Positions 1 through 64,000 of a stretch of DNA of 64,000 nt are shown here, piece by piece. Origin of the DNA: Rhodobacteraceae bacterium HTCC2150 (lineage in GTDB: Bacteria > Pseudomonadota > Alphaproteobacteria > Rhodobacterales > Rhodobacteraceae); the NCBI GenBank assembly GCA_000169395.1, contig AAXZ01000002.1:496001-560000 (forward strand), written 5' to 3'. Every line of letters starts with the position of its first letter. Within the stretch, counting starts at the first letter, position 1. The translations under genes were made by a program, and so were the position numbers. Under the pieces are notes generated by a model, which saw nothing but the letters and a program-made list of their open reading frames with translations, had not been told where the DNA came from and ran no database searches.

Positions 1-1
1 A

Positions 2-703
2 CTGGTTGAAGAGTTCCAACCTGATCTTGTGATTACTGCATTAGGGGGGCCGCATCGCGTAACCCAACACGTGCATAATTATGGTGGATTAGTTTTCGCT
101 GATGTCATTTCGCCAAAACTGGCACGAAAAGCCTTAGATAAGGGGGCGGATGGTCTCGTATTGGTTTGTGCTGGTGCCGGCGGGCACACAGGTGAATTTG
201 CAATGTTGCCGTTCATAGAAGAAGTTTGCAGCTTTTTTGATGGTCCTTTGATTGTGGGCGGCGGCATCGGTACGGGGCGCGCCATTCGAGCCGTTGAAAA
301 CCTTGGTGTTGATTTTGCCTATCTTGGAACCCGTTTTTTGGCAACAAAGGAAACGATGATATCGCAAGAATACCGCGAAATGATTTGGCAAAGTCGGATG
401 GAGGACTTGATTGCATCACGGGCCATTACAGGTGCTTTAGGCAATTGGATGCGCGCAAGTGTCGAGGCTGCGGGGCTGTCACTTGAAGACATGAAGGAAA
501 CGGTCAAAATTGATTTTTCCGGCGACATGCACCAAGCACCACGGGGGTGGAAACACGTCTGGAGTGCAGGGCAAGGTGTTGGTGGCATCACAAAACCAGA
601 AAGCATTGCTGATGTTGTTGCCCAACTACAGGATGAATATAGTCATGCTGTCACACATCAAAGCAAAGGCAGCCGTTTTTGCCGCAAGGTCGATAAAAAT
701 TAA
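2..703 (+). CDS. Nitronate monooxygenase family protein (C-terminal part; 5' end outside window)
   Basis: This is the C-terminal two thirds or so of an FMN-dependent NMO/2-nitropropane dioxygenase family protein; the frame is open to the window edge, so an internal GTG at 29 is not the real start. The family has a TIM barrel that binds FMN and oxidises alkyl nitronates, although many members have other or unknown substrates. Visible hallmarks are GADGLVLVCAGAGGHTG, which contains the conserved family histidine, then GGGIGTGRAI for phosphate binding, and the late YLGTRF strand. It lies 11 bp upstream of a Rieske oxygenase on the same strand, which suggests co-transcription. The family call is secure; the substrate is not known. 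Confidence 0.85.
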   Translation: MVEEFQPDLVITALGGPHRVTQHVHNYGGLVFADVISPKLARKALDKGADGLVLVCAGAGGHTGEFAMLPFIEEVCSFFDGPLIVGGGIGTGRAIRAVENLGVDFAYLGTRFLATKETMISQEYREMIWQSRMEDLIASRAITGALGNWMRASVEAAGLSLEDMKETVKIDFSGDMHQAPRGWKHVWSAGQGVGGITKPESIADVVAQLQDEYSHAVTHQSKGSRFCRKVDKN

Positions 704-714
704 GGATTAGCATC

Positions 715-1869
715 ATGAGCATCAGCATCGAAGAAACAAACATCGTCAAAGCTATCCTTAAACATACCGTCGACGGCACAACCGACATGCAGCCGGAATT
801 GATGCGAAATCCTGTAACCACCTATACCGACCCAAATGTGCTGGCCAAAGAAGTCGATGTTCTATTTCGCAAATTTCCAATCATTATGGGCCATTCTGAA
901 CAATTGCCGGATCCGGGGAGCTACATCACCAATGATGATCTTGGGGTGCCCATACTGATCACGCGGAATAGTGAGGGTGATGTCAAAGCCTTCATGAACA
1001 TATGTCGACACCGCGGTGCGCGACTTACTGACAGCCCTTGCGGAAAATCAAAAACGTTTTCATGTCCCTATCATAAATGGACTTACGACCTGAACGGCAA
1101 TCTGCGCGGCCTCCCCCAAGCAGCAGGTTTTGGGGACATCGACAAAAAGACCTTGGGGTTGGTTGAATTGCCCGCTTTTGAACATTTTGGATTGATCTGG
1201 GTACGCCCTTCTGCCAGCGATGAAGCACTTGATTTTGGGGCTTGGATTGAACCCATGGCAGAACAACTTGCAGGTTTGGGGTTGGAAAATCATACGGTTT
1301 TCAAATCTTGGTCGCTAGATCGCAAAATGAATTGGCATCTAGCATTAGAAGGTTTCCAAGAATCTTATCACTTTTGCGGGGCGCATGAGCACACGGCCTG
1401 TGCCGCATACCTTGATAATCAAAGCGTATGGACGGACAAATATCCGCATGTACGCCATTCTGTACCTCTTCCAACGGTGGTTGAATTGGCGGATCAAATT
1501 CCAACTGAATGGGACCCGCGCCCCTATTTCATGACGCAAAATTACATTTTCCCCTGTAATTACGTGCAAGTGATGACAGATCACGTTTACATTCACTCCA
1601 TAATTCCAACCGGCATAGACACCTGCATTTTCAAATGCATGATGCTGATCCCAGAAACGCCAAAATCAGAAAAGGCCGAGCGGTATTGGCAAAAAAACTA
1701 TGACGTTATCCGCACCGTATTTAATGAAGACTTTGAAATCGGAGAGAATGTTCAAAAGGGATTAAACACGGGCGCAAATACCGAATTTTTGTTTGGCCGT
1801 TATGAAATCGGGCTCCACCTTGGAACAAAGGCAATTCACGACGCGCTAGAAGAGCGCTTAAAATTTTAA
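715..1869 (+). CDS. Rieske non-heme iron oxygenase, large (alpha) subunit
   Basis: A 384-residue Rieske oxygenase. The [2Fe-2S] ligands are C97/H99 (CRH) and C117/H120 (CPYH). The mononuclear iron site is H219 and H224 (H-x4-H), with D339 as the likely third ligand. The residue three before H219, which bridges to the Rieske centre, is Glu216 rather than the usual Asp. Glu here is known from quaternary-amine oxygenases such as the carnitine oxygenase CntA, so a methylated amine or betaine substrate is a reasonable inference. No reductase subunit is adjacent; electrons would come from elsewhere. The start is supported by AAGGA 8 bases upstream. It follows a nitronate monooxygenase gene by 11 bp and converges with an Fe-alcohol dehydrogenase. 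Confidence 0.88.
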   Translation: MSISIEETNIVKAILKHTVDGTTDMQPELMRNPVTTYTDPNVLAKEVDVLFRKFPIIMGHSEQLPDPGSYITNDDLGVPILITRNSEGDVKAFMNICRHRGARLTDSPCGKSKTFSCPYHKWTYDLNGNLRGLPQAAGFGDIDKKTLGLVELPAFEHFGLIWVRPSASDEALDFGAWIEPMAEQLAGLGLENHTVFKSWSLDRKMNWHLALEGFQESYHFCGAHEHTACAAYLDNQSVWTDKYPHVRHSVPLPTVVELADQIPTEWDPRPYFMTQNYIFPCNYVQVMTDHVYIHSIIPTGIDTCIFKCMMLIPETPKSEKAERYWQKNYDVIRTVFNEDFEIGENVQKGLNTGANTEFLFGRYEIGLHLGTKAIHDALEERLKF

Positions 1870-1901
1870 GGCCATAATTGATTGGGCTAATGTGTATTGG
1901 C

Positions 1902-3047
1902 CTAAATGCAAGCCTCAAACAAAGCCTTCGTATTATCATAGGTCATTTCAATTGGGTTCCCGCCTGTGCTGGGATCTTTCAATGCCTCTTGTGTCAAGGC
2001 TTCAATATCGGGATTTTTAACGCCAAGTTCAGTAAGATTTTTCGGAATACCCAGATCATTGATAAGGGAAGCGGCAAAGTCAAAGAACCCGTCAAATCCA
2101 CCGTCAATTCCAAGGTAATTTGCAGCTTGGACCAATTTTCCCTCAACCGCTGGGCGATTAAATTTTAACACTTCAAGCATCACAACCGCATTTGTTGTAC
2201 CGTGATGGGTATTGTGAACTGCTCCCAGAGGATGTGACATGGCGTGAATGGCGCCCAACCCTTTTTGAAATGCCGTTGCACCCATTGCCGCCGCTGCCAT
2301 CATATGTGCGCGGGCTTCAATATCTGTTCCATCGGCAAAGGCTTTTGGCAGGTTTTCTTTCACCAAACGCATGCCTTCAAGTGCCATACCTTGGCTCATG
2401 GGATGGTAATGCGGTGAACAAAACGCCTCTAGGCAATGCGCAAACGCATCCATGCCAGTTCCCGCCGTGATGAAACTGGGCATTCCAACCGTTAGTTCGG
2501 GATCACATATTACAATGCTTGGCAGAAATTTTGGATGAAAGATGATCTTTTTCTGATGAGTCACAGAATTCGTAATAACCGATGCGCGTCCAACCTCTGA
2601 TCCTGTACCAGCAGTGGTTGGTACCGCAACAATCGGTGCAATGGCATCAGCGTCAGCCCTTGTCCACCAATCATCAATATCCTCAAAATCCCAAAGGGGG
2701 CGTGTTTGTCCTGCCATAAATGCAAGACATTTTCCAAGATCAAGCCCAGAGCCACCACCAAAAGCCACAACGCCATCATGCCCACCGTCACGGTAAACTT
2801 GTAAGCCCGCCTCAACATTCAGTTCTGTTGGGTTTGGATCCACGTCTGCAAACATCGCGCGCCCTAAGCCGCCAGCCGCAAGCAAATCTAGAGTTGATTG
2901 CGTAATCACCATGTCGGCTAAACCTTTGTCAGTCACCAACAATGGTTTTTTAATTCCAGCCGCATTACACGCGTCAACGATTTCTGAAATCCGCCCTGCC
3001 CCGAAACGAATTGCGGTTGGGTATGACCAGTTTGCTATAAGATTCAT
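1902..3047 (-). CDS. Iron-containing alcohol dehydrogenase
   Basis: A 381-residue group III (Fe-dependent) alcohol dehydrogenase, expected to interconvert an alcohol and an aldehyde or ketone with NAD(P). The nucleotide-binding GGGSGLDLGK lies at about residues 97-106 and TTAGTGSE at about 144-151. The metal ligands by family spacing are D200, H204, H268 and H282. Length and motifs are complete, so it should be active. It is the last gene of a minus-strand run: cupin, exonuclease, glutamine-synthetase-like ligase, then this gene, 39 bp after the ligase. The pairing with a glutamine-synthetase-like enzyme suggests handling of an amine- or aldehyde-derived metabolite, but the substrate cannot be read from sequence. 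Confidence 0.9.
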   Translation of the reverse strand: MNLIANWSYPTAIRFGAGRISEIVDACNAAGIKKPLLVTDKGLADMVITQSTLDLLAAGGLGRAMFADVDPNPTELNVEAGLQVYRDGGHDGVVAFGGGSGLDLGKCLAFMAGQTRPLWDFEDIDDWWTRADADAIAPIVAVPTTAGTGSEVGRASVITNSVTHQKKIIFHPKFLPSIVICDPELTVGMPSFITAGTGMDAFAHCLEAFCSPHYHPMSQGMALEGMRLVKENLPKAFADGTDIEARAHMMAAAAMGATAFQKGLGAIHAMSHPLGAVHNTHHGTTNAVVMLEVLKFNRPAVEGKLVQAANYLGIDGGFDGFFDFAASLINDLGIPKNLTELGVKNPDIEALTQEALKDPSTGGNPIEMTYDNTKALFEACI

Positions 3048-3086
3048 GGTTTGGGCCTTTTGGTTATTTTTCGATCAGGAAACGCG

Positions 3087-4448
3087 CTAAACGCGTTCGA
3101 ATCCTCGCGCAATTTCGTAGTCCGTGACAACTTTGTCAAACTCCTCCAACTCCCAGGATGCGGCGCGTACGTAGTGTTGAACAACGTCATCGCCCATCGC
3201 GTCGCGCAGCATTTTAGAGCCATCAAGTGCATGCATCGCGTCCCGCAGGTTTCGCGGGACAAACCCTGATGTGCCCTCATAGGCATCACCTTGTTCTGGT
3301 TTCGCCAATTCCAATTTTTCTTCGATTCCCTTTATGCCTGCCGCAAGTTGCCCCGCCATAGCCAAATATGGGTTCATGTCTGATCCGGGAATTCGACATT
3401 CCACGCGGACAGACTTGCTGCCTGCTGCACAAAGACGAAAACCAGCTGTGCGATTGTCCACCGACCAAACACTGCGTGTTGGGGCAAATGTACCTTTGGC
3501 AAATCGTTTGTAACTGTTGATGTAAGGGGCCATGAAATACATGTACTCTGACGCGTATTTCAAAAGCCCCGCCATATAATTGCGCATTAGTTCCGACATT
3601 CCCAACGGGGCGTTGTCATCAAAAAATGCAGGTTGGCCTTCTTTCCACAGGGATTGATGAACATGCGACGATGATCCTACGCGGTTTTGATCCCATTTTG
3701 GCAGGAACGTTACAGCATGCCCGTTTGCCCATGAAATTTCTTTGATGGCATGTTTCGCAATCGTATGATGATCCGCTGTATCCAGTGCCTCGGCATACTT
3801 TATGTTCAACTCTTCTTGGCCCGCTTCCGCTTCGCCTTTTGACCCTTCGACCGGCAAGCCAGCGGCATAAAGGTGATTACGGATGGGGCGCATAACATGT
3901 TCTTCTTTGGTGGTTTGGAAGATGTGGTAATCCTCGTTGTACCCAGAAATTGGCGTTAAATCGCGAAAACCCGACTTTCGAATTTCATCGAAACTTTTTT
4001 CGAACAAGAAAAACTCTAATTCAGTTGCCATAATCGCATCAAAGCCTAATTCTTTTAGACGACTAAGTTGCTTTTTCAGAACGGCGCGCGGCGAATGGGG
4101 AACCGGCTGATGGGTGTGATGATCGAGCACATCGCACAATACCATCACAGTTCCCTCTAGCCATGGCACAAGTCGAAGTGTGCCCAAATCCGGCTTCATC
4201 ACGTAATCGCCATATCCGGACTCCCAGCTGGTGGAAACATAGCCATCTGGCGTTGCCATTTCCAAATCCGTCGCCAGCAAGTAATTGCAACAATGGGTTT
4301 CATCCCAGCCCTCTGACACGAAATGCGCAGCCACAAATCGTTTGCCCATCAGTCGACCCTGCATATCAACGATGCAAACCAGAACAGTGTCAATTTCCCC
4401 CGTCGCAACCGACGATTTCAATTCTTCAAAATTGATAAGTCCTGTCAT
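3087..4448 (-). CDS. Glutamine synthetase family protein (gamma-glutamyl-amine ligase type)
   Basis: A 453-residue class I GS-fold protein. The N-terminal beta-grasp domain is followed by the catalytic domain, with ELEFF (about residues 142-146) carrying metal-binding glutamates, GSSSHVHQSLW for ATP and metal binding, the NSYKRF loop, and SVRVECRIPGSDMNPY near the C-terminus. It is not a typical housekeeping GlnA: the adenylylation-loop signature is not evident, and it resembles the PuuA/IpuC/GlnA3-like group that joins glutamate to amines. The neighbour is an Fe-alcohol dehydrogenase 39 bp downstream, which is consistent with a gamma-glutamylated amine route. The substrate is unproven; true glutamine synthesis is the alternative. 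Confidence 0.85.
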   Translation of the reverse strand: MTGLINFEELKSSVATGEIDTVLVCIVDMQGRLMGKRFVAAHFVSEGWDETHCCNYLLATDLEMATPDGYVSTSWESGYGDYVMKPDLGTLRLVPWLEGTVMVLCDVLDHHTHQPVPHSPRAVLKKQLSRLKELGFDAIMATELEFFLFEKSFDEIRKSGFRDLTPISGYNEDYHIFQTTKEEHVMRPIRNHLYAAGLPVEGSKGEAEAGQEELNIKYAEALDTADHHTIAKHAIKEISWANGHAVTFLPKWDQNRVGSSSHVHQSLWKEGQPAFFDDNAPLGMSELMRNYMAGLLKYASEYMYFMAPYINSYKRFAKGTFAPTRSVWSVDNRTAGFRLCAAGSKSVRVECRIPGSDMNPYLAMAGQLAAGIKGIEEKLELAKPEQGDAYEGTSGFVPRNLRDAMHALDGSKMLRDAMGDDVVQHYVRAASWELEEFDKVVTDYEIARGFERV

Positions 4449-4541
4449 GGTTTCCCTCTTTGATTTTCATGCCGTTGAAAATGTATGACATTTATCAAAA
4501 CGTATGTCTGTAATTAACCTTGATCGGTGGAAGTTCGTCGT

Positions 4542-5123
4542 TCATTTCTCATTAAATTCAAAAGCTAGTTGCCTTGATCCACTATACATATTGAATTTCG
4601 CCCCCATCCTTTTTTCGGCCATTAGAACTACCTCAGCGGCGGCACGGGCGTCTTCACCTGCATCATGGTGATTGAATTGCAAACCCAAAACCTTTTTGAG
4701 ATTGCCAAGTCCATGCCCACCGTTTCCTTTCAATTCAGGCCAAGCCTTCCTTGCAATGGTCACGCTGTTTTCCCATGCGGATTTAAGTGGTGGAACACCG
4801 GCAAAACTGCATGCTGCATCAAAAGCTTTTTCATCAAATCGACTGTGTTGAACCAATTGATGTGCCTCAAGCACGCTGCGCAACTCTGGTAAAATTTGCG
4901 CAAAAACTGGGGCGCCCCTAACAGTTCGGGCGTCAATGCCATGCAGACGCGTGTTGCCATCAGCAAAAGAGGTGCAAGGGTCGACATAGGTGCTGTAGGT
5001 GTCGATCGACGCGTCAAAATTCACAAATGCCAGCCCAATTTGGCAAATGCTTGAAACGTCATAATTGGCTGTTTCCACGTCTACCGCGATAAAGCGAAAT
5101 CCAGCGTCGAAATTAATGCTCAT
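4542..5123 (-). CDS. 3'-5' exonuclease, DnaQ-like (DEDDh family)
   Basis: A 193-residue protein consisting mainly of an RNase T/DnaQ exonuclease fold. ExoI DVETA lies at residues 15-19, ExoII around LVQHSRFDEKAFD carries the second Asp, and ExoIII is HHDAGEDARAA with the general-base His and the last Asp. It is shorter than a full DnaQ and lacks an obvious polymerase-binding tail, so it is probably a stand-alone exonuclease or repair enzyme rather than the replicative proofreader. It sits 12 bp after the cupin gene, between metabolic genes that have no clear link to DNA. The function beyond exonuclease is unknown. Confidence 0.85.
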   Translation of the reverse strand: MSINFDAGFRFIAVDVETANYDVSSICQIGLAFVNFDASIDTYSTYVDPCTSFADGNTRLHGIDARTVRGAPVFAQILPELRSVLEAHQLVQHSRFDEKAFDAACSFAGVPPLKSAWENSVTIARKAWPELKGNGGHGLGNLKKVLGLQFNHHDAGEDARAAAEVVLMAEKRMGAKFNMYSGSRQLAFEFNEK

Positions 5124-5135
5124 TGTTTTTAAGGA

Positions 5136-5804
5136 TCATACGGTTGGTGACTTCGCATGGGGTAAATGACCGGTTTTGATCCAGACTTTTGCACCATTTT
5201 GGCCAGCAACAAAATCTAGCGGTTCACCTTCTGGTAAACGAAGCCATGCCCCTTTGCCAAGAGTTTCGCCCATTTGCGTAATTTCACCGTCTATCACCAG
5301 CAATTCCGTGCCACCGACATCGGCAAGATGAAATTCTGCCTGCGGATCAATCTGGCTATAAGTTACTTTTTCAAGATCATCTTCGTGCAACAGAGCCGTC
5401 GCAACACCGTTTATAGGTCTGGCCAATTCGTCTGCCATGTTTTTGCGAAATTGATTGCGATCCTCCATGTCAAATTGCCAAAGCTTTACAAAGATGGTGC
5501 ATCCTGTCTTTGAACTTGGTGCATGGGCTGTTGTCGGCGGATTACGAACATAAGTACCTGTTGGGAAATCGCCGTAATTGTCTTGGAAGATACCGTCAAG
5601 CACGATGAACTCTTCGCCACCGGTGTGGGTGTGTTCTGAAAATTGACTGTTTGGGGCAAATCGAACAATTGTTGTCGCCCGCGCAACCTCATCCCCGATG
5701 CGATCCAGCATGCGACGATCAACGCCAGCAACCGGTGACGCGACCCAATCCAATTCTTCAGAGTGGACAACCACTCTTGCACCAAAATCGGCATTCAATT
5801 CCAT
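5136..5804 (-). CDS. ChrR-like cupin domain protein
   Basis: A 222-residue protein with two cupin-like halves. The first carries the metal motif HTHTGGEE and a downstream His in TTAHAPSS, as in the C-terminal cupin of ChrR-type anti-sigma factors. The N-terminal zinc-binding anti-sigma domain of ChrR is absent and no ECF sigma gene is adjacent, so it is more likely a metal-dependent cupin enzyme or sensor than an anti-sigma factor. It is first in a minus-strand run with the exonuclease, GS-like ligase and Fe-ADH, and is divergent from DDAH across 233 bp, where the promoters of both must lie. Confidence 0.75.
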
Positions 5805-6037
5805 TACATTTCACCTGTTCAAATTCGGGTAAGGGCCAAGGCCATTCAAGTCTGCGCCCAACATGAACACTTTGCAGCAATTGTCCAACATCAAACGTTA
5901 TATAAAACAACAAACACAACGTTCGCCGACGCTTTGCCAATATCCATTTTTTTTCAATTTTGCTAATTTTGTTCCTCACTCTTCTAGCCTTGCGTGAAAG
6001 CTGTTAGATCGAATGAAACACTTGATAAGGAAATCCA

Positions 6038-6829
6038 ATGAGCCGATCATTCACGTTCACCCATGCTATTTGCCGCTTGCCATCTGAAAGCATCGTTCAA
6101 GGATTGCGCGAAATAGACACCGGCGCACCGCAGTTTGACGTATTTTGCAAACATCACCAAGATTATATTGCGGCCCTCAGATCAACAGGCGCTGAAGTTA
6201 CAGTTTTGAATGCCCTAGAAGAATTCCCAGATTCAGTTTTTGTAGAGGACGCAGCACTTTGTTTACAAGAGGGCGCTGTCGTCATGCGCCCTGGTGCGCC
6301 CACACGCCTTGGTGAAGCGGCTGAAATGGCCCCTGTCCTGCAAACGCTATACAAGGATGTACAAAAAATCAGCGGTTCTGGATTTATCGAGGGCGGTGAT
6401 ATTCTTGTAACCGAGAAAGAAATCCTAGTCGGAAAGTCTGCTCGTACAGATGCAGCAGGCGTGGCAGAATTACGCGATATTGTCTCAAACTGGGGCTACA
6501 GCTTGCGCGAATTGCAGACCCCACCTGACGTTTTGCATTTCAAAACCGATTGCAGCCTGCTTGATGAAGAAACAGTTTTGTCGACCAAACGTCTTGATGC
6601 CTCAGGTTGTTTTGAGGGTTATAAAGTTATTCATACAGCCGAAGGCGAAGACGCCTGTGCAAACACCATCAGGTTTAACAATTTGGTCATAATGCCGTCC
6701 GGTTTTCCAAAGACTGCTGCGAAGCTTGATAAAGCTGGTTATGAAGTCGTTGAAATTGGCAATTCAGAGGCTGCCAAATTGGATGGCGGCATGTCTTGTC
6801 TGTCGCTTCGGTTCAGCCCCACAAAATAA
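6038..6829 (+). CDS. ddaH: Dimethylarginine dimethylaminohydrolase (DDAH)
   Basis: A 263-residue guanidine-modifying enzyme of the DDAH group, predicted to hydrolyse N-omega-methylated arginines to citrulline and methylamine or dimethylamine. The catalytic residues are visible: E118 in FIEGGD, H167 in LHFKTD and the nucleophile C254 in GGMSCLSLR. Their spacing matches the Pseudomonas enzyme (about E114, H162, C249). Length is normal, with no signal peptide. It stands alone on the plus strand, divergent from the cupin operon. The dimethylamine it releases could link it to the nearby GS-like amine ligase, but that is inference. Arginine deiminase is an alternative but is normally about 400 residues. 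Confidence 0.9.
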   Translation: MSRSFTFTHAICRLPSESIVQGLREIDTGAPQFDVFCKHHQDYIAALRSTGAEVTVLNALEEFPDSVFVEDAALCLQEGAVVMRPGAPTRLGEAAEMAPVLQTLYKDVQKISGSGFIEGGDILVTEKEILVGKSARTDAAGVAELRDIVSNWGYSLRELQTPPDVLHFKTDCSLLDEETVLSTKRLDASGCFEGYKVIHTAEGEDACANTIRFNNLVIMPSGFPKTAAKLDKAGYEVVEIGNSEAAKLDGGMSCLSLRFSPTK

Positions 6830-6912
6830 AACCCATCATTTTCGTTTAATTCGTCGACGGAAAATTCTTCCTGAGGCGTATCAGTATTAATGAAACAAAT
6901 GGGGAAATGAAA

Positions 6913-7554
6913 ATGCGAACGATTTTTACAACAGTGGCTGTAACATGTTGCCTAGCTCACGCAGCAAGTGCCGAAACTTTTTCTGCAGAAGTTTGGGCAG
7001 ATAATTGGTTTTCATTCAATGTGAATGGCCAGCAAGTTGCCGAAGATAGCGTTTCCATTACGACCGAAAGATCGTTCAACGCAGAAAGTTTCGATTTTGC
7101 CGCTGATCGACCTTTTGTGATTGGCCTTACAGCCAAGGATTTCAAAGAAAACAACAGTGGGCTTGAATATATCGGCACACGCAAACAACAGATAGGCGAT
7201 GGTGGCGTTATCCTTCAAGTGAAAGATGCGTCTGGAAATGTTGTCAACGTCAGCAATGCAGATTGGCGTTGTCTTGTCACACACACAGCCCCCATCAATA
7301 AATCTTGCGCCAAGTCCAGAAATCCAGTGGCCGGACAAGGGGATTGTGCGTTTGAAACGACATCCGCACCTGCCGGTTGGGATGAGGCTGGTTTTGACGA
7401 CAGCGAATGGGCGAACGCGTTTACCTATTCAGAACGCGATGTGCGCCCCAAAGATGGATATGATCGCATTAATTGGGATCGCAACGCAGAATTGATTTGG
7501 GGCCCAGATTTGGAAATCAGCAATACTGTTTTATGCCGCATCATCGTAGAATGA
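6913..7554 (+). CDS. Secreted protein, galactose-binding-like beta-sandwich
   Basis: Starting at the ATG at 6913, which has GGGG 8 bases upstream (the ATG at 6907 is too close to it), the protein is 213 residues. A signal peptide ends near AHAASA, residue 20. The mature part has features of galactose-binding-like domains: WADNWFSFNVNG near the N-terminus and GWDEAGFDDSEW in the middle resemble the non-catalytic beta-sandwich domains of glycosidases. Four cysteines (in WRCL, KSCAKS, GDCAF and LCRI) could form disulfides in the periplasm or outside the cell. No catalytic domain is visible. It is followed by a secreted YHYH protein gene, probably in the same transcript. The ligand is unknown. 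Confidence 0.6.
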   Translation: MRTIFTTVAVTCCLAHAASAETFSAEVWADNWFSFNVNGQQVAEDSVSITTERSFNAESFDFAADRPFVIGLTAKDFKENNSGLEYIGTRKQQIGDGGVILQVKDASGNVVNVSNADWRCLVTHTAPINKSCAKSRNPVAGQGDCAFETTSAPAGWDEAGFDDSEWANAFTYSERDVRPKDGYDRINWDRNAELIWGPDLEISNTVLCRIIVE

Positions 7555-7609
7555 TGATTGTGAAACGCGCCTTTTGAATTTCATTCACAGAACCTCTTGG
7601 AGATTTGCC

Positions 7610-8575
7610 ATGAGTAGCTTTCACATCAAATCAGCGGCAATGATTTTCTGCATGCTGGTCGCGCAACCTTTGTTGGCCCATGAGGATCACTGCGCCGCTG
7701 TGGTCGCCTCAATCACAGAGGCAGGATTTGATGACAGTGTCAGCGTGAGTTGTGACAACTCGACTGCGTTAATCCGGTCTGACACATATCCCGACCACGA
7801 ACTGATGACGGGCATTGTCGGCACAAACGAACAATTGGCGGTGCCTGCTATTTATGCAGCACCAATCGTGTTGAACCCAACGCTTGGATCAACGCCACAA
7901 AGCCGCGACGCAGCATTAGGCGTGGCGGTAAACGGCGTGCCTATTTATGATTATACTGGCGGTGGCGAAATGAGTGAGGCCGACCATTACCACCATCAAA
8001 CGCGCCATGATACGATCCTTACCCAACAGCTTGATATATGCGGTGGCCATGCGGGGCGCGGTGATGACTATCATTATCACACAAGCCCAACATGCATGAT
8101 TGAGCAAATGGAAAACGCAAGCGATGCCGCGATTATTGGCTGGGCATTTGATGGATTTCCGATCTATGGGCACAACAATCCTGATGGCACCGCGATTGGG
8201 CAAAACGATTTAGATGTTTGCAATGGGCAACCTGATGCAGAATTTGGGTATCGATACCACACCTCAAACGACGCGCCTTATATCATCCAGTGTTTGATGG
8301 GTGACGTACCGAACATAAATAACCTGCCCCGTGTTGCCCCGTTGAAGGCTGCTAGTGGACGGGGTGGTATGGAAAGCGGACGTCCGCCACGCGGCGGGGT
8401 GAACAACCTAACGTTCACCGAAAACGATTCTGGTGTTCGAAGCATGGAATATACCTATCAAGGCGACAGCTATTTCATGCGGTACAGCCCATCTGGGCGA
8501 TCTGATTTTTATGATTTTGAAACCCGCACAATTACAAATAGTGGCAACCTGATGACAGGTGAATATTGTCGTTGA
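7610..8575 (+). CDS. Secreted YHYH domain protein
   Basis: The ATG at 7610 has TTGGAG about 9 bases upstream and gives 321 residues with a clean signal peptide (hydrophobic MIFCMLVAQPLLA, then HEDHC); a longer TTG form from 7574 would spoil the signal. The mature protein contains the YHYH signature (DDYHYHTSP), flanking His clusters (ADHYHHQTRH), cysteines (CGGHAG, PTCMIEQ) and GWAFDGFPIYG, all typical of the YHYH domain family found in many marine bacteria. The function of the family is not established; the many His residues suggest metal binding. It pairs with the upstream secreted beta-sandwich protein and converges with a His-rich anchored protein. Confidence 0.85.
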   Translation: MSSFHIKSAAMIFCMLVAQPLLAHEDHCAAVVASITEAGFDDSVSVSCDNSTALIRSDTYPDHELMTGIVGTNEQLAVPAIYAAPIVLNPTLGSTPQSRDAALGVAVNGVPIYDYTGGGEMSEADHYHHQTRHDTILTQQLDICGGHAGRGDDYHYHTSPTCMIEQMENASDAAIIGWAFDGFPIYGHNNPDGTAIGQNDLDVCNGQPDAEFGYRYHTSNDAPYIIQCLMGDVPNINNLPRVAPLKAASGRGGMESGRPPRGGVNNLTFTENDSGVRSMEYTYQGDSYFMRYSPSGRSDFYDFETRTITNSGNLMTGEYCR

Positions 8576-8583
8576 AAATCGAT

Positions 8584-9222
8584 CTAGTGGTCGCCTGATT
8601 TCATCATCATTTCATGAACCGCTTGCATGCCATGATCCGCCATTGCGCTAACCTCGCCAGCATGAATTTGTAGCGCCTTTGCCACCTCTGGATCATCAGA
8701 GGTCTGCGTCACGACAATTCCTTCATCCGTGACCTGGATATCATTTTGAATTTTGTCACCACGGGCAAACAAGATATCGAGAGTCTTGCTTTGAATGATG
8801 ATTTCTGGATCATCACTGCGTTCGATACGGTCAATCATGCCAGCTACATGGCTGACCAATACCGCCATCACTTGATCATCTGAAGAACGTGTTATGGTTC
8901 GAATGCCATTTGGCAATTCAGTTACTTCGCGCGTAATGGTTTCAAAATTGCGGAACATTACCGCCAATTCAGCACTCTCATCAGCCGATGCATTTTTGCC
9001 CTTTAGGCCGGGCATGTTTACCTCGTCATGCCCAGTGCCATCGGCACCGTGATGGTCAGCAAAACTATCGCCGCCCATATGATGGCCACTGCCCTTGTGG
9101 TGTTCGTAGTTATGGCCACTCATATGGCTGTTGAAATATTTTACGCCGAAACCTACTATTACCCCTGTAATCAGAATTGCTAATAAAACTTGCCACAGTG
9201 TGAATCTTTTATTGTCAGTCAT
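8584..9222 (-). CDS. Membrane-anchored histidine-rich protein, unknown function
   Basis: A 212-residue protein using the ATG at 9222 (the frame also has a TTG two codons upstream). One transmembrane helix at about residues 8-26 is followed by a His-rich stretch (HNYEHHKGSGHHMGG, then DHHGADGTGH) that would face the periplasm and could bind copper, zinc or nickel. The remainder is a helical, acidic-neutral region with a Met/His-rich end (MADHGMQAVHEMMM). I do not recognise a named family. It converges with the secreted YHYH gene, leaving only 8 bp between stops. A role in metal handling is inferred from composition only. Confidence 0.65.
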   Translation of the reverse strand: MTDNKRFTLWQVLLAILITGVIVGFGVKYFNSHMSGHNYEHHKGSGHHMGGDSFADHHGADGTGHDEVNMPGLKGKNASADESAELAVMFRNFETITREVTELPNGIRTITRSSDDQVMAVLVSHVAGMIDRIERSDDPEIIIQSKTLDILFARGDKIQNDIQVTDEGIVVTQTSDDPEVAKALQIHAGEVSAMADHGMQAVHEMMMKSGDH

Positions 9223-9349
9223 TTTCAACTTTCTGATCAGTGGGTCCAGCCAACGGAAAATTTGTTAGCCGCCCAAACATATGCAATTTACTGAATATGA
9301 CATAATTGGAATAACGATTATTTTCAAGCCAGACCCAAAAATAAATTGC

Positions 9350-9799
9350 TCAGATACCTAGGTGAAGTTTTGGTTTCCAAAAAGGTCGGAACAATTCGAT
9401 TTTGGGGCATCGATCCATGACCACCTTTAAACCGGCCTCTTCCGCTAGTGCCGCCGCTTTGTGGTCAACAACGCCGATCTGTGCCCAAAGCACCTGTGCG
9501 CCGATTTCGATTGCCTCAAGCGTCACACCCATCAAGTCTTCGGGGCGGCGAAACACCTCGACCATGTCCACAGGGCGATCGATAGATTTAAGGTTAGGGT
9601 AAACTTTAAGACAACGAATTTCTTTCAATTCTGGGCGCGGGTTAACAGGGATCATATCATATCCCGTTTCGCTTAAAACCCGCAGAACACCATAGCTGAA
9701 TTTGGTTTTATCGGGGCTTGCGCCAACCATCGCGATCGATTTCACAGAACCTAATATTTCCTGCATATAGGCATCGGAATAGGGTTGAGTATGGTCCAT
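9350..9799 (-). CDS. CoA-binding domain protein (YccU-like)
   Basis: A 149-residue single-domain Rossmann protein of the CoA_binding_2 family. The N-terminal nucleotide-binding segment IAMVGASPDKTKFSYG and MIPVNPR are characteristic, with VLWAQIGV later. These small proteins bind CoA or NAD and have no settled function. It is the third gene of the minus-strand run SBP56, ferredoxin, CoA-binding protein, starting one base after the ferredoxin stop codon, so translational coupling is likely. The context hints at a role in sulfur or thiol metabolism, but that is inference. Confidence 0.85.
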   Translation of the reverse strand: MDHTQPYSDAYMQEILGSVKSIAMVGASPDKTKFSYGVLRVLSETGYDMIPVNPRPELKEIRCLKVYPNLKSIDRPVDMVEVFRRPEDLMGVTLEAIEIGAQVLWAQIGVVDHKAAALAEEAGLKVVMDRCPKIELFRPFWKPKLHLGI

Positions 9800-9800
9800 T

Positions 9801-10166
9801 TCAGACCTCCTTTGGCGAAGCTATATCCGCCTTTAATTCATGGGGTTGCAATGGATCAAGAAAGGGGTTGCGATACAACTTGTCATGGCTTTCGACCCCG
9901 ATCTCCAACGTAATATCCGATGTTGCGCGCGCCACGCACAAAATTACATATCCATTGTTAATTTGGCGATTATTCAAGGCGACTTGACGTCTTTGATCCA
10001 CATCGCCAGCTATCAATTTGGCAGCACAAGTGATGCAACCACCGTATTTACATCCATAAGGCAAATCAACGCCTTGCTCGCGCAAACTATCCAAAATTGA
10101 GCGACGTGCGTCGACCTGATAAGACGCGTTTTCACGATTGGCTATGGTAACAGTAAATTGGTTCAT
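9801..10166 (-). CDS. [2Fe-2S] ferredoxin, plant type
   Basis: Starting at the ATG at 10166, which leaves 10 bp after the SBP56 stop with GAGAAACG upstream, the product is 121 residues; a longer frame start would overlap SBP56. The cluster motif is PYGCKYGGCITCAAK followed by CVARA, i.e. C-x4-C-x2-C-xn-C as in plant-type ferredoxins. The C-terminal extension after the fold is short. It probably carries electrons to or from an oxidoreductase; the immediate neighbour is SBP56, a methanethiol-oxidase family member, and a coupling between them would be unusual and worth testing. The family call is secure. Confidence 0.85.
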   Translation of the reverse strand: MNQFTVTIANRENASYQVDARRSILDSLREQGVDLPYGCKYGGCITCAAKLIAGDVDQRRQVALNNRQINNGYVILCVARATSDITLEIGVESHDKLYRNPFLDPLQPHELKADIASPKEV

Positions 10167-10176
10167 TCCACGTTTC

Positions 10177-11526
10177 TCAAATCCAAATATCACTGGTACA
10201 ATCCCCGCCGGGGTATCGGGTTTCGTGGCAACGAGAAGGCCCATTTGGTTCTTTGCCAAAATCCACGACAAAGTTGGGGTCTATTTCCATTCCACCGTTT
10301 TCGGTATCGCAATTAACTTGCAACATGCACCCGCCGTTTGTTCTGATTTCTGGATAAAATTGGTTATCCCAAGTGCTAAACAACGATGTGGTCACATAAA
10401 GCCGCTTGCCATCAAGGCTCAGCTGAATCATTTGCGGTCCACCAGTTACCTTGACGCCATTCACAACCGGCGCCTTGTCCAATAGGCCCCCCATCCAAAC
10501 CTGCCCAGTAAGCACAGGATTATGCGGGTCCTCGATATTGTACTGGCGGATGTCCCCGTGCAACCAATTACAAAGATACAAAAATCGATCATCCATAGAC
10601 AACAAAATAACCGAGATCACCCCAGGCACCGGAATTGGCCATTCAGGGTGCGGCTCGTTTTCAACGTCGATGATTTTTTCCCATTTCCATTCGTCGTCAG
10701 CGTCTTTCCACCAATGAATAATGTTGGCACTCAGGGCGGCACCACAAAAACCGTGGGTCGAATCCGGATCATGATGAAAACGAACTTCTAACGGAATCAA
10801 TCCATCCTCACCCAAATAAAACGTCTGCTTTGGTTCTTTTTTTTCAAAATCCCAAAGATGCAAACGACGACCGTATTTTAGGTGTCCTACTTCTTCTAAA
10901 TCGAAACCGGGCATGAACGTATTTGGTGCAGCCCATTCGGATGAAACCATTACATTATGTCTCGGCTGATACCAAAAATCATACCCAAACGGGATATCAC
11001 CCATCGAGTTTTCCCAACGACCAACGATTTCAAAATCTTTGTTAAGGTGTAGGTATCCGCCTGGCGCTTCGCCTTTTGCATCACCAAGCATCGAAATTAT
11101 TATTTCAGAACCCAGGCAATGAATTGTGTGAGGCGCTGAAAGATCAGTTTTTGCCTTAATCTCGGCGCCATCAATTACTTTGAATAGGGTCGGATTTCGT
11201 GGATCAGTCGCACAATCAATCACATGAATATTGGATGACCGCACACCCGGAACCAAAAGGTATTTTCGCGTCATAGACGCATCATCAAAGCAGCTTGAAC
11301 AAGCATTCCATCCCATGTGATGTAACTCATCACCTATGCCTGGCATTTCACAGCGTGCAATTACTTGGGAATAAGTAGCACTCTCGGGGTCATTATCGAT
11401 GGTTGCTAAATAGTCAGGCTTTTGAATACCAGTGCCCGTATAAATCGCAATCGTATACAACAGTTTTTCCCGTGGAGCCTGCATCGCCTCAGCTGGGCTG
11501 GCATATCCTGGACCACAACATTCCAT
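10177..11526 (-). CDS. Selenium-binding protein SBP56 / methanethiol oxidase family
   Basis: A 449-residue SBP56 family protein covering the whole family length. The early MECCGPGYASP and the ACSSC motif near residue 75 (candidate metal or selenium site) are typical, as are repeated beta-propeller strands. Bacterial members of this family (MtoX) oxidise methanethiol to formaldehyde, sulfide and peroxide, a step in DMSP and DMS metabolism of marine bacteria. No signal peptide is visible, unlike the described periplasmic MtoX, so the location here may be cytoplasmic. A strong GGAGG lies upstream of the start. It heads an operon with a ferredoxin and a CoA-binding protein; the usual SCO1- and MauG-like partners are not present. 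Confidence 0.85.
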   Translation of the reverse strand: MECCGPGYASPAEAMQAPREKLLYTIAIYTGTGIQKPDYLATIDNDPESATYSQVIARCEMPGIGDELHHMGWNACSSCFDDASMTRKYLLVPGVRSSNIHVIDCATDPRNPTLFKVIDGAEIKAKTDLSAPHTIHCLGSEIIISMLGDAKGEAPGGYLHLNKDFEIVGRWENSMGDIPFGYDFWYQPRHNVMVSSEWAAPNTFMPGFDLEEVGHLKYGRRLHLWDFEKKEPKQTFYLGEDGLIPLEVRFHHDPDSTHGFCGAALSANIIHWWKDADDEWKWEKIIDVENEPHPEWPIPVPGVISVILLSMDDRFLYLCNWLHGDIRQYNIEDPHNPVLTGQVWMGGLLDKAPVVNGVKVTGGPQMIQLSLDGKRLYVTTSLFSTWDNQFYPEIRTNGGCMLQVNCDTENGGMEIDPNFVVDFGKEPNGPSRCHETRYPGGDCTSDIWI

Positions 11527-11661
11527 CGTTAACCTCCGCGCGTTTTGAATCGATGAAAAAAAGCTAGGTTATTGGTTCATCATGAGCAAGATAAACGTAA
11601 CGTTCTTGGTGCGAAAATCGATCTAAAGGAAAATCGTTTTCGCCGGCCTTCCACTCACCAA

Positions 11662-13801
<2,140 letters not shown>

Positions 13802-14004
13802 CCCTTTTTTCTTCGTTTCTAAATATCAATTATGACAGTCTTGGTGCCAATTTCCAGTCTGAAATTTAACTGCTTTCTGCATAGCAATTGCGTTGCCAAA
13901 CCAAATACTCGGGTTAGAGTGACAATAGACATACAGTACCGACCAAAACGCAAAGCCTAAACCTACCCTCGCCGATGCGACTAACATGGGTGGAAGGAAA
14001 CAAC

Positions 14005-15045
14005 ATGACATCACCAAACGATCGATCAAAACAAGAAGATCAAACAAATGCGGCTAACCGACGTGCAGGTGGCGAATTTGTACGTGGTGTCAGCGGATTT
14101 CGGCATGCGATTGGCGATCCTGAGTTTCCCGCCGAAAAAAATAGGTATCATCTGTTTGTCGCGTTAAATTGCCCATGGTGCCACCGAGTGACATTGGCGC
14201 GAAATATTCTGGGGTTACAGGAAACCATTTCCCTTGATGTCGCCTTTCCAACGCGGACTGGTGATGACGATCCAGTGGGCCCAAATTTTTGGGAATTCAA
14301 TCCGATGCGATTTTCTAAACTCACGGACAAACCATTGCCAGAATGTACGTTTGAAACGGCCACGGGTAATAATTTCCGTCTTGTGCGGGAAATTTATCAA
14401 GCTGAGGGTTCCAGCGAACAATCTGTCCCCGTTTTATATGACAAGAAAACAAATCGCATTGTTAACAATGAAAGCGCGGAAATCATTCGCATGCTGGATA
14501 TCCATGCTAAAGCACTTGGTGGGCATTACCCAGATGTTGCCGCCGCGGGCCTTTATCCGGATCAATCACAGACGCGTTCAAATATTGATGCATTGAATGA
14601 CCTGATTTATGTGAACATCAACAACGGCGCATACAAAGCTGGGTTTTCTTCGGATCAAACTGTTTATGCAAAGGCATTTGAAGGCTATTTTGATACTTTG
14701 GATCAACTTGATAATCTATTATCTGACGGGCGAAACTTCTTGGACGGTGACGCGTTTACAGAGGCTGATTTACGCCTATTTCCAACACTTTATCGGCACG
14801 ATCCAGTTTATTATCTACGCATGAAACTGAATGGCGCCAAATTGTATGAATACCCAAATGTTTGGCGATGGCTGTGCCGTGTTTTTGCCTTGTCTGGCGT
14901 CGCTGAAAGCAGTTCTTTGATCCATTGCCGACAGGGATATTTTGGCCGTTCATGGAATGGTGTCATTCCTCTTGGACCTACAACGCCCCTGCCCTATCCA
15001 AGGGCATATGAACATCCAGAGCTTGCCAATCTAGCCCAAAATTAA
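14005..15045 (+). CDS. Glutathione S-transferase, glutathionyl-hydroquinone reductase-like (Xi/omega class)
   Basis: A 346-residue protein (start at the ATG at 14005, with GGAAGGA upstream) of the YqjG/ECM4 group. The thioredoxin-fold N-terminal half carries the catalytic NCPWCHR motif (C56, with a second Cys at 59), and the all-helical C-terminal half follows. This group reduces glutathionyl-hydroquinones and related adducts, a detoxification step that fits with nearby aromatic catabolism genes (pobA, paa). The second cysteine makes the motif look like a CxxC dithiol; most relatives have CPWAHR. It converges with the glycosylase gene, the two stop codons overlapping by 4 bp. Confidence 0.85.
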   Translation: MTSPNDRSKQEDQTNAANRRAGGEFVRGVSGFRHAIGDPEFPAEKNRYHLFVALNCPWCHRVTLARNILGLQETISLDVAFPTRTGDDDPVGPNFWEFNPMRFSKLTDKPLPECTFETATGNNFRLVREIYQAEGSSEQSVPVLYDKKTNRIVNNESAEIIRMLDIHAKALGGHYPDVAAAGLYPDQSQTRSNIDALNDLIYVNINNGAYKAGFSSDQTVYAKAFEGYFDTLDQLDNLLSDGRNFLDGDAFTEADLRLFPTLYRHDPVYYLRMKLNGAKLYEYPNVWRWLCRVFALSGVAESSSLIHCRQGYFGRSWNGVIPLGPTTPLPYPRAYEHPELANLAQN

Positions 15046-16220
15046 CCGGGTCTTTCGCAGTTCCATTTTATTTGTGTCACATCCGAAAAACGGGCAAAAC
15101 GGGTTATTTCTTGATCAAGTTTGCCAGCGCGTGCCTTCGTCCAATTTATCCCATCCTCTAGCCAGATGTTTATTACAGTTAAGTTATTTTTGGCGCGGTC
15201 CGCTTTCAATTCAATCCGTCCAATAAAACGATCCCCTTCGAGCATGGGATAGACATAATACCCCCAGCGGCGTTTTGCGGCGGGCACAAACATTTCATTG
15301 CGATATTCAAAGCCAAACAACCGTTCCAATCGTTTGCGATCCCGTACAGCTGGGTCAAATGGATTGATGATACGCAATCTGCTTGTGCTGGCGCTGACAT
15401 TACTTAGCCGCTCTTCAATATCAGAGGCCGCCAAAGATGTTGTCCAGCTGCCGTCTGCTGCTTGAATTTCTACATTGATCAGGTCATTTGCTGATTTACT
15501 GCTTGCCCAGTTTTTAACCTCAACCGCACTTGCCGCTTCCCAGAAATCTTTGATTTCGCCGGTTGTTCCTACGCCCAATCGGTTAATCGCTGCATGGCAA
15601 AGCCAATCAAGTTGGTCTGCATCATCAGGCGTCGCATCCAGCAAATGTTGCGGAAAAATTCGTTCACCCAAATCATAGAACTTTGTGAAATTCACCCGAT
15701 GACATGTCGCCAGTTCGCCTTTGTACCACATATAATCCAACGCCAATTTATGCGGCGGTCGGGCCCACATTTCCTTGGGTCCGGCAACTTTGGTGTCAAA
15801 AGCATGGGTAGAAAGTGCACCCTCAGCCCGAATGCGATCCTTTATCGCCTGGCGCCCTTTCGCATCAGACATTGACTTAAACCAATTTGATTTATCAATC
15901 TGTTCCACTTTGCGCCGAAATTGCCGTTGCCAATACGGCAAAAACTCCATCGGAATAACCGAAGCATCATGGGTGAAATGTTCAAATACCCCACGTTCTT
16001 GGGACATATGATGATCAAACATCGACTCACGGTAATTTTGGTTACGAGTCCACAAAATATGATGATGCGCCCGCGCCACCACTTGGATTGTGTCCAGCTG
16101 AACAAAACCCAAATCGCGGATCATTTGACCCAAATCCAAGGCACCTGTCGGCGCGGCGCTTAAACTTTGTGTCGTTAGCCACAATTGCCGTGCCGCGCGA
16201 TTTGGAATGCGTAAAACCAT
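15042..16220 (-). CDS. Winged-helix DNA glycosylase, YcaQ/AlkX family
   Basis: A 392-residue HTH_42 family protein. Members with the Q-x-D motif (YcaQ/AlkX) unhook interstrand crosslinks and excise alkylated bases, whereas AlkZ has Q-x-Q. Here the motif is Q41-L42-D43 within GFVQLDTIQ, so the crosslink-repair subgroup is indicated. ARAHHHILWTR and YLPYW-like segments further support the family. The length is normal. It overlaps the convergent GST gene at the 3' end by 4 bp; the 5' side is 42 bp from paaI. No linked biosynthetic toxin cluster is visible, so general alkylation repair is the simplest role. Confidence 0.85.
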   Translation of the reverse strand: MVLRIPNRAARQLWLTTQSLSAAPTGALDLGQMIRDLGFVQLDTIQVVARAHHHILWTRNQNYRESMFDHHMSQERGVFEHFTHDASVIPMEFLPYWQRQFRRKVEQIDKSNWFKSMSDAKGRQAIKDRIRAEGALSTHAFDTKVAGPKEMWARPPHKLALDYMWYKGELATCHRVNFTKFYDLGERIFPQHLLDATPDDADQLDWLCHAAINRLGVGTTGEIKDFWEAASAVEVKNWASSKSANDLINVEIQAADGSWTTSLAASDIEERLSNVSASTSRLRIINPFDPAVRDRKRLERLFGFEYRNEMFVPAAKRRWGYYVYPMLEGDRFIGRIELKADRAKNNLTVINIWLEDGINWTKARAGKLDQEITRFARFSDVTQIKWNCERPG

Positions 16221-16262
16221 TATTTAGCCCAACAATATTCTAATACGTCGCCATGGTTTGAG

Positions 16263-16694
16263 CTATTCTTCAAAATGCTGTCCCTTGATTGTACGGCTGT
16301 GACCGCGAAATTCGGCAATCAATTCGCCATTTTGGTTTGTCACTCTTACATCATAAATTCCATTGCGTCCTCGGCGACTTACCTCAGAAGCTACGGCTTT
16401 CAGCTCATCGCCTTCAAATGTCGGGGCAATGTTCGTGATCGTGGAAACATGCGACACCGCAAACTGATTATAGGTGTTACAGGCACATCCGAATGCGCTG
16501 TCGGCAAGGGTAAATACATACCCACCATGACACGTTTTATGACCATTTAGGTGTTTGGCCTCAATCGCTAAGGAAACCTGCGCCTTGCCTGGCCCAACAT
16601 TGTCCAGCTTGACGCCTAACCCCTTACTTGCTTGGTCTTTCCCCCACATCACCGCCACTGATTTCTCGGCGCGTTCTTGATCTGTGATGGTCAT
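16263..16694 (-). CDS. paaI: Hydroxyphenylacetyl-CoA thioesterase PaaI
   Basis: A 143-residue hotdog-fold thioesterase. It rescues CoA from dead-end ring-hydroxylated phenylacetyl-CoA intermediates during phenylacetate breakdown. The family motif HKTCHGGYVFTLADSAFGCACN (broken here as HGGY...FTLAD) and HVSTITNI are seen. The ATG at 16694 is chosen because AAAGGAC precedes it; a longer form to 16757 would add residues not found in the family. It is divergent from paaX, which starts 89 bp away, and sits next to paaABCDE, so the role is well supported by context. Confidence 0.88.
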   Translation of the reverse strand: MTITDQERAEKSVAVMWGKDQASKGLGVKLDNVGPGKAQVSLAIEAKHLNGHKTCHGGYVFTLADSAFGCACNTYNQFAVSHVSTITNIAPTFEGDELKAVASEVSRRGRNGIYDVRVTNQNGELIAEFRGHSRTIKGQHFEE

Positions 16695-16783
16695 TTCGAA
16701 GTCCTTTAGCTTTGGATTAATAATCATCCTTGCAGGGCGGCGAGCTTCGGTCAACAATCGGGCGGCAGATAAAAGGCTTTCGA

Positions 16784-17590
16784 ATGAATAAAGACGTCAA
16801 AAAACTTATCGCCGATTTACACCAAACCGGTCGCTTAAGGGTTTGGTCGTTGGTGATGACCATAATGGGCGATGTGGTAGCACCACGTGGCGGCGTAATT
16901 TCAATGGCCGATCTGTTGGCAATCACAGAAATGCTTGGCATTGAAAATGGGGCCGTTCGCACGGCCATGTCTCGCCTTTCAAAAGAAGGTTGGGTTAAAG
17001 GACAACGCCAAGGGCGCGTCAGCTTTTATGAGCTTGGCCCCAAGGGACTTGCCGATTATGCCCCTGCCACACAACGAATTTATGCTCTTGAGCCACCTTA
17101 CGCAGACAGCTCCTGGATAATCGCCATTCTTCCCACAGCTTGTGATGTTGCGGGGCCACGACCGTTGTTGCGCAGATCGACAATGGCAGTATGGCTTGCC
17201 GAAAATGCACCAACGGAACAGGCCTTGGCTGATACGGATGCAATGGTATTTCGAGCAGGATTAAAGACCTTACCAGATTGGGTTTTATCAGAGGCTGGTG
17301 TGGGCACTTTTATAGATGAACTTAACAATATCACGAATAAATACACGCGTTTGGAGCATGTTTCGCTTTCCCCAGAAGAAGCCTTGTTAACGCGAATTTT
17401 GCTTATCCATGACTGGCGTAGGTTGGCGTTGCGCCATCCTAATTTGCCAGTTGATTTTGAACCGTACTTTGTCGCGGCAGGGGCTGCACGTGCAAAAATC
17501 GGGTCAATATATGGGAGTTTGATTAAGCCATCAGAAGCATACTGGCCAATTCAGACTGCAAGTGGTTTAGAAAGTCGGTTTCAACCATAA
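16784..17590 (+). CDS. paaX: Phenylacetic acid degradation repressor PaaX
   Basis: A 268-residue transcriptional repressor that responds to phenylacetyl-CoA. The N-terminal winged helix includes GGVISMADLLAI and the recognition region NGAVRTAMSRLSKEGWV, typical of PaaX; the C-terminal domain is PaaX-specific. The ATG at 16784 is preferred (AAAAGG upstream); an ORF start further upstream at 16730 would run across the shared promoter with paaI. It lies between divergent paaI and the paaABCDE operon (72 bp downstream), so it probably controls both and itself. A candidate operator is described at 17593-17645. Confidence 0.92.
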   Translation: MNKDVKKLIADLHQTGRLRVWSLVMTIMGDVVAPRGGVISMADLLAITEMLGIENGAVRTAMSRLSKEGWVKGQRQGRVSFYELGPKGLADYAPATQRIYALEPPYADSSWIIAILPTACDVAGPRPLLRRSTMAVWLAENAPTEQALADTDAMVFRAGLKTLPDWVLSEAGVGTFIDELNNITNKYTRLEHVSLSPEEALLTRILLIHDWRRLALRHPNLPVDFEPYFVAAGAARAKIGSIYGSLIKPSEAYWPIQTASGLESRFQP

Positions 17591-17592
17591 CA

Positions 17593-17645
17593 CATTACGA
17601 AATACATATTGATTTTTAAATTTTTGTAACATAAATTACGCAAAC
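17593..17645. promoter_or_regulatory. Candidate paaA promoter/operator region with repeated ATTACG
   Basis: The AT-rich gap between paaX and paaA contains ATTACGAAA near 17594 and ATTACGCAA near 17636 in direct orientation about 42 bp apart, and a small palindrome GTAA-N6-TTAC at 17626-17639. These could bind PaaX or hold the paaA promoter. The match to the enterobacterial PaaX site is not obvious, so this is a guess based on position and repetition. Confidence 0.25.
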
Positions 17646-17662
17646 CCTTTGCAAAGGAACGG

Positions 17663-18670
17663 ATGATGTATTCACAAGGATTAATTGGCGCAAAAACCGA
17701 CTCTGATGAAACGCCCGAATTTCTGGCCGCTTTTCAGGCGCGTATTGATGCGGATGAAAAGATTGAACCTAACGATCCGATGCCAGCCGGTTATCGCAAA
17801 ACGCTTGTGCGCCAGATTGGGCAACATGCTCATTCCGAAGTGATTGGCATGCTGCCAGAGGGCAATTGGATCACCCGCGCACCAACACTCCGGCGCAAAA
17901 CTGCCCTTTTGGCCAAGGTGCAAGATGAGGGCGGTCATGGCTTGTATCTTTATTCGGCGGCAGAAACGCTAGGTGTAAGCCGACGTCAAATGACCGAGGA
18001 ACTGTTATCTGGTCGTGCAAAATATTCATCCATTTTTAATTACCCCACACCAACATGGGCCGACATCGGCGCGATTGGGTGGTTGGTGGATGGCGCCGCA
18101 ATCATGAACCAGATCCCACTTTGCCGCTGTTCTTACGGCCCATATGCACGCGCCATGATCCGTGTTTGCAAAGAAGAGAGTTTTCACCAACGGCAGGGTT
18201 TTGAAATCATGATGACTCTATGCAAAGGCACACAAGCGCAAAAAGACATGGCGCAAGACGCCTTTAATCGTTGGTGGTGGCCATCCTTGATGATGTTTGG
18301 GCCACACGACAGCGACAGCACAAATTCTGACCAATCAATGTTATGGAAAATTAAACGGTTTACCAATGACGAGCTGCGTCAAAAGTTTGTCGACGCAACG
18401 GTGCCGCAAGCAGAATACTTGGGTCTGACTATTCCTGACAAAGACTTGAAATGGAATCCTGACAAAAACGACGGGCGTGGCGGGTATGGTTTTGGCGCGC
18501 TGGACTGGGATGAATTTTGGTCCGTCGTAAAGGGCAACGGCCAAATGAACCGCGATCGCATTCGCGTTAAAAAGGCTGGTTGGGACAACGGTGAATGGGT
18601 GCGCGAAGCCGCGCTAGCCCATGCAAAAAAACGAAAAGCGCGCGCCGCCGTGCAACATGCAGCGGAGTGA
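17663..18670 (+). CDS. paaA: 1,2-phenylacetyl-CoA epoxidase subunit PaaA (catalytic)
   Basis: A 335-residue ferritin-like diiron protein, the oxygenase subunit that epoxidises the ring of phenylacetyl-CoA. Iron-binding helices are indicated by [13 protein letters not shown] and [15 protein letters not shown], with E-x2-H-type spacing. Length equals the family norm. Two ATG codons stand in tandem at 17663 and 17666; AAAGGA upstream suits the second slightly better. It is the first gene of paaABCDE, with paaB following after 4 bp. Expression is expected to be repressed by PaaX and relieved by phenylacetyl-CoA. Confidence 0.97.
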
Positions 18671-18674
18671 TAAC

Positions 18675-18965
18675 ATGAACGACCAACAAGAAATTCCTTT
18701 GTGGGAAGTATTCATTCGCCCACGCAACGGGCTCGCCCATCGTCACTGCGGCAGCCTTCATGCAGCCGACGCCACAATGGCGCTTCAGGCTGCGCGTGAC
18801 GTTTATACACGCCGTGGTGAAGGCCAATCCATTTGGGTTGTTCCTTCGATGCAAATCACCGCATCCGACCCCACGCAAAAGGGTGAAAACTTTGAAGCCC
18901 AAGAAGACAAAATTTATCGCCACCCAACCTTCTATGAGGTGCCAGACGAAGTGGGTCATATGTGA
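18675..18965 (+). CDS. paaB: 1,2-phenylacetyl-CoA epoxidase subunit PaaB
   Basis: A 96-residue small structural subunit that bridges PaaAC heterodimers in the epoxidase complex. Typical features are PLWEVFIRP at the N-terminus, HRHCGSLHAADA and QSIWVVPSMQIT in the centre. The ATG at 18675 follows the paaA stop by 4 bp with GCGGAG upstream; a longer frame reading back into paaA is not used. Its TGA overlaps the paaC ATG by one base. Confidence 0.96.
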   Translation: MNDQQEIPLWEVFIRPRNGLAHRHCGSLHAADATMALQAARDVYTRRGEGQSIWVVPSMQITASDPTQKGENFEAQEDKIYRHPTFYEVPDEVGHM

Positions 18966-19717
18966 TGGACGCCTCATTACATTTTGATTGCCTTGTGCGA
19001 TTGGCAGACGACCACATGATCCTTGGTCATCGCCTGTCCGAATGGTGCGGTCATGCGCCCATGTTGGAAGAGGATCTAGCCTTGCCCAACATTGCGCTCG
19101 ATCTACTTGGGCAAGCAAGGATACTTTATGATCACGCAGGCAAAATCGAGGGCAAAGGGCGCAATGAGGATCAGCTGGCCTATCTTCGATTAGAACGCGA
19201 CTACCGCAATCTTTTGTTGTGCGAACGCCCCATCGGTGATTTCGGCCACACTGTACTAAGACAATTCTATTTCGCCAGTTTCATGGGGCTTTATTGGTCG
19301 GAATGTCAAAACTCCAACGATCAAATCCTGCGCGAAGTTGCCGCCAAAGCAATCAAAGAGTGCGCTTATCACATTCGTCATACTGGGGAATGGGTGATCC
19401 GTTTGGGTGATGGCACCGATGAAAGTCATCAGCGGATGCAAAATGCGGTGGCGGACTTGGCACCTTATGTGGGCGAAATGTTCCATATGGATGAAACTTC
19501 CCAGCAAGGTGCAAGCGCAGGCTTAATCCCCGATGTATCAAAGCTGGCTGCGACATGGCACGCACAGGTCGCCCCCGTTCTGGCCGAGGCAACACTAGAG
19601 ACAATTGAGGTAAAACCAATCCTTGGCGGCCGATCAGGGCAGCACGGTGAGGAAATGGGTTTCTTGCTTACCGATTTACAATTCATGCAACGCACATTTC
19701 CAAACATGACATGGTAA
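18965..19717 (+). CDS. paaC: 1,2-phenylacetyl-CoA epoxidase subunit PaaC
   Basis: A 250-residue ferritin-like subunit without a functional diiron site, paired with PaaA as structural partner. LADDHMILGHRLSEWCGHAP and RQFYFASFMGLYW are family features, as is HGEEMGFLLTDLQFMQRT-type sequence near the end (in two parts here). The ATG at 18965 overlaps the paaB stop (TGATG), favouring it over a GTG one codon earlier. The 3' end overlaps paaD by 7 bp (ATGGTAA), which points to translational coupling along the whole operon. Confidence 0.96.
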   Translation: MDASLHFDCLVRLADDHMILGHRLSEWCGHAPMLEEDLALPNIALDLLGQARILYDHAGKIEGKGRNEDQLAYLRLERDYRNLLLCERPIGDFGHTVLRQFYFASFMGLYWSECQNSNDQILREVAAKAIKECAYHIRHTGEWVIRLGDGTDESHQRMQNAVADLAPYVGEMFHMDETSQQGASAGLIPDVSKLAATWHAQVAPVLAEATLETIEVKPILGGRSGQHGEEMGFLLTDLQFMQRTFPNMTW

Positions 19718-20199
19718 CTGTTGTTTCCTCAATCGCATGGGACGTTGCCGCCGAGGTTACTGATCCTGAAATTCCAATGCTATCCATTGCAGATTTGGGA
19801 ATTTTACGCGGTGTGAAAACCCTTGATGATGGCAAAACAGAGGTTTCCATAACACCGACTTATTCCGGATGCCCCGCGGTAATGGCAATTGAAATGTCTG
19901 TTTCTGCGACCCTTGCCAAAGCGGGATTTGACCCGATCATAAAACGTGTTTTATCACCAGCGTGGACGACAGATTGGATAACCCCACGTGGTCGCGAAAA
20001 ACTATTGGCCGCAGGCATAGCGCCACCTGTAAAGGCCTCAAATTCCATTCACGCGCTGTTTGGTGAAACCCAAGTGAACTGTCCACAATGCGGATCACAT
20101 GAAACAGAACGCGTTTCTGAATTTGGCTCAACTGCCTGCAAAGCACTTTATCGGTGCCAATCCTGCGCCGAGCCATTCGACTATTTCAAATGCATATGA
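19711..20199 (+). CDS. paaD: 1,2-phenylacetyl-CoA epoxidase subunit PaaD
   Basis: A 162-residue MIP18/DUF59-type protein needed to mature the epoxidase, probably in iron or iron-sulfur insertion. The N-terminal DUF59 part has VTDPEIPMLSIADLG and YSGCPAVMAIE; the C-terminal part carries a four-cysteine motif, CPQCGSH and CQSC, that could bind zinc or an iron-sulfur cluster. It overlaps paaC by 7 bp and is followed by paaE after 7 bp. Confidence 0.95.
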   Translation: MVTVVSSIAWDVAAEVTDPEIPMLSIADLGILRGVKTLDDGKTEVSITPTYSGCPAVMAIEMSVSATLAKAGFDPIIKRVLSPAWTTDWITPRGREKLLAAGIAPPVKASNSIHALFGETQVNCPQCGSHETERVSEFGSTACKALYRCQSCAEPFDYFKCI

Positions 20200-20206
20200 G
20201 GGGCCC

Positions 20207-21271
20207 ATGCCGCCACGTTTTCATACACTTGCCATAACGGCCGCTAACCACGACACCGCCGATGCGATGGTCCTGACATTTGCCGTTCCCACAGAGCTGG
20301 CCGAGGACTATGCTTTTACACCCGGTCAATACTTGACACTGCGCCATAAATCGGTGGATCACGATATTCGGCGATCATATTCGATCTGTTCGGGTCCGAC
20401 AGAACCATTAAGCGTGGCTGTTAAACGTATTCCCGGTGGCAAATTTTCTGAACTGGCTATGGGTTTTGCTGAAGGAGACGAATTAGAAGTGATGACCCCG
20501 GAAGGTCGCTTTTTGGCCCCCACTGGTGGTCAAAACAACCACCTTTTGCTGGCAGCAGGTTCGGGCATCACACCGATGATGTCGATTGCTAAAACAACGC
20601 TGGAAAATGAACCCGACAGCATTGTGACGCTTTGTTATGCCAATCGCAGCACAGACAGCGTCATGTTCAAAGAAGATTTAGAAAACCTAAAAGACCAGTT
20701 TATGAACCGCTTTTTGTTGACACATGTTATGGATGAGGAAAAACAAGATGTGGCCCTGTTCAATGGTCGCCTTGATCAAGAAAAATTGGAAACGTTGGCG
20801 ACACGTGGTTTGATCGATCCACCAAAATACACCGGTATTTACATTTGCGGCCCACAACCCATGATCGAAGCTGCAGCCAAAGCTATGGAAAACCTTGGCG
20901 CCGATCCATGTCGCATAAAGTTTGAACTGTTTACCCCACCTGGTGGTTTGCCCACAGCCAGCGCAACACCCAGTAAAGTTGTTAACGAAAAAGGCGCAAA
21001 GGTTACCATCACCGTTGATGGGGCCAGCCGTAGTTTTCATCTAGACGAAGGCGCAGGCATGGTGGATGCCGCGGCAAAGGCTGGATTGGAATTCCCCTAT
21101 TCGTGCAATAACGGCATGTGCGCGACTTGTCGGTGTAAATTGGTCGAAGGCGATGCCGAAATGCGTCAAAATTTCAGTCTAGAGCAATGGGAGATGAACG
21201 CGGGTTTCGTTTTGGCATGTCAGGTGCGTCCATTGAGTGACGAAGTTTCACTGGATTTTGACGCGGTTTAG
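20207..21271 (+). CDS. paaE: 1,2-phenylacetyl-CoA epoxidase reductase subunit PaaE
   Basis: A 354-residue reductase that passes electrons from NADPH to the PaaABC oxygenase. The order is FAD-binding domain (RRSYSICSGP), NAD(P) domain (AAGSGITPMMS and GIYICGPQPMIEAA) and a C-terminal plant-type [2Fe-2S] domain (CNNGMCATCRCK with a later CQVRP). The ATG at 20207 has GAGGGG directly upstream and follows paaD by 7 bp; a longer frame running back into paaD is rejected. It is the last gene of the operon, ending 5 bp from the convergent glk. Confidence 0.96.
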   Translation: MPPRFHTLAITAANHDTADAMVLTFAVPTELAEDYAFTPGQYLTLRHKSVDHDIRRSYSICSGPTEPLSVAVKRIPGGKFSELAMGFAEGDELEVMTPEGRFLAPTGGQNNHLLLAAGSGITPMMSIAKTTLENEPDSIVTLCYANRSTDSVMFKEDLENLKDQFMNRFLLTHVMDEEKQDVALFNGRLDQEKLETLATRGLIDPPKYTGIYICGPQPMIEAAAKAMENLGADPCRIKFELFTPPGGLPTASATPSKVVNEKGAKVTITVDGASRSFHLDEGAGMVDAAAKAGLEFPYSCNNGMCATCRCKLVEGDAEMRQNFSLEQWEMNAGFVLACQVRPLSDEVSLDFDAV

Positions 21272-21276
21272 AAAAC

Positions 21277-22239
21277 CTAATTGCTCAATTCAGCCAAAGC
21301 ATTTTTCGCACCGATCAAACCAAACATCGGATGTTGATACGCATAAACCGGAATTGATCGACGTAATTCATCAAAGCGACCGCCTGCGTTGAATGCGGCC
21401 AAAAACTCGGCATCAAACAGCCATGGGTTTTTTTCGGCTACTCCACCGGTAACAAAAACACCACCTTTTGTTAGTAACGTTACAGCCATATCACCAGTGG
21501 TTGAACCCAAATGGCTTCGAAAGATTTTGGCCATTTCAATGGCTGCAGGGTCACCCTTGGCGACCAATTCCAGGACACCACGTGCATCTTTTGCGCCGTA
21601 TTCCTGACCAAGGACATCCGCAACTGCGCGGTACAGATAGGGCAAACCGCTGCCACATAGAAATGCCTCGGCTTCTAGCCGCCAGCCGTTTTGTGCAAGT
21701 TGTGTTTCTGGCCAATGTTCAACAAATGCCTCAAATACCTTCGCCTCAAACGCACTGTTAGGACTAATGGCAACATGACCACCCTCGCCTTTAACCGCGG
21801 TCCAACCGTTGGCATTCTTGATCAAACTACCGACGCCTAATCCAGTGCCTGGACCAATGATAAGTCGGTTACCTGTGGGTATTTCATCTGGGCCTTGCAG
21901 AACTTTTACGTAGGCCGGATCAATTGTTGCTAAAGACCACGCGGCCGCTTCAAAATCATTAAGGAAATGGATCTCGTTACTTTGACACAGCTGCGCCACT
22001 TCGTTGCGCGTGATAATCTGGCCCGCGTTGGTCAAACTGCCTTGCTCAGGTGTCGTGACGCCCGCGAAAGCAAGTGCTGCACTTTGGGGCATTGTTTCTT
22101 GCAAATTCAGAAACTCAGCAAGCGCCTTGGTAACGCCCATTGCACTTGGGTAAACTTCGGGCGTGCCAATTCCATTTGGTCCGACAGAGGCAAAACGTGC
22201 ATTTGTGCCACCAATATCAGCCACCAAATTCCAAGTCAT
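21277..22239 (-). CDS. glk: Glucokinase (proteobacterial Glk family)
   Basis: A 320-residue sugar kinase phosphorylating glucose with ATP at the start of glycolysis or the Entner-Doudoroff pathway. ADIGGTNARFA is the phosphate-binding motif, LNDFEAAAW contains the catalytic Asp, GPGTGLGVG and KGEGGHV follow in family order. The ATG at 22239 is chosen, though a GTG at 22248 overlaps the stop of the upstream ABC exporter gene (TAGTG) and would couple the two. The mutarotase gene further upstream on the same strand acts on the same sugar, but is separated by several genes. Confidence 0.92.
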   Translation of the reverse strand: MTWNLVADIGGTNARFASVGPNGIGTPEVYPSAMGVTKALAEFLNLQETMPQSAALAFAGVTTPEQGSLTNAGQIITRNEVAQLCQSNEIHFLNDFEAAAWSLATIDPAYVKVLQGPDEIPTGNRLIIGPGTGLGVGSLIKNANGWTAVKGEGGHVAISPNSAFEAKVFEAFVEHWPETQLAQNGWRLEAEAFLCGSGLPYLYRAVADVLGQEYGAKDARGVLELVAKGDPAAIEMAKIFRSHLGSTTGDMAVTLLTKGGVFVTGGVAEKNPWLFDAEFLAAFNAGGRFDELRRSIPVYAYQHPMFGLIGAKNALAELSN

Positions 22240-22247
22240 ATTGCCCA

Positions 22248-24059
22248 CTATTCTTTTGCTGCCGCATTTTGAAGATCGTGCAACATGCGATAAACACCAC
22301 CCTGTTTCATCAATGTGGCATGTTTTCCCTCTTCGACCACACGCCCCTGATCGACAACAATGATTTTATCCGCATTGATGACGGTGGATAGACGGTGCGC
22401 AATAACCAAAACTGTCTGGCCACGACCCATTTTATCAATCGCGGCTTGCACCAACTTTTCAGACTTAGCATCAAGCGCAGAAGTAGGTTCATCCAACAGC
22501 AATACCGGTGTGTTTCGTAGAACTGCCCGCGCGATCGCAACACGTTGACGTTGCCCACCCGATAGTCGGGCACCGCGTGGGCCCACTTCGGTTTCCAGCC
22601 CGTCAGGAAAACTATCTAAAAATTCTGAGACATTGGCCGCATTTAGAGCGACATCCAATTCAGCATCGGTTACATCAGAACGGCCAAGCAGAATGTTCTC
22701 ACGCAGGGTTTCATCAAACAGCAACGTATCTTGGGCGACAATTGAAAACATCGCACGAAGTTGGCCCAAATCAAGTGTCTTAACATCCTGACCATTGACC
22801 AGCACGCGGCCTTTATCGGCATCAACCATCCGCGCCATCAAACGATAAAGAGTAGTTTTACCCGCCGCTGATGGGCCTACAATAGCCGTTGTTTTTCCGG
22901 CTTCGGCAGTAAAGCTTAATCCTTGCAAAATTTGCTTTTCGCCATAGGCTAATTGGACGGCATCAAATTGGATTTCCGGCGCCGTGATTGTAAGGCTCAT
23001 TCCATTTTTAGGTGTCGAAATTTTTGGTTCACGATCAAGAATCTCATAAATACGATCCAAACTTGCGGCAGCAGCCTGCCACACGCCTGCAATCCCACCA
23101 AGGCGACGCATCGGTTCAAATGCAAGGGCAATAGCGGTAAAGAAACTCATGAATTGGCCAACAGTTTTTTCGCCAGAAATGATATCACCTGCGGCAAAAA
23201 ACAAAACGGCGACCAAGCCGATGCCCGTTACAACATCGACAACGCCCGGCATGCTAGACATTGCTGCTGCTGATTTTATTTGTTGGCGTACTGTATGGTC
23301 AAGTTTGTCGCCAAATTGTTTGGCTTGATAGTCTTCGATTGCATTGAATTTTATTGCATCAATGCCATGAAAAATTTCATCTAATCGGGTAGTTAACGCA
23401 CTGACCGCAACCCGCACAAATCCTATCTTTTTGCGCACATAGCGCTGTAAAACCATGCTTGGCAGGATCAATAACGGCGTTCCAATTACAGCCGCCAATG
23501 TCCATGTTATATCAACGCTGATTGCAACCGCAAACAAGGATATAAGGGCGATCGAGTCGCGACCTGCGCCACGAATTACAGCCGTCCAAACCGATCCGAT
23601 GGCACCGGTATCTTCTTGAACACGGGTAACCAGTTCGCCTGGTGAATGATCCAAGAAAAACCCGCTTTCCAAGGCCATAAATTTGCGCAGCATATTTTTC
23701 TTAAGTTCTGCCACAGTCTCATTTGCAATCTTTGACATCAAAGTACGCTGCGCGATGCCAGTTACGGCCCTTAGCAAAGATATGCCAAAAATAACGCCAC
23801 AAACCCATGTCAGTGCATCCTGATCTCCTTGAATGAACACAAGATCAAACATGGGCTGCAGCATGTAACTAAGCGCGCCAGCCATGGACCCTTCGATTGC
23901 CATAAGCAATGTCGCAATCAACAACAACGGCCAACGTTTAGCCAAATATTCACGCCACACGCGCGCAATAAGCTGACGCGAGTTTATTCTGGTGCTTATT
24001 TTATCTTTTCCGGCCAACTGTTGTTCCAATAGTTGATGACATGCGCTTTGCAGCACCAT
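22248..24059 (-). CDS. ABC exporter, MsbA-like (fused permease and ATPase)
   Basis: A 603-residue half-transporter. The N-terminal half contains about six membrane helices, beginning near residue 43 after a charged leader; the C-terminal half is an ATPase with Walker A GPSAAGKTT, signature LSGGQRQRVAIARA, and Walker B VLLLDEPTSALD, then the H-loop IAHRLST. It should work as a homodimer exporting a lipid or other amphipathic compound; MsbA-type lipid flippase is the closest general match, but no lipid A gene is next to it. Drug or peptide export cannot be excluded. It lies directly upstream of glk. Confidence 0.9.
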   Translation of the reverse strand: MVLQSACHQLLEQQLAGKDKISTRINSRQLIARVWREYLAKRWPLLLIATLLMAIEGSMAGALSYMLQPMFDLVFIQGDQDALTWVCGVIFGISLLRAVTGIAQRTLMSKIANETVAELKKNMLRKFMALESGFFLDHSPGELVTRVQEDTGAIGSVWTAVIRGAGRDSIALISLFAVAISVDITWTLAAVIGTPLLILPSMVLQRYVRKKIGFVRVAVSALTTRLDEIFHGIDAIKFNAIEDYQAKQFGDKLDHTVRQQIKSAAAMSSMPGVVDVVTGIGLVAVLFFAAGDIISGEKTVGQFMSFFTAIALAFEPMRRLGGIAGVWQAAAASLDRIYEILDREPKISTPKNGMSLTITAPEIQFDAVQLAYGEKQILQGLSFTAEAGKTTAIVGPSAAGKTTLYRLMARMVDADKGRVLVNGQDVKTLDLGQLRAMFSIVAQDTLLFDETLRENILLGRSDVTDAELDVALNAANVSEFLDSFPDGLETEVGPRGARLSGGQRQRVAIARAVLRNTPVLLLDEPTSALDAKSEKLVQAAIDKMGRGQTVLVIAHRLSTVINADKIIVVDQGRVVEEGKHATLMKQGGVYRMLHDLQNAAAKE

Positions 24060-24092
24060 CTATGCCGATGGAACCCATTTTACAATCTTAAC

Positions 24093-24524
24093 TTATAGAT
24101 AAAGAAAACTGCCAGTTGCCGTTGCGGCCAATTTTGTAGCATCGCCTTGAAACAATGAAACCCTTGTTGTCACCAGTTTCCGACCAAAACCTACACATTC
24201 GACAACGACCGAAGTCGGCCCTGCAAAAAGTGGCCGCAAAAAATTCGTTTGCAAATCAATGGTCGTACAATCGCGAAACCCACCGTTTAGAACCGCAATT
24301 GTTAAAACAGATGCTGTATCAGCCGCCGCCATGATTGCCTGCCCTGAAACAACGCCGGGTGCCCCATTTTGACCAGGCCGTAACATGCGTGCGGCAACAG
24401 ACCATTCAAAACTGGCTGCGCGTGGCGCCGTTTCTTTCAGATTCAGATCCACAGTCCGCACCCAAGGTGCAAATTTATCTGCAAGAATACTTTGAACCGC
24501 ATCATTATCTAAATGGGAAGCCAT
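24093..24524 (-). CDS. PaaI-like hotdog-fold acyl-CoA thioesterase
   Basis: A 143-residue single hotdog domain starting at the ATG at 24524 (GAAAGG upstream). GAPGVVSGQAIMAAADTAS contains the catalytic-region Asp of the PaaI-like group, and TIDLQTNFLRPL is the partner strand. It probably hydrolyses an acyl-CoA; the substrate is unknown. It lies 33 bp upstream of the ABC exporter on the same strand. This is a second thioesterase in the window, distinct from the paa-linked PaaI at 16263-16694. Confidence 0.8.
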   Translation of the reverse strand: MASHLDNDAVQSILADKFAPWVRTVDLNLKETAPRAASFEWSVAARMLRPGQNGAPGVVSGQAIMAAADTASVLTIAVLNGGFRDCTTIDLQTNFLRPLFAGPTSVVVECVGFGRKLVTTRVSLFQGDATKLAATATGSFLYL

Positions 24525-24619
24525 TACATGCCTTTCGTGAGTGATCGAAAGGTAAAATACACACAAGCCCGATGCAAGAGATTAGCGCGGCAACACATCG
24601 CCAATTTTTATTTTGAACG

Positions 24620-25012
24620 TTATGTGCCCGCGAAATATCCGCCCCAGACTAGCCATGCACCCACAATCGTTAAAACCGCGCCAGCCAAACGCAAAACCGC
24701 TTTGTATTCTAACAATTCAATGGTCTTGGCGCGACCGTCAGGGCCCATGAACAAACGTAGTAATCCAGCAGGAATTGCAACCCATCCAAAAACAGTAATA
24801 ACAACAGGCCATCCCATCACCCACACATTGTGCGACAAAACGATGGCCAATCCAACCAATAGCGCCAGAACACCAGCCAGAAACATCAATGCCGCACTGC
24901 TGAGAAATTCGCGGCCAACCATCTGAATTCGTGCAGGAAAAACCAAAATATACACGCCCATAATGGCGATAATTGGACCCATCAATTGGGCAAGATAAAC
25001 CGAAGTTTGCAT
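24620..25012 (-). CDS. Small integral membrane protein, unknown function
   Basis: A 130-residue protein with about four transmembrane helices: residues 8-26, 39-60, 66-87 and 106-124 by hydrophobicity. A strong AAGGAGG precedes the start, so it is a real gene. I do not recognise a family or any catalytic motif. It lies about 95 bp upstream of the thioesterase gene and 107 bp downstream of the homocysteine methyltransferase family gene, so it may be transcribed alone. Confidence 0.7.
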   Translation of the reverse strand: MQTSVYLAQLMGPIIAIMGVYILVFPARIQMVGREFLSSAALMFLAGVLALLVGLAIVLSHNVWVMGWPVVITVFGWVAIPAGLLRLFMGPDGRAKTIELLEYKAVLRLAGAVLTIVGAWLVWGGYFAGT

Positions 25013-25119
25013 AACATCCTCCTTGTTTCAAATCTTACCTATTATGTAGGCATATTCGGCGATAATTCAAGAAAGACCGCCCTAACCGTCACGCCAACAA
25101 ATTCCGGCTATATGGCGAT

Positions 25120-26046
25120 TTATAAATTATCAGCGATAGACTGCATATGCCGCATGTCAGTCCCGCAGCACCCGCCAAGAATATTGATTTGGGGGAAATT
25201 TCGCCTAATTTCTCTAAGCTGCTGACCAAATTCCACAGGGTCACCCGCATCTAAATCCTCGGCATTGTCCAATTCGGCATGACTACAACGCGACGCATTT
25301 GCGACGACACCCTTGATACGGCTCATCCAGGGAGCAGACTTAAGAATACTTGTGAAATGGTCTGGATGCGCACAGTTGATCATAAAATAATCAGCATATC
25401 CATCTGTTGCTTCATCCACCTCAGATATGGCCTCTTCCAAAGTGGCACCTGTGGGAAGCCGCCCATCAGTTTCTATTGTAAAGGAAATAATAATAGGTAG
25501 ATCCAACGCCTTTGCCGCAAGAACCATACCCGTCGCTTCGGCTGTGTATGCAATGGTATAGCCACTCACCAAATCGACCTCGCCATCAACAAAAATGGCA
25601 AGTTGTTCCATATGATAGGTTTTCGCTTCATCAGTCGACATTTGTTCGCTTGGTGCATAGGCGTCATCCCGCGGGCCTAAATTCGCGCTTAAGATTATCG
25701 TTGAACTTTCGAATTCGGCGCGGACCTCTGACAGCACCTGTACGGCATCAGCATTAATCAATCGAAGCTGATCCGGAGTATAACCAAGGCTTTCTGCGCG
25801 ACTTCTGTTGGCGACCCAAGTCGGCGTTTCAAGAATTGCGCCAAGATTTTTCGATTGGGCAAGCTTGATAAAATCACGATGATATTTCTTGATTATCTCA
25901 CGGCCTTCTTGGTTTTCAAGCAATGGGTACGCAGCAAAACCCGGTAAATCGATGCCCATGTTAAAAATAATGTCTGTTTCCATACCAACATAGGCAAGAA
26001 ATACATTGTCAGTTTGGTGTGGTAATTGTCGTTTTATCATATCCAT
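25120..26046 (-). CDS. Homocysteine S-methyltransferase family protein
   Basis: A 308-residue zinc-dependent methyltransferase with a TIM barrel. The zinc ligands are visible as a Cys in MINCAHP and the CC pair in GGCCGTD, which is diagnostic. Family members transfer methyl groups to homocysteine from S-methylmethionine, betaine or other donors to make methionine. AGGAGG lies 6 bases upstream of the ATG at 26046. No corrinoid or folate module is present, so it is not MetH. MetY, which makes homocysteine, is found on the same strand about 4 kb upstream. The donor is undetermined. Confidence 0.88.
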   Translation of the reverse strand: MDMIKRQLPHQTDNVFLAYVGMETDIIFNMGIDLPGFAAYPLLENQEGREIIKKYHRDFIKLAQSKNLGAILETPTWVANRSRAESLGYTPDQLRLINADAVQVLSEVRAEFESSTIILSANLGPRDDAYAPSEQMSTDEAKTYHMEQLAIFVDGEVDLVSGYTIAYTAEATGMVLAAKALDLPIIISFTIETDGRLPTGATLEEAISEVDEATDGYADYFMINCAHPDHFTSILKSAPWMSRIKGVVANASRCSHAELDNAEDLDAGDPVEFGQQLREIRRNFPQINILGGCCGTDMRHMQSIADNL

Positions 26047-26135
26047 TTTAGCCTCCTAATAAGCGAAGCTTATAAGGAGTTTCCAATTTTGCAAGTTTGA
26101 TGCAAACAGATGGTAAATACTTTGAACGGCCGAAG

Positions 26136-27113
26136 TTAAGAGATCTCAACAGTTGTGACCTGTCTGTAGGATTTATCTGGTGTAACAATAATGGATGGAA
26201 ATTCGGGTCTATTTACAGCATCAGGGAACTGCTGAGCCTCTAGGCAAATTCCATGGAACGGTGCGTGTTTTTGCCCATTGAGTGGTGGGTTTTGTTCATA
26301 AAGACTGCTGCCTGTATAAAGTTGCAGCCCCGGTTGATCGGTACTTAGTCGAAGCGACAATCCATTGGGTGCCGTTAATGTGGCGTTCACTTTTTCATTC
26401 TGCGTCAAAACTAAATTGGCATCACTGCCAGTTTTTGATGGATCAGCCTCACCCAAATTTCGAATTTTGCGAAAATCTAAATTCGTATTGGCGATTGAGT
26501 CAATAAAACCTGTTGGGATTAGTTTGTTATCCAACGTGGTCGTACCATGAGCATTGATTTGCAAATCATGATCCCAAATCGGCCCTGCGCCACCCATTAA
26601 ATTATAATAGTTGTGTTGCGCCAAGTTTATCGGTGTTGGGCGATCAACAGAGGCCTTCATATCGTAGGTTAGTTGATTTTCAGACAAGGTAATGACAACT
26701 TCAAAATTCACCGCCGCGGGATAGCCGCCTTCGCCATCTGGGGAATGATACGTCAATCGAACGCTTTTATCATCCCCTTCCATGTCCCAGTTTTGATGTC
26801 CCAGTCCTGTTGGGCCAGAATGCAAATGATCCGGTTTAATATTGGCCGGTAAATGGTGATGTTGCCCATTCAAGGTAAAGGATGCCTTCGAAATTCGATT
26901 GGCAACACGGCCCACAATGGCGCCAATACTTTCACTTTGGCCGATGTAATGTAGCGGATCCTGATAGCCCAAAACCACGGGAACATCTTGCCCCCGATGG
27001 GAAACAAGCCAGTTTTGCGTGATACACCCCAAAGACAAAATTGAAACCTGATGGTTGCCGTCTTGTAAAACATGACAGCGCAAATCTTTGGGGGCTATCA
27101 AATGTGGTGTCAT
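26136..27113 (-). CDS. galM: Aldose 1-epimerase (mutarotase)
   Basis: A 325-residue GalM-type enzyme interconverting alpha and beta anomers of sugars. Catalytic and substrate residues are visible around GRVANRISKASF, LAQHNYYNLMG (with the catalytic His region) and CLEAQQFPDAVN containing the catalytic Glu. The ATG at 27113 overlaps the stop of the upstream FadN-like gene by one base (TGATG), so the two are co-transcribed, an odd pairing of sugar and fatty acid metabolism. Length is typical. Confidence 0.9.
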   Translation of the reverse strand: MTPHLIAPKDLRCHVLQDGNHQVSILSLGCITQNWLVSHRGQDVPVVLGYQDPLHYIGQSESIGAIVGRVANRISKASFTLNGQHHHLPANIKPDHLHSGPTGLGHQNWDMEGDDKSVRLTYHSPDGEGGYPAAVNFEVVITLSENQLTYDMKASVDRPTPINLAQHNYYNLMGGAGPIWDHDLQINAHGTTTLDNKLIPTGFIDSIANTNLDFRKIRNLGEADPSKTGSDANLVLTQNEKVNATLTAPNGLSLRLSTDQPGLQLYTGSSLYEQNPPLNGQKHAPFHGICLEAQQFPDAVNRPEFPSIIVTPDKSYRQVTTVEIS

Positions 27114-29455
27114 CAATTACGGACCGCGCCACCTTCAAACAACATCGTACGAATGCGTTCACGGGTAAGCGGCGTTTTAGCCAGTTGAATGAATGCTGCG
27201 CGTTCGCGATCCAACAGATCTTGCTCGATCTGCGCCAGTTCTTCTGGCCCATCTGGGTTTACGACAATTGTTGCAATCTCCATCGCCACAGTTTTATCAT
27301 GTGGGTAGAACATCTTATCCGCGACACCCTTAGACATGAACGCATCCATTTCGGTCAATAATTCATTACCCGGCAAGGTAAATACCGGTTTACTTGGTGC
27401 TGAATATCCAGATTGCATTTCATGGATCAAGGCCGTGGCTTTGGTGATTAATTTGTCGCGATTCATCACCGATTGGTCTACGTCAGGACGGAAATATTGT
27501 AACTTGGCCGCCTGCTCTGGGCTTGCCCCTGTTTGCCCATAACCAACCTGCATCCAAGTATTCCAAGCTGCTTTACGCCAATCACCAGTTGCTGCGTGCC
27601 AGCGGAAAAACGTTTCCTTTACACCGCCACCACTTGGTACGACCCCAACAGCCGCTTCAACTAAACCAAGCACTGAATTTGAGTGGGCGACCAAGCGATC
27701 ACAGTGAACCAATACCTCGTATCCACCGCCAAGACCCAGCCCAGAAGGTGCACCAACGACGGGCACTGGCGCGTATTTCAAGGCAATACATGCTTGCTGA
27801 AAATCATTTAGAAATGCATCGATGCCATTCCAATTCGCCTCTTCGATCAGGGCGTAAAAGTGGTTCAAATCAACACCGGCGGAATAGTGCTGTGCATCGT
27901 TATGTACCAAAATACCCTTACCGTGATCTTCTGCGGCAGCCGCAACCACAGCCATCGAGTCACCGGTCAATGCGTTTGCTTTTGAGTGAAATTCAATCAA
28001 TCGCAAATCACCATCCAACGCATATAGACTGGCTGCCTTATTGCGTAAAATCGGTGTCAGGGTTTGGCGGGTAAAACTAAATCGCACTGTTCCTTCGGGC
28101 AGAATGACCGGTGCAAAAACGCCATCACTGGTTTCAAATCGACGTACGTTCAAAACGCCATTTTCCACGGTATAAAACGGCCCGTTCTTTTGTGAGGCGG
28201 CCAAAGCCGGTGGAATTGCGACGCCAGCATTTGTTGCCAATTCTGCCACCTGATCGGCGCTCAGCGCATCAATCATTTCAAATGGACCACGTATCCAATT
28301 AAAACCGAGTTTCATGGCATCATCGATATCTTGAGGGCTGGCAGTGACCTTTGGAATAAGATCAGCCGCATAAGACAAGACGCGACCCAAGAAATTGCGA
28401 CAGAACGTTTGATGAGATTTTTCACCCTCGGAAATCATCAAACCAAGCGTTTCACGACCTTCGGCCTGTGCCTCGGCGGCTAAAACTGCACTTTCAGGAA
28501 GGATTTTATTGCGCGGACGCTCAGCGCCTGTATCCAAATCAATTGCGGTGTTTTCACCCTCGCCACGATAAAATCCACCCAGTCCCTTTTGACCGGTATA
28601 GCCTGACGCGATCATTTTATTGATCAACGGCATGACTGGATTGTCTTTGCGCCCAACGGCATGAAATGCGTCACCATCCGGTAAAATGGAGCCTAGTGTA
28701 TCAACAACGTCAGACATCAAATCGACGCCAATCAAATCGTACAAACCGAATATACCAGTCTTTGGAATACCCATCGGGCGCCCCATCAATGCGTCTGCTT
28801 CCTCAACCGAAAGGCCTTGCTTTGCGGCCTCGTCCATACCCACTTGCAGTGCAAAAACGCCAACACGATTGCCCAAGAACCCAGGCGTGTCGCCACATTG
28901 CACAACACCTTTGCCCAAAATTTCGTCATTATATCGCGCAAGTCGATCCATCACGGCAGGGTTAGTATCGGCACCGCGCACCAATTCCAACAACCGCATA
29001 TAGCGCACTGGGTTAAAGTAGTGCGTTATCGCAAAACGGGCGCGAAAATCCTGTGGCATATCCTCAACCAACAACTTGATCGGAATCGTCGACGTATTTG
29101 ATGTCACCACACATTCAGGTGAGATCACATCATTAAGCCGCTGATAAAGCGCCTTTTTAATATCTAAGCGTTCAACGATTGCCTCAACTATCCAATCGCA
29201 TTCAGCCAGTTTATCAAAATCGTCTTCGATATTTCCAACTTTGATCAATGCCGCGCGTTTTTTATGCATCAACGCAGGTGGATCAGATTTCAAAAGCCGC
29301 GTTACCGCATTTTCTGTCACTTCATTTCGGCTGTTCTTGCCTGGCAAATCCAACAACAGAACTTCGTGGCCTGCATTGGCAATTTGCCCCGCAATGCCAC
29401 TGCCCATGGTGCCTGCGCCAATAACAGCGATACGTTTGAAATCAGAATTGGTCAT
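27113..29455 (-). CDS. 3-hydroxyacyl-CoA dehydrogenase/enoyl-CoA hydratase (FadN type)
   Basis: A 780-residue bifunctional beta-oxidation enzyme in FadN order: 3-hydroxyacyl-CoA dehydrogenase first, hydratase last, the opposite of E. coli FadB. The NAD motif is VIGAGTMGSGIA at about residues 11-22, SNTSTIPI and HYFNPVRYMRLLE follow (catalytic His), and the C-terminal crotonase domain has HYSAGVDLNHF and APSGLGLGGGYEVLVH for the oxyanion hole. No thiolase (FadA/FadI) gene is next to it. Downstream is galM overlapping by one base; upstream, 20 bp away, is an alpha/beta hydrolase gene. Confidence 0.92.
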   Translation of the reverse strand: MTNSDFKRIAVIGAGTMGSGIAGQIANAGHEVLLLDLPGKNSRNEVTENAVTRLLKSDPPALMHKKRAALIKVGNIEDDFDKLAECDWIVEAIVERLDIKKALYQRLNDVISPECVVTSNTSTIPIKLLVEDMPQDFRARFAITHYFNPVRYMRLLELVRGADTNPAVMDRLARYNDEILGKGVVQCGDTPGFLGNRVGVFALQVGMDEAAKQGLSVEEADALMGRPMGIPKTGIFGLYDLIGVDLMSDVVDTLGSILPDGDAFHAVGRKDNPVMPLINKMIASGYTGQKGLGGFYRGEGENTAIDLDTGAERPRNKILPESAVLAAEAQAEGRETLGLMISEGEKSHQTFCRNFLGRVLSYAADLIPKVTASPQDIDDAMKLGFNWIRGPFEMIDALSADQVAELATNAGVAIPPALAASQKNGPFYTVENGVLNVRRFETSDGVFAPVILPEGTVRFSFTRQTLTPILRNKAASLYALDGDLRLIEFHSKANALTGDSMAVVAAAAEDHGKGILVHNDAQHYSAGVDLNHFYALIEEANWNGIDAFLNDFQQACIALKYAPVPVVGAPSGLGLGGGYEVLVHCDRLVAHSNSVLGLVEAAVGVVPSGGGVKETFFRWHAATGDWRKAAWNTWMQVGYGQTGASPEQAAKLQYFRPDVDQSVMNRDKLITKATALIHEMQSGYSAPSKPVFTLPGNELLTEMDAFMSKGVADKMFYPHDKTVAMEIATIVVNPDGPEELAQIEQDLLDRERAAFIQLAKTPLTRERIRTMLFEGGAVRN

Positions 29456-29475
29456 GTCGGTTCACTTTTCAGGAA

Positions 29476-30273
29476 TTAATTCGCAAGAAATTTGCGAAGG
29501 GCAATGTTTACTTCAAAGGGGCGTTCAGTCGTTGACATATGTCCAGCATTCTTCAACTCGACCACTTCCACGTTAGACAATGCGTCTGCCAGTTTTCGTC
29601 CGGCCTTGATCGGCGTCATTTTATCCATGTCCGAAAATATGCACAGACTTGGGCATTGAACTGCTGCTGCCGCTGCTGCGCCGTCTGTATAGGCCGCACA
29701 AGCTGACAGGTCGGTAAACAACGCGCCTGCTTCATTTGCAGACATAAGTTGGCGCCCATATGCCAAATGCGAATGGCCCGGCATTGTATGATCATGCATG
29801 TGGCCCGCAGGACCGTGTCCCCAATCCATCATCGCATCGATCGCTCTTGGTTCTTTGTTCTTGGCCAAATCTAGTAGCATGTCGTTCACAGGAATGGCCA
29901 ACGCTGTTGCAATGAATGTAGCCATTTTCACTTTTTCAGGGTGACGTCTGGCCATTTCCATTGCAACCAACCCACCTTGTGAGTGTCCGATTACATTTAC
30001 GTTGCCTTTAATTTCTGCTGCATTGATCACGTCGACGTACCAATCCGCCATTTCCTCGATTGTTTGGGGGGCATCGCCTTTTGACAATCCATGCGCAGGC
30101 ATGTCTGGCACCAATACATCAAAACCGCGATTGGCTAGAAAGCGCCCTTGCAAAAGAAAACTTAGATGGCTTTGACCTGAGCCGTGAATAAACAGCAAAA
30201 CTTCGCCGTTAGGATCAAAATTTCGGCCACCAGTGGAAATAAAGGTCTCATGTCCGTTTACCTGAATTTTCAT
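29476..30273 (-). CDS. Alpha/beta hydrolase
   Basis: A 265-residue alpha/beta-hydrolase fold protein. The oxyanion HGSGQSH lies at about residues 30-36, the nucleophile elbow GHSQGG at about 96-101, and the catalytic Asp and His are in FSDMDKMTP and NAGHMSTTE near the C-terminus. The triad is therefore complete. The substrate cannot be told; ester or thioester cleavage is most likely. The ATG overlaps the metY stop by 4 bp, and the FadN-like gene follows, so it is part of a metY, hydrolase, fadN, galM transcript. Confidence 0.85.
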   Translation of the reverse strand: MKIQVNGHETFISTGGRNFDPNGEVLLFIHGSGQSHLSFLLQGRFLANRGFDVLVPDMPAHGLSKGDAPQTIEEMADWYVDVINAAEIKGNVNVIGHSQGGLVAMEMARRHPEKVKMATFIATALAIPVNDMLLDLAKNKEPRAIDAMMDWGHGPAGHMHDHTMPGHSHLAYGRQLMSANEAGALFTDLSACAAYTDGAAAAAAVQCPSLCIFSDMDKMTPIKAGRKLADALSNVEVVELKNAGHMSTTERPFEVNIALRKFLAN

Positions 30274-31574
30274 GATTTTGCTCCTGCAACTTTACCCGCA
30301 ATGCGCAAGGCTGCTTTAAAGTCAGCAATTAAGTCATCGATATCCTCTAGCCCCACAGACACACGCACCAAATCCTCGGTTAGACCAGCGGCTTGCATCG
30401 CTTCGGGTGTTAAATGCGAATGCGTCGTTGAACCGGGGTGAATAACCAAGGTTTTTGCATCCCCAACATTGGCAAGGTGACTGGCCAGTTGAACGTTTTC
30501 AATAAAAGCACGCCCAGCCTCGCGGCCACCTTTAATACCAACAGCAATGATTGATCCCTGCCCTTTGGGCATCAATTCGACCGCCACCTTGTTATCAGGG
30601 TGATCTGGTAAAGACGGATGTTTCACCCATGCTACCTGTTCGTGCTCAGACAAAAACGCTAACATTTTGGTGGTATTCGACATGTGTTTTTCCATGCGCA
30701 AACCCAGCGTCTCTATGCCCTGCATAATAAGAAATGCATTCATTGGTGCCAAACACGGGCCGACGTTCATCATGCCTTCGGTACGAACACGGGCGGCAAA
30801 GGCGCCAGGTCCATATTCTTCCCATAGGTTCACGCCTTGGTATCCAAAATGCGATGTGGTCAGCATTGGGAATTTGTCGTTCTGTCCCCAATCAAAATTC
30901 CCGCCATCAATCACTGCCCCACCAAGGGCTGTTCCGTGACCACCCATCCATTTTGTCAAAGAATGGATAACGATGTTTGCCCCGTGCTTTAGCGGTTGAA
31001 TCATCCATGGCGTATTGAACGTGGCATCAATCACCAAGGGGATGCCTGCCTCAGCCGAAATTTTACCAACCGCACGGATATCCATGATGTCCATGCCCGG
31101 ATTGCCGATCACCTCACCAAAGACCATTTTGGTGTTTGGCTGAATGGCCGCTTTGATCGCCTCTGGATCATTAGGCGCCACAAAAGTGGTCGTTACGCCG
31201 TAACGCGACAAAGTATGTTCAAACAAATTGATATTTGCGCCATACATTTGCGAAGAACTAACGATATGATCGCCCGCTGAACATAAGGCCATAACTGTAA
31301 CGAACAATGCCGACATGCCAGAAGCTGTGGCAACAGCTGCAACACCCCCATCAAGGGCGGCAAGACGTTGTTCAAGGACCGCGACGGTTGGGTTGGTAAG
31401 GCGCGAATAGATGTGACCGCCCACTTCCATATTAAACAATGCAGCTGCGTGTTCGGTATCTTGAAACACATATGAAGTGGTTTGGTGGATTGGAACAGCA
31501 CGACTGCCGTGGCGCTCATCAGGGCTGTGGCCAGCATGCAGGGCCAAGGTATCAAATTTGAAATTGCCGCTCAT
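30270..31574 (-). CDS. metY: O-acetylhomoserine sulfhydrylase / aminocarboxypropyltransferase
   Basis: A 434-residue PLP enzyme of the Cys/Met metabolism family that makes homocysteine from O-acetylhomoserine and sulfide. The PLP lysine is in HSLTKWMGGHG; TLALHAGHSPD at the N-terminus and the family YSRLTNPT and SGMSALF segments are present. Start at the ATG at 31574 with GTGGAG upstream; a GTG 12 bases earlier lies within that ribosome-binding site. It could also use methanethiol to make methionine directly, an interesting option given the SBP56 gene at 10.2-11.5 kb, but that is inference. It is first in the operon. Confidence 0.92.
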   Translation of the reverse strand: MSGNFKFDTLALHAGHSPDERHGSRAVPIHQTTSYVFQDTEHAAALFNMEVGGHIYSRLTNPTVAVLEQRLAALDGGVAAVATASGMSALFVTVMALCSAGDHIVSSSQMYGANINLFEHTLSRYGVTTTFVAPNDPEAIKAAIQPNTKMVFGEVIGNPGMDIMDIRAVGKISAEAGIPLVIDATFNTPWMIQPLKHGANIVIHSLTKWMGGHGTALGGAVIDGGNFDWGQNDKFPMLTTSHFGYQGVNLWEEYGPGAFAARVRTEGMMNVGPCLAPMNAFLIMQGIETLGLRMEKHMSNTTKMLAFLSEHEQVAWVKHPSLPDHPDNKVAVELMPKGQGSIIAVGIKGGREAGRAFIENVQLASHLANVGDAKTLVIHPGSTTHSHLTPEAMQAAGLTEDLVRVSVGLEDIDDLIADFKAALRIAGKVAGAKS

Positions 31575-31685
31575 TTGTGTCTCCACTGTTTGTCAAAAAC
31601 TTGACGCAGCTTTATCACGGGCACGATCTGTTAAAAAGTGTGATGTTGTTCCGGCACCTCAAAATGACGCGGGGTAAAAACGTAA

Positions 31686-32438
31686 TTATTCCCGCATAGA
31701 TGTCGGCGCGGTTTGTGGAACTCCATCTAATATTGTCAAACCACGGCGCACGCGATCTTTCACCGCTGTGCCACTAGGGGCGTAAACATGTTTGCTGGCC
31801 TCAACCATCAAAACACCACCTGCTGAGAAAAACCCCAGCTTTCGACCAACGTTTTCCCAGAGGTTTGCGGTTTTCAGCCAAAACCGCCGATTTGAGGGAG
31901 GGGAAAACAGCATTGTTTTGTGGCTTTCAGGTGTGAAACCCGCCGCCCGCAATTGTTTATCCAATTGAATCGGTGAATATGGTCGCCCGTATCCAAAAGG
32001 TGTTTTGTCTGATCGCGACCAAAGACCCGCCCGATTGGGCACAATGAACAATACACGCCCCCCTGGCCCCAAGGCGCGATGGCATTCTTGCAATATTGCA
32101 TCGGGGTTTTCGCTGGTCTCTAAACCATGAAGAACAATCAATCGATCCAACGAACCTGTGGTTACAGGCCAAAAAGATTCTTCACAAAGAAGCGACACAT
32201 TCGGTACCCCTACAGGCCAATGCATAACGCCTTGCGGCCCGGGCATAAGCGCCAGCAACCGCCGTGCCTGTCCTAAATAAGGGCGCAGCATCGGGGCGGC
32301 AAAACCATAACCTGCCACGGTCAGCCCCTTTGCCTCTGGCCACTTTGCAACGACTTGATCGCGGATCGCCTTTTGTGCGGCACGACCTAATTTAGTTCGG
32401 TAATAAAACCGCTGTAGTTCGCGCACGTCTAAATGCAT
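31686..32438 (-). CDS. Class I SAM-dependent methyltransferase
   Basis: A 250-residue methyltransferase-11 fold protein. The SAM-binding motif I around [13 protein letters not shown] lacks the usual GxGxG pattern and reads G-Y-G-F-A. The strand-4 motif is [19 protein letters not shown], and [17 protein letters not shown] is the post-motif. It is found head-to-head with gloB, 64 bp apart. Substrate unknown; a tRNA or lipid substrate cannot be distinguished. The altered motif I leaves some doubt whether it still binds SAM normally. Confidence 0.8.
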
Positions 32439-32502
32439 TGCATCGCCCCTTAAAGTTCGTCAGTTTATCCGACATACCAATACTTAGGAAACTTTTGCGC
32501 CA

Positions 32503-33270
32503 ATGTCCCTTGAAATCATCACCGTCCCTTGTCTGTCAGATAACTATGCCTTTATTGCCCGAGATCAAGAAACAGGGGTGACAGCTTTGGTTGATGTGCC
32601 AGAAGCGGCACCAATTTTGGCCGAACTGGACGCGCGCGGTTGGGGTTTGGATCTGATATTACTGACCCATCATCACGATGATCACATTCAGGGCGTGCCA
32701 GAAGTTATTGCAAAAACGAATGCAAAAGTGGTGGGGGCAAAGGCAGACGCGCATCGTTTGCCCAAATTGGACATGGCATTAAACGAAGGCGATTCAATCA
32801 ACATCGGTGCCAGTGAGGGCGTGGTTTTGGATGTCTCTGGCCACACGATCGGTCACATCGCCTTTCACTTTGCCAAGGCAAAGACGATCTTCACGGCTGA
32901 CAGCCTGATGGCGTTGGGATGTGGTCGCCTGTTTGAGGGCAGCTTTGCGCAAATGTGGGAAAGCCTTAGTAAGATGGCGGTTCTTGATCCTGATACCCTG
33001 GTCTGCTCAGGGCATGAATACACGGCGGCAAATGGGCGTTTCGCCATGAGTGTAGAGCCTGAAAACACTGACCTTCAAACAAGGGTCAAAGAAATCGCCT
33101 CTGCAAACGCAAAAGATGTACCTACTGTGCCCTCGCTTTTGTCACTCGAACTCGCAACTAACCCATTCTTGCGCCCACATTCGCCAGAAATTCGAGTAAA
33201 CTTAAATATGCAAGACGCATCGGACGCCGACGTTTTTGCCGAAATCCGCCGCCGCAAAGACAATTTTTAG
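32503..33270 (+). CDS. gloB: Hydroxyacylglutathione hydrolase (glyoxalase II)
   Basis: A 255-residue metallo-beta-lactamase fold enzyme that splits S-D-lactoylglutathione to lactate and glutathione in methylglyoxal detoxification. The metal motif THHHDDHIQG gives H-x-H-x-D-H; further ligands are in SGHTIGH, FTADSL (Asp) and CSGHEYT. The C-terminal HAGH domain with RVNL and a final R-R-K segment binds glutathione. Length is normal. It is divergent from the methyltransferase gene and precedes clpA by 182 bp. Confidence 0.95.
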   Translation: MSLEIITVPCLSDNYAFIARDQETGVTALVDVPEAAPILAELDARGWGLDLILLTHHHDDHIQGVPEVIAKTNAKVVGAKADAHRLPKLDMALNEGDSINIGASEGVVLDVSGHTIGHIAFHFAKAKTIFTADSLMALGCGRLFEGSFAQMWESLSKMAVLDPDTLVCSGHEYTAANGRFAMSVEPENTDLQTRVKEIASANAKDVPTVPSLLSLELATNPFLRPHSPEIRVNLNMQDASDADVFAEIRRRKDNF

Positions 33271-33452
33271 GGTTCAGCGGACTATTCACGCCCAATTCAC
33301 ACAAAAGTTGAACGATATTTCCAACTAAATGCCACCTAAAGATTAAAAAAACTTAATTTGCCCTTGAAGCCTGACGAATAAAACCGAAGTCTAGAGGGAA
33401 AGGTCGAGCAACGATACATTCGCCGTTCGATTTAGATCAAGGAGCAGTCATC

Positions 33453-35780
33453 ATGCCATCATTTTCGAAAACACTAGAAAATGCCATTCACATGGCCCTA
33501 AGCGAAGCAAACGAACGCCAGCATGAATATGCGACGTTAGAACATTTATTGCTGGCCCTGTTGGATGAAACCGACGCCATTCGTGTGATGCAGGCATGTG
33601 GCGTAAACCTTGAACAATTACGCGGCACACTGATTGAGTTCATCGACGAAGATTTGGCCACATTGATTGCTGATCAAGATGGTTCAGAGGCCGTTCCAAC
33701 AGCCGCTTTCCAACGTGTAATTCAACGTGCGGCTATTCACGTGCAATCATCAGGTCGTAACGAGGTAACTGGCGCCAATGTCTTGGTGGCAATTTTTGCC
33801 GAACGTGAATCTAATGCTGCGTTCTTTTTACAAGAACAAGAAATGACCCGTTATGATGCGGTAAACTTTATCGCGCATGGCGTTGCCAAAGACCCACAAT
33901 ATGGCGAACAACGCTCGATTTCAGGTTCTGACGACCCGTTGGAAGAGCACGAAATGCAAGGTTCCGGCGGCAAGGAAGAAAAAGAAAGCGCGCTTGCTAA
34001 ATATTGCGTCGATCTGAACGAAAAGGCCACCAAGGGTGATGTCGATCCCCTGATTGGTCGTAACCACGAAGTAGAACGCTGCGTTCAGGTTCTGTGCCGT
34101 CGCCGAAAAAACAACCCATTACTCGTGGGTGATCCCGGCGTTGGCAAAACCGCTATTGCCGAAGGTCTAGCCTTTAAAATCATCAAAGGTGAAACACCCG
34201 AAGTTTTACAAAATGCCACCATCTATTCGCTTGATATGGGCGCGCTATTAGCAGGCACACGGTACCGCGGTGATTTTGAAGAACGCCTAAAGGCCGTCAT
34301 GGATGAAATGGAAGAGCACCCTGATGCCGTTCTTTTCATTGACGAAATCCACACGGTTATCGGCGCAGGTGCTACATCTGGCGGTGCCATGGATGCGTCA
34401 AACCTGCTGAAACCCGCGTTGCAGGGCGGCAAATTACGCTGCATGGGGTCCACAACATACAAAGAATTCCGTCAGCATTTTGAAAAAGATCGCGCGCTGT
34501 CTCGTCGTTTCCAAAAGATCGACGTTAACGAGCCATCCGTTGAGGATACTATCAAAATTCTGCGCGGTATTAAAACCTATTTTGAACAACATCACTCGAT
34601 CAAATACACAGCCGATGCGATCAAAGTGGCCGTAGAGCTATCTGCGCGTTACATCACCGATCGTAAATTGCCAGACAAGGCGATCGATGTGATTGACGAA
34701 GCGGGTGCCGCACAACATTTGATCCCAGAATCGCGTCGTCGTAAAACCATCGGTGTGAAGGAAATTGAAGAGGTCGTTGCGAAAATTGCTCGCATTCCAC
34801 CAAAAACCGTTTCCAAGGACGATGCCGAGGTTCTGCGTGATCTTGAAGGCTCACTAAAACGCGTGGTCTTTGGACAAGATGATGCGATTGATGCTTTGTC
34901 ATCAGCCATTAAACTGGCACGCGCTGGCTTGCGTGAACCTGAAAAACCGATTGGTAACTATCTGTTTGCTGGCCCAACCGGTGTTGGTAAAACTGAGGTC
35001 GCTAAACAACTTGCGGATACGTTAGGCGTAGAATTGCTGCGTTTCGATATGTCAGAATACATGGAAAAACACGCTGTTAGTCGCCTTATTGGCGCCCCTC
35101 CAGGCTATGTTGGGTTTGATCAGGGCGGCATGCTAACTGACGGTGTGGATCAACACCCCCACTGTGTTTTGCTGCTTGATGAAATGGAAAAGGCCCATCC
35201 AGACGTTTACAACATTCTGTTGCAAGTGATGGATCACGGCAAACTGACCGATCACAACGGACGGACAGTTGATTTTCGCAATGTGGTCTTGATCATGACA
35301 TCTAATGCGGGTGCCAGCGAAATGGCGAAAGCTGCGATTGGCTTTGGTCGTGAACGTCGCGAGGGTGAAGATACAGCCGCGATTGAAAAAACATTCACGC
35401 CAGAATTCCGCAACCGACTGGATGCGGTCATCAGCTTTGATCCTTTGTCCAAAGAGGTAATTTTGCAGGTTGTTGAAAAATTCGTTCTGCAACTTGAGGC
35501 TCAATTGCTTGATCGCAATGTGGCAATTGAATTGTCGCGCGATGCAGCGATTTGGTTGGCGGATCGTGGATATGACGACAAAATGGGCGCACGTCCCTTG
35601 TCGCGCGTCATCCAAGAACACATCAAAAAGCCTTTGGCCGAGGAATTGCTGTTTGGCACGCTTGCCAAAGGCGGGTTGGTCAAGGTCGGCGTCAAAGATA
35701 AAAAGATTGATCTTGAAATTCTACCGATGGAAAAAGTACAGATCTCTGGCAAAAAACCACCTCTTTTAACGGCCAAATGA
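33453..35780 (+). CDS. clpA: ATP-dependent Clp protease ATP-binding subunit ClpA
   Basis: A 775-residue AAA+ unfoldase that feeds substrates to ClpP. Order: Clp_N repeats (residues about 1-150), D1 ATPase with [14 protein letters not shown]2 ATPase with [13 protein letters not shown], arginine-finger and sensor segments such as MTSNAGASE, and the D2-small domain. No M-domain insert is seen, which separates it from ClpB; the IGF-type loop fits ClpP docking (AIGFGRERR). AAGGAG lies 8 bases upstream. Its stop overlaps the ATG of the M23 peptidase gene by 4 bp. No clpS gene precedes it here. Confidence 0.96.
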
Positions 35781-36742
35781 AAAAACTTTCGCTTATGATC
35801 GCGCTTGTCGCAGGTTCACCTGCGGCGGCCGATTTGTTATTGGGGTTCCCTTTGGAATGCTCATTGGGGCAAAATTGTTTCATTCAAAATTACGTGGATC
35901 GTCTTCCGGGTGAGGGCGTGCAAGATTTTGCCTGTGCCGCACGTAGTTATAACGGGCACAAAGGTACTGATTTTTCACTAAACAATATGATCGACATGGA
36001 ACGCGGCGTGGCAGTTTTAGCGGTTGCGGCCGGCGTTGTGCGCGGCGTTCGTGATGGTTTGCCGGACATTTTGACAACAGCCCCTGACGCGCCAGACATT
36101 TCGGGAAAAGAATGCGGGAACGGTGTGGCCATTGATCATGGAAATGGGTGGGAAACGCTGTCGTGTCATATGAAACGCGGCTCGGTGACGGTACGCCAAG
36201 GGGATCGTATTCAAGCTGGGCAACAGATCGGTCAGATCGGCGCATCAGGCAACACACAATTCCCCCACCTTCATCTTCAAGTTTCCAAAGATGGAAAGAT
36301 CATCGACCCATTCTCTAGCGACAAAAGCGAAAGCTGTAATATCGCTGACCCCAAAACCATGTGGGAAGAAGAGATTGGCTATACTGCCGGTGGGTTGATC
36401 TCTATCGGCATTGACGTCGTCGTCCCCAGCTTTGCCGAAATTAAAGTGGGCATAAAAGAGAACCCTACACGCCAGCGAACGGAAACCCCTGCTTTGGTCG
36501 TTTGGGGTTATGGACACGGCGTTGCAGCTGATGACCAGATCAGCCTGTCATTGACAGGCCCCAAGGGCGAAGTGTTTTCTGATACAAAGGTACACCCTAA
36601 AAATCAGGCACAGTTTTTCTATGCAGTGGGGCGCAAGAAGCCAACATTAGGCTGGCCGAGGGGTAATTATACGGGCCTTGTAGAAATGCGAAGAGACGGC
36701 GTCTTGGTCGATCAAAAAGCAATTTCATTCACGTTGGAATGA
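35777..36742 (+). CDS. M23 family metallopeptidase (LytM-type), secreted
   Basis: A 321-residue protein with a short signal peptide ending near SPAAA (residue 18). The LytM domain has all zinc and catalytic residues: H61 and D65 in GHKGTDF, H131 in LSCHM, and H164/H166 in FPHLHLQ, so it should be an active peptidoglycan endopeptidase. The region from about residue 190 is a beta-rich domain of unknown role. Translation is coupled to clpA (ATGA overlap), an unexpected pairing of cytoplasmic unfoldase and periplasmic hydrolase. It converges with the MotB-like gene. Confidence 0.9.
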   Translation: MKKLSLMIALVAGSPAAADLLLGFPLECSLGQNCFIQNYVDRLPGEGVQDFACAARSYNGHKGTDFSLNNMIDMERGVAVLAVAAGVVRGVRDGLPDILTTAPDAPDISGKECGNGVAIDHGNGWETLSCHMKRGSVTVRQGDRIQAGQQIGQIGASGNTQFPHLHLQVSKDGKIIDPFSSDKSESCNIADPKTMWEEEIGYTAGGLISIGIDVVVPSFAEIKVGIKENPTRQRTETPALVVWGYGHGVAADDQISLSLTGPKGEVFSDTKVHPKNQAQFFYAVGRKKPTLGWPRGNYTGLVEMRRDGVLVDQKAISFTLE

Positions 36743-36766
36743 TCGCGGGATCAATAAATCGCGCCC

Positions 36767-39700
36767 TTATTTCTCGGTCAATTTCAATTCAATTCGACGG
36801 TTTTGAGCCCGCGCTTCTGGTGTGTCGGCCAGATTAATCGGTTGATACTCGCCGAACCCATTCGCTGACAAACGATCCGGTGGCAACCCAAAGGACGAAA
36901 CCATAAACTGTACCACTGACAGGGCGCGGCCTTGTGACAGTTCCCAGTTATTTGAGTATTTTCCAAGCCCGTTAAAGGCCACGTTGTCTGTATGCCCATC
37001 AACACGGATCACCCAGTCAATGTTGGCGGGAATTTTGTCAATTACGTCCTGCAGAATATCTGCCACCTTCGCAACCTCGGCCTCGCCTGCTGGGCTAAGT
37101 TCGGCACCACCCGGCGGGAACAACACTTCGCTTGAGAACACAAAACGGTCACCAACGATTTTCACGCCTTCACGCCCCGCCAGCACCTGTCGCAATTGGC
37201 CAAAGAAATCTGATTTGAAAGATTCAAGTTTCTTGGCTTCCTCTTCCAAACGCTTAACTTCTGCAGCCTCTAATTTAGCAATCTTCTTTTGCTCAGAAGC
37301 TGTGCGCAAAAGGGCCGTGTTAAGTTCCTCTGTCAGCACGGTAATTTGTGTGCCTTGGGCCGCATCGGTTTCATTTGCGATATCCAACAGTGCACCAAGG
37401 CTAGCCACTTGTTGCTGCAATTGCGCGGCTTGTTGGGAAAGCAATTCGAGTTTGCGTAACGAGTCTGCACTTTTTGCCTCTTCCATGCGCAATGAAGTTT
37501 GGGCTTCGCTCAACAAAACGGCGCGGCGTTGTGATTCAGTTAATGCAATCTCTTCGGCTTCGCGGGCGGCGATTTGATCGGCCAATGCTGCCGCTAATCT
37601 GCTTTCGATCGCGGTCTGACTTTCACCCAAAGTAGAACGGAGCGCTTGATTTTCAGCTTGGAGAAGTTCAAGTTGACGTTTGATATTGGTTTGCTTGTTA
37701 TCAGCGACGGCCAAATCGCGGGCCGTTTGCGCCTCGGCAGCCAATGCTGCCGCCAGCTTTTTGTCCAAATCTGTTCCAGCCGCGCGCGCAGCCGCCAGCA
37801 AGGTCAATGTATCTTCGGCCTCTTTTCGCTTGGCTTCCAGCGAAAGTGTCATTGCTGTTAGCTCTGTATCTGCATTTTCTAGCCGCTTTCTCAATGCTTC
37901 TGCGGCGGCAGCTTCTGCTAGACGTGCTGCTTCATTGTCATCCAGTGTTTGCGCTTGGTCCGCCAAACGCTGTTTTAAAGCGGCAGCAGCGGCCAATTCG
38001 GCCAATCGATTTTCTTCTTCTTGTGTCAGCTTATCTTCTGCCGCCGCTAAATCAGCACGCAGTTTTTTGGCCAAGGCAGACTCTGCCAGCTTGGCTTGTT
38101 CTTCTGCACTGAGTTCGATCTCAGCATATGCTAGACGCGTGCGCAACGATGCCGTCAATAGTGCCTCAGCCGCGGCTCGTTCCTCGGCTTCGTTCAGTTT
38201 TGATTGCGTTTCGTCAAGATTTTGACGCAACGCTTCTTCGGCCACCAACGCGGCAACACGCGCCGCTTCTTGGTCACTTAGTTGCGTCTCTAGTTCATTG
38301 AGACGAAGCCTTAAGGCGGCCGCCGCAGCCAAATCAGCAGCGCGTTTTACTTCTTCGTCATTTAGCTGAGTTTGTGTGCCTTCCAAACGTTGGCGCAAAG
38401 TGTCAGCCGCAATGAGCGAGGCGAGTTTCGCGGCCTCTTCTTCATTCAGTCGCGTTTCTGTTTCGGCCAACCTATCGCCAAGGACTTTGCTTTCAGCCAA
38501 AGCCGCCAAACGCGCCTTTTCTTCATCGTTAAGTTTTTCCTGCGTGTTTGCAAACTGTTCGCGCAACACCGCCATCGCGGCCAAATCAGCGGCGCGTTGG
38601 GTTTCCTCGGCACTTAAAGCTGTTTGAACACGCGCTAACTGGTCGCGCAATTCGTCTTGCGCAACAACACCAGCCAAACGCGCCTGTTCTTCGTTTGAAA
38701 GCTGTGTGGCCGTCGCTGTCAAAAGACTGTCACTGTCGGCCAATTGGCCGCGTAATGCTTCGACGGCGGCCGCTGTGGTCAACTGCAATTCTTCGCTGGC
38801 ACTAAGGTCTTTTGCCAAAGCTGCCAATCGTTCTTGGGCGGCACTGATTTCATCGCCTAGTGCATTTGATGCTGCGGCAGCATCGGCCACCTTCTTTTCT
38901 TCGGCCGTCAGACTTGCGGCATAGATTGCCAGTTGGCGTTCCGCCTCAGACAGTTGATCGCCAAGGGTGGCGACATCGGCTAAACGATCTTGTTGTTCTG
39001 CTGCCAGCAAGGCCTCAAGGTCACTGATACGCAGTTGAAGCGCGCTTACCTCGCCCCCCAGAGATTGTGACGTATCCGTTTGCGTCTGCAGCTGGGCAAG
39101 TGCTGCTTGCATTGAGGTTTCCTGAACTGTCGCCTCGGATTGCAGTTCAACAATCAACGCTTGCAACGCTTCACGCCGTGCCGCATCCAAACGTGCTGCC
39201 TCAACGCCTGCGTCTATCTCGTCACGCGCCTGAACCAGCGCAAGATTTAGCGCCTCTTGTTCTGTTATCAGCCGCGCATTTGCGGCTTCGATATCGGCGA
39301 TCTTGGCAAATAGGCCAGTGTTTTCGCTCTGTAATTCTGCCTGCGCACCCTCAAGTGAGGCAATGTTTTCATTCGCTTCGGTATTTAGAGCAATCAAATT
39401 ACCGATCTGCGTTTTTGCCGATGCATTTTCCGCCAGCAGACTGGCGACGCGATCTTCAAAACTGGCGATAAGTTGTGTTTGCTCTTCGCTTTGGGTTGTC
39501 AAAAAGTTGATGACGTTTCGTTGCTGGGCTGTGACCGATTGCTCGTCACTTAATTGCCCATCCAAGGTTGAGACTTGCGCAGATAGATCAGCTGACCTTA
39601 TCTCTTCCAACCCTAACGCCTGCGCCAAACTGGCAACCTGTGAGGAAAGTTGATCAAGTTCGGTGTCCTGCGTTGTGATCGTTTCACGCTGCATGAATTG

Positions 39701-39820
39701 TACGATCATGAAAATCGTCAAAACGAACATCAAAACCAGCAACAAAGCCGTCATCGCATCAACAAATCCAGGCCATATGGCACCAGACATATTTTGCGTT
39801 GATCGCCTTTTTAGTGCCAT
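36767..39820 (-). CDS. MotB/OmpA-type protein with very long periplasmic coiled coil
   Basis: A 1017-residue protein. One membrane helix at about residues 20-42 holds a candidate proton-binding Asp (D21 in FVDAMTALLL), as in MotB/ExbD. Residues about 50-880 are almost continuous coiled coil rich in Ala, Leu, Glu, Gln and Arg. Residues about 385-664 are ten consecutive 28-residue (four-heptad) repeats of the form LRxxL...L..EE..R/KLA. The C-terminal OmpA-like domain (RVDGHTDN, NWELSQGRA, NRRIELKL) should bind peptidoglycan. The partner gene, 2 bp upstream, encodes a MotA/ExbB-like channel, so a proton-driven stator-like complex is likely. Its cargo is unknown. No signal peptidase site is expected. 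Confidence 0.85.
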   Translation of the reverse strand: MALKRRSTQNMSGAIWPGFVDAMTALLLVLMFVLTIFMIVQFMQRETITTQDTELDQLSSQVASLAQALGLEEIRSADLSAQVSTLDGQLSDEQSVTAQQRNVINFLTTQSEEQTQLIASFEDRVASLLAENASAKTQIGNLIALNTEANENIASLEGAQAELQSENTGLFAKIADIEAANARLITEQEALNLALVQARDEIDAGVEAARLDAARREALQALIVELQSEATVQETSMQAALAQLQTQTDTSQSLGGEVSALQLRISDLEALLAAEQQDRLADVATLGDQLSEAERQLAIYAASLTAEEKKVADAAAASNALGDEISAAQERLAALAKDLSASEELQLTTAAAVEALRGQLADSDSLLTATATQLSNEEQARLAGVVAQDELRDQLARVQTALSAEETQRAADLAAMAVLREQFANTQEKLNDEEKARLAALAESKVLGDRLAETETRLNEEEAAKLASLIAADTLRQRLEGTQTQLNDEEVKRAADLAAAAALRLRLNELETQLSDQEAARVAALVAEEALRQNLDETQSKLNEAEERAAAEALLTASLRTRLAYAEIELSAEEQAKLAESALAKKLRADLAAAEDKLTQEEENRLAELAAAAALKQRLADQAQTLDDNEAARLAEAAAAEALRKRLENADTELTAMTLSLEAKRKEAEDTLTLLAAARAAGTDLDKKLAAALAAEAQTARDLAVADNKQTNIKRQLELLQAENQALRSTLGESQTAIESRLAAALADQIAAREAEEIALTESQRRAVLLSEAQTSLRMEEAKSADSLRKLELLSQQAAQLQQQVASLGALLDIANETDAAQGTQITVLTEELNTALLRTASEQKKIAKLEAAEVKRLEEEAKKLESFKSDFFGQLRQVLAGREGVKIVGDRFVFSSEVLFPPGGAELSPAGEAEVAKVADILQDVIDKIPANIDWVIRVDGHTDNVAFNGLGKYSNNWELSQGRALSVVQFMVSSFGLPPDRLSANGFGEYQPINLADTPEARAQNRRIELKLTEK
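37823..38662 (-). repeat. Ten tandem 84-bp (28-codon) units within the MotB-like coding sequence
   Basis: Within the coiled coil, the leucine that starts each LR-type segment falls at residues 391, 419, 447, 475, 503, 531, 559, 587, 615 and 643, a period of exactly 28. A further copy, LRGQL at residue 356, lies 35 residues before, i.e. 28 plus one heptad. The units differ in sequence but keep the frame and the pattern L-R-x-x-L, then a glutamate pair and R/K-L-A. This looks like duplication of a four-heptad block with later divergence. Confidence 0.85.
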
Positions 39821-39822
39821 GC

Positions 39823-41016
39823 TCAGCCGTCCTGGCGGGTTTTGCGTGTCAGGGTTCGAATGGCCTTGGTGATCGCGGTCACCTCATTGCGAAGATCAGC
39901 AACGGTTTCTTGGCGACCCGCTGACATTTCTTCTAAGATGCGCAAAAGTTGAACATCGATGGAACGCAGCCGCATACGGGATTCCGCGTCCACACTGTCA
40001 CCTTTGAATGTTTCGTCAAACTTGGCGATCAAACGTTCTTGGCCATCAATCAGCGCCTGAATACCCGGCCCCATATCACCACTGGCAGTGGCCTTATCCA
40101 TTTCAAAACCTTGGCTTAGGCGATCAAGCGACACTGTCAGTTGGTTCAAGGCCTTGTCCGTTTGCGAGCGCGCCTCATCTGATTGAATGAATAAGCGTTG
40201 CATGCCTTCCATTTGCTCAGCCATATTATCAAGTACGGCACCCAGAACACTGGTGTCACCGCCAGAGCCCTCGCCATCACCACTTGAAAAACCGACCCGT
40301 GTGATGGTGGAAATCCAATCCTCCATCTGGCGATAAAACCGGTTTTGACTTTGGCTGGCGAACAATTCCAACAAACCCACAACAAGCGAACCTGCAAGCC
40401 CCAAAAGCGAGGAACCAAAGGCTGTGCCCATGCCGCCCAACTGCGCCTCAAGCCCGCCAATAAGGCGATCAAAGATATCTACGCTGCTTTCCCCTTCTTG
40501 AGGGGCGAGCGATTTAATCGTGTCCACCACAGCAGGCACAGTTGTTGAAAGCCCATAAAATGTACCTAAAAGACCCAAGAAAATCAGCAGGTTAACAATA
40601 TATCGCGTAATATCGCGCGCTTCGTCAATTCGTGTCGCAACAGAATCCAACATTGAAGCTGAGGATGTTGCGCTGATTTGCGCGCGAACACCGCGGGCAC
40701 GCAATAGTGCGGCTACAGATGCCAGCAAACGCGGCGCATGAATTTGGTCATGCCCGGGGCGATTTTCAGCAAAGGCCTCAATCCAGCGAATTGATTGCGT
40801 CAACTGGTAGATTTGCCAAAAACACGCAGCAATACCCAAACCGAAAACAAAGAAAATAAAACCGTTTAGATAGGGGTTGGCCTGAATGACAGGCTCGACG
40901 GCTGGAAAGATCAAGAACGTGCCTGCGGCCACGAGCCCAAGCACCGCCAACATCGACACGAGTTGAACGAAAGGAAATGTAAATCTTGTCTCGGCCTCTG
41001 GGTCCAAGTGTTCCAT
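39823..41016 (-). CDS. MotA/TolQ/ExbB-type proton channel protein
   Basis: A 397-residue protein with four predicted membrane helices at about residues 17-38, 48-70, 139-160 and 198-220. Between helices 2 and 3 is a cytoplasmic loop of about 65 residues, and beyond helix 4 a long helical tail (to 397). LLIFLGLLGTFYGLS and GMGTAFGSSLLGLAGS correspond to the conserved channel helices of the MotA/ExbB superfamily. It is 2 bp upstream of the MotB/OmpA-type gene, so the two presumably form one stator-like complex. A promoter candidate lies at 41048-41076. Confidence 0.85.
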   Translation of the reverse strand: MEHLDPEAETRFTFPFVQLVSMLAVLGLVAAGTFLIFPAVEPVIQANPYLNGFIFFVFGLGIAACFWQIYQLTQSIRWIEAFAENRPGHDQIHAPRLLASVAALLRARGVRAQISATSSASMLDSVATRIDEARDITRYIVNLLIFLGLLGTFYGLSTTVPAVVDTIKSLAPQEGESSVDIFDRLIGGLEAQLGGMGTAFGSSLLGLAGSLVVGLLELFASQSQNRFYRQMEDWISTITRVGFSSGDGEGSGGDTSVLGAVLDNMAEQMEGMQRLFIQSDEARSQTDKALNQLTVSLDRLSQGFEMDKATASGDMGPGIQALIDGQERLIAKFDETFKGDSVDAESRMRLRSIDVQLLRILEEMSAGRQETVADLRNEVTAITKAIRTLTRKTRQDG

Positions 41017-41047
41017 TTTAGGGTCCTGGCACCTGTTTCTTATTCAT

Positions 41048-41076
41048 ACTTTATCCCCCATCGCACATATTGCCAA
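41048..41076 (-). promoter_or_regulatory. Candidate sigma70-type promoter for the MotA/MotB-like operon
   Basis: On the minus strand TTGGCA (41076-41071), a 17-base spacer and TAAAGT (41053-41048) give a good -35/-10 pair with the start codon of the channel gene 31 bases downstream. The match is by eye and only the spacing and hexamers support it. Confidence 0.4.
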
Positions 41077-41106
41077 TAAGTAAAGAGTTTTCAGCCCGCT
41101 ACGTGA

Positions 41107-41646
41107 TTATGTCGCCACAATTTCACGCACTCGTGTGACCAACCAATTCATATCGTGATCACTTAGACCGATTTCGTTCAAATGATCAGCCGTTGCATAT
41201 AGGTATTCGGTGTTGGGCCCCTTGTGCCCAACGGCGAATGCTATCTGCTGCGCCTGCTCTTCCAAATCAATGCCACCACAATATTGAATGTGATTTGGGT
41301 CAATAACATATGCAACTGCTTTCACACGGCGCCCGTCAGTTAAATCAAGGTCTACCCATTCCTCAAGATAGGCCGAGGATATCAATTCCCGTTCGCGCAA
41401 ATACGCGATTGTCGCTTCTGTATGTTCGGCGGCAACCTTCAAGGCCAAACCGTCACAAAACGCGCCTTTCATTTCATCCAACGCCAGCACAAGACCTTGC
41501 TTTTCTTGGGTCCCACGATGGTGGATCGAACGCATGCAAAAGCTACGTTGATAATCATCAAGGCGCGCAATTTGCTGTTCCGCCACTTCAAAACCAGGGT
41601 TCCACAGCAACGACCCATATCCAAATACCCATATTGGTCCATTCAT
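41107..41646 (-). CDS. chaC: Gamma-glutamylcyclotransferase, ChaC-type
   Basis: A 179-residue protein of the ChaC group, which degrades glutathione to 5-oxoproline and Cys-Gly. The signature GYGSLLWNPG lies near residues 9-18, RSFCMRSIHHRGT follows, and the catalytic Glu region is in the YLRERE segment. AGGAGGG precedes the start. It is divergent from the DUF2125 gene (63 bp). Confidence 0.88.
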   Translation of the reverse strand: MNGPIWVFGYGSLLWNPGFEVAEQQIARLDDYQRSFCMRSIHHRGTQEKQGLVLALDEMKGAFCDGLALKVAAEHTEATIAYLRERELISSAYLEEWVDLDLTDGRRVKAVAYVIDPNHIQYCGGIDLEEQAQQIAFAVGHKGPNTEYLYATADHLNEIGLSDHDMNWLVTRVREIVAT

Positions 41647-41709
41647 TTGCTGGCCCTCCTATTCCAGACACTTTAAACAGGGTTAATCGATCAAGGAAAA
41701 GGGCCGATC

Positions 41710-42708
41710 ATGCGTTTTGTACTGGGTATTGCAGTTGTTTTTATCATCGCTTTTGGCGGGTACTGGTTTGTCGGCAGTCGCGCGCTAGAAAATGGGGCCA
41801 ACCAGTGGCTGTCTGAACGGCACGATCAAGGTTGGTTGGCTGAAGGCAACGCCAATGTCGCAGGGTTTCCTTATCGATTTGATCTGACATTTACGGACTT
41901 AGATTTGGCAGATCCAGATACCGGCCTTGCTTGGCAGGCCGATTATTTCCAAGTTCTTGCCCTAAGTTACAAACCAAACCACGTCATAGCGGTTTGGCCC
42001 CGTGAACAACGTCTTTCCACACCAATCGACAGTTTTGACATTCAAAGCGAAAACATGCGCGCCAGTGCAGTTTTTGAGGCTGGATCATCGCTTGCCCTTG
42101 ATCGTGCCAATTTAATTATTGATGCCTTGGCTTTCACCTCAGAAAAAGACGGCCCCAGCACGATGGACAGCGTTCGCTTTGCTTTGCGTCGCTTGGATGC
42201 GGACACGAACACCTATGATTTGGGATTTCAGGCTGATGGTTTTACCCCAACCGCCCCCCTTTTGGAATTGATTGATCCCGTTGCCTCTTTGCCAAAACGA
42301 CTAACAAAGGTTCACATGGCCGCGACACTGGCATTTGACACACCTTGGGATCGGTTTTCCGTTGAAGACGCCCGCCCTCAACCCACAAGCATTGATCTAC
42401 GTGAATTCACGGCACTTTGGGGGGATCTTGATTTACGTATGGCAGGCAAGCTTGATATCGACCGTGTTGGGCAAGCTGACGGGCGTATTGTCATCAAGGC
42501 CACGAATTGGCGCGAAATGTTAGAACTCGCCGTAAATGCGGGCACAATCCCACAGAATATTGCCCCGACGATTGCAAATGTTATGGAAACCCTTGCTGGC
42601 ATGTCAGGCAACAAAAACACATTAGATGTGCCGCTGATTTTCAATAAGGGCCGTTTAAGTTTCGGCCCAATCCCGTTAGGTCGCGCCCCGGTATTTGTGA
42701 TCCGCTAA
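41710..42708 (+). CDS. DUF2125 domain-containing protein, inner-membrane-anchored
   Basis: A 332-residue protein with an N-terminal hydrophobic segment (about residues 3-23) serving as signal anchor, then a long beta-rich periplasmic part with FPYRFDLTFTDLDL near residue 55, matching DUF2125 of alphaproteobacteria. The family has unknown function; the repetitive beta pattern recalls AsmA-like envelope proteins. It converges with the extensin-like gene, 2 bp apart. Confidence 0.8.
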   Translation: MRFVLGIAVVFIIAFGGYWFVGSRALENGANQWLSERHDQGWLAEGNANVAGFPYRFDLTFTDLDLADPDTGLAWQADYFQVLALSYKPNHVIAVWPREQRLSTPIDSFDIQSENMRASAVFEAGSSLALDRANLIIDALAFTSEKDGPSTMDSVRFALRRLDADTNTYDLGFQADGFTPTAPLLELIDPVASLPKRLTKVHMAATLAFDTPWDRFSVEDARPQPTSIDLREFTALWGDLDLRMAGKLDIDRVGQADGRIVIKATNWREMLELAVNAGTIPQNIAPTIANVMETLAGMSGNKNTLDVPLIFNKGRLSFGPIPLGRAPVFVIR

Positions 42709-42710
42709 AT

Positions 42711-43685
42711 CTATCGGCAGTAAGGTCGGTTCCGGTTAGATATATCAAAATGAAAGTGATCTTGGTGATAGCGATCGGCATTCGGACCTAACACCGTACC
42801 AAAAGGCCCGCACGCAGCGCGGTGCATCTTTTTTAAAATCGGCCCATAGCGACGATCACGCCAGCCGTGCAAAACTGATATCCGATCACCATTTTTTAAA
42901 TTGATCGTACCAACATCAATTGCATTGCCTTTGCCGTGCTCGGAAATTTTGGCGCCTTTTTTACTGTTACGCGTACGACAGGAATAATCCGAAACAGTCG
43001 TCAGCGACTTGATCCCGCCACCCGCGCGCCCGACCGCTGGGACCGCACCGTTCACAAGCCAATTTTGCAGGCTTTTGGCAGTGGCACAGTTCATCGTTGG
43101 CGATTGGCTTAACAAAATACCGTTTATCTCGGTGATTTTGACCGGTTCCTTGATACCGCAACCTCTTGTTTTTGCCGTGATCGGTGCAAGTGTTTGTCCT
43201 TTGATCTTACGATCCCCACAAACGGTGCCTTTTCGGCTGGAAAACAGTTTTTTCGGTACTTTGGGGGCGATAAAGCCAGCCGTGCGCACTTGTACAGGCT
43301 TACTTTCTTGGGCGGGCCTGCTTTTGGGTCGTGGTTTTGGTTTAAGCGAACGGAAAACCGGCGGTGACGTGGCCAGCGAAACCACAGGCTTTGATACCGA
43401 TTGTGCATCAACAATCGCTGCAGTCGCAATTTCCAGCGCAGCACTTACATCTGTTACGCGTGCGCCGGCTTGAACGCGTCTTGGGTTCGGCTTTGGACGA
43501 TAGGTTGCGTTGTAAAAGACGGGTGCCAAAGGTTGGCGGGGGGCCACAAATGTGAGTGGCTCTGTGGCCGCAACACCGCGTGGCATCGGGCGCAGTGAAA
43601 CAGCTGGCGCCTTTGCATCCACGGATACCGCGCCGAAAACTGAAAAAATGACAGCGCCGAAAAGCGCGTTATATTTACCCATCAC
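42711..43685 (-). CDS. Extensin-like family protein (putative D-alanyl-D-alanine carboxypeptidase-like)
   Basis: A 324-residue exported protein: signal peptide over the first 25 residues, a Pro- and Lys-rich linker to about residue 140, and the extensin-like C-terminal domain with GCGIKEPVKI, MNCATAKSLQNW, SEHGKGNAIDVG and YHQDHFHFDI. The HGKGNAID and HFHFD segments resemble the metal site of VanY-type peptidases, so it may cleave peptidoglycan stem peptides. The start overlaps the stop of tyrC by 4 bp. Confidence 0.82.
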   Translation of the reverse strand: MMGKYNALFGAVIFSVFGAVSVDAKAPAVSLRPMPRGVAATEPLTFVAPRQPLAPVFYNATYRPKPNPRRVQAGARVTDVSAALEIATAAIVDAQSVSKPVVSLATSPPVFRSLKPKPRPKSRPAQESKPVQVRTAGFIAPKVPKKLFSSRKGTVCGDRKIKGQTLAPITAKTRGCGIKEPVKITEINGILLSQSPTMNCATAKSLQNWLVNGAVPAVGRAGGGIKSLTTVSDYSCRTRNSKKGAKISEHGKGNAIDVGTINLKNGDRISVLHGWRDRRYGPILKKMHRAACGPFGTVLGPNADRYHQDHFHFDISNRNRPYCR

Positions 43686-44602
43686 TCTGCTTTTTTACCG
43701 CGTCCAAAATTGGCCGCATCTGTGTCTTGCCCTGCCTCGATGATACCACGTCTGATGGATCTTGTCCGCGTGAAATAATCATGCAAGTGATCGCCGTCGC
43801 CCTGACGTATTGCGCGTTGAAGGGCAAACAGCTCTTCGGTAAAGCGGCCCAAAATTTCTATTGTTGCCTCTTTGTTGTTCAAAAAGACATCGCGCCACAT
43901 GGTTGGGTCAGACGCCGCAATCCGCGTAAAGTCACGAAAACCGGCAGCAGAATACTTGATAACTTCGCTGCCTGTGACGCGATTAAGATCATCAGCGACC
44001 CCGACCATTGTGTAGGCAATCAGGTGCGGCGCATGACTGGTGACCGCCAAAGTTAAATCATGATGCTCAGCATCCATCGTTTCGACATTTGCCCCAATTG
44101 CCTGCAAAAGACTGACAAGTTTTTGTGTGGCCTCTGCATCAGAATTTTCTGTCGGAACAACCAACCACCAGCGATTTTCAAACAGACTTGCAAAACCAGA
44201 ACTTGGGCCAGAATGTTCGGTACCAGCCAAAGGGTGTGATGGAATAAAATTCACGTTTTCAGGTATATACGGCGACACCGCCTCTATTACTGCGGCCTTG
44301 ACGGATCCCACATCCGTCACAGTTGTTCCAGCCTTTAGGTAAGGACCAATTTCAGCGGCAACCGCGCCCATTACCCCCACGGGTACACACAATACAACCA
44401 AATCCGCATCTTTGACTGCGTCTTTTGCTGTGGCCGCAATCTGATCAACGAACCCAAGTTTTAGGGCTGTTTGACGTGTTTCTTCGGATCGTGCATAGCC
44501 CATGATCTCTCCACCAAGGCCATCACGTTTCATCGCCCACGCCATTGAAGACGCGATCAAACCCAACCCGATCAAGGCCACTCGGTTGTAAATTTGGCTC
44601 AT
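43682..44602 (-). CDS. tyrC: Prephenate/arogenate dehydrogenase
   Basis: A 306-residue NAD(P)-dependent dehydrogenase of tyrosine synthesis. The nucleotide motif is [14 protein letters not shown] near residues 10-23; the conserved catalytic His is probably in [15 protein letters not shown]. It lacks the chorismate mutase domain of TyrA fusions. It overlaps hisC by 4 bp upstream and the extensin-like gene by 4 bp downstream. HisC can also act as an aromatic aminotransferase, which would explain the pairing. The choice between prephenate and arogenate cannot be made from sequence, so the symbol tyrC is provisional. Confidence 0.88.
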
Positions 44603-45687
44603 TGATTTTGCCCTTTAAATTCTTTCAATGCCACAATCACGCGCTCGCAAGATGCCTGATCGCCAACCGTAATTCGTAGGCAATTTGGTAATTTATATCC
44701 CGCCACACCCCGAACAATCAGGCCGTTTTTCTGCAAGCATAAATCCGCCGCTGTCGCTGTTTCTGCGTCTGAAAACCGTGCAAGAACGAAGTTTGCATGA
44801 CTTGCATCACATAGAATTCCAAGCGCACAAAGTTGCGAAATCAACCAACTTCTTTGGCGCGCATTTTCCTGTCGGCAGTGATTTGTGTATTCAACATCCA
44901 GAACAGCAGCGGTTGCCGCAGCCATCTGTGTTTCAGACAAATTAAATGGCCCGCGAAGTCGGTTCAACACATCAATGATTGCCTTGGGGCCATAGCCCCA
45001 TCCGATACGAAGGCCGCCCAAACCGTATAGTTTGGAAAAAGTACGTGTCATTACAACATTATCGTGTTGAGCAATCAAATCTGCCCCACCATCAAAATCA
45101 TCAACGAAATCAGCATAGGCTCCATCAAGCACCAAGATAGCACCTTTGGGGATTCCGGCGGCTAATCGCGCCACCTCATTGCCACCAATCATTGTGCCCG
45201 TCGGATTATTTGGATTGGCGATGAACACAAGTTTGGTCTTGTCGGTACAACCAGCCAAAATAGCGTCCACATCCGTCACGCGATTGTTTTCCGTTACTTC
45301 AACCGGTGTGGCACCTGCGGCCAACGTTGAGATGCGATACATGGCGAAACCATGCTCTGTGTGAATAACCTCATCACCTGGTCCTGCATAAGCCTGACAA
45401 AGGAACGAAATAATCTCATCCGAGCCAACACCGCAAATGATTTGGGCTGGATCCAGATCAAACACTTTGCCAATGGCATCCCGCAATTCTGCGTGATCAG
45501 TGGACGGATAGCGGTTTAACTGGGATGATGCGGATTGAAACGCTTGAATGGCCGCCGGACTTGGCCCCAGCGGGTTTTCATTGGACGACAGTTTTACAAC
45601 GTCGGTATGCCCGTCAAGCGTGGCATGGCCACCCTCATACAAAGCAATATCCATAATCCCAACTTGCGGTTCCGGTTTCACAGCCAT
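44599..45687 (-). CDS. hisC: Histidinol-phosphate aminotransferase
   Basis: A 362-residue class I/II PLP aminotransferase. [14 protein letters not shown] is the N-terminal substrate-binding segment and the PLP lysine is in [26 protein letters not shown] is a further family motif. It acts in histidine synthesis and, in many alphaproteobacteria, also on phenylpyruvate or prephenate, which fits its coupling to tyrC. GGTGATGAG precedes the start. The rpsD terminator lies just upstream. Confidence 0.92.
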
Positions 45688-45744
45688 CTCATCACCCTAT
45701 TTCGTCATTCTTGTAGCCAGCACAAAACTTTTGCACCAGCCAAT

Positions 45745-45776
45745 AAAAAAGGCCGCACTGGTTTCCCGGTGCGGCC
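45745..45776 (-). terminator. Intrinsic terminator of rpsD
   Basis: On the minus strand, a hairpin at 45776-45751 with an 11-base stem (GGCCGCAC core and one G-U pair) and a four-base loop is followed by six T residues (45750-45745). It lies 24 bases after the rpsD stop codon and before hisC, so it separates the ribosomal gene from the amino acid operon. Confidence 0.9.
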
Positions 45777-45799
45777 CTTTATTCTGATCAGCGAAAAAA

Positions 45800-46420
45800 T
45801 TAGTTTTTCGCGTAGAATTCCACCACCAGGTTTGGTTCCATGATCACTGGATACGGCACATCGCTGAACGAAGGCGTACGAGTGAAAGTGGCCACCATTT
45901 TAGAATGGTCAACATCAACATAGTCAGGAACGTCACGCTCGGCCAATTGGCTGGCTTCGATCACTGTTGCGTTTTGCTTGGAACGGTCACGAACTTCGAT
46001 CACGTCACCATCTTTAACACGGTAAGAAGGAATGTTCACTTTCTTGCCGTTAACTTTAACGTGGCCGTGGTTCACAAACTGACGCGCAGCGAAAACTGTT
46101 GGAACGAATTTGGCGCGGTAAACAACGGCATCCAAGCGACGCTCTAGCAAACCAATAAGGTTTTCACCTGTATCGCCTTTTACACGCTCAGCTTCAGAGA
46201 AGATGCGACGGAACTGTTTTTCAGTTAGATCGCCGTAGTAACCCTTTAGCTTTTGCTTTGCGCGCAGCTGAGTACCGAAATCGGACAATTTGCCCTTACG
46301 ACGCTGACCGTGTTGGCCGGGGCCATATTCACGTTTGTTTACTGGGGACTTTGGGCGACCCCAAATGTTTTCGCCCATGCGGCGGTCAATTTTATATTTG
46401 GCAGACGTACGTTTAGTCAC
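45800..46420 (-). CDS. rpsD: 30S ribosomal protein S4
   Basis: A 206-residue primary 16S rRNA-binding protein. [14 protein letters not shown] at the N-terminus and the S4 domain ([26 protein letters not shown]) are diagnostic. GAAGGAG lies upstream of the ATG at 46420. It stands alone, with a strong terminator after it, and no other ribosomal genes are near. The 166-base leader may hold regulatory structure, since S4 often regulates its own mRNA. Confidence 0.98.
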
Positions 46421-46586
46421 GGCTGATCTCCTTCGTTATGTCGACGCCCCAAGGGCAACTATGAAGGGCGTTGTCCTCTGGGTCTTACCCTGACAGGAGT
46501 TTCCTTGCGGAACCCACCAACACCAATTAGCAATTCCTGCGCAAGCGCCGGAACATCAGGGGCTTATAGGCCCATATTCATGAGAG

Positions 46587-47660
46587 TCAACGACGATAAT
46601 TGATTGCGTGATGCAAAATTGCCGCCTCGGATTTAAATAGATCACGACGGGCGTGCGCGCCATAAGAATAAGGGTCGTGCTGAAGATCGGGAAACTTACC
46701 TAATAAGCGTTCGCGTTCATAGGGATCCAACGTATCAAGCGTCGTGTTTGCGGGATGATAGCTTTCGCTTTCAACACCATTCGCCCAAACAATTTGATGA
46801 TTTTCAAACATGATGTGGTGATAGGCCGTTTCCTTGACCGAATAGTCTACAAAAATCGATTTATCGTTCACCAAATGCTCGGCAGAAACCAAAACCTCGT
46901 CAGTGTTAAACAACGATTGCGCAACTGACCCTTTGATCAACATACGATGTTGCGGGGAAACTAAAAGATCATCATCGGGTTCATCATCACCAAGCGCACC
47001 CGCTTTGATGCGGATTGGCCGCAATTCTGGCATTGCATAAAATCGTGCACCAGTCATGCGACGCGCACCCAGCCAAACAACCTCTTGCAAACCATTATCC
47101 TTGGTTTGCACCATGTCACCTTCTTGCACGTCCTGCACCAATTTTGGGCCATCTTCGGTCAAAACCGTTGTCCCAGAGGTAAAGCAAATAACCCCACCAC
47201 CAAAATCATTGGTTCGATGAACTGGCGCATCATCCCCTAAAGTACGAACCACCCAAAGATCGCGATCTTTTTGCGGCATGCCATTGGTGAACATGATCAA
47301 AGGCACTTGTCCCTTCGCAACCTCAACAAAAGTTGCGGGAAATGTCGCCTCGCCATCAGTCAGAACAAAACCCTTGTCAAACAAGGGTTCAGCATCGTCC
47401 CAATGCTTTGCTGCTATGCTTGTATCTATTTCATCTGCAAGCAAACGTTTGACAGATCGCGCGGCGCGATGTCGTAGTTCTAACTTACCATTTGAATCGC
47501 CGAGGGGGATCACCATATCAGGGCCATCGACCCTAACGGAAACACCGCTCCAACGCCACGTTGCACCATCTCGAACTGCCGACATTGCGGGATTATTTTC
47601 CCCGTCTATTTCTGTCTGCTGCCACCCGATGACGAACGTGCCCTTTACGCCCGTTCTCAT
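46587..47660 (-). CDS. Hint-domain protein (Hint_2 family)
   Basis: A 357-residue protein when started at the ATG at 47660; an in-frame GTG lies 18 bases further upstream. The Hint domain begins at VICFTSGTTVLTEDGPK, with the splice-type Cys in VICF, LVQDVQEGDMVQTKDNG and QHRMLIK, as in the Hint_2 family common in Rhodobacterales. The N-terminal 160 residues are a beta-rich region of unknown fold. Such proteins may self-process; no C-terminal extein or known toxin domain is visible. It is divergent from the KAS III operon. Confidence 0.85.
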   Translation of the reverse strand: MRTGVKGTFVIGWQQTEIDGENNPAMSAVRDGATWRWSGVSVRVDGPDMVIPLGDSNGKLELRHRAARSVKRLLADEIDTSIAAKHWDDAEPLFDKGFVLTDGEATFPATFVEVAKGQVPLIMFTNGMPQKDRDLWVVRTLGDDAPVHRTNDFGGGVICFTSGTTVLTEDGPKLVQDVQEGDMVQTKDNGLQEVVWLGARRMTGARFYAMPELRPIRIKAGALGDDEPDDDLLVSPQHRMLIKGSVAQSLFNTDEVLVSAEHLVNDKSIFVDYSVKETAYHHIMFENHQIVWANGVESESYHPANTTLDTLDPYERERLLGKFPDLQHDPYSYGAHARRDLFKSEAAILHHAINYRR

Positions 47661-47955
47661 TGCCTGTTTGCCTGCCACATTCGTATTTTGTTATTTTTTT
47701 ATTTGTCTAGCACGGGTGATTCGCTGTGCAAAGGATTAATTTCATTCCACAAATAAAATGCATTTTCATCGAAGTGCTTTTGGACAATTTTGCAGGATCA
47801 AACGGTCAACGGCGAAGTTTAAAGGTTAGGGCACTTTAAGGTTGGACAAATTGGCGGTGATCCACCTAGGATAAAGACGACTAAGTTTCATTCTAGAGTT
47901 GTATATTTTTTATTAATGACAATATTTAAAAATAGATAAATTGGTGGCCCCGCAC
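47661..47955. promoter_or_regulatory. Divergent AT-rich intergenic region (Hint gene / KAS III operon)
   Basis: The longest gap in the window. It is AT-rich, particularly 47900-47940, and must contain promoters for both flanking genes. I see no RNA gene and no strong palindrome; a weak -35-like ATGACA at 47916 with TAAATT at 47937 has a short 15-base spacer. Confidence 0.35.
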
Positions 47956-48948
47956 ATGAAAAGACCTATCCAAATCATCGGCTCAGGCGCGTACACACCG
48001 CAAAAATGCGTAATTTCAGGCGAAATTGATCGACGTTTAGAAAAACCAGATGGCTGGACCGAACGCACCTTTGGAATAAGCCAACGATTTTATGCATCAC
48101 CGTCAGAAACGACATCTCAAATGGGATGTTTTGCGGCACAGTCAGCGCTTGATAACGCGGGTATCCTAGGAAGTGATCTGGATTGTATCATGGCGGCATG
48201 TGGCGTCATGGAACAACCCATTCCATCAACCGCTGTGCTTATTCAAAACAAACTCGGCCTTGGGGAATCTGGCATTGCCGCCTTTGACATCAATTCAACC
48301 TGCCTTAGTTTTATCACGGCGCTGGATTTGGCCGCCGATGCAATAACGCTTGGCCGTTATGAAAAGGTTCTTGTTGTTTCTTCGGAAATTGCCTCGTGCG
48401 GTCTTGATTGGAACAATCCAGAAGCTGCTGCAATCTTTGGCGATGGGGCAGCAGCCATAATCGTTGAAAAATCAACCAATGGTTCCGGTATCATTGCAAG
48501 TCATATGGAAACCTATGGCGTATTGCAGGATGTTTGCCGATTGGAATCTGGCGGTACACGAATGCGACCAGAGGATGACATCGATGACTTTCTAGACCGT
48601 GCTAAGTTCAAAATGGATGGACGATCGGCTTTGTCCGCCTCGCTGTCGCATATGCCAAAATTTATTGACCGCCTAATGGCCAAGGCGCAGTTAGCCATTG
48701 ATGAAATCGACCTTGTCGTACCGCATCAGGCCAGTGGTATGTCCCTTACCATGATGCAACGCAGGTTTGAATTAAGCGACAGCCGTATCGTTAATAACTT
48801 TGTAGATATCGGCAATCAGATTGCGGCCTCTATTCCAAACGCTTTAGACACGGCGTTAAAGGCTGGCCGCATCAAGCGGGGCGACAAGATCATGTTGGTT
48901 GGAACGTCAGCCGGTATTTCCCTTGGGGCCATAATATTGGAGTACTAA
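47956..48948 (+). CDS. Beta-ketoacyl-ACP synthase III-like condensing enzyme
   Basis: A 330-residue thiolase-fold enzyme of the KAS III/FabH type using the ATG at 47956 (a TTG 15 bases upstream is the alternative). The triad is intact: C116 in NSTCLSF, H257 in VPHQAS and N287 in IGNQIAAS. It should condense an acyl thioester with malonyl-ACP or another acyl thioester. It is not in a fab operon, so a specialised pathway is likelier than primary fatty acid synthesis. It is the first of five tightly spaced genes (SDR, metallo-hydrolase, adenylating enzyme, glycosyltransferase), with the SDR 2 bp after its stop. Confidence 0.88.
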   Translation: MKRPIQIIGSGAYTPQKCVISGEIDRRLEKPDGWTERTFGISQRFYASPSETTSQMGCFAAQSALDNAGILGSDLDCIMAACGVMEQPIPSTAVLIQNKLGLGESGIAAFDINSTCLSFITALDLAADAITLGRYEKVLVVSSEIASCGLDWNNPEAAAIFGDGAAAIIVEKSTNGSGIIASHMETYGVLQDVCRLESGGTRMRPEDDIDDFLDRAKFKMDGRSALSASLSHMPKFIDRLMAKAQLAIDEIDLVVPHQASGMSLTMMQRRFELSDSRIVNNFVDIGNQIAASIPNALDTALKAGRIKRGDKIMLVGTSAGISLGAIILEY

Positions 48949-48950
48949 TC

Positions 48951-49940
48951 GTGTCAAAGACAGCATTAGTAACCGGCGCCACCGGCGGCTTGGGTCAACA
49001 TTTGTTACGCGCCCTTTCGCGCGAGGGTTATCAAATCCGCGCAAGTGGTCGAAACTCAGTTATCGGGAATAGTCTAAATTCATCAACTTGCCAGTTTATC
49101 GGTGGTGACCTGCGTGATTCAATGCATATCCAAGAACTTGTTAAAAACATCAATGTTGTTTTCCATTGTGCAGCGCTTTCTTCGCCTTGGGGGCCAATGT
49201 CAGATTTTAGAGCGATGAATGTGACGATGACACAAAACTTGTTGGATGCCGCCATTGCAACAAAGGTCGCGAAATTCATTCATGTTTCAACACCCAGCAT
49301 CTATTTCAACCATACCGATCAATTGGACATACCCGAAAATGCAAATCTTCCATCAAATTTCGTAAATGCATATGCAGCCACCAAAGCTGAGGCGGAACAA
49401 AGGGTTTTAGCGGCACCTATCCAAAGCGCGATCATTCGCCCACGAGGCATTTTTGGTGAATTTGACACCGTGTTAGTTCCGCGTATTTTGAAGGTTGCTG
49501 CAAAAGGAAAAATCCCAATCTTTAACCATGGCCAAGCAATGGTTGATGTTACCTATGGCGGCAATGTAGCTGACGCAATGGTTGCAATGGACCAGCGAAT
49601 AGATCGCCTAAACAACCGCATCTTTAATCTTTCCAACGATGAACCCATGCCGATTGCAACGCTTTTAAAAAAGGTTTTTGATGCCATGGGGCAAAACGTC
49701 AAACTAAAGAATATGCCCTTTGGATTAGTGCATAGCCTTACGCGCGTGATTGAGGCAACAAGCCTTGCACTTGGTCGAAAGTCTGAACCAAAATTTTTGC
49801 CCTACCCAGTTGCATTGATGAGATACAGTCAAACCTTGGATATCGCTGCCGCTAAACGTGAGCTTGGATACCGCCCAACGGTAACAGTGGATCAAGGTCT
49901 GGCGCGTTTTGTGGAATGGCACAAAGGTAAATCCCTGTGA
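48951..49940 (+). CDS. NAD(P)-dependent SDR, 3-beta-HSD/OleD-like epimerase family
   Basis: A 329-residue extended short-chain dehydrogenase starting with GTG (48951), with GGAG upstream. NAD(P) motif GATGGLG at residues 9-15, catalytic Y141 and K145 (YAATK) and S113 in HVSTPS. FHCAALSSPWG is the type of segment seen in the 3-beta-HSD/OleD subgroup that reduces 2-alkyl-3-ketoacids or steroid ketones. It would reduce the product of the upstream ketosynthase. It overlaps the next gene by 4 bp (GTGA). Sugar epimerase activity cannot be excluded. Confidence 0.85.
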   Translation: MSKTALVTGATGGLGQHLLRALSREGYQIRASGRNSVIGNSLNSSTCQFIGGDLRDSMHIQELVKNINVVFHCAALSSPWGPMSDFRAMNVTMTQNLLDAAIATKVAKFIHVSTPSIYFNHTDQLDIPENANLPSNFVNAYAATKAEAEQRVLAAPIQSAIIRPRGIFGEFDTVLVPRILKVAAKGKIPIFNHGQAMVDVTYGGNVADAMVAMDQRIDRLNNRIFNLSNDEPMPIATLLKKVFDAMGQNVKLKNMPFGLVHSLTRVIEATSLALGRKSEPKFLPYPVALMRYSQTLDIAAAKRELGYRPTVTVDQGLARFVEWHKGKSL

Positions 49941-50779
49941 AACGTTTATCTTTTCAGGCCATAAAATGCGGACATTGCACCCAAATCGAAAGGTTAACCA
50001 ATCGGGCGGCGCCGTGGCGTTGCTGTCAATTCCCCGCACTTGTCACCGTTATTGAGCATCCAACCCTTGGGTTTGTTGTTTTTGACACGGGCTATGCACC
50101 GGCATTCTTTGAAGCCACGCAAAATTGGCCAGAGCGCGCGCACAAGATCATTACGCCCGTGCGTCTCAACGATGACGAAAACCTTCAAAGTCAGTTGATT
50201 AAGCGCGGTATTAACCATGAAGACGTGGGTGCAGTTATTCTGTCCCATTTCCATGCGGATCACCTTTCAGGTATTGGATATTTTCCAAACGCGGCGATCT
50301 ATTGCGCAAAAGATGGATTAGACCAGATCAATGGTTTGTCTCGCTTTGGTGCCTTGCGCCGCGGGTTAATCAAATCATTGCTGCCGGTAGATTTCGAAAA
50401 TCGTGCCCAGTTTTTCACCGACTGCCCAACAATCACTTTACCCAGGGCCCTTTCCCCTTTTGAAAGTGGTTATGATCTGCTTGGGGATACCAGTCTTTTT
50501 GCAATTCCCCTTCCAGGTCATGCCTGTGGTCAATACGGATTGGCGTTTCTTGATGCCGATGACAGATATGTTTTCTTGATTGCAGATGCTGCTTGGTCGA
50601 TTGATGCGGTGATGAATTTTCATTTGCCCGCGCGCCTAACAAACCTAATGTTGCATCACGGAAAATCGTATCCAAAAACTTTATGGGCGCTTCATGAATT
50701 GTCAAAAAACACGCCTGATACTTTGATAATTCCAACTCATTGCGACACCACCCAGAAACAACTGGTGCAAAATGTTTGA
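49937..50779 (+). CDS. Metallo-beta-lactamase fold hydrolase, lactonase-like
   Basis: A 280-residue MBL-fold enzyme. Metal ligands: H104-x-H106-x-D108-H109 in SHFHADHLSG, H195 in PGHACGQ, D217 in IADAAW and H268 in IPTHC. The spacing is like AHL lactonases of the AiiA group, so ester, lactone or thioester hydrolysis is plausible. The N-terminus has a Cys-rich start (CGHC, RCC) which is unusual. It starts 4 bp inside the SDR gene and overlaps the adenylating enzyme gene by 8 bp. Within this operon it could release or open the acyl product. Confidence 0.82.
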   Translation: MKRLSFQAIKCGHCTQIERLTNRAAPWRCCQFPALVTVIEHPTLGFVVFDTGYAPAFFEATQNWPERAHKIITPVRLNDDENLQSQLIKRGINHEDVGAVILSHFHADHLSGIGYFPNAAIYCAKDGLDQINGLSRFGALRRGLIKSLLPVDFENRAQFFTDCPTITLPRALSPFESGYDLLGDTSLFAIPLPGHACGQYGLAFLDADDRYVFLIADAAWSIDAVMNFHLPARLTNLMLHHGKSYPKTLWALHELSKNTPDTLIIPTHCDTTQKQLVQNV

Positions 50780-52109
50780 TACGCTTGTGCTGTTACGACA
50801 ATACATTCGAGTCCGTCATTTATTACGATTCAAATCACGTGTTGAATTGGTTGCGTATCAAGACAGAATGCTCGCAAAGTTTTTTAGCAAAACACTGCAC
50901 AAGTCCACTTTCTACAGCGCATTCAAACAACGGGCATTGGATGATTTTCCCATTATGAACAAAGCCAAGATGCTCGAAAATTTCGACGCCTTAAACAGTG
51001 CAAGTCTTTCATTACAAGATGCAATGGCCGAGGCGGAACAAGGCGAAAAGAGCCGCAATTTCAAAACAACGATCAATGGCGTATCCGTCGGGCTTTCAAC
51101 TGGAACTTCAGGCACGCGCGGTGTGTTTTTGGTATCTGATCGCGAACGCATGGGTTGGGCTGGAACCATTCTAGGCCGCATGTTGCCCGGCTCAATTCTA
51201 GCAAAACATCGCATTGCCTTTTTCCTGCGTGCTAACAACAACCTTTATGAAAGCGTTGCATCAAAAGGACGAATTGAGTTTCAGTTTTTCGATTTGATGT
51301 CCAGTATGCCCCAGCTTTTGGCAGACCTTCACACGTACAAGCCCACAATTTTGATTGCCCCTGCCCAAGTTCTTGGAATATTAGCCCAAGCGCAAATTCG
51401 AGGTGATATTGAAATTTCGCCAGATAAAATCATTTCAGTAGCCGAAGTTCTTTATGATGATGACGCGGCCCAAATTTCAAATGCGTTTGGCAAACCGGTT
51501 TCCCAAGTTTATCAATGCACAGAGGGGTTTTTGGGTTATTCATGCACACATAATCGATTACATTTAAACGAAGCGTTGATGATCATTGAGCCGGACTGGC
51601 TGGATGAACAAAAAGAACGCTTTTGCCCAATCATCACAGATTTTAGCCGCGAAACACAGTTATTCATTCGACATCGATTGGATGATATTTTGACGCGGGA
51701 TCCTAATCCTTGCCCATGTGGATCACCCGAAATGGTTATTAAACGAATTGAAGGGCGCACAGATGATGTTTTGGTGCTGCGCGATCTAGCTGGCGTTCCT
51801 CAAACTTTAATGCCCGACTATGTCACCCGTGCCATTGCTGCCTGCCCGTCTGTTTTAGATTTCAAAATTGAACAGAACACAGATGACGAATTGGTTGTAT
51901 TCCTTTTGGCAAGTGACAAACAACTTGCGAAAGCCGAAACTATCCAAACCCTTGCGAAACTATTTGAACGACATAACCTCCGCTCACCAACCTTAACTAT
52001 AGAAGAACAACCTAGTAATGACCCCACACAGAAAAGACGCCGTGTAGTGCGTGCAAAAAACATCGGATTGCCCCAAAATGAATTTAAGCAAAAGGGTCAA
52101 CGGAAATGA
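50772..52109 (+). CDS. Putative adenylate-forming enzyme (F390 synthetase-related)
   Basis: A 445-residue AMP-forming ligase of the F390-synthetase/PaaK-like type, the hypothetical adenylate-forming group found near such operons. The P-loop STGTSGTRG lies at residues 109-117; AEVLYDD, YQCTEGFLG, FIRHRLDDIL and IEGRTDDVLVL are the later adenylation motifs. CPCGSP could bind zinc. It probably activates an acid (fatty, aryl or amino acid) with ATP. The start overlaps the metallo-hydrolase by 8 bp, and the glycosyltransferase overlaps the end by 4 bp, so the genes are translationally coupled. Confidence 0.82.
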   Translation: MFDTLVLLRQYIRVRHLLRFKSRVELVAYQDRMLAKFFSKTLHKSTFYSAFKQRALDDFPIMNKAKMLENFDALNSASLSLQDAMAEAEQGEKSRNFKTTINGVSVGLSTGTSGTRGVFLVSDRERMGWAGTILGRMLPGSILAKHRIAFFLRANNNLYESVASKGRIEFQFFDLMSSMPQLLADLHTYKPTILIAPAQVLGILAQAQIRGDIEISPDKIISVAEVLYDDDAAQISNAFGKPVSQVYQCTEGFLGYSCTHNRLHLNEALMIIEPDWLDEQKERFCPIITDFSRETQLFIRHRLDDILTRDPNPCPCGSPEMVIKRIEGRTDDVLVLRDLAGVPQTLMPDYVTRAIAACPSVLDFKIEQNTDDELVVFLLASDKQLAKAETIQTLAKLFERHNLRSPTLTIEEQPSNDPTQKRRRVVRAKNIGLPQNEFKQKGQRK

Positions 52110-53374
52110 AAATTTCCATTCAATCATTGGGAACATTGGGCGATGTTGTCCCTTATCTAGGCCTTGCCCAAGGATTGATTGCGGCAGGCCATGAGGTTTC
52201 GTTTTTATCAACCGAAGAATTCACAGGCATCATTTCCGAGCATGGCATTTCTACCCCGCCTCCTATTCCAGTAAAAATTACCGAATGGATGATTGAGGCC
52301 GAAGAACGTGGAACACTTTCAAATCCGCTAACTTTCCTACGTGATTGGAAACGGATGGTGAAACCAACGATCGATGGCGCATTTGACGCGTCGGTTTTTG
52401 CGGCCAAAGGTGCTGACCTCGTCATTTCCAACTTGGCCGTGACCCCAAGAGCCGCAGCAGAAATCCACAAAATCCCCCTAATATTTGCGTCCCAGCAGCC
52501 CGTTTTAGCAAATACCGGTCAGGTACCTTGCGCACTAGTCACGGGCCGAAACCTTTGGCAATTGGGAAATAGGACAACCTATCTGGCACGTACACTCCTA
52601 GAAATCGTGGCCAATGCATCCGTTATGAAACACCGACGAAATGCAGGTCTGTCACGAAACATTTTTCCATCAATGCGATCCCATTTGGGGAAACCCTTGC
52701 CACTTATCACAACAATTGCGCGCCCTTTGATTGATAGTCCACCCTCCGACTGGCATGCGAATAATTACCTTACAAATTACTGGCGTGCCGCCCTAAACCG
52801 AAACTGGGCGTGCCCACCTGAATTGTCGGCATTTTTTCAGTCTGGCCCGCCACCAATCTATGTCGGGCTTGGGTCGATGACATTAAAGAAACCAGAAATT
52901 TTCGCCAATGCCGTCTTAGAAGCACTTAAGAAATCGGGTGATCGCGCACTTTTATCGACAAAGCACTTTGCTTCCTTCTTGCCAGATGACAGCCCACATA
53001 TGCTTTGCGATTTTGCACCACATGATCAAATATTTCCGCATTGTGCATCGATCATCCACCACGGTGGTGCTGGTACCACAACTTCGGCCCTTGCTTCAGG
53101 CCGCCCCCAAGCAATCATTCCGCATTTTCTCGATCAATTTTGGCATGCGCGTCATATGAATGCGCTTGGTCTTGTACCAAAATTTGCATCAACACTAAAA
53201 ATCACGCCCCAAAAAGTTGAGAAAATGTTGCATCATTTGAAAGATCCAAATTCTATCCAAATTGCAAAGTCGGCCCAAACAAAACTAAATTCTCAAAACG
53301 GTGTAGAAAGAGCCATCAACATCATTGAACGCCACGTTAGCGATTTTTCCAGCGACTTATCCAACCACCGCTAA
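52106..53374 (+). CDS. GT1-type glycosyltransferase (UGT/sterol glucosyltransferase-like)
   Basis: A 422-residue GT-B glycosyltransferase resembling those acting on sterols, macrolides and glycopeptides. The N-terminal acceptor domain starts SIQSLGTLGDVVPYLGLA; the donor-binding region has HHGGAGTT (H318-T325), and PHFLDQFWHARHM. It is expected to attach a sugar from a nucleotide sugar to a lipophilic acceptor. Its position as last gene of the ketosynthase operon suggests it glycosylates that operon's product. It overlaps the upstream gene by 4 bp, and its last 38 bp overlap the DedA-like gene on the other strand. Confidence 0.87.
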   Translation: MKISIQSLGTLGDVVPYLGLAQGLIAAGHEVSFLSTEEFTGIISEHGISTPPPIPVKITEWMIEAEERGTLSNPLTFLRDWKRMVKPTIDGAFDASVFAAKGADLVISNLAVTPRAAAEIHKIPLIFASQQPVLANTGQVPCALVTGRNLWQLGNRTTYLARTLLEIVANASVMKHRRNAGLSRNIFPSMRSHLGKPLPLITTIARPLIDSPPSDWHANNYLTNYWRAALNRNWACPPELSAFFQSGPPPIYVGLGSMTLKKPEIFANAVLEALKKSGDRALLSTKHFASFLPDDSPHMLCDFAPHDQIFPHCASIIHHGGAGTTTSALASGRPQAIIPHFLDQFWHARHMNALGLVPKFASTLKITPQKVEKMLHHLKDPNSIQIAKSAQTKLNSQNGVERAINIIERHVSDFSSDLSNHR

Positions 53375-53960
53375 CAACAACAGCAAGTAACGCAAGACCA
53401 TTTGCACCTATGATGACCGCCCAAAAATGTTGATTAAAGAATTCTACGCCATCCCAACTGGCCAATTTCATACCCAGTGCCCCCATCGCCCCCAGCGCCA
53501 CAAATCCACCAGCGGCAAAAAATACGCCCAATGATGACCCTATAACAAACCGGCGATAATTTATCGACAAAGCCCCAGCCACAGGCGGTGTCACCCACGC
53601 AACGGGGCCCATAAAACGACTGGCCGCAATCCACAGGACACTACGTTTGTGCAATAACTTTTGGACTTTACGATAGATTTTGCGCCGACTGTGTTTAACC
53701 ATAGCGATCACCCGAACACGCGTTTGTCCAAGATGTCCTAGCAAATATCCAAATTGATCTGCACAAAAGGCCCCCAACAACACGGCCAGAACCGGCGAGG
53801 CTACTCCTTGGCTGACAGCCAACCAACCCGCCGCCAAAAAGAAAACTTCGCCCATGACGAAGAAACAAAAAAGCAATGTAGCGTCTAAAAATGCCCCCGC
53901 AAACAGCAATGCAAGCGTCCAGAAAGAAACTGGAAAATTGGGATCTAAAACGCTCTCCAT
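53337..53960 (-). CDS. DedA/VTT-domain (SNARE-associated) membrane protein
   Basis: A 207-residue polytopic membrane protein with about five hydrophobic helices. The family segment is found in ADQFGYLLGH and SRFMGPVAWVTPPVAGA (about residues 112-128), which match the conserved re-entrant region of DedA proteins. DedA members scramble or flip membrane lipids and support envelope homeostasis. It is antisense to the 3' end of the glycosyltransferase over 38 bp. Its own upstream side meets the nrdJ terminator. Confidence 0.8.
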   Translation of the reverse strand: MESVLDPNFPVSFWTLALLFAGAFLDATLLFCFFVMGEVFFLAAGWLAVSQGVASPVLAVLLGAFCADQFGYLLGHLGQTRVRVIAMVKHSRRKIYRKVQKLLHKRSVLWIAASRFMGPVAWVTPPVAGALSINYRRFVIGSSLGVFFAAGGFVALGAMGALGMKLASWDGVEFFNQHFWAVIIGANGLALLAVVVSGGWISRWKNR

Positions 53961-54033
53961 AATAGATTTTACACCAAACTATTTCCAAATTCCAAATTGA
54001 ATCTGCCTGAACAATTGACAAGCGAACCAAACA

Positions 54034-54069
54034 AAAACGGCAATCGTGAATGACCACGATTGCCGTTTT
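54034..54069 (-). terminator. Bidirectional-looking intrinsic terminator, downstream of nrdJ
   Basis: A perfect 15-base inverted repeat (AAAACGGCAATCGTG at 54034-54048 and its complement at 54055-54069) around a 6-base loop. The GC core is flanked by T-runs on both sides, so it could stop transcripts from either strand; it lies 34 bases beyond the nrdJ stop, which is its natural client. Confidence 0.9.
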
Positions 54070-54102
54070 CTTTATATCAAAACTCGATTTTGAGTTGAGC
54101 GG

Positions 54103-56376
54103 TTAACCGCATTTCGAATGGCCACAACTGGCACAAGTCTGGCACCCTTCAACCATTCGCAACTCATATGAACCACAACTGGAACAACTTGGTCCTGTTG
54201 GCGCACCGCCTACTACTTTCACCTCGGCTTGTTCGGCATGTGGATCTGATTTCAATCCCATTCCTTCGCCTGCGATAAAGCCCGTGCTAACCAGATGGCG
54301 CTCAATAACACCACCGATTGCAGCCAAAATTGAAGGCACATATTTACCGCCAACCCAAGCCCCACCGCGTGGGTCAAACACCGCCTTCAGCTCTTCAACA
54401 ACAAAGGAAACATCACCTCCGCGGCGGAAAACAGCAGAAATCATCCGCGTCAGCGCAACAGTCCAAGCAAAATGTTCCATGTTTTTAGAGTTAATGAACA
54501 CTTCAAAAGGACGACGATGATCACCGATCACCACATCGTTCACAGTGATGTAAATCGCATGTTCTGTGTTGGGCCATTTGATTTTATATGTGTTACCTTC
54601 AAGGGATTGCGGGCGCTCTAACGGCTCTGACAAGTATACGACATCTGCACCTACATCCGCTTCTGGCGCAGCATCTGATGTCTCTGAAACAGTCAATACC
54701 GATCCAGTTACGGCATTAGGTCGATACGTTGTGCATCCTTTACAGCCTTGATCCCAAGCGGCCATATATACCTCTTTGAAATCATCAAAACTAATATCTT
54801 CCGGGCAGTTGATTGTTTTTGAAATCGAACTGTCGATCCATTTTTGAGCAGCAGACTGCATGCGCACGTGATCAAGAGGCGCAAGCGTTTGTGCATTCAC
54901 AAAATAATCAGGCAATTCAGCATCACCAAATTTATCACGCCACATTTTGACGGAATAATCGACAACTTCTTCTTCTGTGCGGCTGCCGTCTTTCTGTAAA
55001 ACTTTTCGCGTGTACGCATAGGCAAAAACAGGCTCGATACCGGAACTAACATTGCCTGCATACAGACTGATTGTGCCAGTTGGCGCAATAGACGTCAGCA
55101 ACGCATTGCGAATGCCATTTTCGGCGATAGCATCTTTAACGTCCTGATCCATATCCTCAAGCGACCCACTTGCCAAAAAGGGTTCTGCTTCAAACAAAGG
55201 AAATGCGCCTTTTTCGCCCGCCAAATGTGCCGAGGCCAGATACGCGGCGCGTGCGATCGCTTTCAACCAGCGCTCACTTAGACGCGCCGCCTCTTCAGAA
55301 CCATAACGCACACCTACCATAAGTAATGCATCGGCCAACCCTGTCACGCCTAAACCAATACGACGTTTGGCGGCAGCTTCACGCGCTTGGGCCTCAAGTG
55401 GGAATTTGCTGGCATCCACAACATTGTCCATCATGCGCACGGCCGTCGTTACAAGATCGGCCAAAGCCGGCTCATCAAGTTGCGCTGCTTTGCCGAATGG
55501 ATCCGCCACTAAACGCGCCAAGTTGATCGAGCCCAACAAACACGCCCCATAAGGCGGTAATGGTTGTTCGCCGCAAGGGTTCGTCGCGGCAATAGACTCG
55601 CAATAGTTCAGGTTGTTCATTTTGTTGATGCGATCAATAAAAATCACACCGGGTTCAGCAAATTCATAGGTGGATTCCATGATGCTGTCCCACAAGTCAC
55701 GCGCTTGAACTGTGCGGTAAACTTTGCCACCAAACACAAGATCCCAACCTTTGTCGGCCTTTACAGCCTCCATAAATGGATCGGTGATCAAAACACTCAC
55801 GTTAAACATCCGCAAACGTGCCGCATCTTTTTTGGCTGTAATGAAATCTTCAATGTCAGGATGATCACAGCGCATCGTCGCCATCATCGCACCACGGCGC
55901 GATCCGGCGGACATAATTGTGCGGCACATCGAATCCCACACATCCATGAAGCTAAGCGGGCCAGACGCATCGGCTGCCACACCTTTAACAACAGCACCAC
56001 GCGGGCGAATCGTCGAAAAGTCATATCCAATGCCGCCGCCTTGTTGCATCGTCAGCGCGGCCTCTTTCAGCATGTCAAAAATGCCGCCCATACTGTCTGG
56101 GATTGTGCCCATAACAAAACAGTTAAACAACGTCACCGCACGGCCTGTACCGGCACCTGCCGTAATACGGCCAGCCGGCAAGAATTTAAAATCCTCCAAC
56201 GCATTGTAAAACTTGCCTTCCCAGGCTTTGGGGTCTTTTTCAACGCTGGCCAAATCATTGGCAATGCGTCGCCAGCTGTCTTCAACAGAAGTCTCCAACG
56301 CCTTTCCATCTTCATCTTTCAGCCTATATTTCATATCCCAAATTTGCTCGGCAATGGGGGCGGAAAAACGGGTCAT
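54103..56376 (-). CDS. nrdJ: Adenosylcobalamin-dependent (class II) ribonucleotide reductase
   Basis: A 757-residue B12-dependent reductase making deoxyribonucleotides. The ATG at 56376 has AAAGGACG upstream; a frame start 39 bases earlier is rejected. NPCGEQPLPPYGACLLGSINLA contains the active-site region (given in parts here), the Cys pair partners lie in LFNCFVMG and later, and GPSCSSCGS, CQTCASCGHSKC at the C-terminus form a cysteine-rich redox tail. The gene is followed by a strong terminator. No riboswitch or NrdR box was obvious upstream. Confidence 0.93.
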   Translation of the reverse strand: MTRFSAPIAEQIWDMKYRLKDEDGKALETSVEDSWRRIANDLASVEKDPKAWEGKFYNALEDFKFLPAGRITAGAGTGRAVTLFNCFVMGTIPDSMGGIFDMLKEAALTMQQGGGIGYDFSTIRPRGAVVKGVAADASGPLSFMDVWDSMCRTIMSAGSRRGAMMATMRCDHPDIEDFITAKKDAARLRMFNVSVLITDPFMEAVKADKGWDLVFGGKVYRTVQARDLWDSIMESTYEFAEPGVIFIDRINKMNNLNYCESIAATNPCGEQPLPPYGACLLGSINLARLVADPFGKAAQLDEPALADLVTTAVRMMDNVVDASKFPLEAQAREAAAKRRIGLGVTGLADALLMVGVRYGSEEAARLSERWLKAIARAAYLASAHLAGEKGAFPLFEAEPFLASGSLEDMDQDVKDAIAENGIRNALLTSIAPTGTISLYAGNVSSGIEPVFAYAYTRKVLQKDGSRTEEEVVDYSVKMWRDKFGDAELPDYFVNAQTLAPLDHVRMQSAAQKWIDSSISKTINCPEDISFDDFKEVYMAAWDQGCKGCTTYRPNAVTGSVLTVSETSDAAPEADVGADVVYLSEPLERPQSLEGNTYKIKWPNTEHAIYITVNDVVIGDHRRPFEVFINSKNMEHFAWTVALTRMISAVFRRGGDVSFVVEELKAVFDPRGGAWVGGKYVPSILAAIGGVIERHLVSTGFIAGEGMGLKSDPHAEQAEVKVVGGAPTGPSCSSCGSYELRMVEGCQTCASCGHSKCG

Positions 56377-56472
56377 AGAGGCGTCCTTTAGGGTAGTGTT
56401 AATAATTGGAAACAAGCCTTGCGTGACAGGCTTGGGCGCTTAATATAGCGGTAAGCAGGGGGGAACACCACA

Positions 56473-56898
56473 ATTACTTGCAATCTTATCAAATTATCCG
56501 TCGGCACAGAATCCGTCGAAGGATTGGCCGATTGGCAGGTCAGTCAACAGCACAGATATGCCGATGGGTTGCCCCGTCACGTCACCCGCATGTGGCCAAA
56601 ACGCGGCCCAGAAATCTTAGACGGTGGGTCTATTTTCTGGGTAATTAAAGGGCAAATACTGGCGCGGCAGACGGTTCTGCGGTTGGATGAGGTCTTTGGC
56701 AATGATGGCATTCGGCGCTGTGCTATTGTCATGGAACCAACCCTGCACAAAACGGAAATCACACCGCGTCGAGCGTTCCAAGGATGGCGATACTTACCCG
56801 TTGAGAACAGCCCTAAGGACCTAACCAGCGCACGATTGAAAGAATCACCTTTACCAGCGCCACTCATCGCGGCACTGGCTGAAATCGGTGTTCGTTAG
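56473..56898 (+). CDS. DUF1489 family protein with apparent ATT start codon
   Basis: The family N-terminus (NLIKLSVGTESVEGLADWQ) is encoded from 56482 onward. Between an in-frame TAA at 56452 and the first ATG/GTG/TTG at 56524 there is no standard start, yet that TTG would remove the conserved N-terminus. An ATT at 56473, 9 bases after AGGGGGG, is the best start, giving 141 residues. DUF1489 is a conserved alphaproteobacterial protein of unknown function; the rest (HVTRMWPKR, GSIFWVIKG, TLHKTEI, FQGWRYL) matches the family. It converges with hisG, overlapping by 4 bp. Confidence 0.8.
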   Translation: MTCNLIKLSVGTESVEGLADWQVSQQHRYADGLPRHVTRMWPKRGPEILDGGSIFWVIKGQILARQTVLRLDEVFGNDGIRRCAIVMEPTLHKTEITPRRAFQGWRYLPVENSPKDLTSARLKESPLPAPLIAALAEIGVR

Positions 56899-57587
56899 AC
56901 GCCCAGTTTTTGTTTAAGCGTATGCCACGCGGCTTCATTTGCCGCATCCATTTCGGCGGATTTCGACAAGAACAATGTCGCTTGGGACGCCAATATCGGA
57001 TCCCCACCCAGAATTTTCAAATGGTTCGCCACCAAGGTTGCGCCTGTTGATGTGATGTCAGCAATGGCTTCTGCCGTCAGATTGGCAATCGCACCTTCCG
57101 TGGCGCCCTGACTGTCGACTAACTGATAATCTGCAACACCGGCATCCCGTAAATGTTGCCGCACCAAACGGTGATATTTTGTGGCAATTCGCAATCGAAA
57201 ACCGTGGCGCGCTCTGAATTGTGCTGCAACGGCATCCAAATCGTCAAGCGTTTCAACATCGGTCCAGAATTTCGGCACTGCCACGATCAAATCAGCATAC
57301 CCAAAACCCATCGGGGAAATATCGCTGACTTGGCTCGGCCAGTCGGCCAGCTTTTCGGCAACCATATCAAGGCCGGTTACACCCAAATGAATGCGCCCTG
57401 CAGCCAATTCCCGCGGAATTTCACCAGCCGAAAGCATTACCAACGAAACGCCCTCAACACCTGAAACAGTACCAGCGTATTCACGATCCGACTTGCTTTT
57501 GCGCAAAGTAACACCGCGATCCGCAAACCAATTGAAAGTTTGCTCCATCAGCCGACCTTTTGAGGGCACACCAAGTTTCAAGCTCAT
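56895..57587 (-). CDS. hisG: ATP phosphoribosyltransferase, short form
   Basis: A 230-residue short HisG (HisGS) catalysing the first step of histidine synthesis. It lacks the C-terminal regulatory domain and so depends on HisZ. GVPSKGRLMEQ is the N-terminal motif and DSQGATEGAIANLTAEAIADITSTG (in parts) the PRPP-binding region; a C-terminal part ends in KQKLGV. It overlaps hisZ by 4 bp, completing hisS-hisZ-hisG. Confidence 0.95.
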   Translation of the reverse strand: MSLKLGVPSKGRLMEQTFNWFADRGVTLRKSKSDREYAGTVSGVEGVSLVMLSAGEIPRELAAGRIHLGVTGLDMVAEKLADWPSQVSDISPMGFGYADLIVAVPKFWTDVETLDDLDAVAAQFRARHGFRLRIATKYHRLVRQHLRDAGVADYQLVDSQGATEGAIANLTAEAIADITSTGATLVANHLKILGGDPILASQATLFLSKSAEMDAANEAAWHTLKQKLGV

Positions 57588-58645
57588 ACTGTGCCTCGTA
57601 ATTCTAGTAATGCCTTGGGGCGAATGACGCCGCCAACGGCTGGGATTGATCGTCCTAGTCCCAATATACTGGTCAAAGCATCGTAGCGACCACCGGTTGC
57701 AATCGCTGTCTCAACATTATCGCTAACACCGTAAAACCCAAAAACAAAACCGTCGTAATATTCCATCGACGTGCGCCCATAACTGCCTTCAAAGTCAAGG
57801 TCGTCTACTTTTACACCTCGATTTGTAAGCGCATCCAGTCGAGCTTCGATAAGGTCAATCGCAGGCATAAGCGCTGGCATGTTTGTCGCCATCACTCGAA
57901 GTTGGCTAACCGCTTCTGGTGATTTTTCTTTAAGCGCTAAAATTTGATCAATAACCGCGACGTCCTCACCTTTTATGGAGGGTGCGGTAACTTCCTCTTC
58001 CAACGTTTTCAAACGCTCCATTACTTCGGATACGTCACGTACACCGATAGCAGGGTAATTCGCTGGCATGCCAGCCTTGGGACGTTCTATCGTTGCACTA
58101 GAAAAACGTTTCATCAATTTCATAAACTTGGCTGGACGCCAAATATGACGCATCAATGCGGCACGGCGTTTATCGCTTGTATCTAGCGCGTTTACCGCCG
58201 CCATCAGCACACCTATATCACCGGTCGCCGCACGTACTGGCACATTGGTTAACAATTCAGAAATTCGCGCAAAAACCTCGGCGTCCACCGCGACGGGATC
58301 GTTCCGATCAAAAACTTCATAACCAGCTTGCCAAGTTTCCGCCGCCTGTGAGGCGCCGTTTTCTGCCGCCCGAAAAACCGCACCGGCATAAGTATAACGC
58401 GCAGGCTCCTGACCTTCAGCCATATGCGCCTGAACGACTGGGACCGTGAAATCGGGGCGTAGTAAGTGTTCACCACGAAATGGATCATGCGTAACATAAG
58501 CACGCCCACGAATATCTTCGCCATACAGGTCAAGAAAAGTTTCGGCAGGCTGCAATATTTCCGCTTCTACACGAACAGCCCCAGCCGCCATAAATTCCGA
58601 CAAAAGGCGATCCGCTTCTTGTCGCACTTCAGCCGCGGTGATCAT
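57584..58645 (-). CDS. hisZ: ATP phosphoribosyltransferase regulatory subunit HisZ
   Basis: A 353-residue paralogue of histidyl-tRNA synthetase without aminoacylation activity that forms the HisG-HisZ complex and mediates histidine feedback. It has the class II core, with motif 2-like FRAAENG and [13 protein letters not shown], but lacks the anticodon-binding domain. It overlaps hisS by 4 bp and hisG by 4 bp. Confidence 0.93.
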
Positions 58646-60135
58646 GACTGGCTGCCCAACATCGCGCGCACCTCAGCGACCAGATCAGCACGAGAAATTT
58701 CGCGTTGAGCAGGTTGAGACTTCCATTCCTCAAGGCTGGCATTTTCAGCGATTTTTGCCCCCAAAACCAAGTCTTTTATTTGAACCACACCGCGTTCATG
58801 TTCATCGCCACCCTGAATAATGGCAACAGGAGAACAGCGTTTATCGGCATATTTCAACTGGTTACCAAAGTTTTTAGGATTGCCTAGATAAACCTCGGCG
58901 CGAATACCTGCTTGGCGCAACTCCGCAACCATCGCTTGATAATCGCCCATGCGATCGCGATCCATGACCGTAACAACGACTGGACCTGCCGTTTCTGCCG
59001 CGCCGCGCCCTTTTGCACGCAACGCTGCAAGTAAACGATCAACACCAATAGAAACACCCGTTGCAGGCACGGCCTGTCCAGTGAAGCGTTTCACCAGATC
59101 GTCATATCGACCACCACCGGCGACAGACCCAAACTGACGTTTCCGTCCCTTTTCGTCCAAGATTTCAAAGGTCAATTCTGCCTCATAGACAGGCCCTGTG
59201 TAATAACCCAGTCCACGGACAACGGATGGATCAATTTCGATACGATCAGGCCCGTAGCCTTGCACATTCAGTAAATTGGCGATGGTTTCAAGTTCGGCAA
59301 CACCCTCGGCGCCCACTTTGGATCCTTCAACAAGTTCAGCCAATCGGGCCACCGTCACCGCGCCATTTTCACGCTTTGCTGACATAAAGCCCATAACCAC
59401 TTCTGCTTGTGCATCAGACAAACCAGCACCATCCGTAAAATCACCACTGTCGTCCTTGCGGCCCGCACCCAACAACGCACGAACACCATCCACACCCAAA
59501 CGATCCAACTTGTCGATGGCACGCAAAACGATGCCTCGCTCATGGGCGAATTTATCAGGATCGCTTGGATCTAGAACACCCGCGACCTCCATCACGCCAT
59601 TTAAAACCTTACGGTTATTGATGCGCACAACATAATCGCCCCGTGGAATACCCACAGCCTCAAGTGTGTCGCTGAGCATTGCACAAATCTCAGCATCAGC
59701 CGCAACGCTTGGTGCCCCTACAGTATCCGCATCACATTGATAAAACTGGCGGAAACGGCCCGGGCCGGGTTTTTCATTGCGCCAAACTGGCCCCATGGCA
59801 TATCTGCGGTATGGCGTTGGCAATTCATTGCGGTTTTGCGCATAAACACGCGCTAAGGGTGCGGTAAGGTCATAGCGAAGCGCAACCCAATCCTCGTCTT
59901 CTTCTTGCCACGCGAACACGCCTTCGTTGGGGCGATCAACATCTGGCAAAAATTTACCCAGCGCTTCGACGGTTTCCACAGCTGACGTTTCAAGCGCCTC
60001 AAAACCGTACAATTGATAAACCGCACCGATTTGATCCAACATCGCCTTACGCTCGGCAACTTCTGCGCCAAAATAATCGCGAAAACCTTTGGGTGTTTCC
60101 GCCTTAGGGCGAGGTGTTTTTTTAACTTTAGCCAT
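58642..60135 (-). CDS. hisS: Histidyl-tRNA synthetase
   Basis: A 497-residue class II aminoacyl-tRNA synthetase. The ATG at 60135 begins [11 protein letters not shown], the usual Rhodobacterales start; a longer frame start at 60231 is rejected. Motif 1 is near [15 protein letters not shown], motif 2 in [19 protein letters not shown], the histidine motifs in [14 protein letters not shown], and motif 3 in [15 protein letters not shown]; the anticodon-binding domain follows. It leads the hisS-hisZ-hisG operon with overlapping stops and starts. Confidence 0.97.
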
Positions 60136-60259
60136 GATGAAGCGCGTCCTGATTGTATTTCCTTGCCCGCCATTTACAGGGGCTAGACGAAGGGGGCAAG
60201 GCGGGCGCATAAAGGGGATGAAAATTCCCACCTATTTTGCCCCGAAAGTCTGGCCAAAA

Positions 60260-60463
60260 ATGAGCGACACGACCCATCTTGAAGAAAAAATTGCACAATT
60301 GGAAAAGGCCGTGGATGACATCAGTTCAATCGTGGCCGAACAACACAAAGAATTGTCACTGATGGTCAACCGCGTTCGCATGTTGACAGAACGCGAAGCC
60401 CAGCGCGAGGCTGACGGATCAGGTGGCGTTGTAATCGGCGACGAGCGCCCCCCACATTATTGA
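60260..60463 (+). CDS. slyX: SlyX family protein
   Basis: A 67-residue coiled-coil protein beginning MSDTTHLEEKIAQLEK at the ATG at 60260; a longer frame running back to 60089 is not part of the family. The short length, coiled coil and terminal PPHY match SlyX. The function is not established. It lies 124 bp from divergent hisS, and the TauD-type gene starts 5 bases after its stop. Confidence 0.85.
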   Translation: MSDTTHLEEKIAQLEKAVDDISSIVAEQHKELSLMVNRVRMLTEREAQREADGSGGVVIGDERPPHY

Positions 60464-60468
60464 GAATA

Positions 60469-61524
60469 ATGAGCATTCTTTCCCAGATTCCCGAAAAATT
60501 CGATGGTCCTGCTTCTTGGTTGGGTCCTGAAATGGCGGCGCACCCGGAACGTTGGATGCGCCAGCTCACAGATCATGAAATTGCAGAATTGGAACTGGCC
60601 GCTGAAACTTATCTCGCCACCGGTGCTGACATTGGCGAGATCACAAAGGCCGACTTCGATCTGCCGACACTTGCTTCAAAACTTGTGGATTTGCGCCAAC
60701 ATTTGATTCACGGCAATGGCGTGATGGTTTTGCGTGGGTTGCCCTTGTTGAATTATAACCAAGCAACATCGGCCGCCATTTTTTGTGGTGTTGGCGCACA
60801 CTTGGGACGCGCTGTTTCTCAAAATGCTGCTGGGCATATTTTAGGTCATGTTCGTGATATCGGGGCGAGTTCTAAGGATACGAATTCCCGTATTTATCAA
60901 ACTTCCGAACGGCAAAGTTTTCACACAGACAGCGCCGATTTGGTGGGTTTACTGTGTTTGCAACCTTCGAAAGAAGGCGGGCAATCTTTGCTGGTTTCTG
61001 CGATTTCAATTTATAATAAAATGCGTGCTGAATGCCCGGAATTGCTTGCCCTTTTGTTTGACCCGATTGCGACTGATCGCCGAGGCGAAATTCCTGAAGG
61101 CGCCAAACCATTCATGGAAATCCCACCATTGTCTTGGCACGAGGGTCATCTGTCGGTTTTTTATCAACGTCAATACATCGACAGCGCGCAACGATTTGAA
61201 GATGCAACGCGACTAACGCCAGAACACATTGCCGCGCTTGATATGTTTGATAAATGCGCCAATGATCCAATGCTCAACTTCGGGATGCAGCTTGAACAAG
61301 GTGACATGCAGTTCGTTTATAATCATAACCAATTGCATGACCGCACAGGGTTCATTGATTGGCCTGATCCCAAAAAACGCCGGCATCTGTTTCGACTTTG
61401 GCTTTCATTGCCAAACGACCGTACCCTGCCCGAAACGTTTAAACAGCGTTATGGTAGTATCGAAATTGGCCATCGTGGTGGTATCATAACCAAAAACACT
61501 AAACTGCACGCACCGCTAGATTAA
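60469..61524 (+). CDS. TauD/TfdA-family Fe(II)/2-oxoglutarate dioxygenase
   Basis: A 351-residue protein starting at the ATG at 60469 (a TTG 9 bases earlier overlaps the slyX stop). The metal facial triad is H and D in SFHTDSADL and the distal His in the NHNQLHDR segment, and the RHLFRLWLS stretch near the C-terminus supplies the 2-oxoglutarate-binding Arg. The substrate is unknown; many relatives act on organosulfur, betaine or amino acids. No obvious transporter or regulator is adjacent. Confidence 0.82.
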   Translation: MSILSQIPEKFDGPASWLGPEMAAHPERWMRQLTDHEIAELELAAETYLATGADIGEITKADFDLPTLASKLVDLRQHLIHGNGVMVLRGLPLLNYNQATSAAIFCGVGAHLGRAVSQNAAGHILGHVRDIGASSKDTNSRIYQTSERQSFHTDSADLVGLLCLQPSKEGGQSLLVSAISIYNKMRAECPELLALLFDPIATDRRGEIPEGAKPFMEIPPLSWHEGHLSVFYQRQYIDSAQRFEDATRLTPEHIAALDMFDKCANDPMLNFGMQLEQGDMQFVYNHNQLHDRTGFIDWPDPKKRRHLFRLWLSLPNDRTLPETFKQRYGSIEIGHRGGIITKNTKLHAPLD

Positions 61525-61539
61525 GCGCGACACTTTTTG

Positions 61540-63999
61540 TCAAATTTCTTCAATTGTGGAAACACCAGAAATCGCTTTGATCGCCCCTTTGACGACGGGC
61601 GTTACGGGGAATTCAGCCCCCAAAGACATCTCGACCTCACCAGGAAGATCAGGATGCAACAAACATAAATGAATCGGCCCCCGCCCCCCCATGCTGCTTT
61701 CTTTTTTGCTGCGCTCAAGCAAACTTGCAACAGGTGCGATTGCCTCTTCGTCCTCAATAAAGATACGCAACCCAACAGGGCCTGCACGGGCAACGGCGGC
61801 ATCAATTGGGGATACACCACGGGCCAGTAATTTCAGTTGATCCGCCTCCATCGTCGCCTCTACCGTGATGATAACTTTGGCACCAACTTCAAGGAATTCA
61901 CGGGTTTTTTCCAAGGTATCCGAGAACATCGTTACCTCGTATTGTCCGGTCGTGTCGGACAATTGAACAAATGCAAAACGATTACCGCGGGCGGATTTAC
62001 GTTCTTGGCGACCAGAGATTGTCCCCGCCAGTTTGACGACAGCCGCCCCGCCAGCGACCTTTTGTGTGGCCTCGTGCAACGTCATAACGCCGGAACGTTT
62101 CAATGCCACCATGTAATCATCAAGTGGGTGACCAGAAAGATAAAACCCGATTGATGTGAATTCTTCACTTAGTCGTTCGGCAGGCAACCAATCATCACAA
62201 GGTGTTAACCGAGGTTCCGGCAAATCATCGCCCGCTTCGCCAAACAATGAAACTTGGTTAGATGCGCGTTGTTCGTGGATCGCGGCGGAATAACTGACCA
62301 AGGCGTCAAGGCTGCGAGATACCCGCGCGCGGTTGCGATCAAGTTCATCAAAAGCACCTGCGCGTGCCAACATTTCCATCGGCCGTTTCCCAACGCGTTT
62401 CAGATCAGCACGACGTGCTAAATCAAACAGCGTAACGAATGGCTTGTCTCCACGCGCACCTGTAATCAAACGCATCGCCTCAACGCCGACGTTTTTCAGC
62501 GCGCCCAGCGCGTAAACAACACGGCCCTCGGAAACAGAAAACACCGCGTCAGATCGGTTCACACAAGGTGGGATAATTTCGATACCCATACCACCACGAT
62601 CCGTGGGTTTGCGAACCTCATCCGCATAAACCGCTAGCTTGTCTGTCAAATGCAAATCGCAGTTCATTACGCCTGCCATAAATTCGACCGGATGGTTCGC
62701 CTTTAGCCAAGCTGTTTGATAACTAACAACCGCATAAGCCGCCGCGTGGGATTTGTTAAAGCCGTAGTTGGCAAACTTATCCAAAAGGTCCCAAACTTCG
62801 CGGGCCTTCTTTTCGTCCACTCCATTTTCAGAGGAACCCTTGATGAATTTGGGTTTCTCTGCATCCATCGCTTCTTGCAGCTTTTTACCCATAGCGCGAC
62901 GCAACAAATCAGCACCACCCAACGAGTAACCGGCCATTTCTTGAGCGATCTGCATCACTTGTTCCTGATAAACAATGATGCCCTGAGTTTCGTCCAAGAT
63001 GTGATCAATAGTTGGGTGCAACTTGTCACGTTCTGAAAGCCCGTTTTTCACCTCACAAAATTTTGGAATGTTTTCCATGGGGCCCGGACGATATAGAGCC
63101 ACAAGAGCAATAATATCCTCAATGCAATCCGGTTTCATCCGCCGAAGCGCATCCATCATGCCAGAGCTTTCCACTTGAAAAACGGCAATGGTTTTCGCGG
63201 CGGCATAAAGCTCATAGGACGCTTCATCATCCAACGGAATGGCATTGATATCGTTTTCAGTTCCCGCCAATGGCTCATAAAGTTGACGACCGTCAGCACC
63301 AACATGCAAGGAACGCCCTGAAGCCTTTATCAAATCGACGGCGTTTTGCACGATCGTCAGGGTTTTTAGGCCCAAAAAGTCAAACTTAACCAGTCCAGCT
63401 TGTTCCACCCATTTCATGTTGAATTGTGTGGCAGGCATGTCAGATCGTGGATCTTGATAGAGCGGCACAAGAGCATCCAAAGGACGATCCCCGATCACAA
63501 CACCCGCCGCGTGGGTTGATGCGTTTCGCAGCAATCCTTCAACCTGTTGGCCATAACGCAATAGGCGTTCAACCACCTCTTCGGCCTTAGCCTCTTCACG
63601 CAAACGGGGCTCATCTGCCAATGCTTTTTCAATCGAAACCGGTTTCACGCCTTCAACCGGGATCATTTTGGAAAGACGATCTACCTGCCCATAAGGCATT
63701 TGCAAAACACGGCCAACATCGCGCACCGCAGCTTTGGATAGCAACGCACCAAAAGTAATAATTTGCCCAACTTTATCGCGACCATATTTTTCCTGCACAT
63801 AGCGAATAACTTCTTCGCGTCGATCCATGCAAAAATCGATATCAAAGTCCGGCATTGAAACACGTTCGGGATTCAAAAATCGCTCAAACAGCAACGAATA
63901 TCGCAATGGGTCAAGATCGGTAATTGTAAGCGCATAAGCAACCAGACTACCCGCCCCAGAACCACGGCCCGGACCGACGGGAATTTCGTGATCTTTGGC
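61540..63999 (-). CDS. dnaE: DNA polymerase III subunit alpha (C-terminal part; 5' end outside window)
   Basis: About 819 residues of the replicative polymerase, open to the right edge. The polymerase active site GPGRGSGAGSLVAY and the metal Asp motif SMPDFDIDFCMD are visible just inside the window, followed by the palm and fingers region, the tandem helix-hairpin-helix, the OB domain (VVKLAGTISGRQERKS) and the C-terminal tau-binding part. The N-terminal PHP domain lies outside. It converges with the TauD-type gene, 15 bp apart. An internal ATG at 63906 is not the start. Confidence 0.97.
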   Translation of the reverse strand, partial: AKDHEIPVGPGRGSGAGSLVAYALTITDLDPLRYSLLFERFLNPERVSMPDFDIDFCMDRREEVIRYVQEKYGRDKVGQIITFGALLSKAAVRDVGRVLQMPYGQVDRLSKMIPVEGVKPVSIEKALADEPRLREEAKAEEVVERLLRYGQQVEGLLRNASTHAAGVVIGDRPLDALVPLYQDPRSDMPATQFNMKWVEQAGLVKFDFLGLKTLTIVQNAVDLIKASGRSLHVGADGRQLYEPLAGTENDINAIPLDDEASYELYAAAKTIAVFQVESSGMMDALRRMKPDCIEDIIALVALYRPGPMENIPKFCEVKNGLSERDKLHPTIDHILDETQGIIVYQEQVMQIAQEMAGYSLGGADLLRRAMGKKLQEAMDAEKPKFIKGSSENGVDEKKAREVWDLLDKFANYGFNKSHAAAYAVVSYQTAWLKANHPVEFMAGVMNCDLHLTDKLAVYADEVRKPTDRGGMGIEIIPPCVNRSDAVFSVSEGRVVYALGALKNVGVEAMRLITGARGDKPFVTLFDLARRADLKRVGKRPMEMLARAGAFDELDRNRARVSRSLDALVSYSAAIHEQRASNQVSLFGEAGDDLPEPRLTPCDDWLPAERLSEEFTSIGFYLSGHPLDDYMVALKRSGVMTLHEATQKVAGGAAVVKLAGTISGRQERKSARGNRFAFVQLSDTTGQYEVTMFSDTLEKTREFLEVGAKVIITVEATMEADQLKLLARGVSPIDAAVARAGPVGLRIFIEDEEAIAPVASLLERSKKESSMGGRGPIHLCLLHPDLPGEVEMSLGAEFPVTPVVKGAIKAISGVSTIEEI

Positions 64000-64000
64000 C

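What the first reader, a model, noticed from the sequence alone, without database searches (positions are those of the whole stretch)
47941..53374. Unnamed five-gene biosynthetic operon: KAS III, OleD-like SDR, MBL hydrolase, F390-synthetase-like ligase, GT1 glycosyltransferase
The sequence shows five consecutive genes joined by gaps of 2 bp or overlaps of 4 to 8 bp, so they are one translation-coupled unit. Catalytic residues are intact in each: C116/H257/N287 in the ketosynthase, YxxxK in the SDR, HxHxDH plus H195, D217 and H268 in the hydrolase, STGTSGTRG in the ligase and HHGGAGTT in the glycosyltransferase. Family knowledge: condensing enzyme, reductase, adenylating enzyme and lactonase recall the Ole (olefin/beta-lactone) pathway, but here an MBL enzyme stands where an alpha/beta hydrolase would be, and a lipophile glycosyltransferase is added. 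I infer production of a glycosylated acyl compound.
Basis: partly seen in the sequence, partly recalled or inferred. Interest (0 to 1): 0.75.

Follow-up and report, generated by a model that had tools for sequence, protein, structure and literature searches.

The report
Widespread lipid-building gene cassette, sugar-tailed version
Four neighbouring enzyme genes that together look able to build and activate a fatty molecule recur in the same order across many bacteria with different finishing genes, and here the finishing gene is one that would attach a sugar; what the molecule is remains unknown.

Summary
The five genes are real and at the stated coordinates; only the first start codon is doubtful. 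The first four (KAS III, extended SDR, MBL hydrolase, F390-synthetase-like ligase) are a conserved cassette: that order holds in 79 of 95 ligase loci examined, window included, in several phyla. A related cassette is in 672 of 5,426 complete E. coli genomes. The ligase passes NCBI model TIGR02304 (442.5 bits, cut-off 251.9). The KAS lies outside the FabH rows and the ligase outside the PaaK-like rows used. The fifth gene is not conserved: neighbouring genes vary, and the main sets (ATP-grasp/GNAT/Rieske; PAP2/hydroxylase/desaturase; sulfotransferase) were not found together in any of the 95 loci. A GT1 directly after the ligase was found only in the window; one rearranged relative (L041) has other glycosyltransferases close by. 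The Ole comparison holds only as an analogy: 83 of 83 cassette KAS lack a glutamate at the OleA/PpyS position. Best reading: an undescribed lipid-scaffold pathway with exchangeable end groups, here glycosylated. Product, substrates and step order are unknown.

The parts
47956..48948 (+). KAS III-type condensing enzyme (NF005541/PRK07204 group; MxnB/CorB-like); ORF opens at TTG 47941, likely start ATG 47956
   Evidence: (404.4 bits, cut-off 402, scanned from the TTG start)
48951..49940 (+). extended SDR (3beta-HSD/OleD-like ketoreductase), Ser113/Tyr141/Lys145 intact
49937..50779 (+). metallo-beta-lactamase-fold hydrolase, lactonase-like; seven metal ligands intact, lactonase Tyr replaced by Trp220
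50772..52109 (+). F390-synthetase-related adenylate-forming ligase (TIGR02304), PaaK-type fold
   Evidence: (442.5 bits, cut-off 251.9)
52106..53374 (+). GT1 glycosyltransferase (EryCIII-like C-terminal domain, HHGGAGTT); window-specific end gene of the operon

Best explanation
A four-enzyme cassette builds and activates a fatty-acyl-derived scaffold, and a swappable last step decorates it. Proposed steps: (1) the KAS III forms a C-C bond between an acyl thioester and an already activated partner (malonyl or beta-ketoacyl thioester), giving a beta-keto product; (2) the OleD-like SDR reduces the keto group to a hydroxyl; (3) the MBL enzyme hydrolyses a lactone or thioester, freeing the hydroxy acid; (4) the F390-synthetase-like ligase adenylates the carboxylate so that it can be joined to CoA, an amine or a hydroxyl; (5) in this organism the GT1 puts a sugar on the hydroxyl or carboxyl. 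Other bacteria carry instead a sulfotransferase, an ATP-grasp/GNAT pair, a DUF3419 protein or a PAP2/hydroxylase/desaturase set. Shown: gene order, conservation, intact catalytic residues, modules not found together. Inferred: substrates, order of steps, product.
For: Order KAS-SDR-MBL-ligase in 79 of 95 loci, window included. Distances of the four proteins correlate (Spearman 0.67-0.83 over 79 loci; 0 of 300 permutations as high for each pair). Catalytic residues kept. The KAS's two best PDB matches are 4v2p (listed as 'ketosynthase'; MxnB from recall) and 4yuc CorB; MxnB and CorB join two acyl chains according to PMC4578411 (parts 1-2 of 3 read). Cassette KAS plus these two are split from FabH (2 rows) and OleA (4 rows) at 99/97. 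The genome's best FabH is elsewhere (404.5 bits). SDR best NCBIfam model is OleD, a 2-alkyl-3-oxoalkanoate reductase. The 20 best PDB folds to the MBL model are lactonase entries, of a few distinct proteins. Ligase model resembles PaaK-family AMP-ligases. Neighbour genes are of lipid or end-group type: OlsE-like hydroxylase (78.3 of 475 bits) and Rieske protein nearest a sterol monooxygenase (68.8 of 600), desaturase and DUF3419, sulfotransferase. GT best PDB matches are sterol 3-beta-glucosyltransferases. Rearranged relative L041 has a cassette-type SDR, a GT21-type and an EryCIII-like glycosyltransferase facing KAS-MBL-ligase.
Against: No product, substrate or expression data. Correlated distances are also expected from shared descent. 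PaaK-family ligases commonly act on aryl acids, so the scaffold need not be a plain lipid. The GT at this place is in 1 of 95 loci and may act on something else. 14 of 95 loci, window included, carry none of the accessory genes sought. KAS fit to NF005541 is only 2.4 bits above its cut-off. A Glu three residues before the OleA position (E91) is present in the window and in 49 of 83 cassette KAS; whether it could play the base was not tested. The genome has a ketosynthase domain in a 2,182-residue open frame on another contig, so a PKS may exist that could feed the KAS.
Confidence: 0.5

Rival explanations
1. Ole-like logic with non-homologous parts: the KAS joins two fatty acyl chains head to head, the SDR makes the 2-alkyl-3-hydroxy acid, the ligase closes a beta-lactone as OleC does, and the MBL enzyme opens or processes it where OleB (alpha/beta hydrolase) acts in Ole (Ole roles recalled).
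For: All four activities have a counterpart; SDR nearest to OleD; MBL lactonase-like; E91 near the OleA Glu position in 49 of 83 KAS.
Against: I, L or M in 83 of 83 cassette KAS at the OleA/PpyS Glu position; KAS outside the OleA branch; ligase PaaK-type; end-group modules need a retained functional group, whereas Ole ends in an olefin (recalled).
Confidence: 0.15
2. Aryl pathway: the PaaK-like ligase supplies an aromatic acyl thioester to the KAS (as PqsA feeds PqsD, recalled), the MBL enzyme acts as a PqsE-like thioesterase, the SDR reduces, and the GT glycosylates a phenol or alcohol.
For: Structural neighbours of the ligase include entries with salicylic acid (NatL2), 3-amino-4-hydroxybenzoic acid (ClxA) and phenylacetyl adenylate (PaaK1); a PQS biosynthetic enzyme (3h76, 82.9 bits) and PqsC are weaker PDB matches of the KAS.
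Against: Accessory enzymes are mostly lipid-type; the KAS scores 198-207 bits to CorB/4v2p against 82.9 to 3h76; the MBL's top folds are lactonases.
Confidence: 0.15
3. The four core genes work together as described but the GT is an unrelated gene that happens to be co-transcribed.
For: GT at this place in only 1 of 95 loci. In the 9 other family genomes with a GT match at 1e-15 (27-34% identity) only G229 has a strong TIGR02304 match, 65 kb from its nearest GT; G245 has a weak one and the other 7 none.
Against: 4 bp overlap with the ligase gene; it takes the place where other cassettes carry end-group genes; L041 has glycosyltransferases close to the core enzymes.
Confidence: 0.2

Closest known systems
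NCBIfam TIGR02304 F390 synthetase-related protein
   Same: ligase passes its equivalog cut-off (442.5 vs 251.9 bits)
   Different: a family name without a tested function that I could find; no description of the cassette was found in ten searches of an open-licence library
MxnB / CorB (myxopyronin and corallopyronin pyrone synthases)
   Same: best PDB matches of the KAS (4v2p, taken as MxnB from recall, and 4yuc CorB); same Cys/His/Asn; CorB V94 aligns with I94
   Different: those act beside PKS assembly lines (recalled); none of the five operon proteins is a PKS, though one PKS-sized frame is on another contig
OleABCD olefin/beta-lactone pathway
   Same: condensing enzyme, OleD-like SDR, adenylating ligase, hydrolase
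   Different: KAS has no Glu at the OleA position, SDR far below the OleD cut-off, MBL instead of alpha/beta hydrolase, variable end-group genes
N-acylhomoserine lactonases (GcL, AhlX, AiiA, AiiB)
   Same: best folds of the MBL model, same metal-ligand pattern
   Different: the Tyr of the DxxY stretch (seen in 6cgy, 2r2d, 9khq) is Trp in 87 and Tyr in 4 of 91 cassette proteins; 73 vs 390 bits for the best lactonase model
Sterol 3-beta-glucosyltransferase / GtfD-type GT1
   Same: best PDB matches of the GT
   Different: low similarity; acceptor unknown

Membership tests
TIGR02304 F390 synthetase-related | model score over curated cut-off | tested here: met
   442.5 vs 251.9 bits
NF005541 (PRK07204) KAS III | model score over curated cut-off | tested here: met
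   404.4 vs 402 bits, narrow
housekeeping FabH | TIGR00747 cut-off; groups with FabH | tested here: not met
   238.5 vs 292.1 bits; another gene of the genome scores 404.5; outside the branch of 2 FabH rows
OleA / PpyS head-to-head synthases | catalytic Glu (OleA E117, PpyS E105) | tested here: not met
   I, L or M in 83 of 83; mapped through CorB V94 (PMC4578411 part 1) and seen as Glu in 4 OleA-like sequences. E91, three residues earlier, in 49 of 83
OleD | NF042422 cut-off | tested here: not met
   188.7 vs 580 bits
Ole pathway | OleB alpha/beta hydrolase in the cluster | tested here: not met
   the hydrolase is PF00753 MBL; no alpha/beta hydrolase among the five genes
OleC | beta-lactone formation | not testable with these tools
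   needs enzymology
PaaK phenylacetate-CoA ligase | groups with PaaK-like proteins | tested here: not met
   55 rows labelled cassette (window and L035, ligase alone, included) form one side against 9 weak TIGR02304 matches (SH-aLRT 99, quick tree). Of those 9, three were scanned: L019 is nearest PaaK (608.6 of 646.3 bits), L012 and L013 pass no model
Coenzyme F390 synthetase proper (TIGR03335) | model match | tested here: not met
   TIGR03335 is not among the window ligase's NCBIfam matches at E <= 0.001, while it matches L019
MxnB/CorB pyrone synthases | PKS gene context | tested here: inconclusive
   none of the five operon proteins or the two flanking ones scanned is a PKS; a ketosynthase in a 2,182-residue frame lies on another contig
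AHL lactonase | metal ligands plus Tyr and model cut-off | tested here: not met
   ligands met; Tyr->Trp; 73 vs 390 bits
GT1 / EryCIII-like glycosyltransferase | PF06722 gathering score | tested here: met
   52.4 vs 31.7 bits

The most novel reading that the evidence does not exclude
KAS-SDR-MBL-F390-ligase is an undescribed, phylum-crossing pathway for one class of lipid (membrane lipid, surfactant or signal) built as a fixed scaffold core with mutually exclusive end-group modules: ATP-grasp/GNAT, sulfate, DUF3419, PAP2/desaturase and, here, sugar. About 12% of complete E. coli genomes would carry it too.
Probability: 0.5. Interest if true: 0.75.

Novelty: new variant of a known kind. Interest (0 to 1): 0.5.

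Why it matters
A compact gene set found across several phyla, including a well-studied species in a fraction of its strains, may make a molecule nobody has named. The swap of end-group genes predicts a testable structural series, and four to five small enzymes can be reconstituted.

Tried and rejected
A viral relative of the ligase was sought (none confirmed). Defence-system models matched none of the five proteins. An empty site was sought through the neighbouring VTT/DedA-type gene in 41 genomes: matched only in the window's own, so no comparison was possible. Promoter-like and terminator-like sites were no more than in shuffles (10 vs mean 10.4; 8 vs mean 9.0). Housekeeping FabH and PaaK were considered and rejected. 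GT as part of the conserved unit was rejected.

Ten paper searches (five of them returned no paper) listed no title or abstract start that describes the cassette. The library is open-licence PMC only; supplements were not searched. Opened: PMC4578411 (parts 1-2 of 3); passages only of PMC2649909 (one F390-annotated ligase in a Desulfotalea cluster that the passages describe as FASII-type), PMC12304814 (butenolide by fusion of two polyketide chains, different enzymes) and PMC10850344 (unrelated). The other nine papers were seen as listings only.

The 80 loci are the best of at least 581 relatives, so they are not a random sample. Six further annotated plasmid records were opened after the 95-locus count and are not in it: by their annotation five show KAS, SDR, MBL, ligase in order (one with an ATP-grasp gene between KAS and SDR) and one (L155) has them spread out.
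Full report
Observation. The five ORFs are on the + strand at the stated positions, with a 2 bp gap and overlaps of 4, 8 and 4 bp. The likely start of the first is ATG 47956, not TTG 47941: NF005541 matches from residue 6, and GGTGG stands about 8 nt before the ATG.

Families. The ligase matches TIGR02304 at 442.5 bits (cut-off 251.9) and has no Pfam match at 0.001. The KAS matches NF005541 at 404.4 (cut-off 402) and scores below the FabH cut-off. The SDR is nearest OleD but at 188.7 of the 580 bits needed. The MBL is nearest AttM-type lactonases at 73 of 390. The GT has EryCIII-like C and UDPGT matches over their gathering scores.

Conservation in the family. Of 295 family genomes, 5 have TIGR02304 over its cut-off, the window's own included; 53 have some match at E <= 0.001, most of them weak. 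Around the 10 best ligases other than the window's own, KAS-SDR-MBL-ligase stands in order in 8, one (L041) has KAS-MBL-ligase with an SDR on the other strand, and one (L035) has the ligase alone. In a class-wide draw of 385 genomes 2 had a ligase at E <= 1e-40, the window's own included. The cassette is thus sporadic near home.

Conservation elsewhere. The 80 best of at least 581 relatives in named genomes, 11 family regions including the window, and 4 plasmid records gave 95 loci. 79 have the order KAS-SDR-MBL-ligase, 3 have the KAS downstream, and 13 are partial, several of them at contig ends. Record titles include Paenibacillus, Brevibacillus, Burkholderia, Ralstonia, Providencia, Serratia, Xenorhabdus, Arcobacter, an Elusimicrobiales MAG, cyanobacteria (partial cassettes) and candidate groups. 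Some are MAGs, where binning may err. Distances of the four proteins correlate over 79 loci (0.67-0.83, 0 of 300 permutations as high), which shared descent alone could also produce.

E. coli. A cassette with PAP2, hydroxylase and desaturase genes matches in 672 of 5,426 complete genomes, in 671 over at least 80% of the query. In strain 81009 it lies between narI and tRNA-Tyr/purU, where K-12 has ychS, rttR, tpr and tRNA-Tyr genes.

End modules. In the 95 loci, seed proteins taken from the loci themselves found ATP-grasp in 48, GNAT in 37 (35 with ATP-grasp), Rieske in 13 (all with GNAT), PAP2 in 24, fatty-acid hydroxylase in 22, desaturase in 21 (both nested in the PAP2 set), sulfotransferase in 5 and DUF3419 in 2 (one of these with GNAT and Rieske). 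No locus has ATP-grasp or GNAT together with PAP2, nor either set with the sulfotransferase. 14 loci, window included, have none. An ATP-grasp-type gene sits between KAS and SDR in 36 loci; all 36 match the ATP-grasp cluster found after the ligase in others. Seeds were sought in the whole fetched stretch, so nearness is not strict, and exclusivity follows clade to some extent.

The GT. A window-like GT next to the ligase and on its strand was found only in the window. Ten of 290 family genomes, own included, have a GT match at 1e-15, the others at 27-34% identity. Of those 9, only G229 has a strong TIGR02304 match, and its nearest GT is 65 kb away; G245 has a weak match, the other 7 none. In L041 the SDR, a Glyco_transf_21-type and an EryCIII-like glycosyltransferase lie convergent to KAS-MBL-ligase. 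The latter matches the window GT over 59 residues only (34%), so recruitment may have been independent.

KAS mechanism. The best PDB matches are 4v2p ('ketosynthase', MxnB from recall) and 4yuc CorB. According to PMC4578411 (parts 1-2 of 3 read), PpyS uses E105 and OleA E117, while MxnB and CorB have V94. CorB V94 aligns with window I94. Cassette KAS have I in 48, L in 34 and M in 1 of 83. Four OleA-like sequences, from genomes with OleD over its cut-off, show Glu at this place. Against this, a Glu three residues earlier (E91) is in 49 of 83 and its role was not tested. The KAS tree puts 83 cassette proteins plus MxnB/CorB on one side (99/97) of 2 FabH and 4 OleA rows; whether MxnB/CorB lie inside the cassette set is unresolved (86/49; the cassette set is whole by itself in 12% of bootstrap trees). 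So two unactivated acyl-CoAs are less likely as substrates than an activated partner.

MBL and ligase. The MBL model (pLDDT 96.2, 37 sequences) is closest to lactonases in its 20 best matches. A Tyr seen in three lactonases at the DxxY position is Trp in 87 and Tyr in 4 of 91. The ligase model (pLDDT 90.0, 34 sequences) is closest to PaaK-family ligases. Its C258, H264, C314 and C316 are the same in 95 of 95, which looks like a metal site (inference). In the ligase tree 55 cassette-labelled rows form one side against 9 weaker relatives (quick method, long branches flagged by the program); of three of those scanned, L019 is nearest PaaK and two pass no model.

Genome context. The genome has five ketosynthase-domain matches, one in a 2,182-residue open frame on another contig, so a PKS may be present; any link with the operon is untested.

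Reading. The data support a conserved scaffold-building core with variable end groups, and make a glycosylated lipid the best guess for the window. They do not identify the product, the substrate or the order of steps. Roles of Ole and Pqs enzymes are recalled unless a paper is named.

Print. Ten searches of an open-licence library found no description of this cassette (calls listed under Tried and rejected); subscription papers and supplements were not searched.

Noticed in passing
L041 4843-8721 (+) and 8705-11606 (-): Rearranged relative in the same bacterial family: SDR, Glyco_transf_21-type GT and EryCIII-like GT convergent with KAS-MBL-ligase.
   Followed up: partly
L122 6191-13072; L161 3501-10382: Seven-gene version (core plus PAP2, sterol-desaturase-family and desaturase genes) matching in 672 of 5,426 E. 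coli genomes, between narI and purU in the two records opened.
   Followed up: partly
L155 330-10263: On a Pseudomonas megaplasmid, genes annotated KAS III and NAD(P)-dependent oxidoreductase lie several kb before MBL-ligase, among hypothetical genes.
   Followed up: no
window 53337-53374: GT gene and a VTT/DedA-type gene overlap tail to tail by 38 bp; the latter's protein matched only the window's own genome among 41 at 1e-20.
   Followed up: partly
window 46587-47678: Hint-domain (PF13403) protein on the - strand just upstream of the operon.
   Followed up: no
window 50772-52109 and relatives: Cys258, His264, Cys314, Cys316 identical in 95 of 95 ligases, a possible metal site.
   Followed up: no
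own genome, C25:595362-596117 (outside the window): Ketosynthase domain inside a 2,182-residue open frame, PKS-sized.
   Followed up: no
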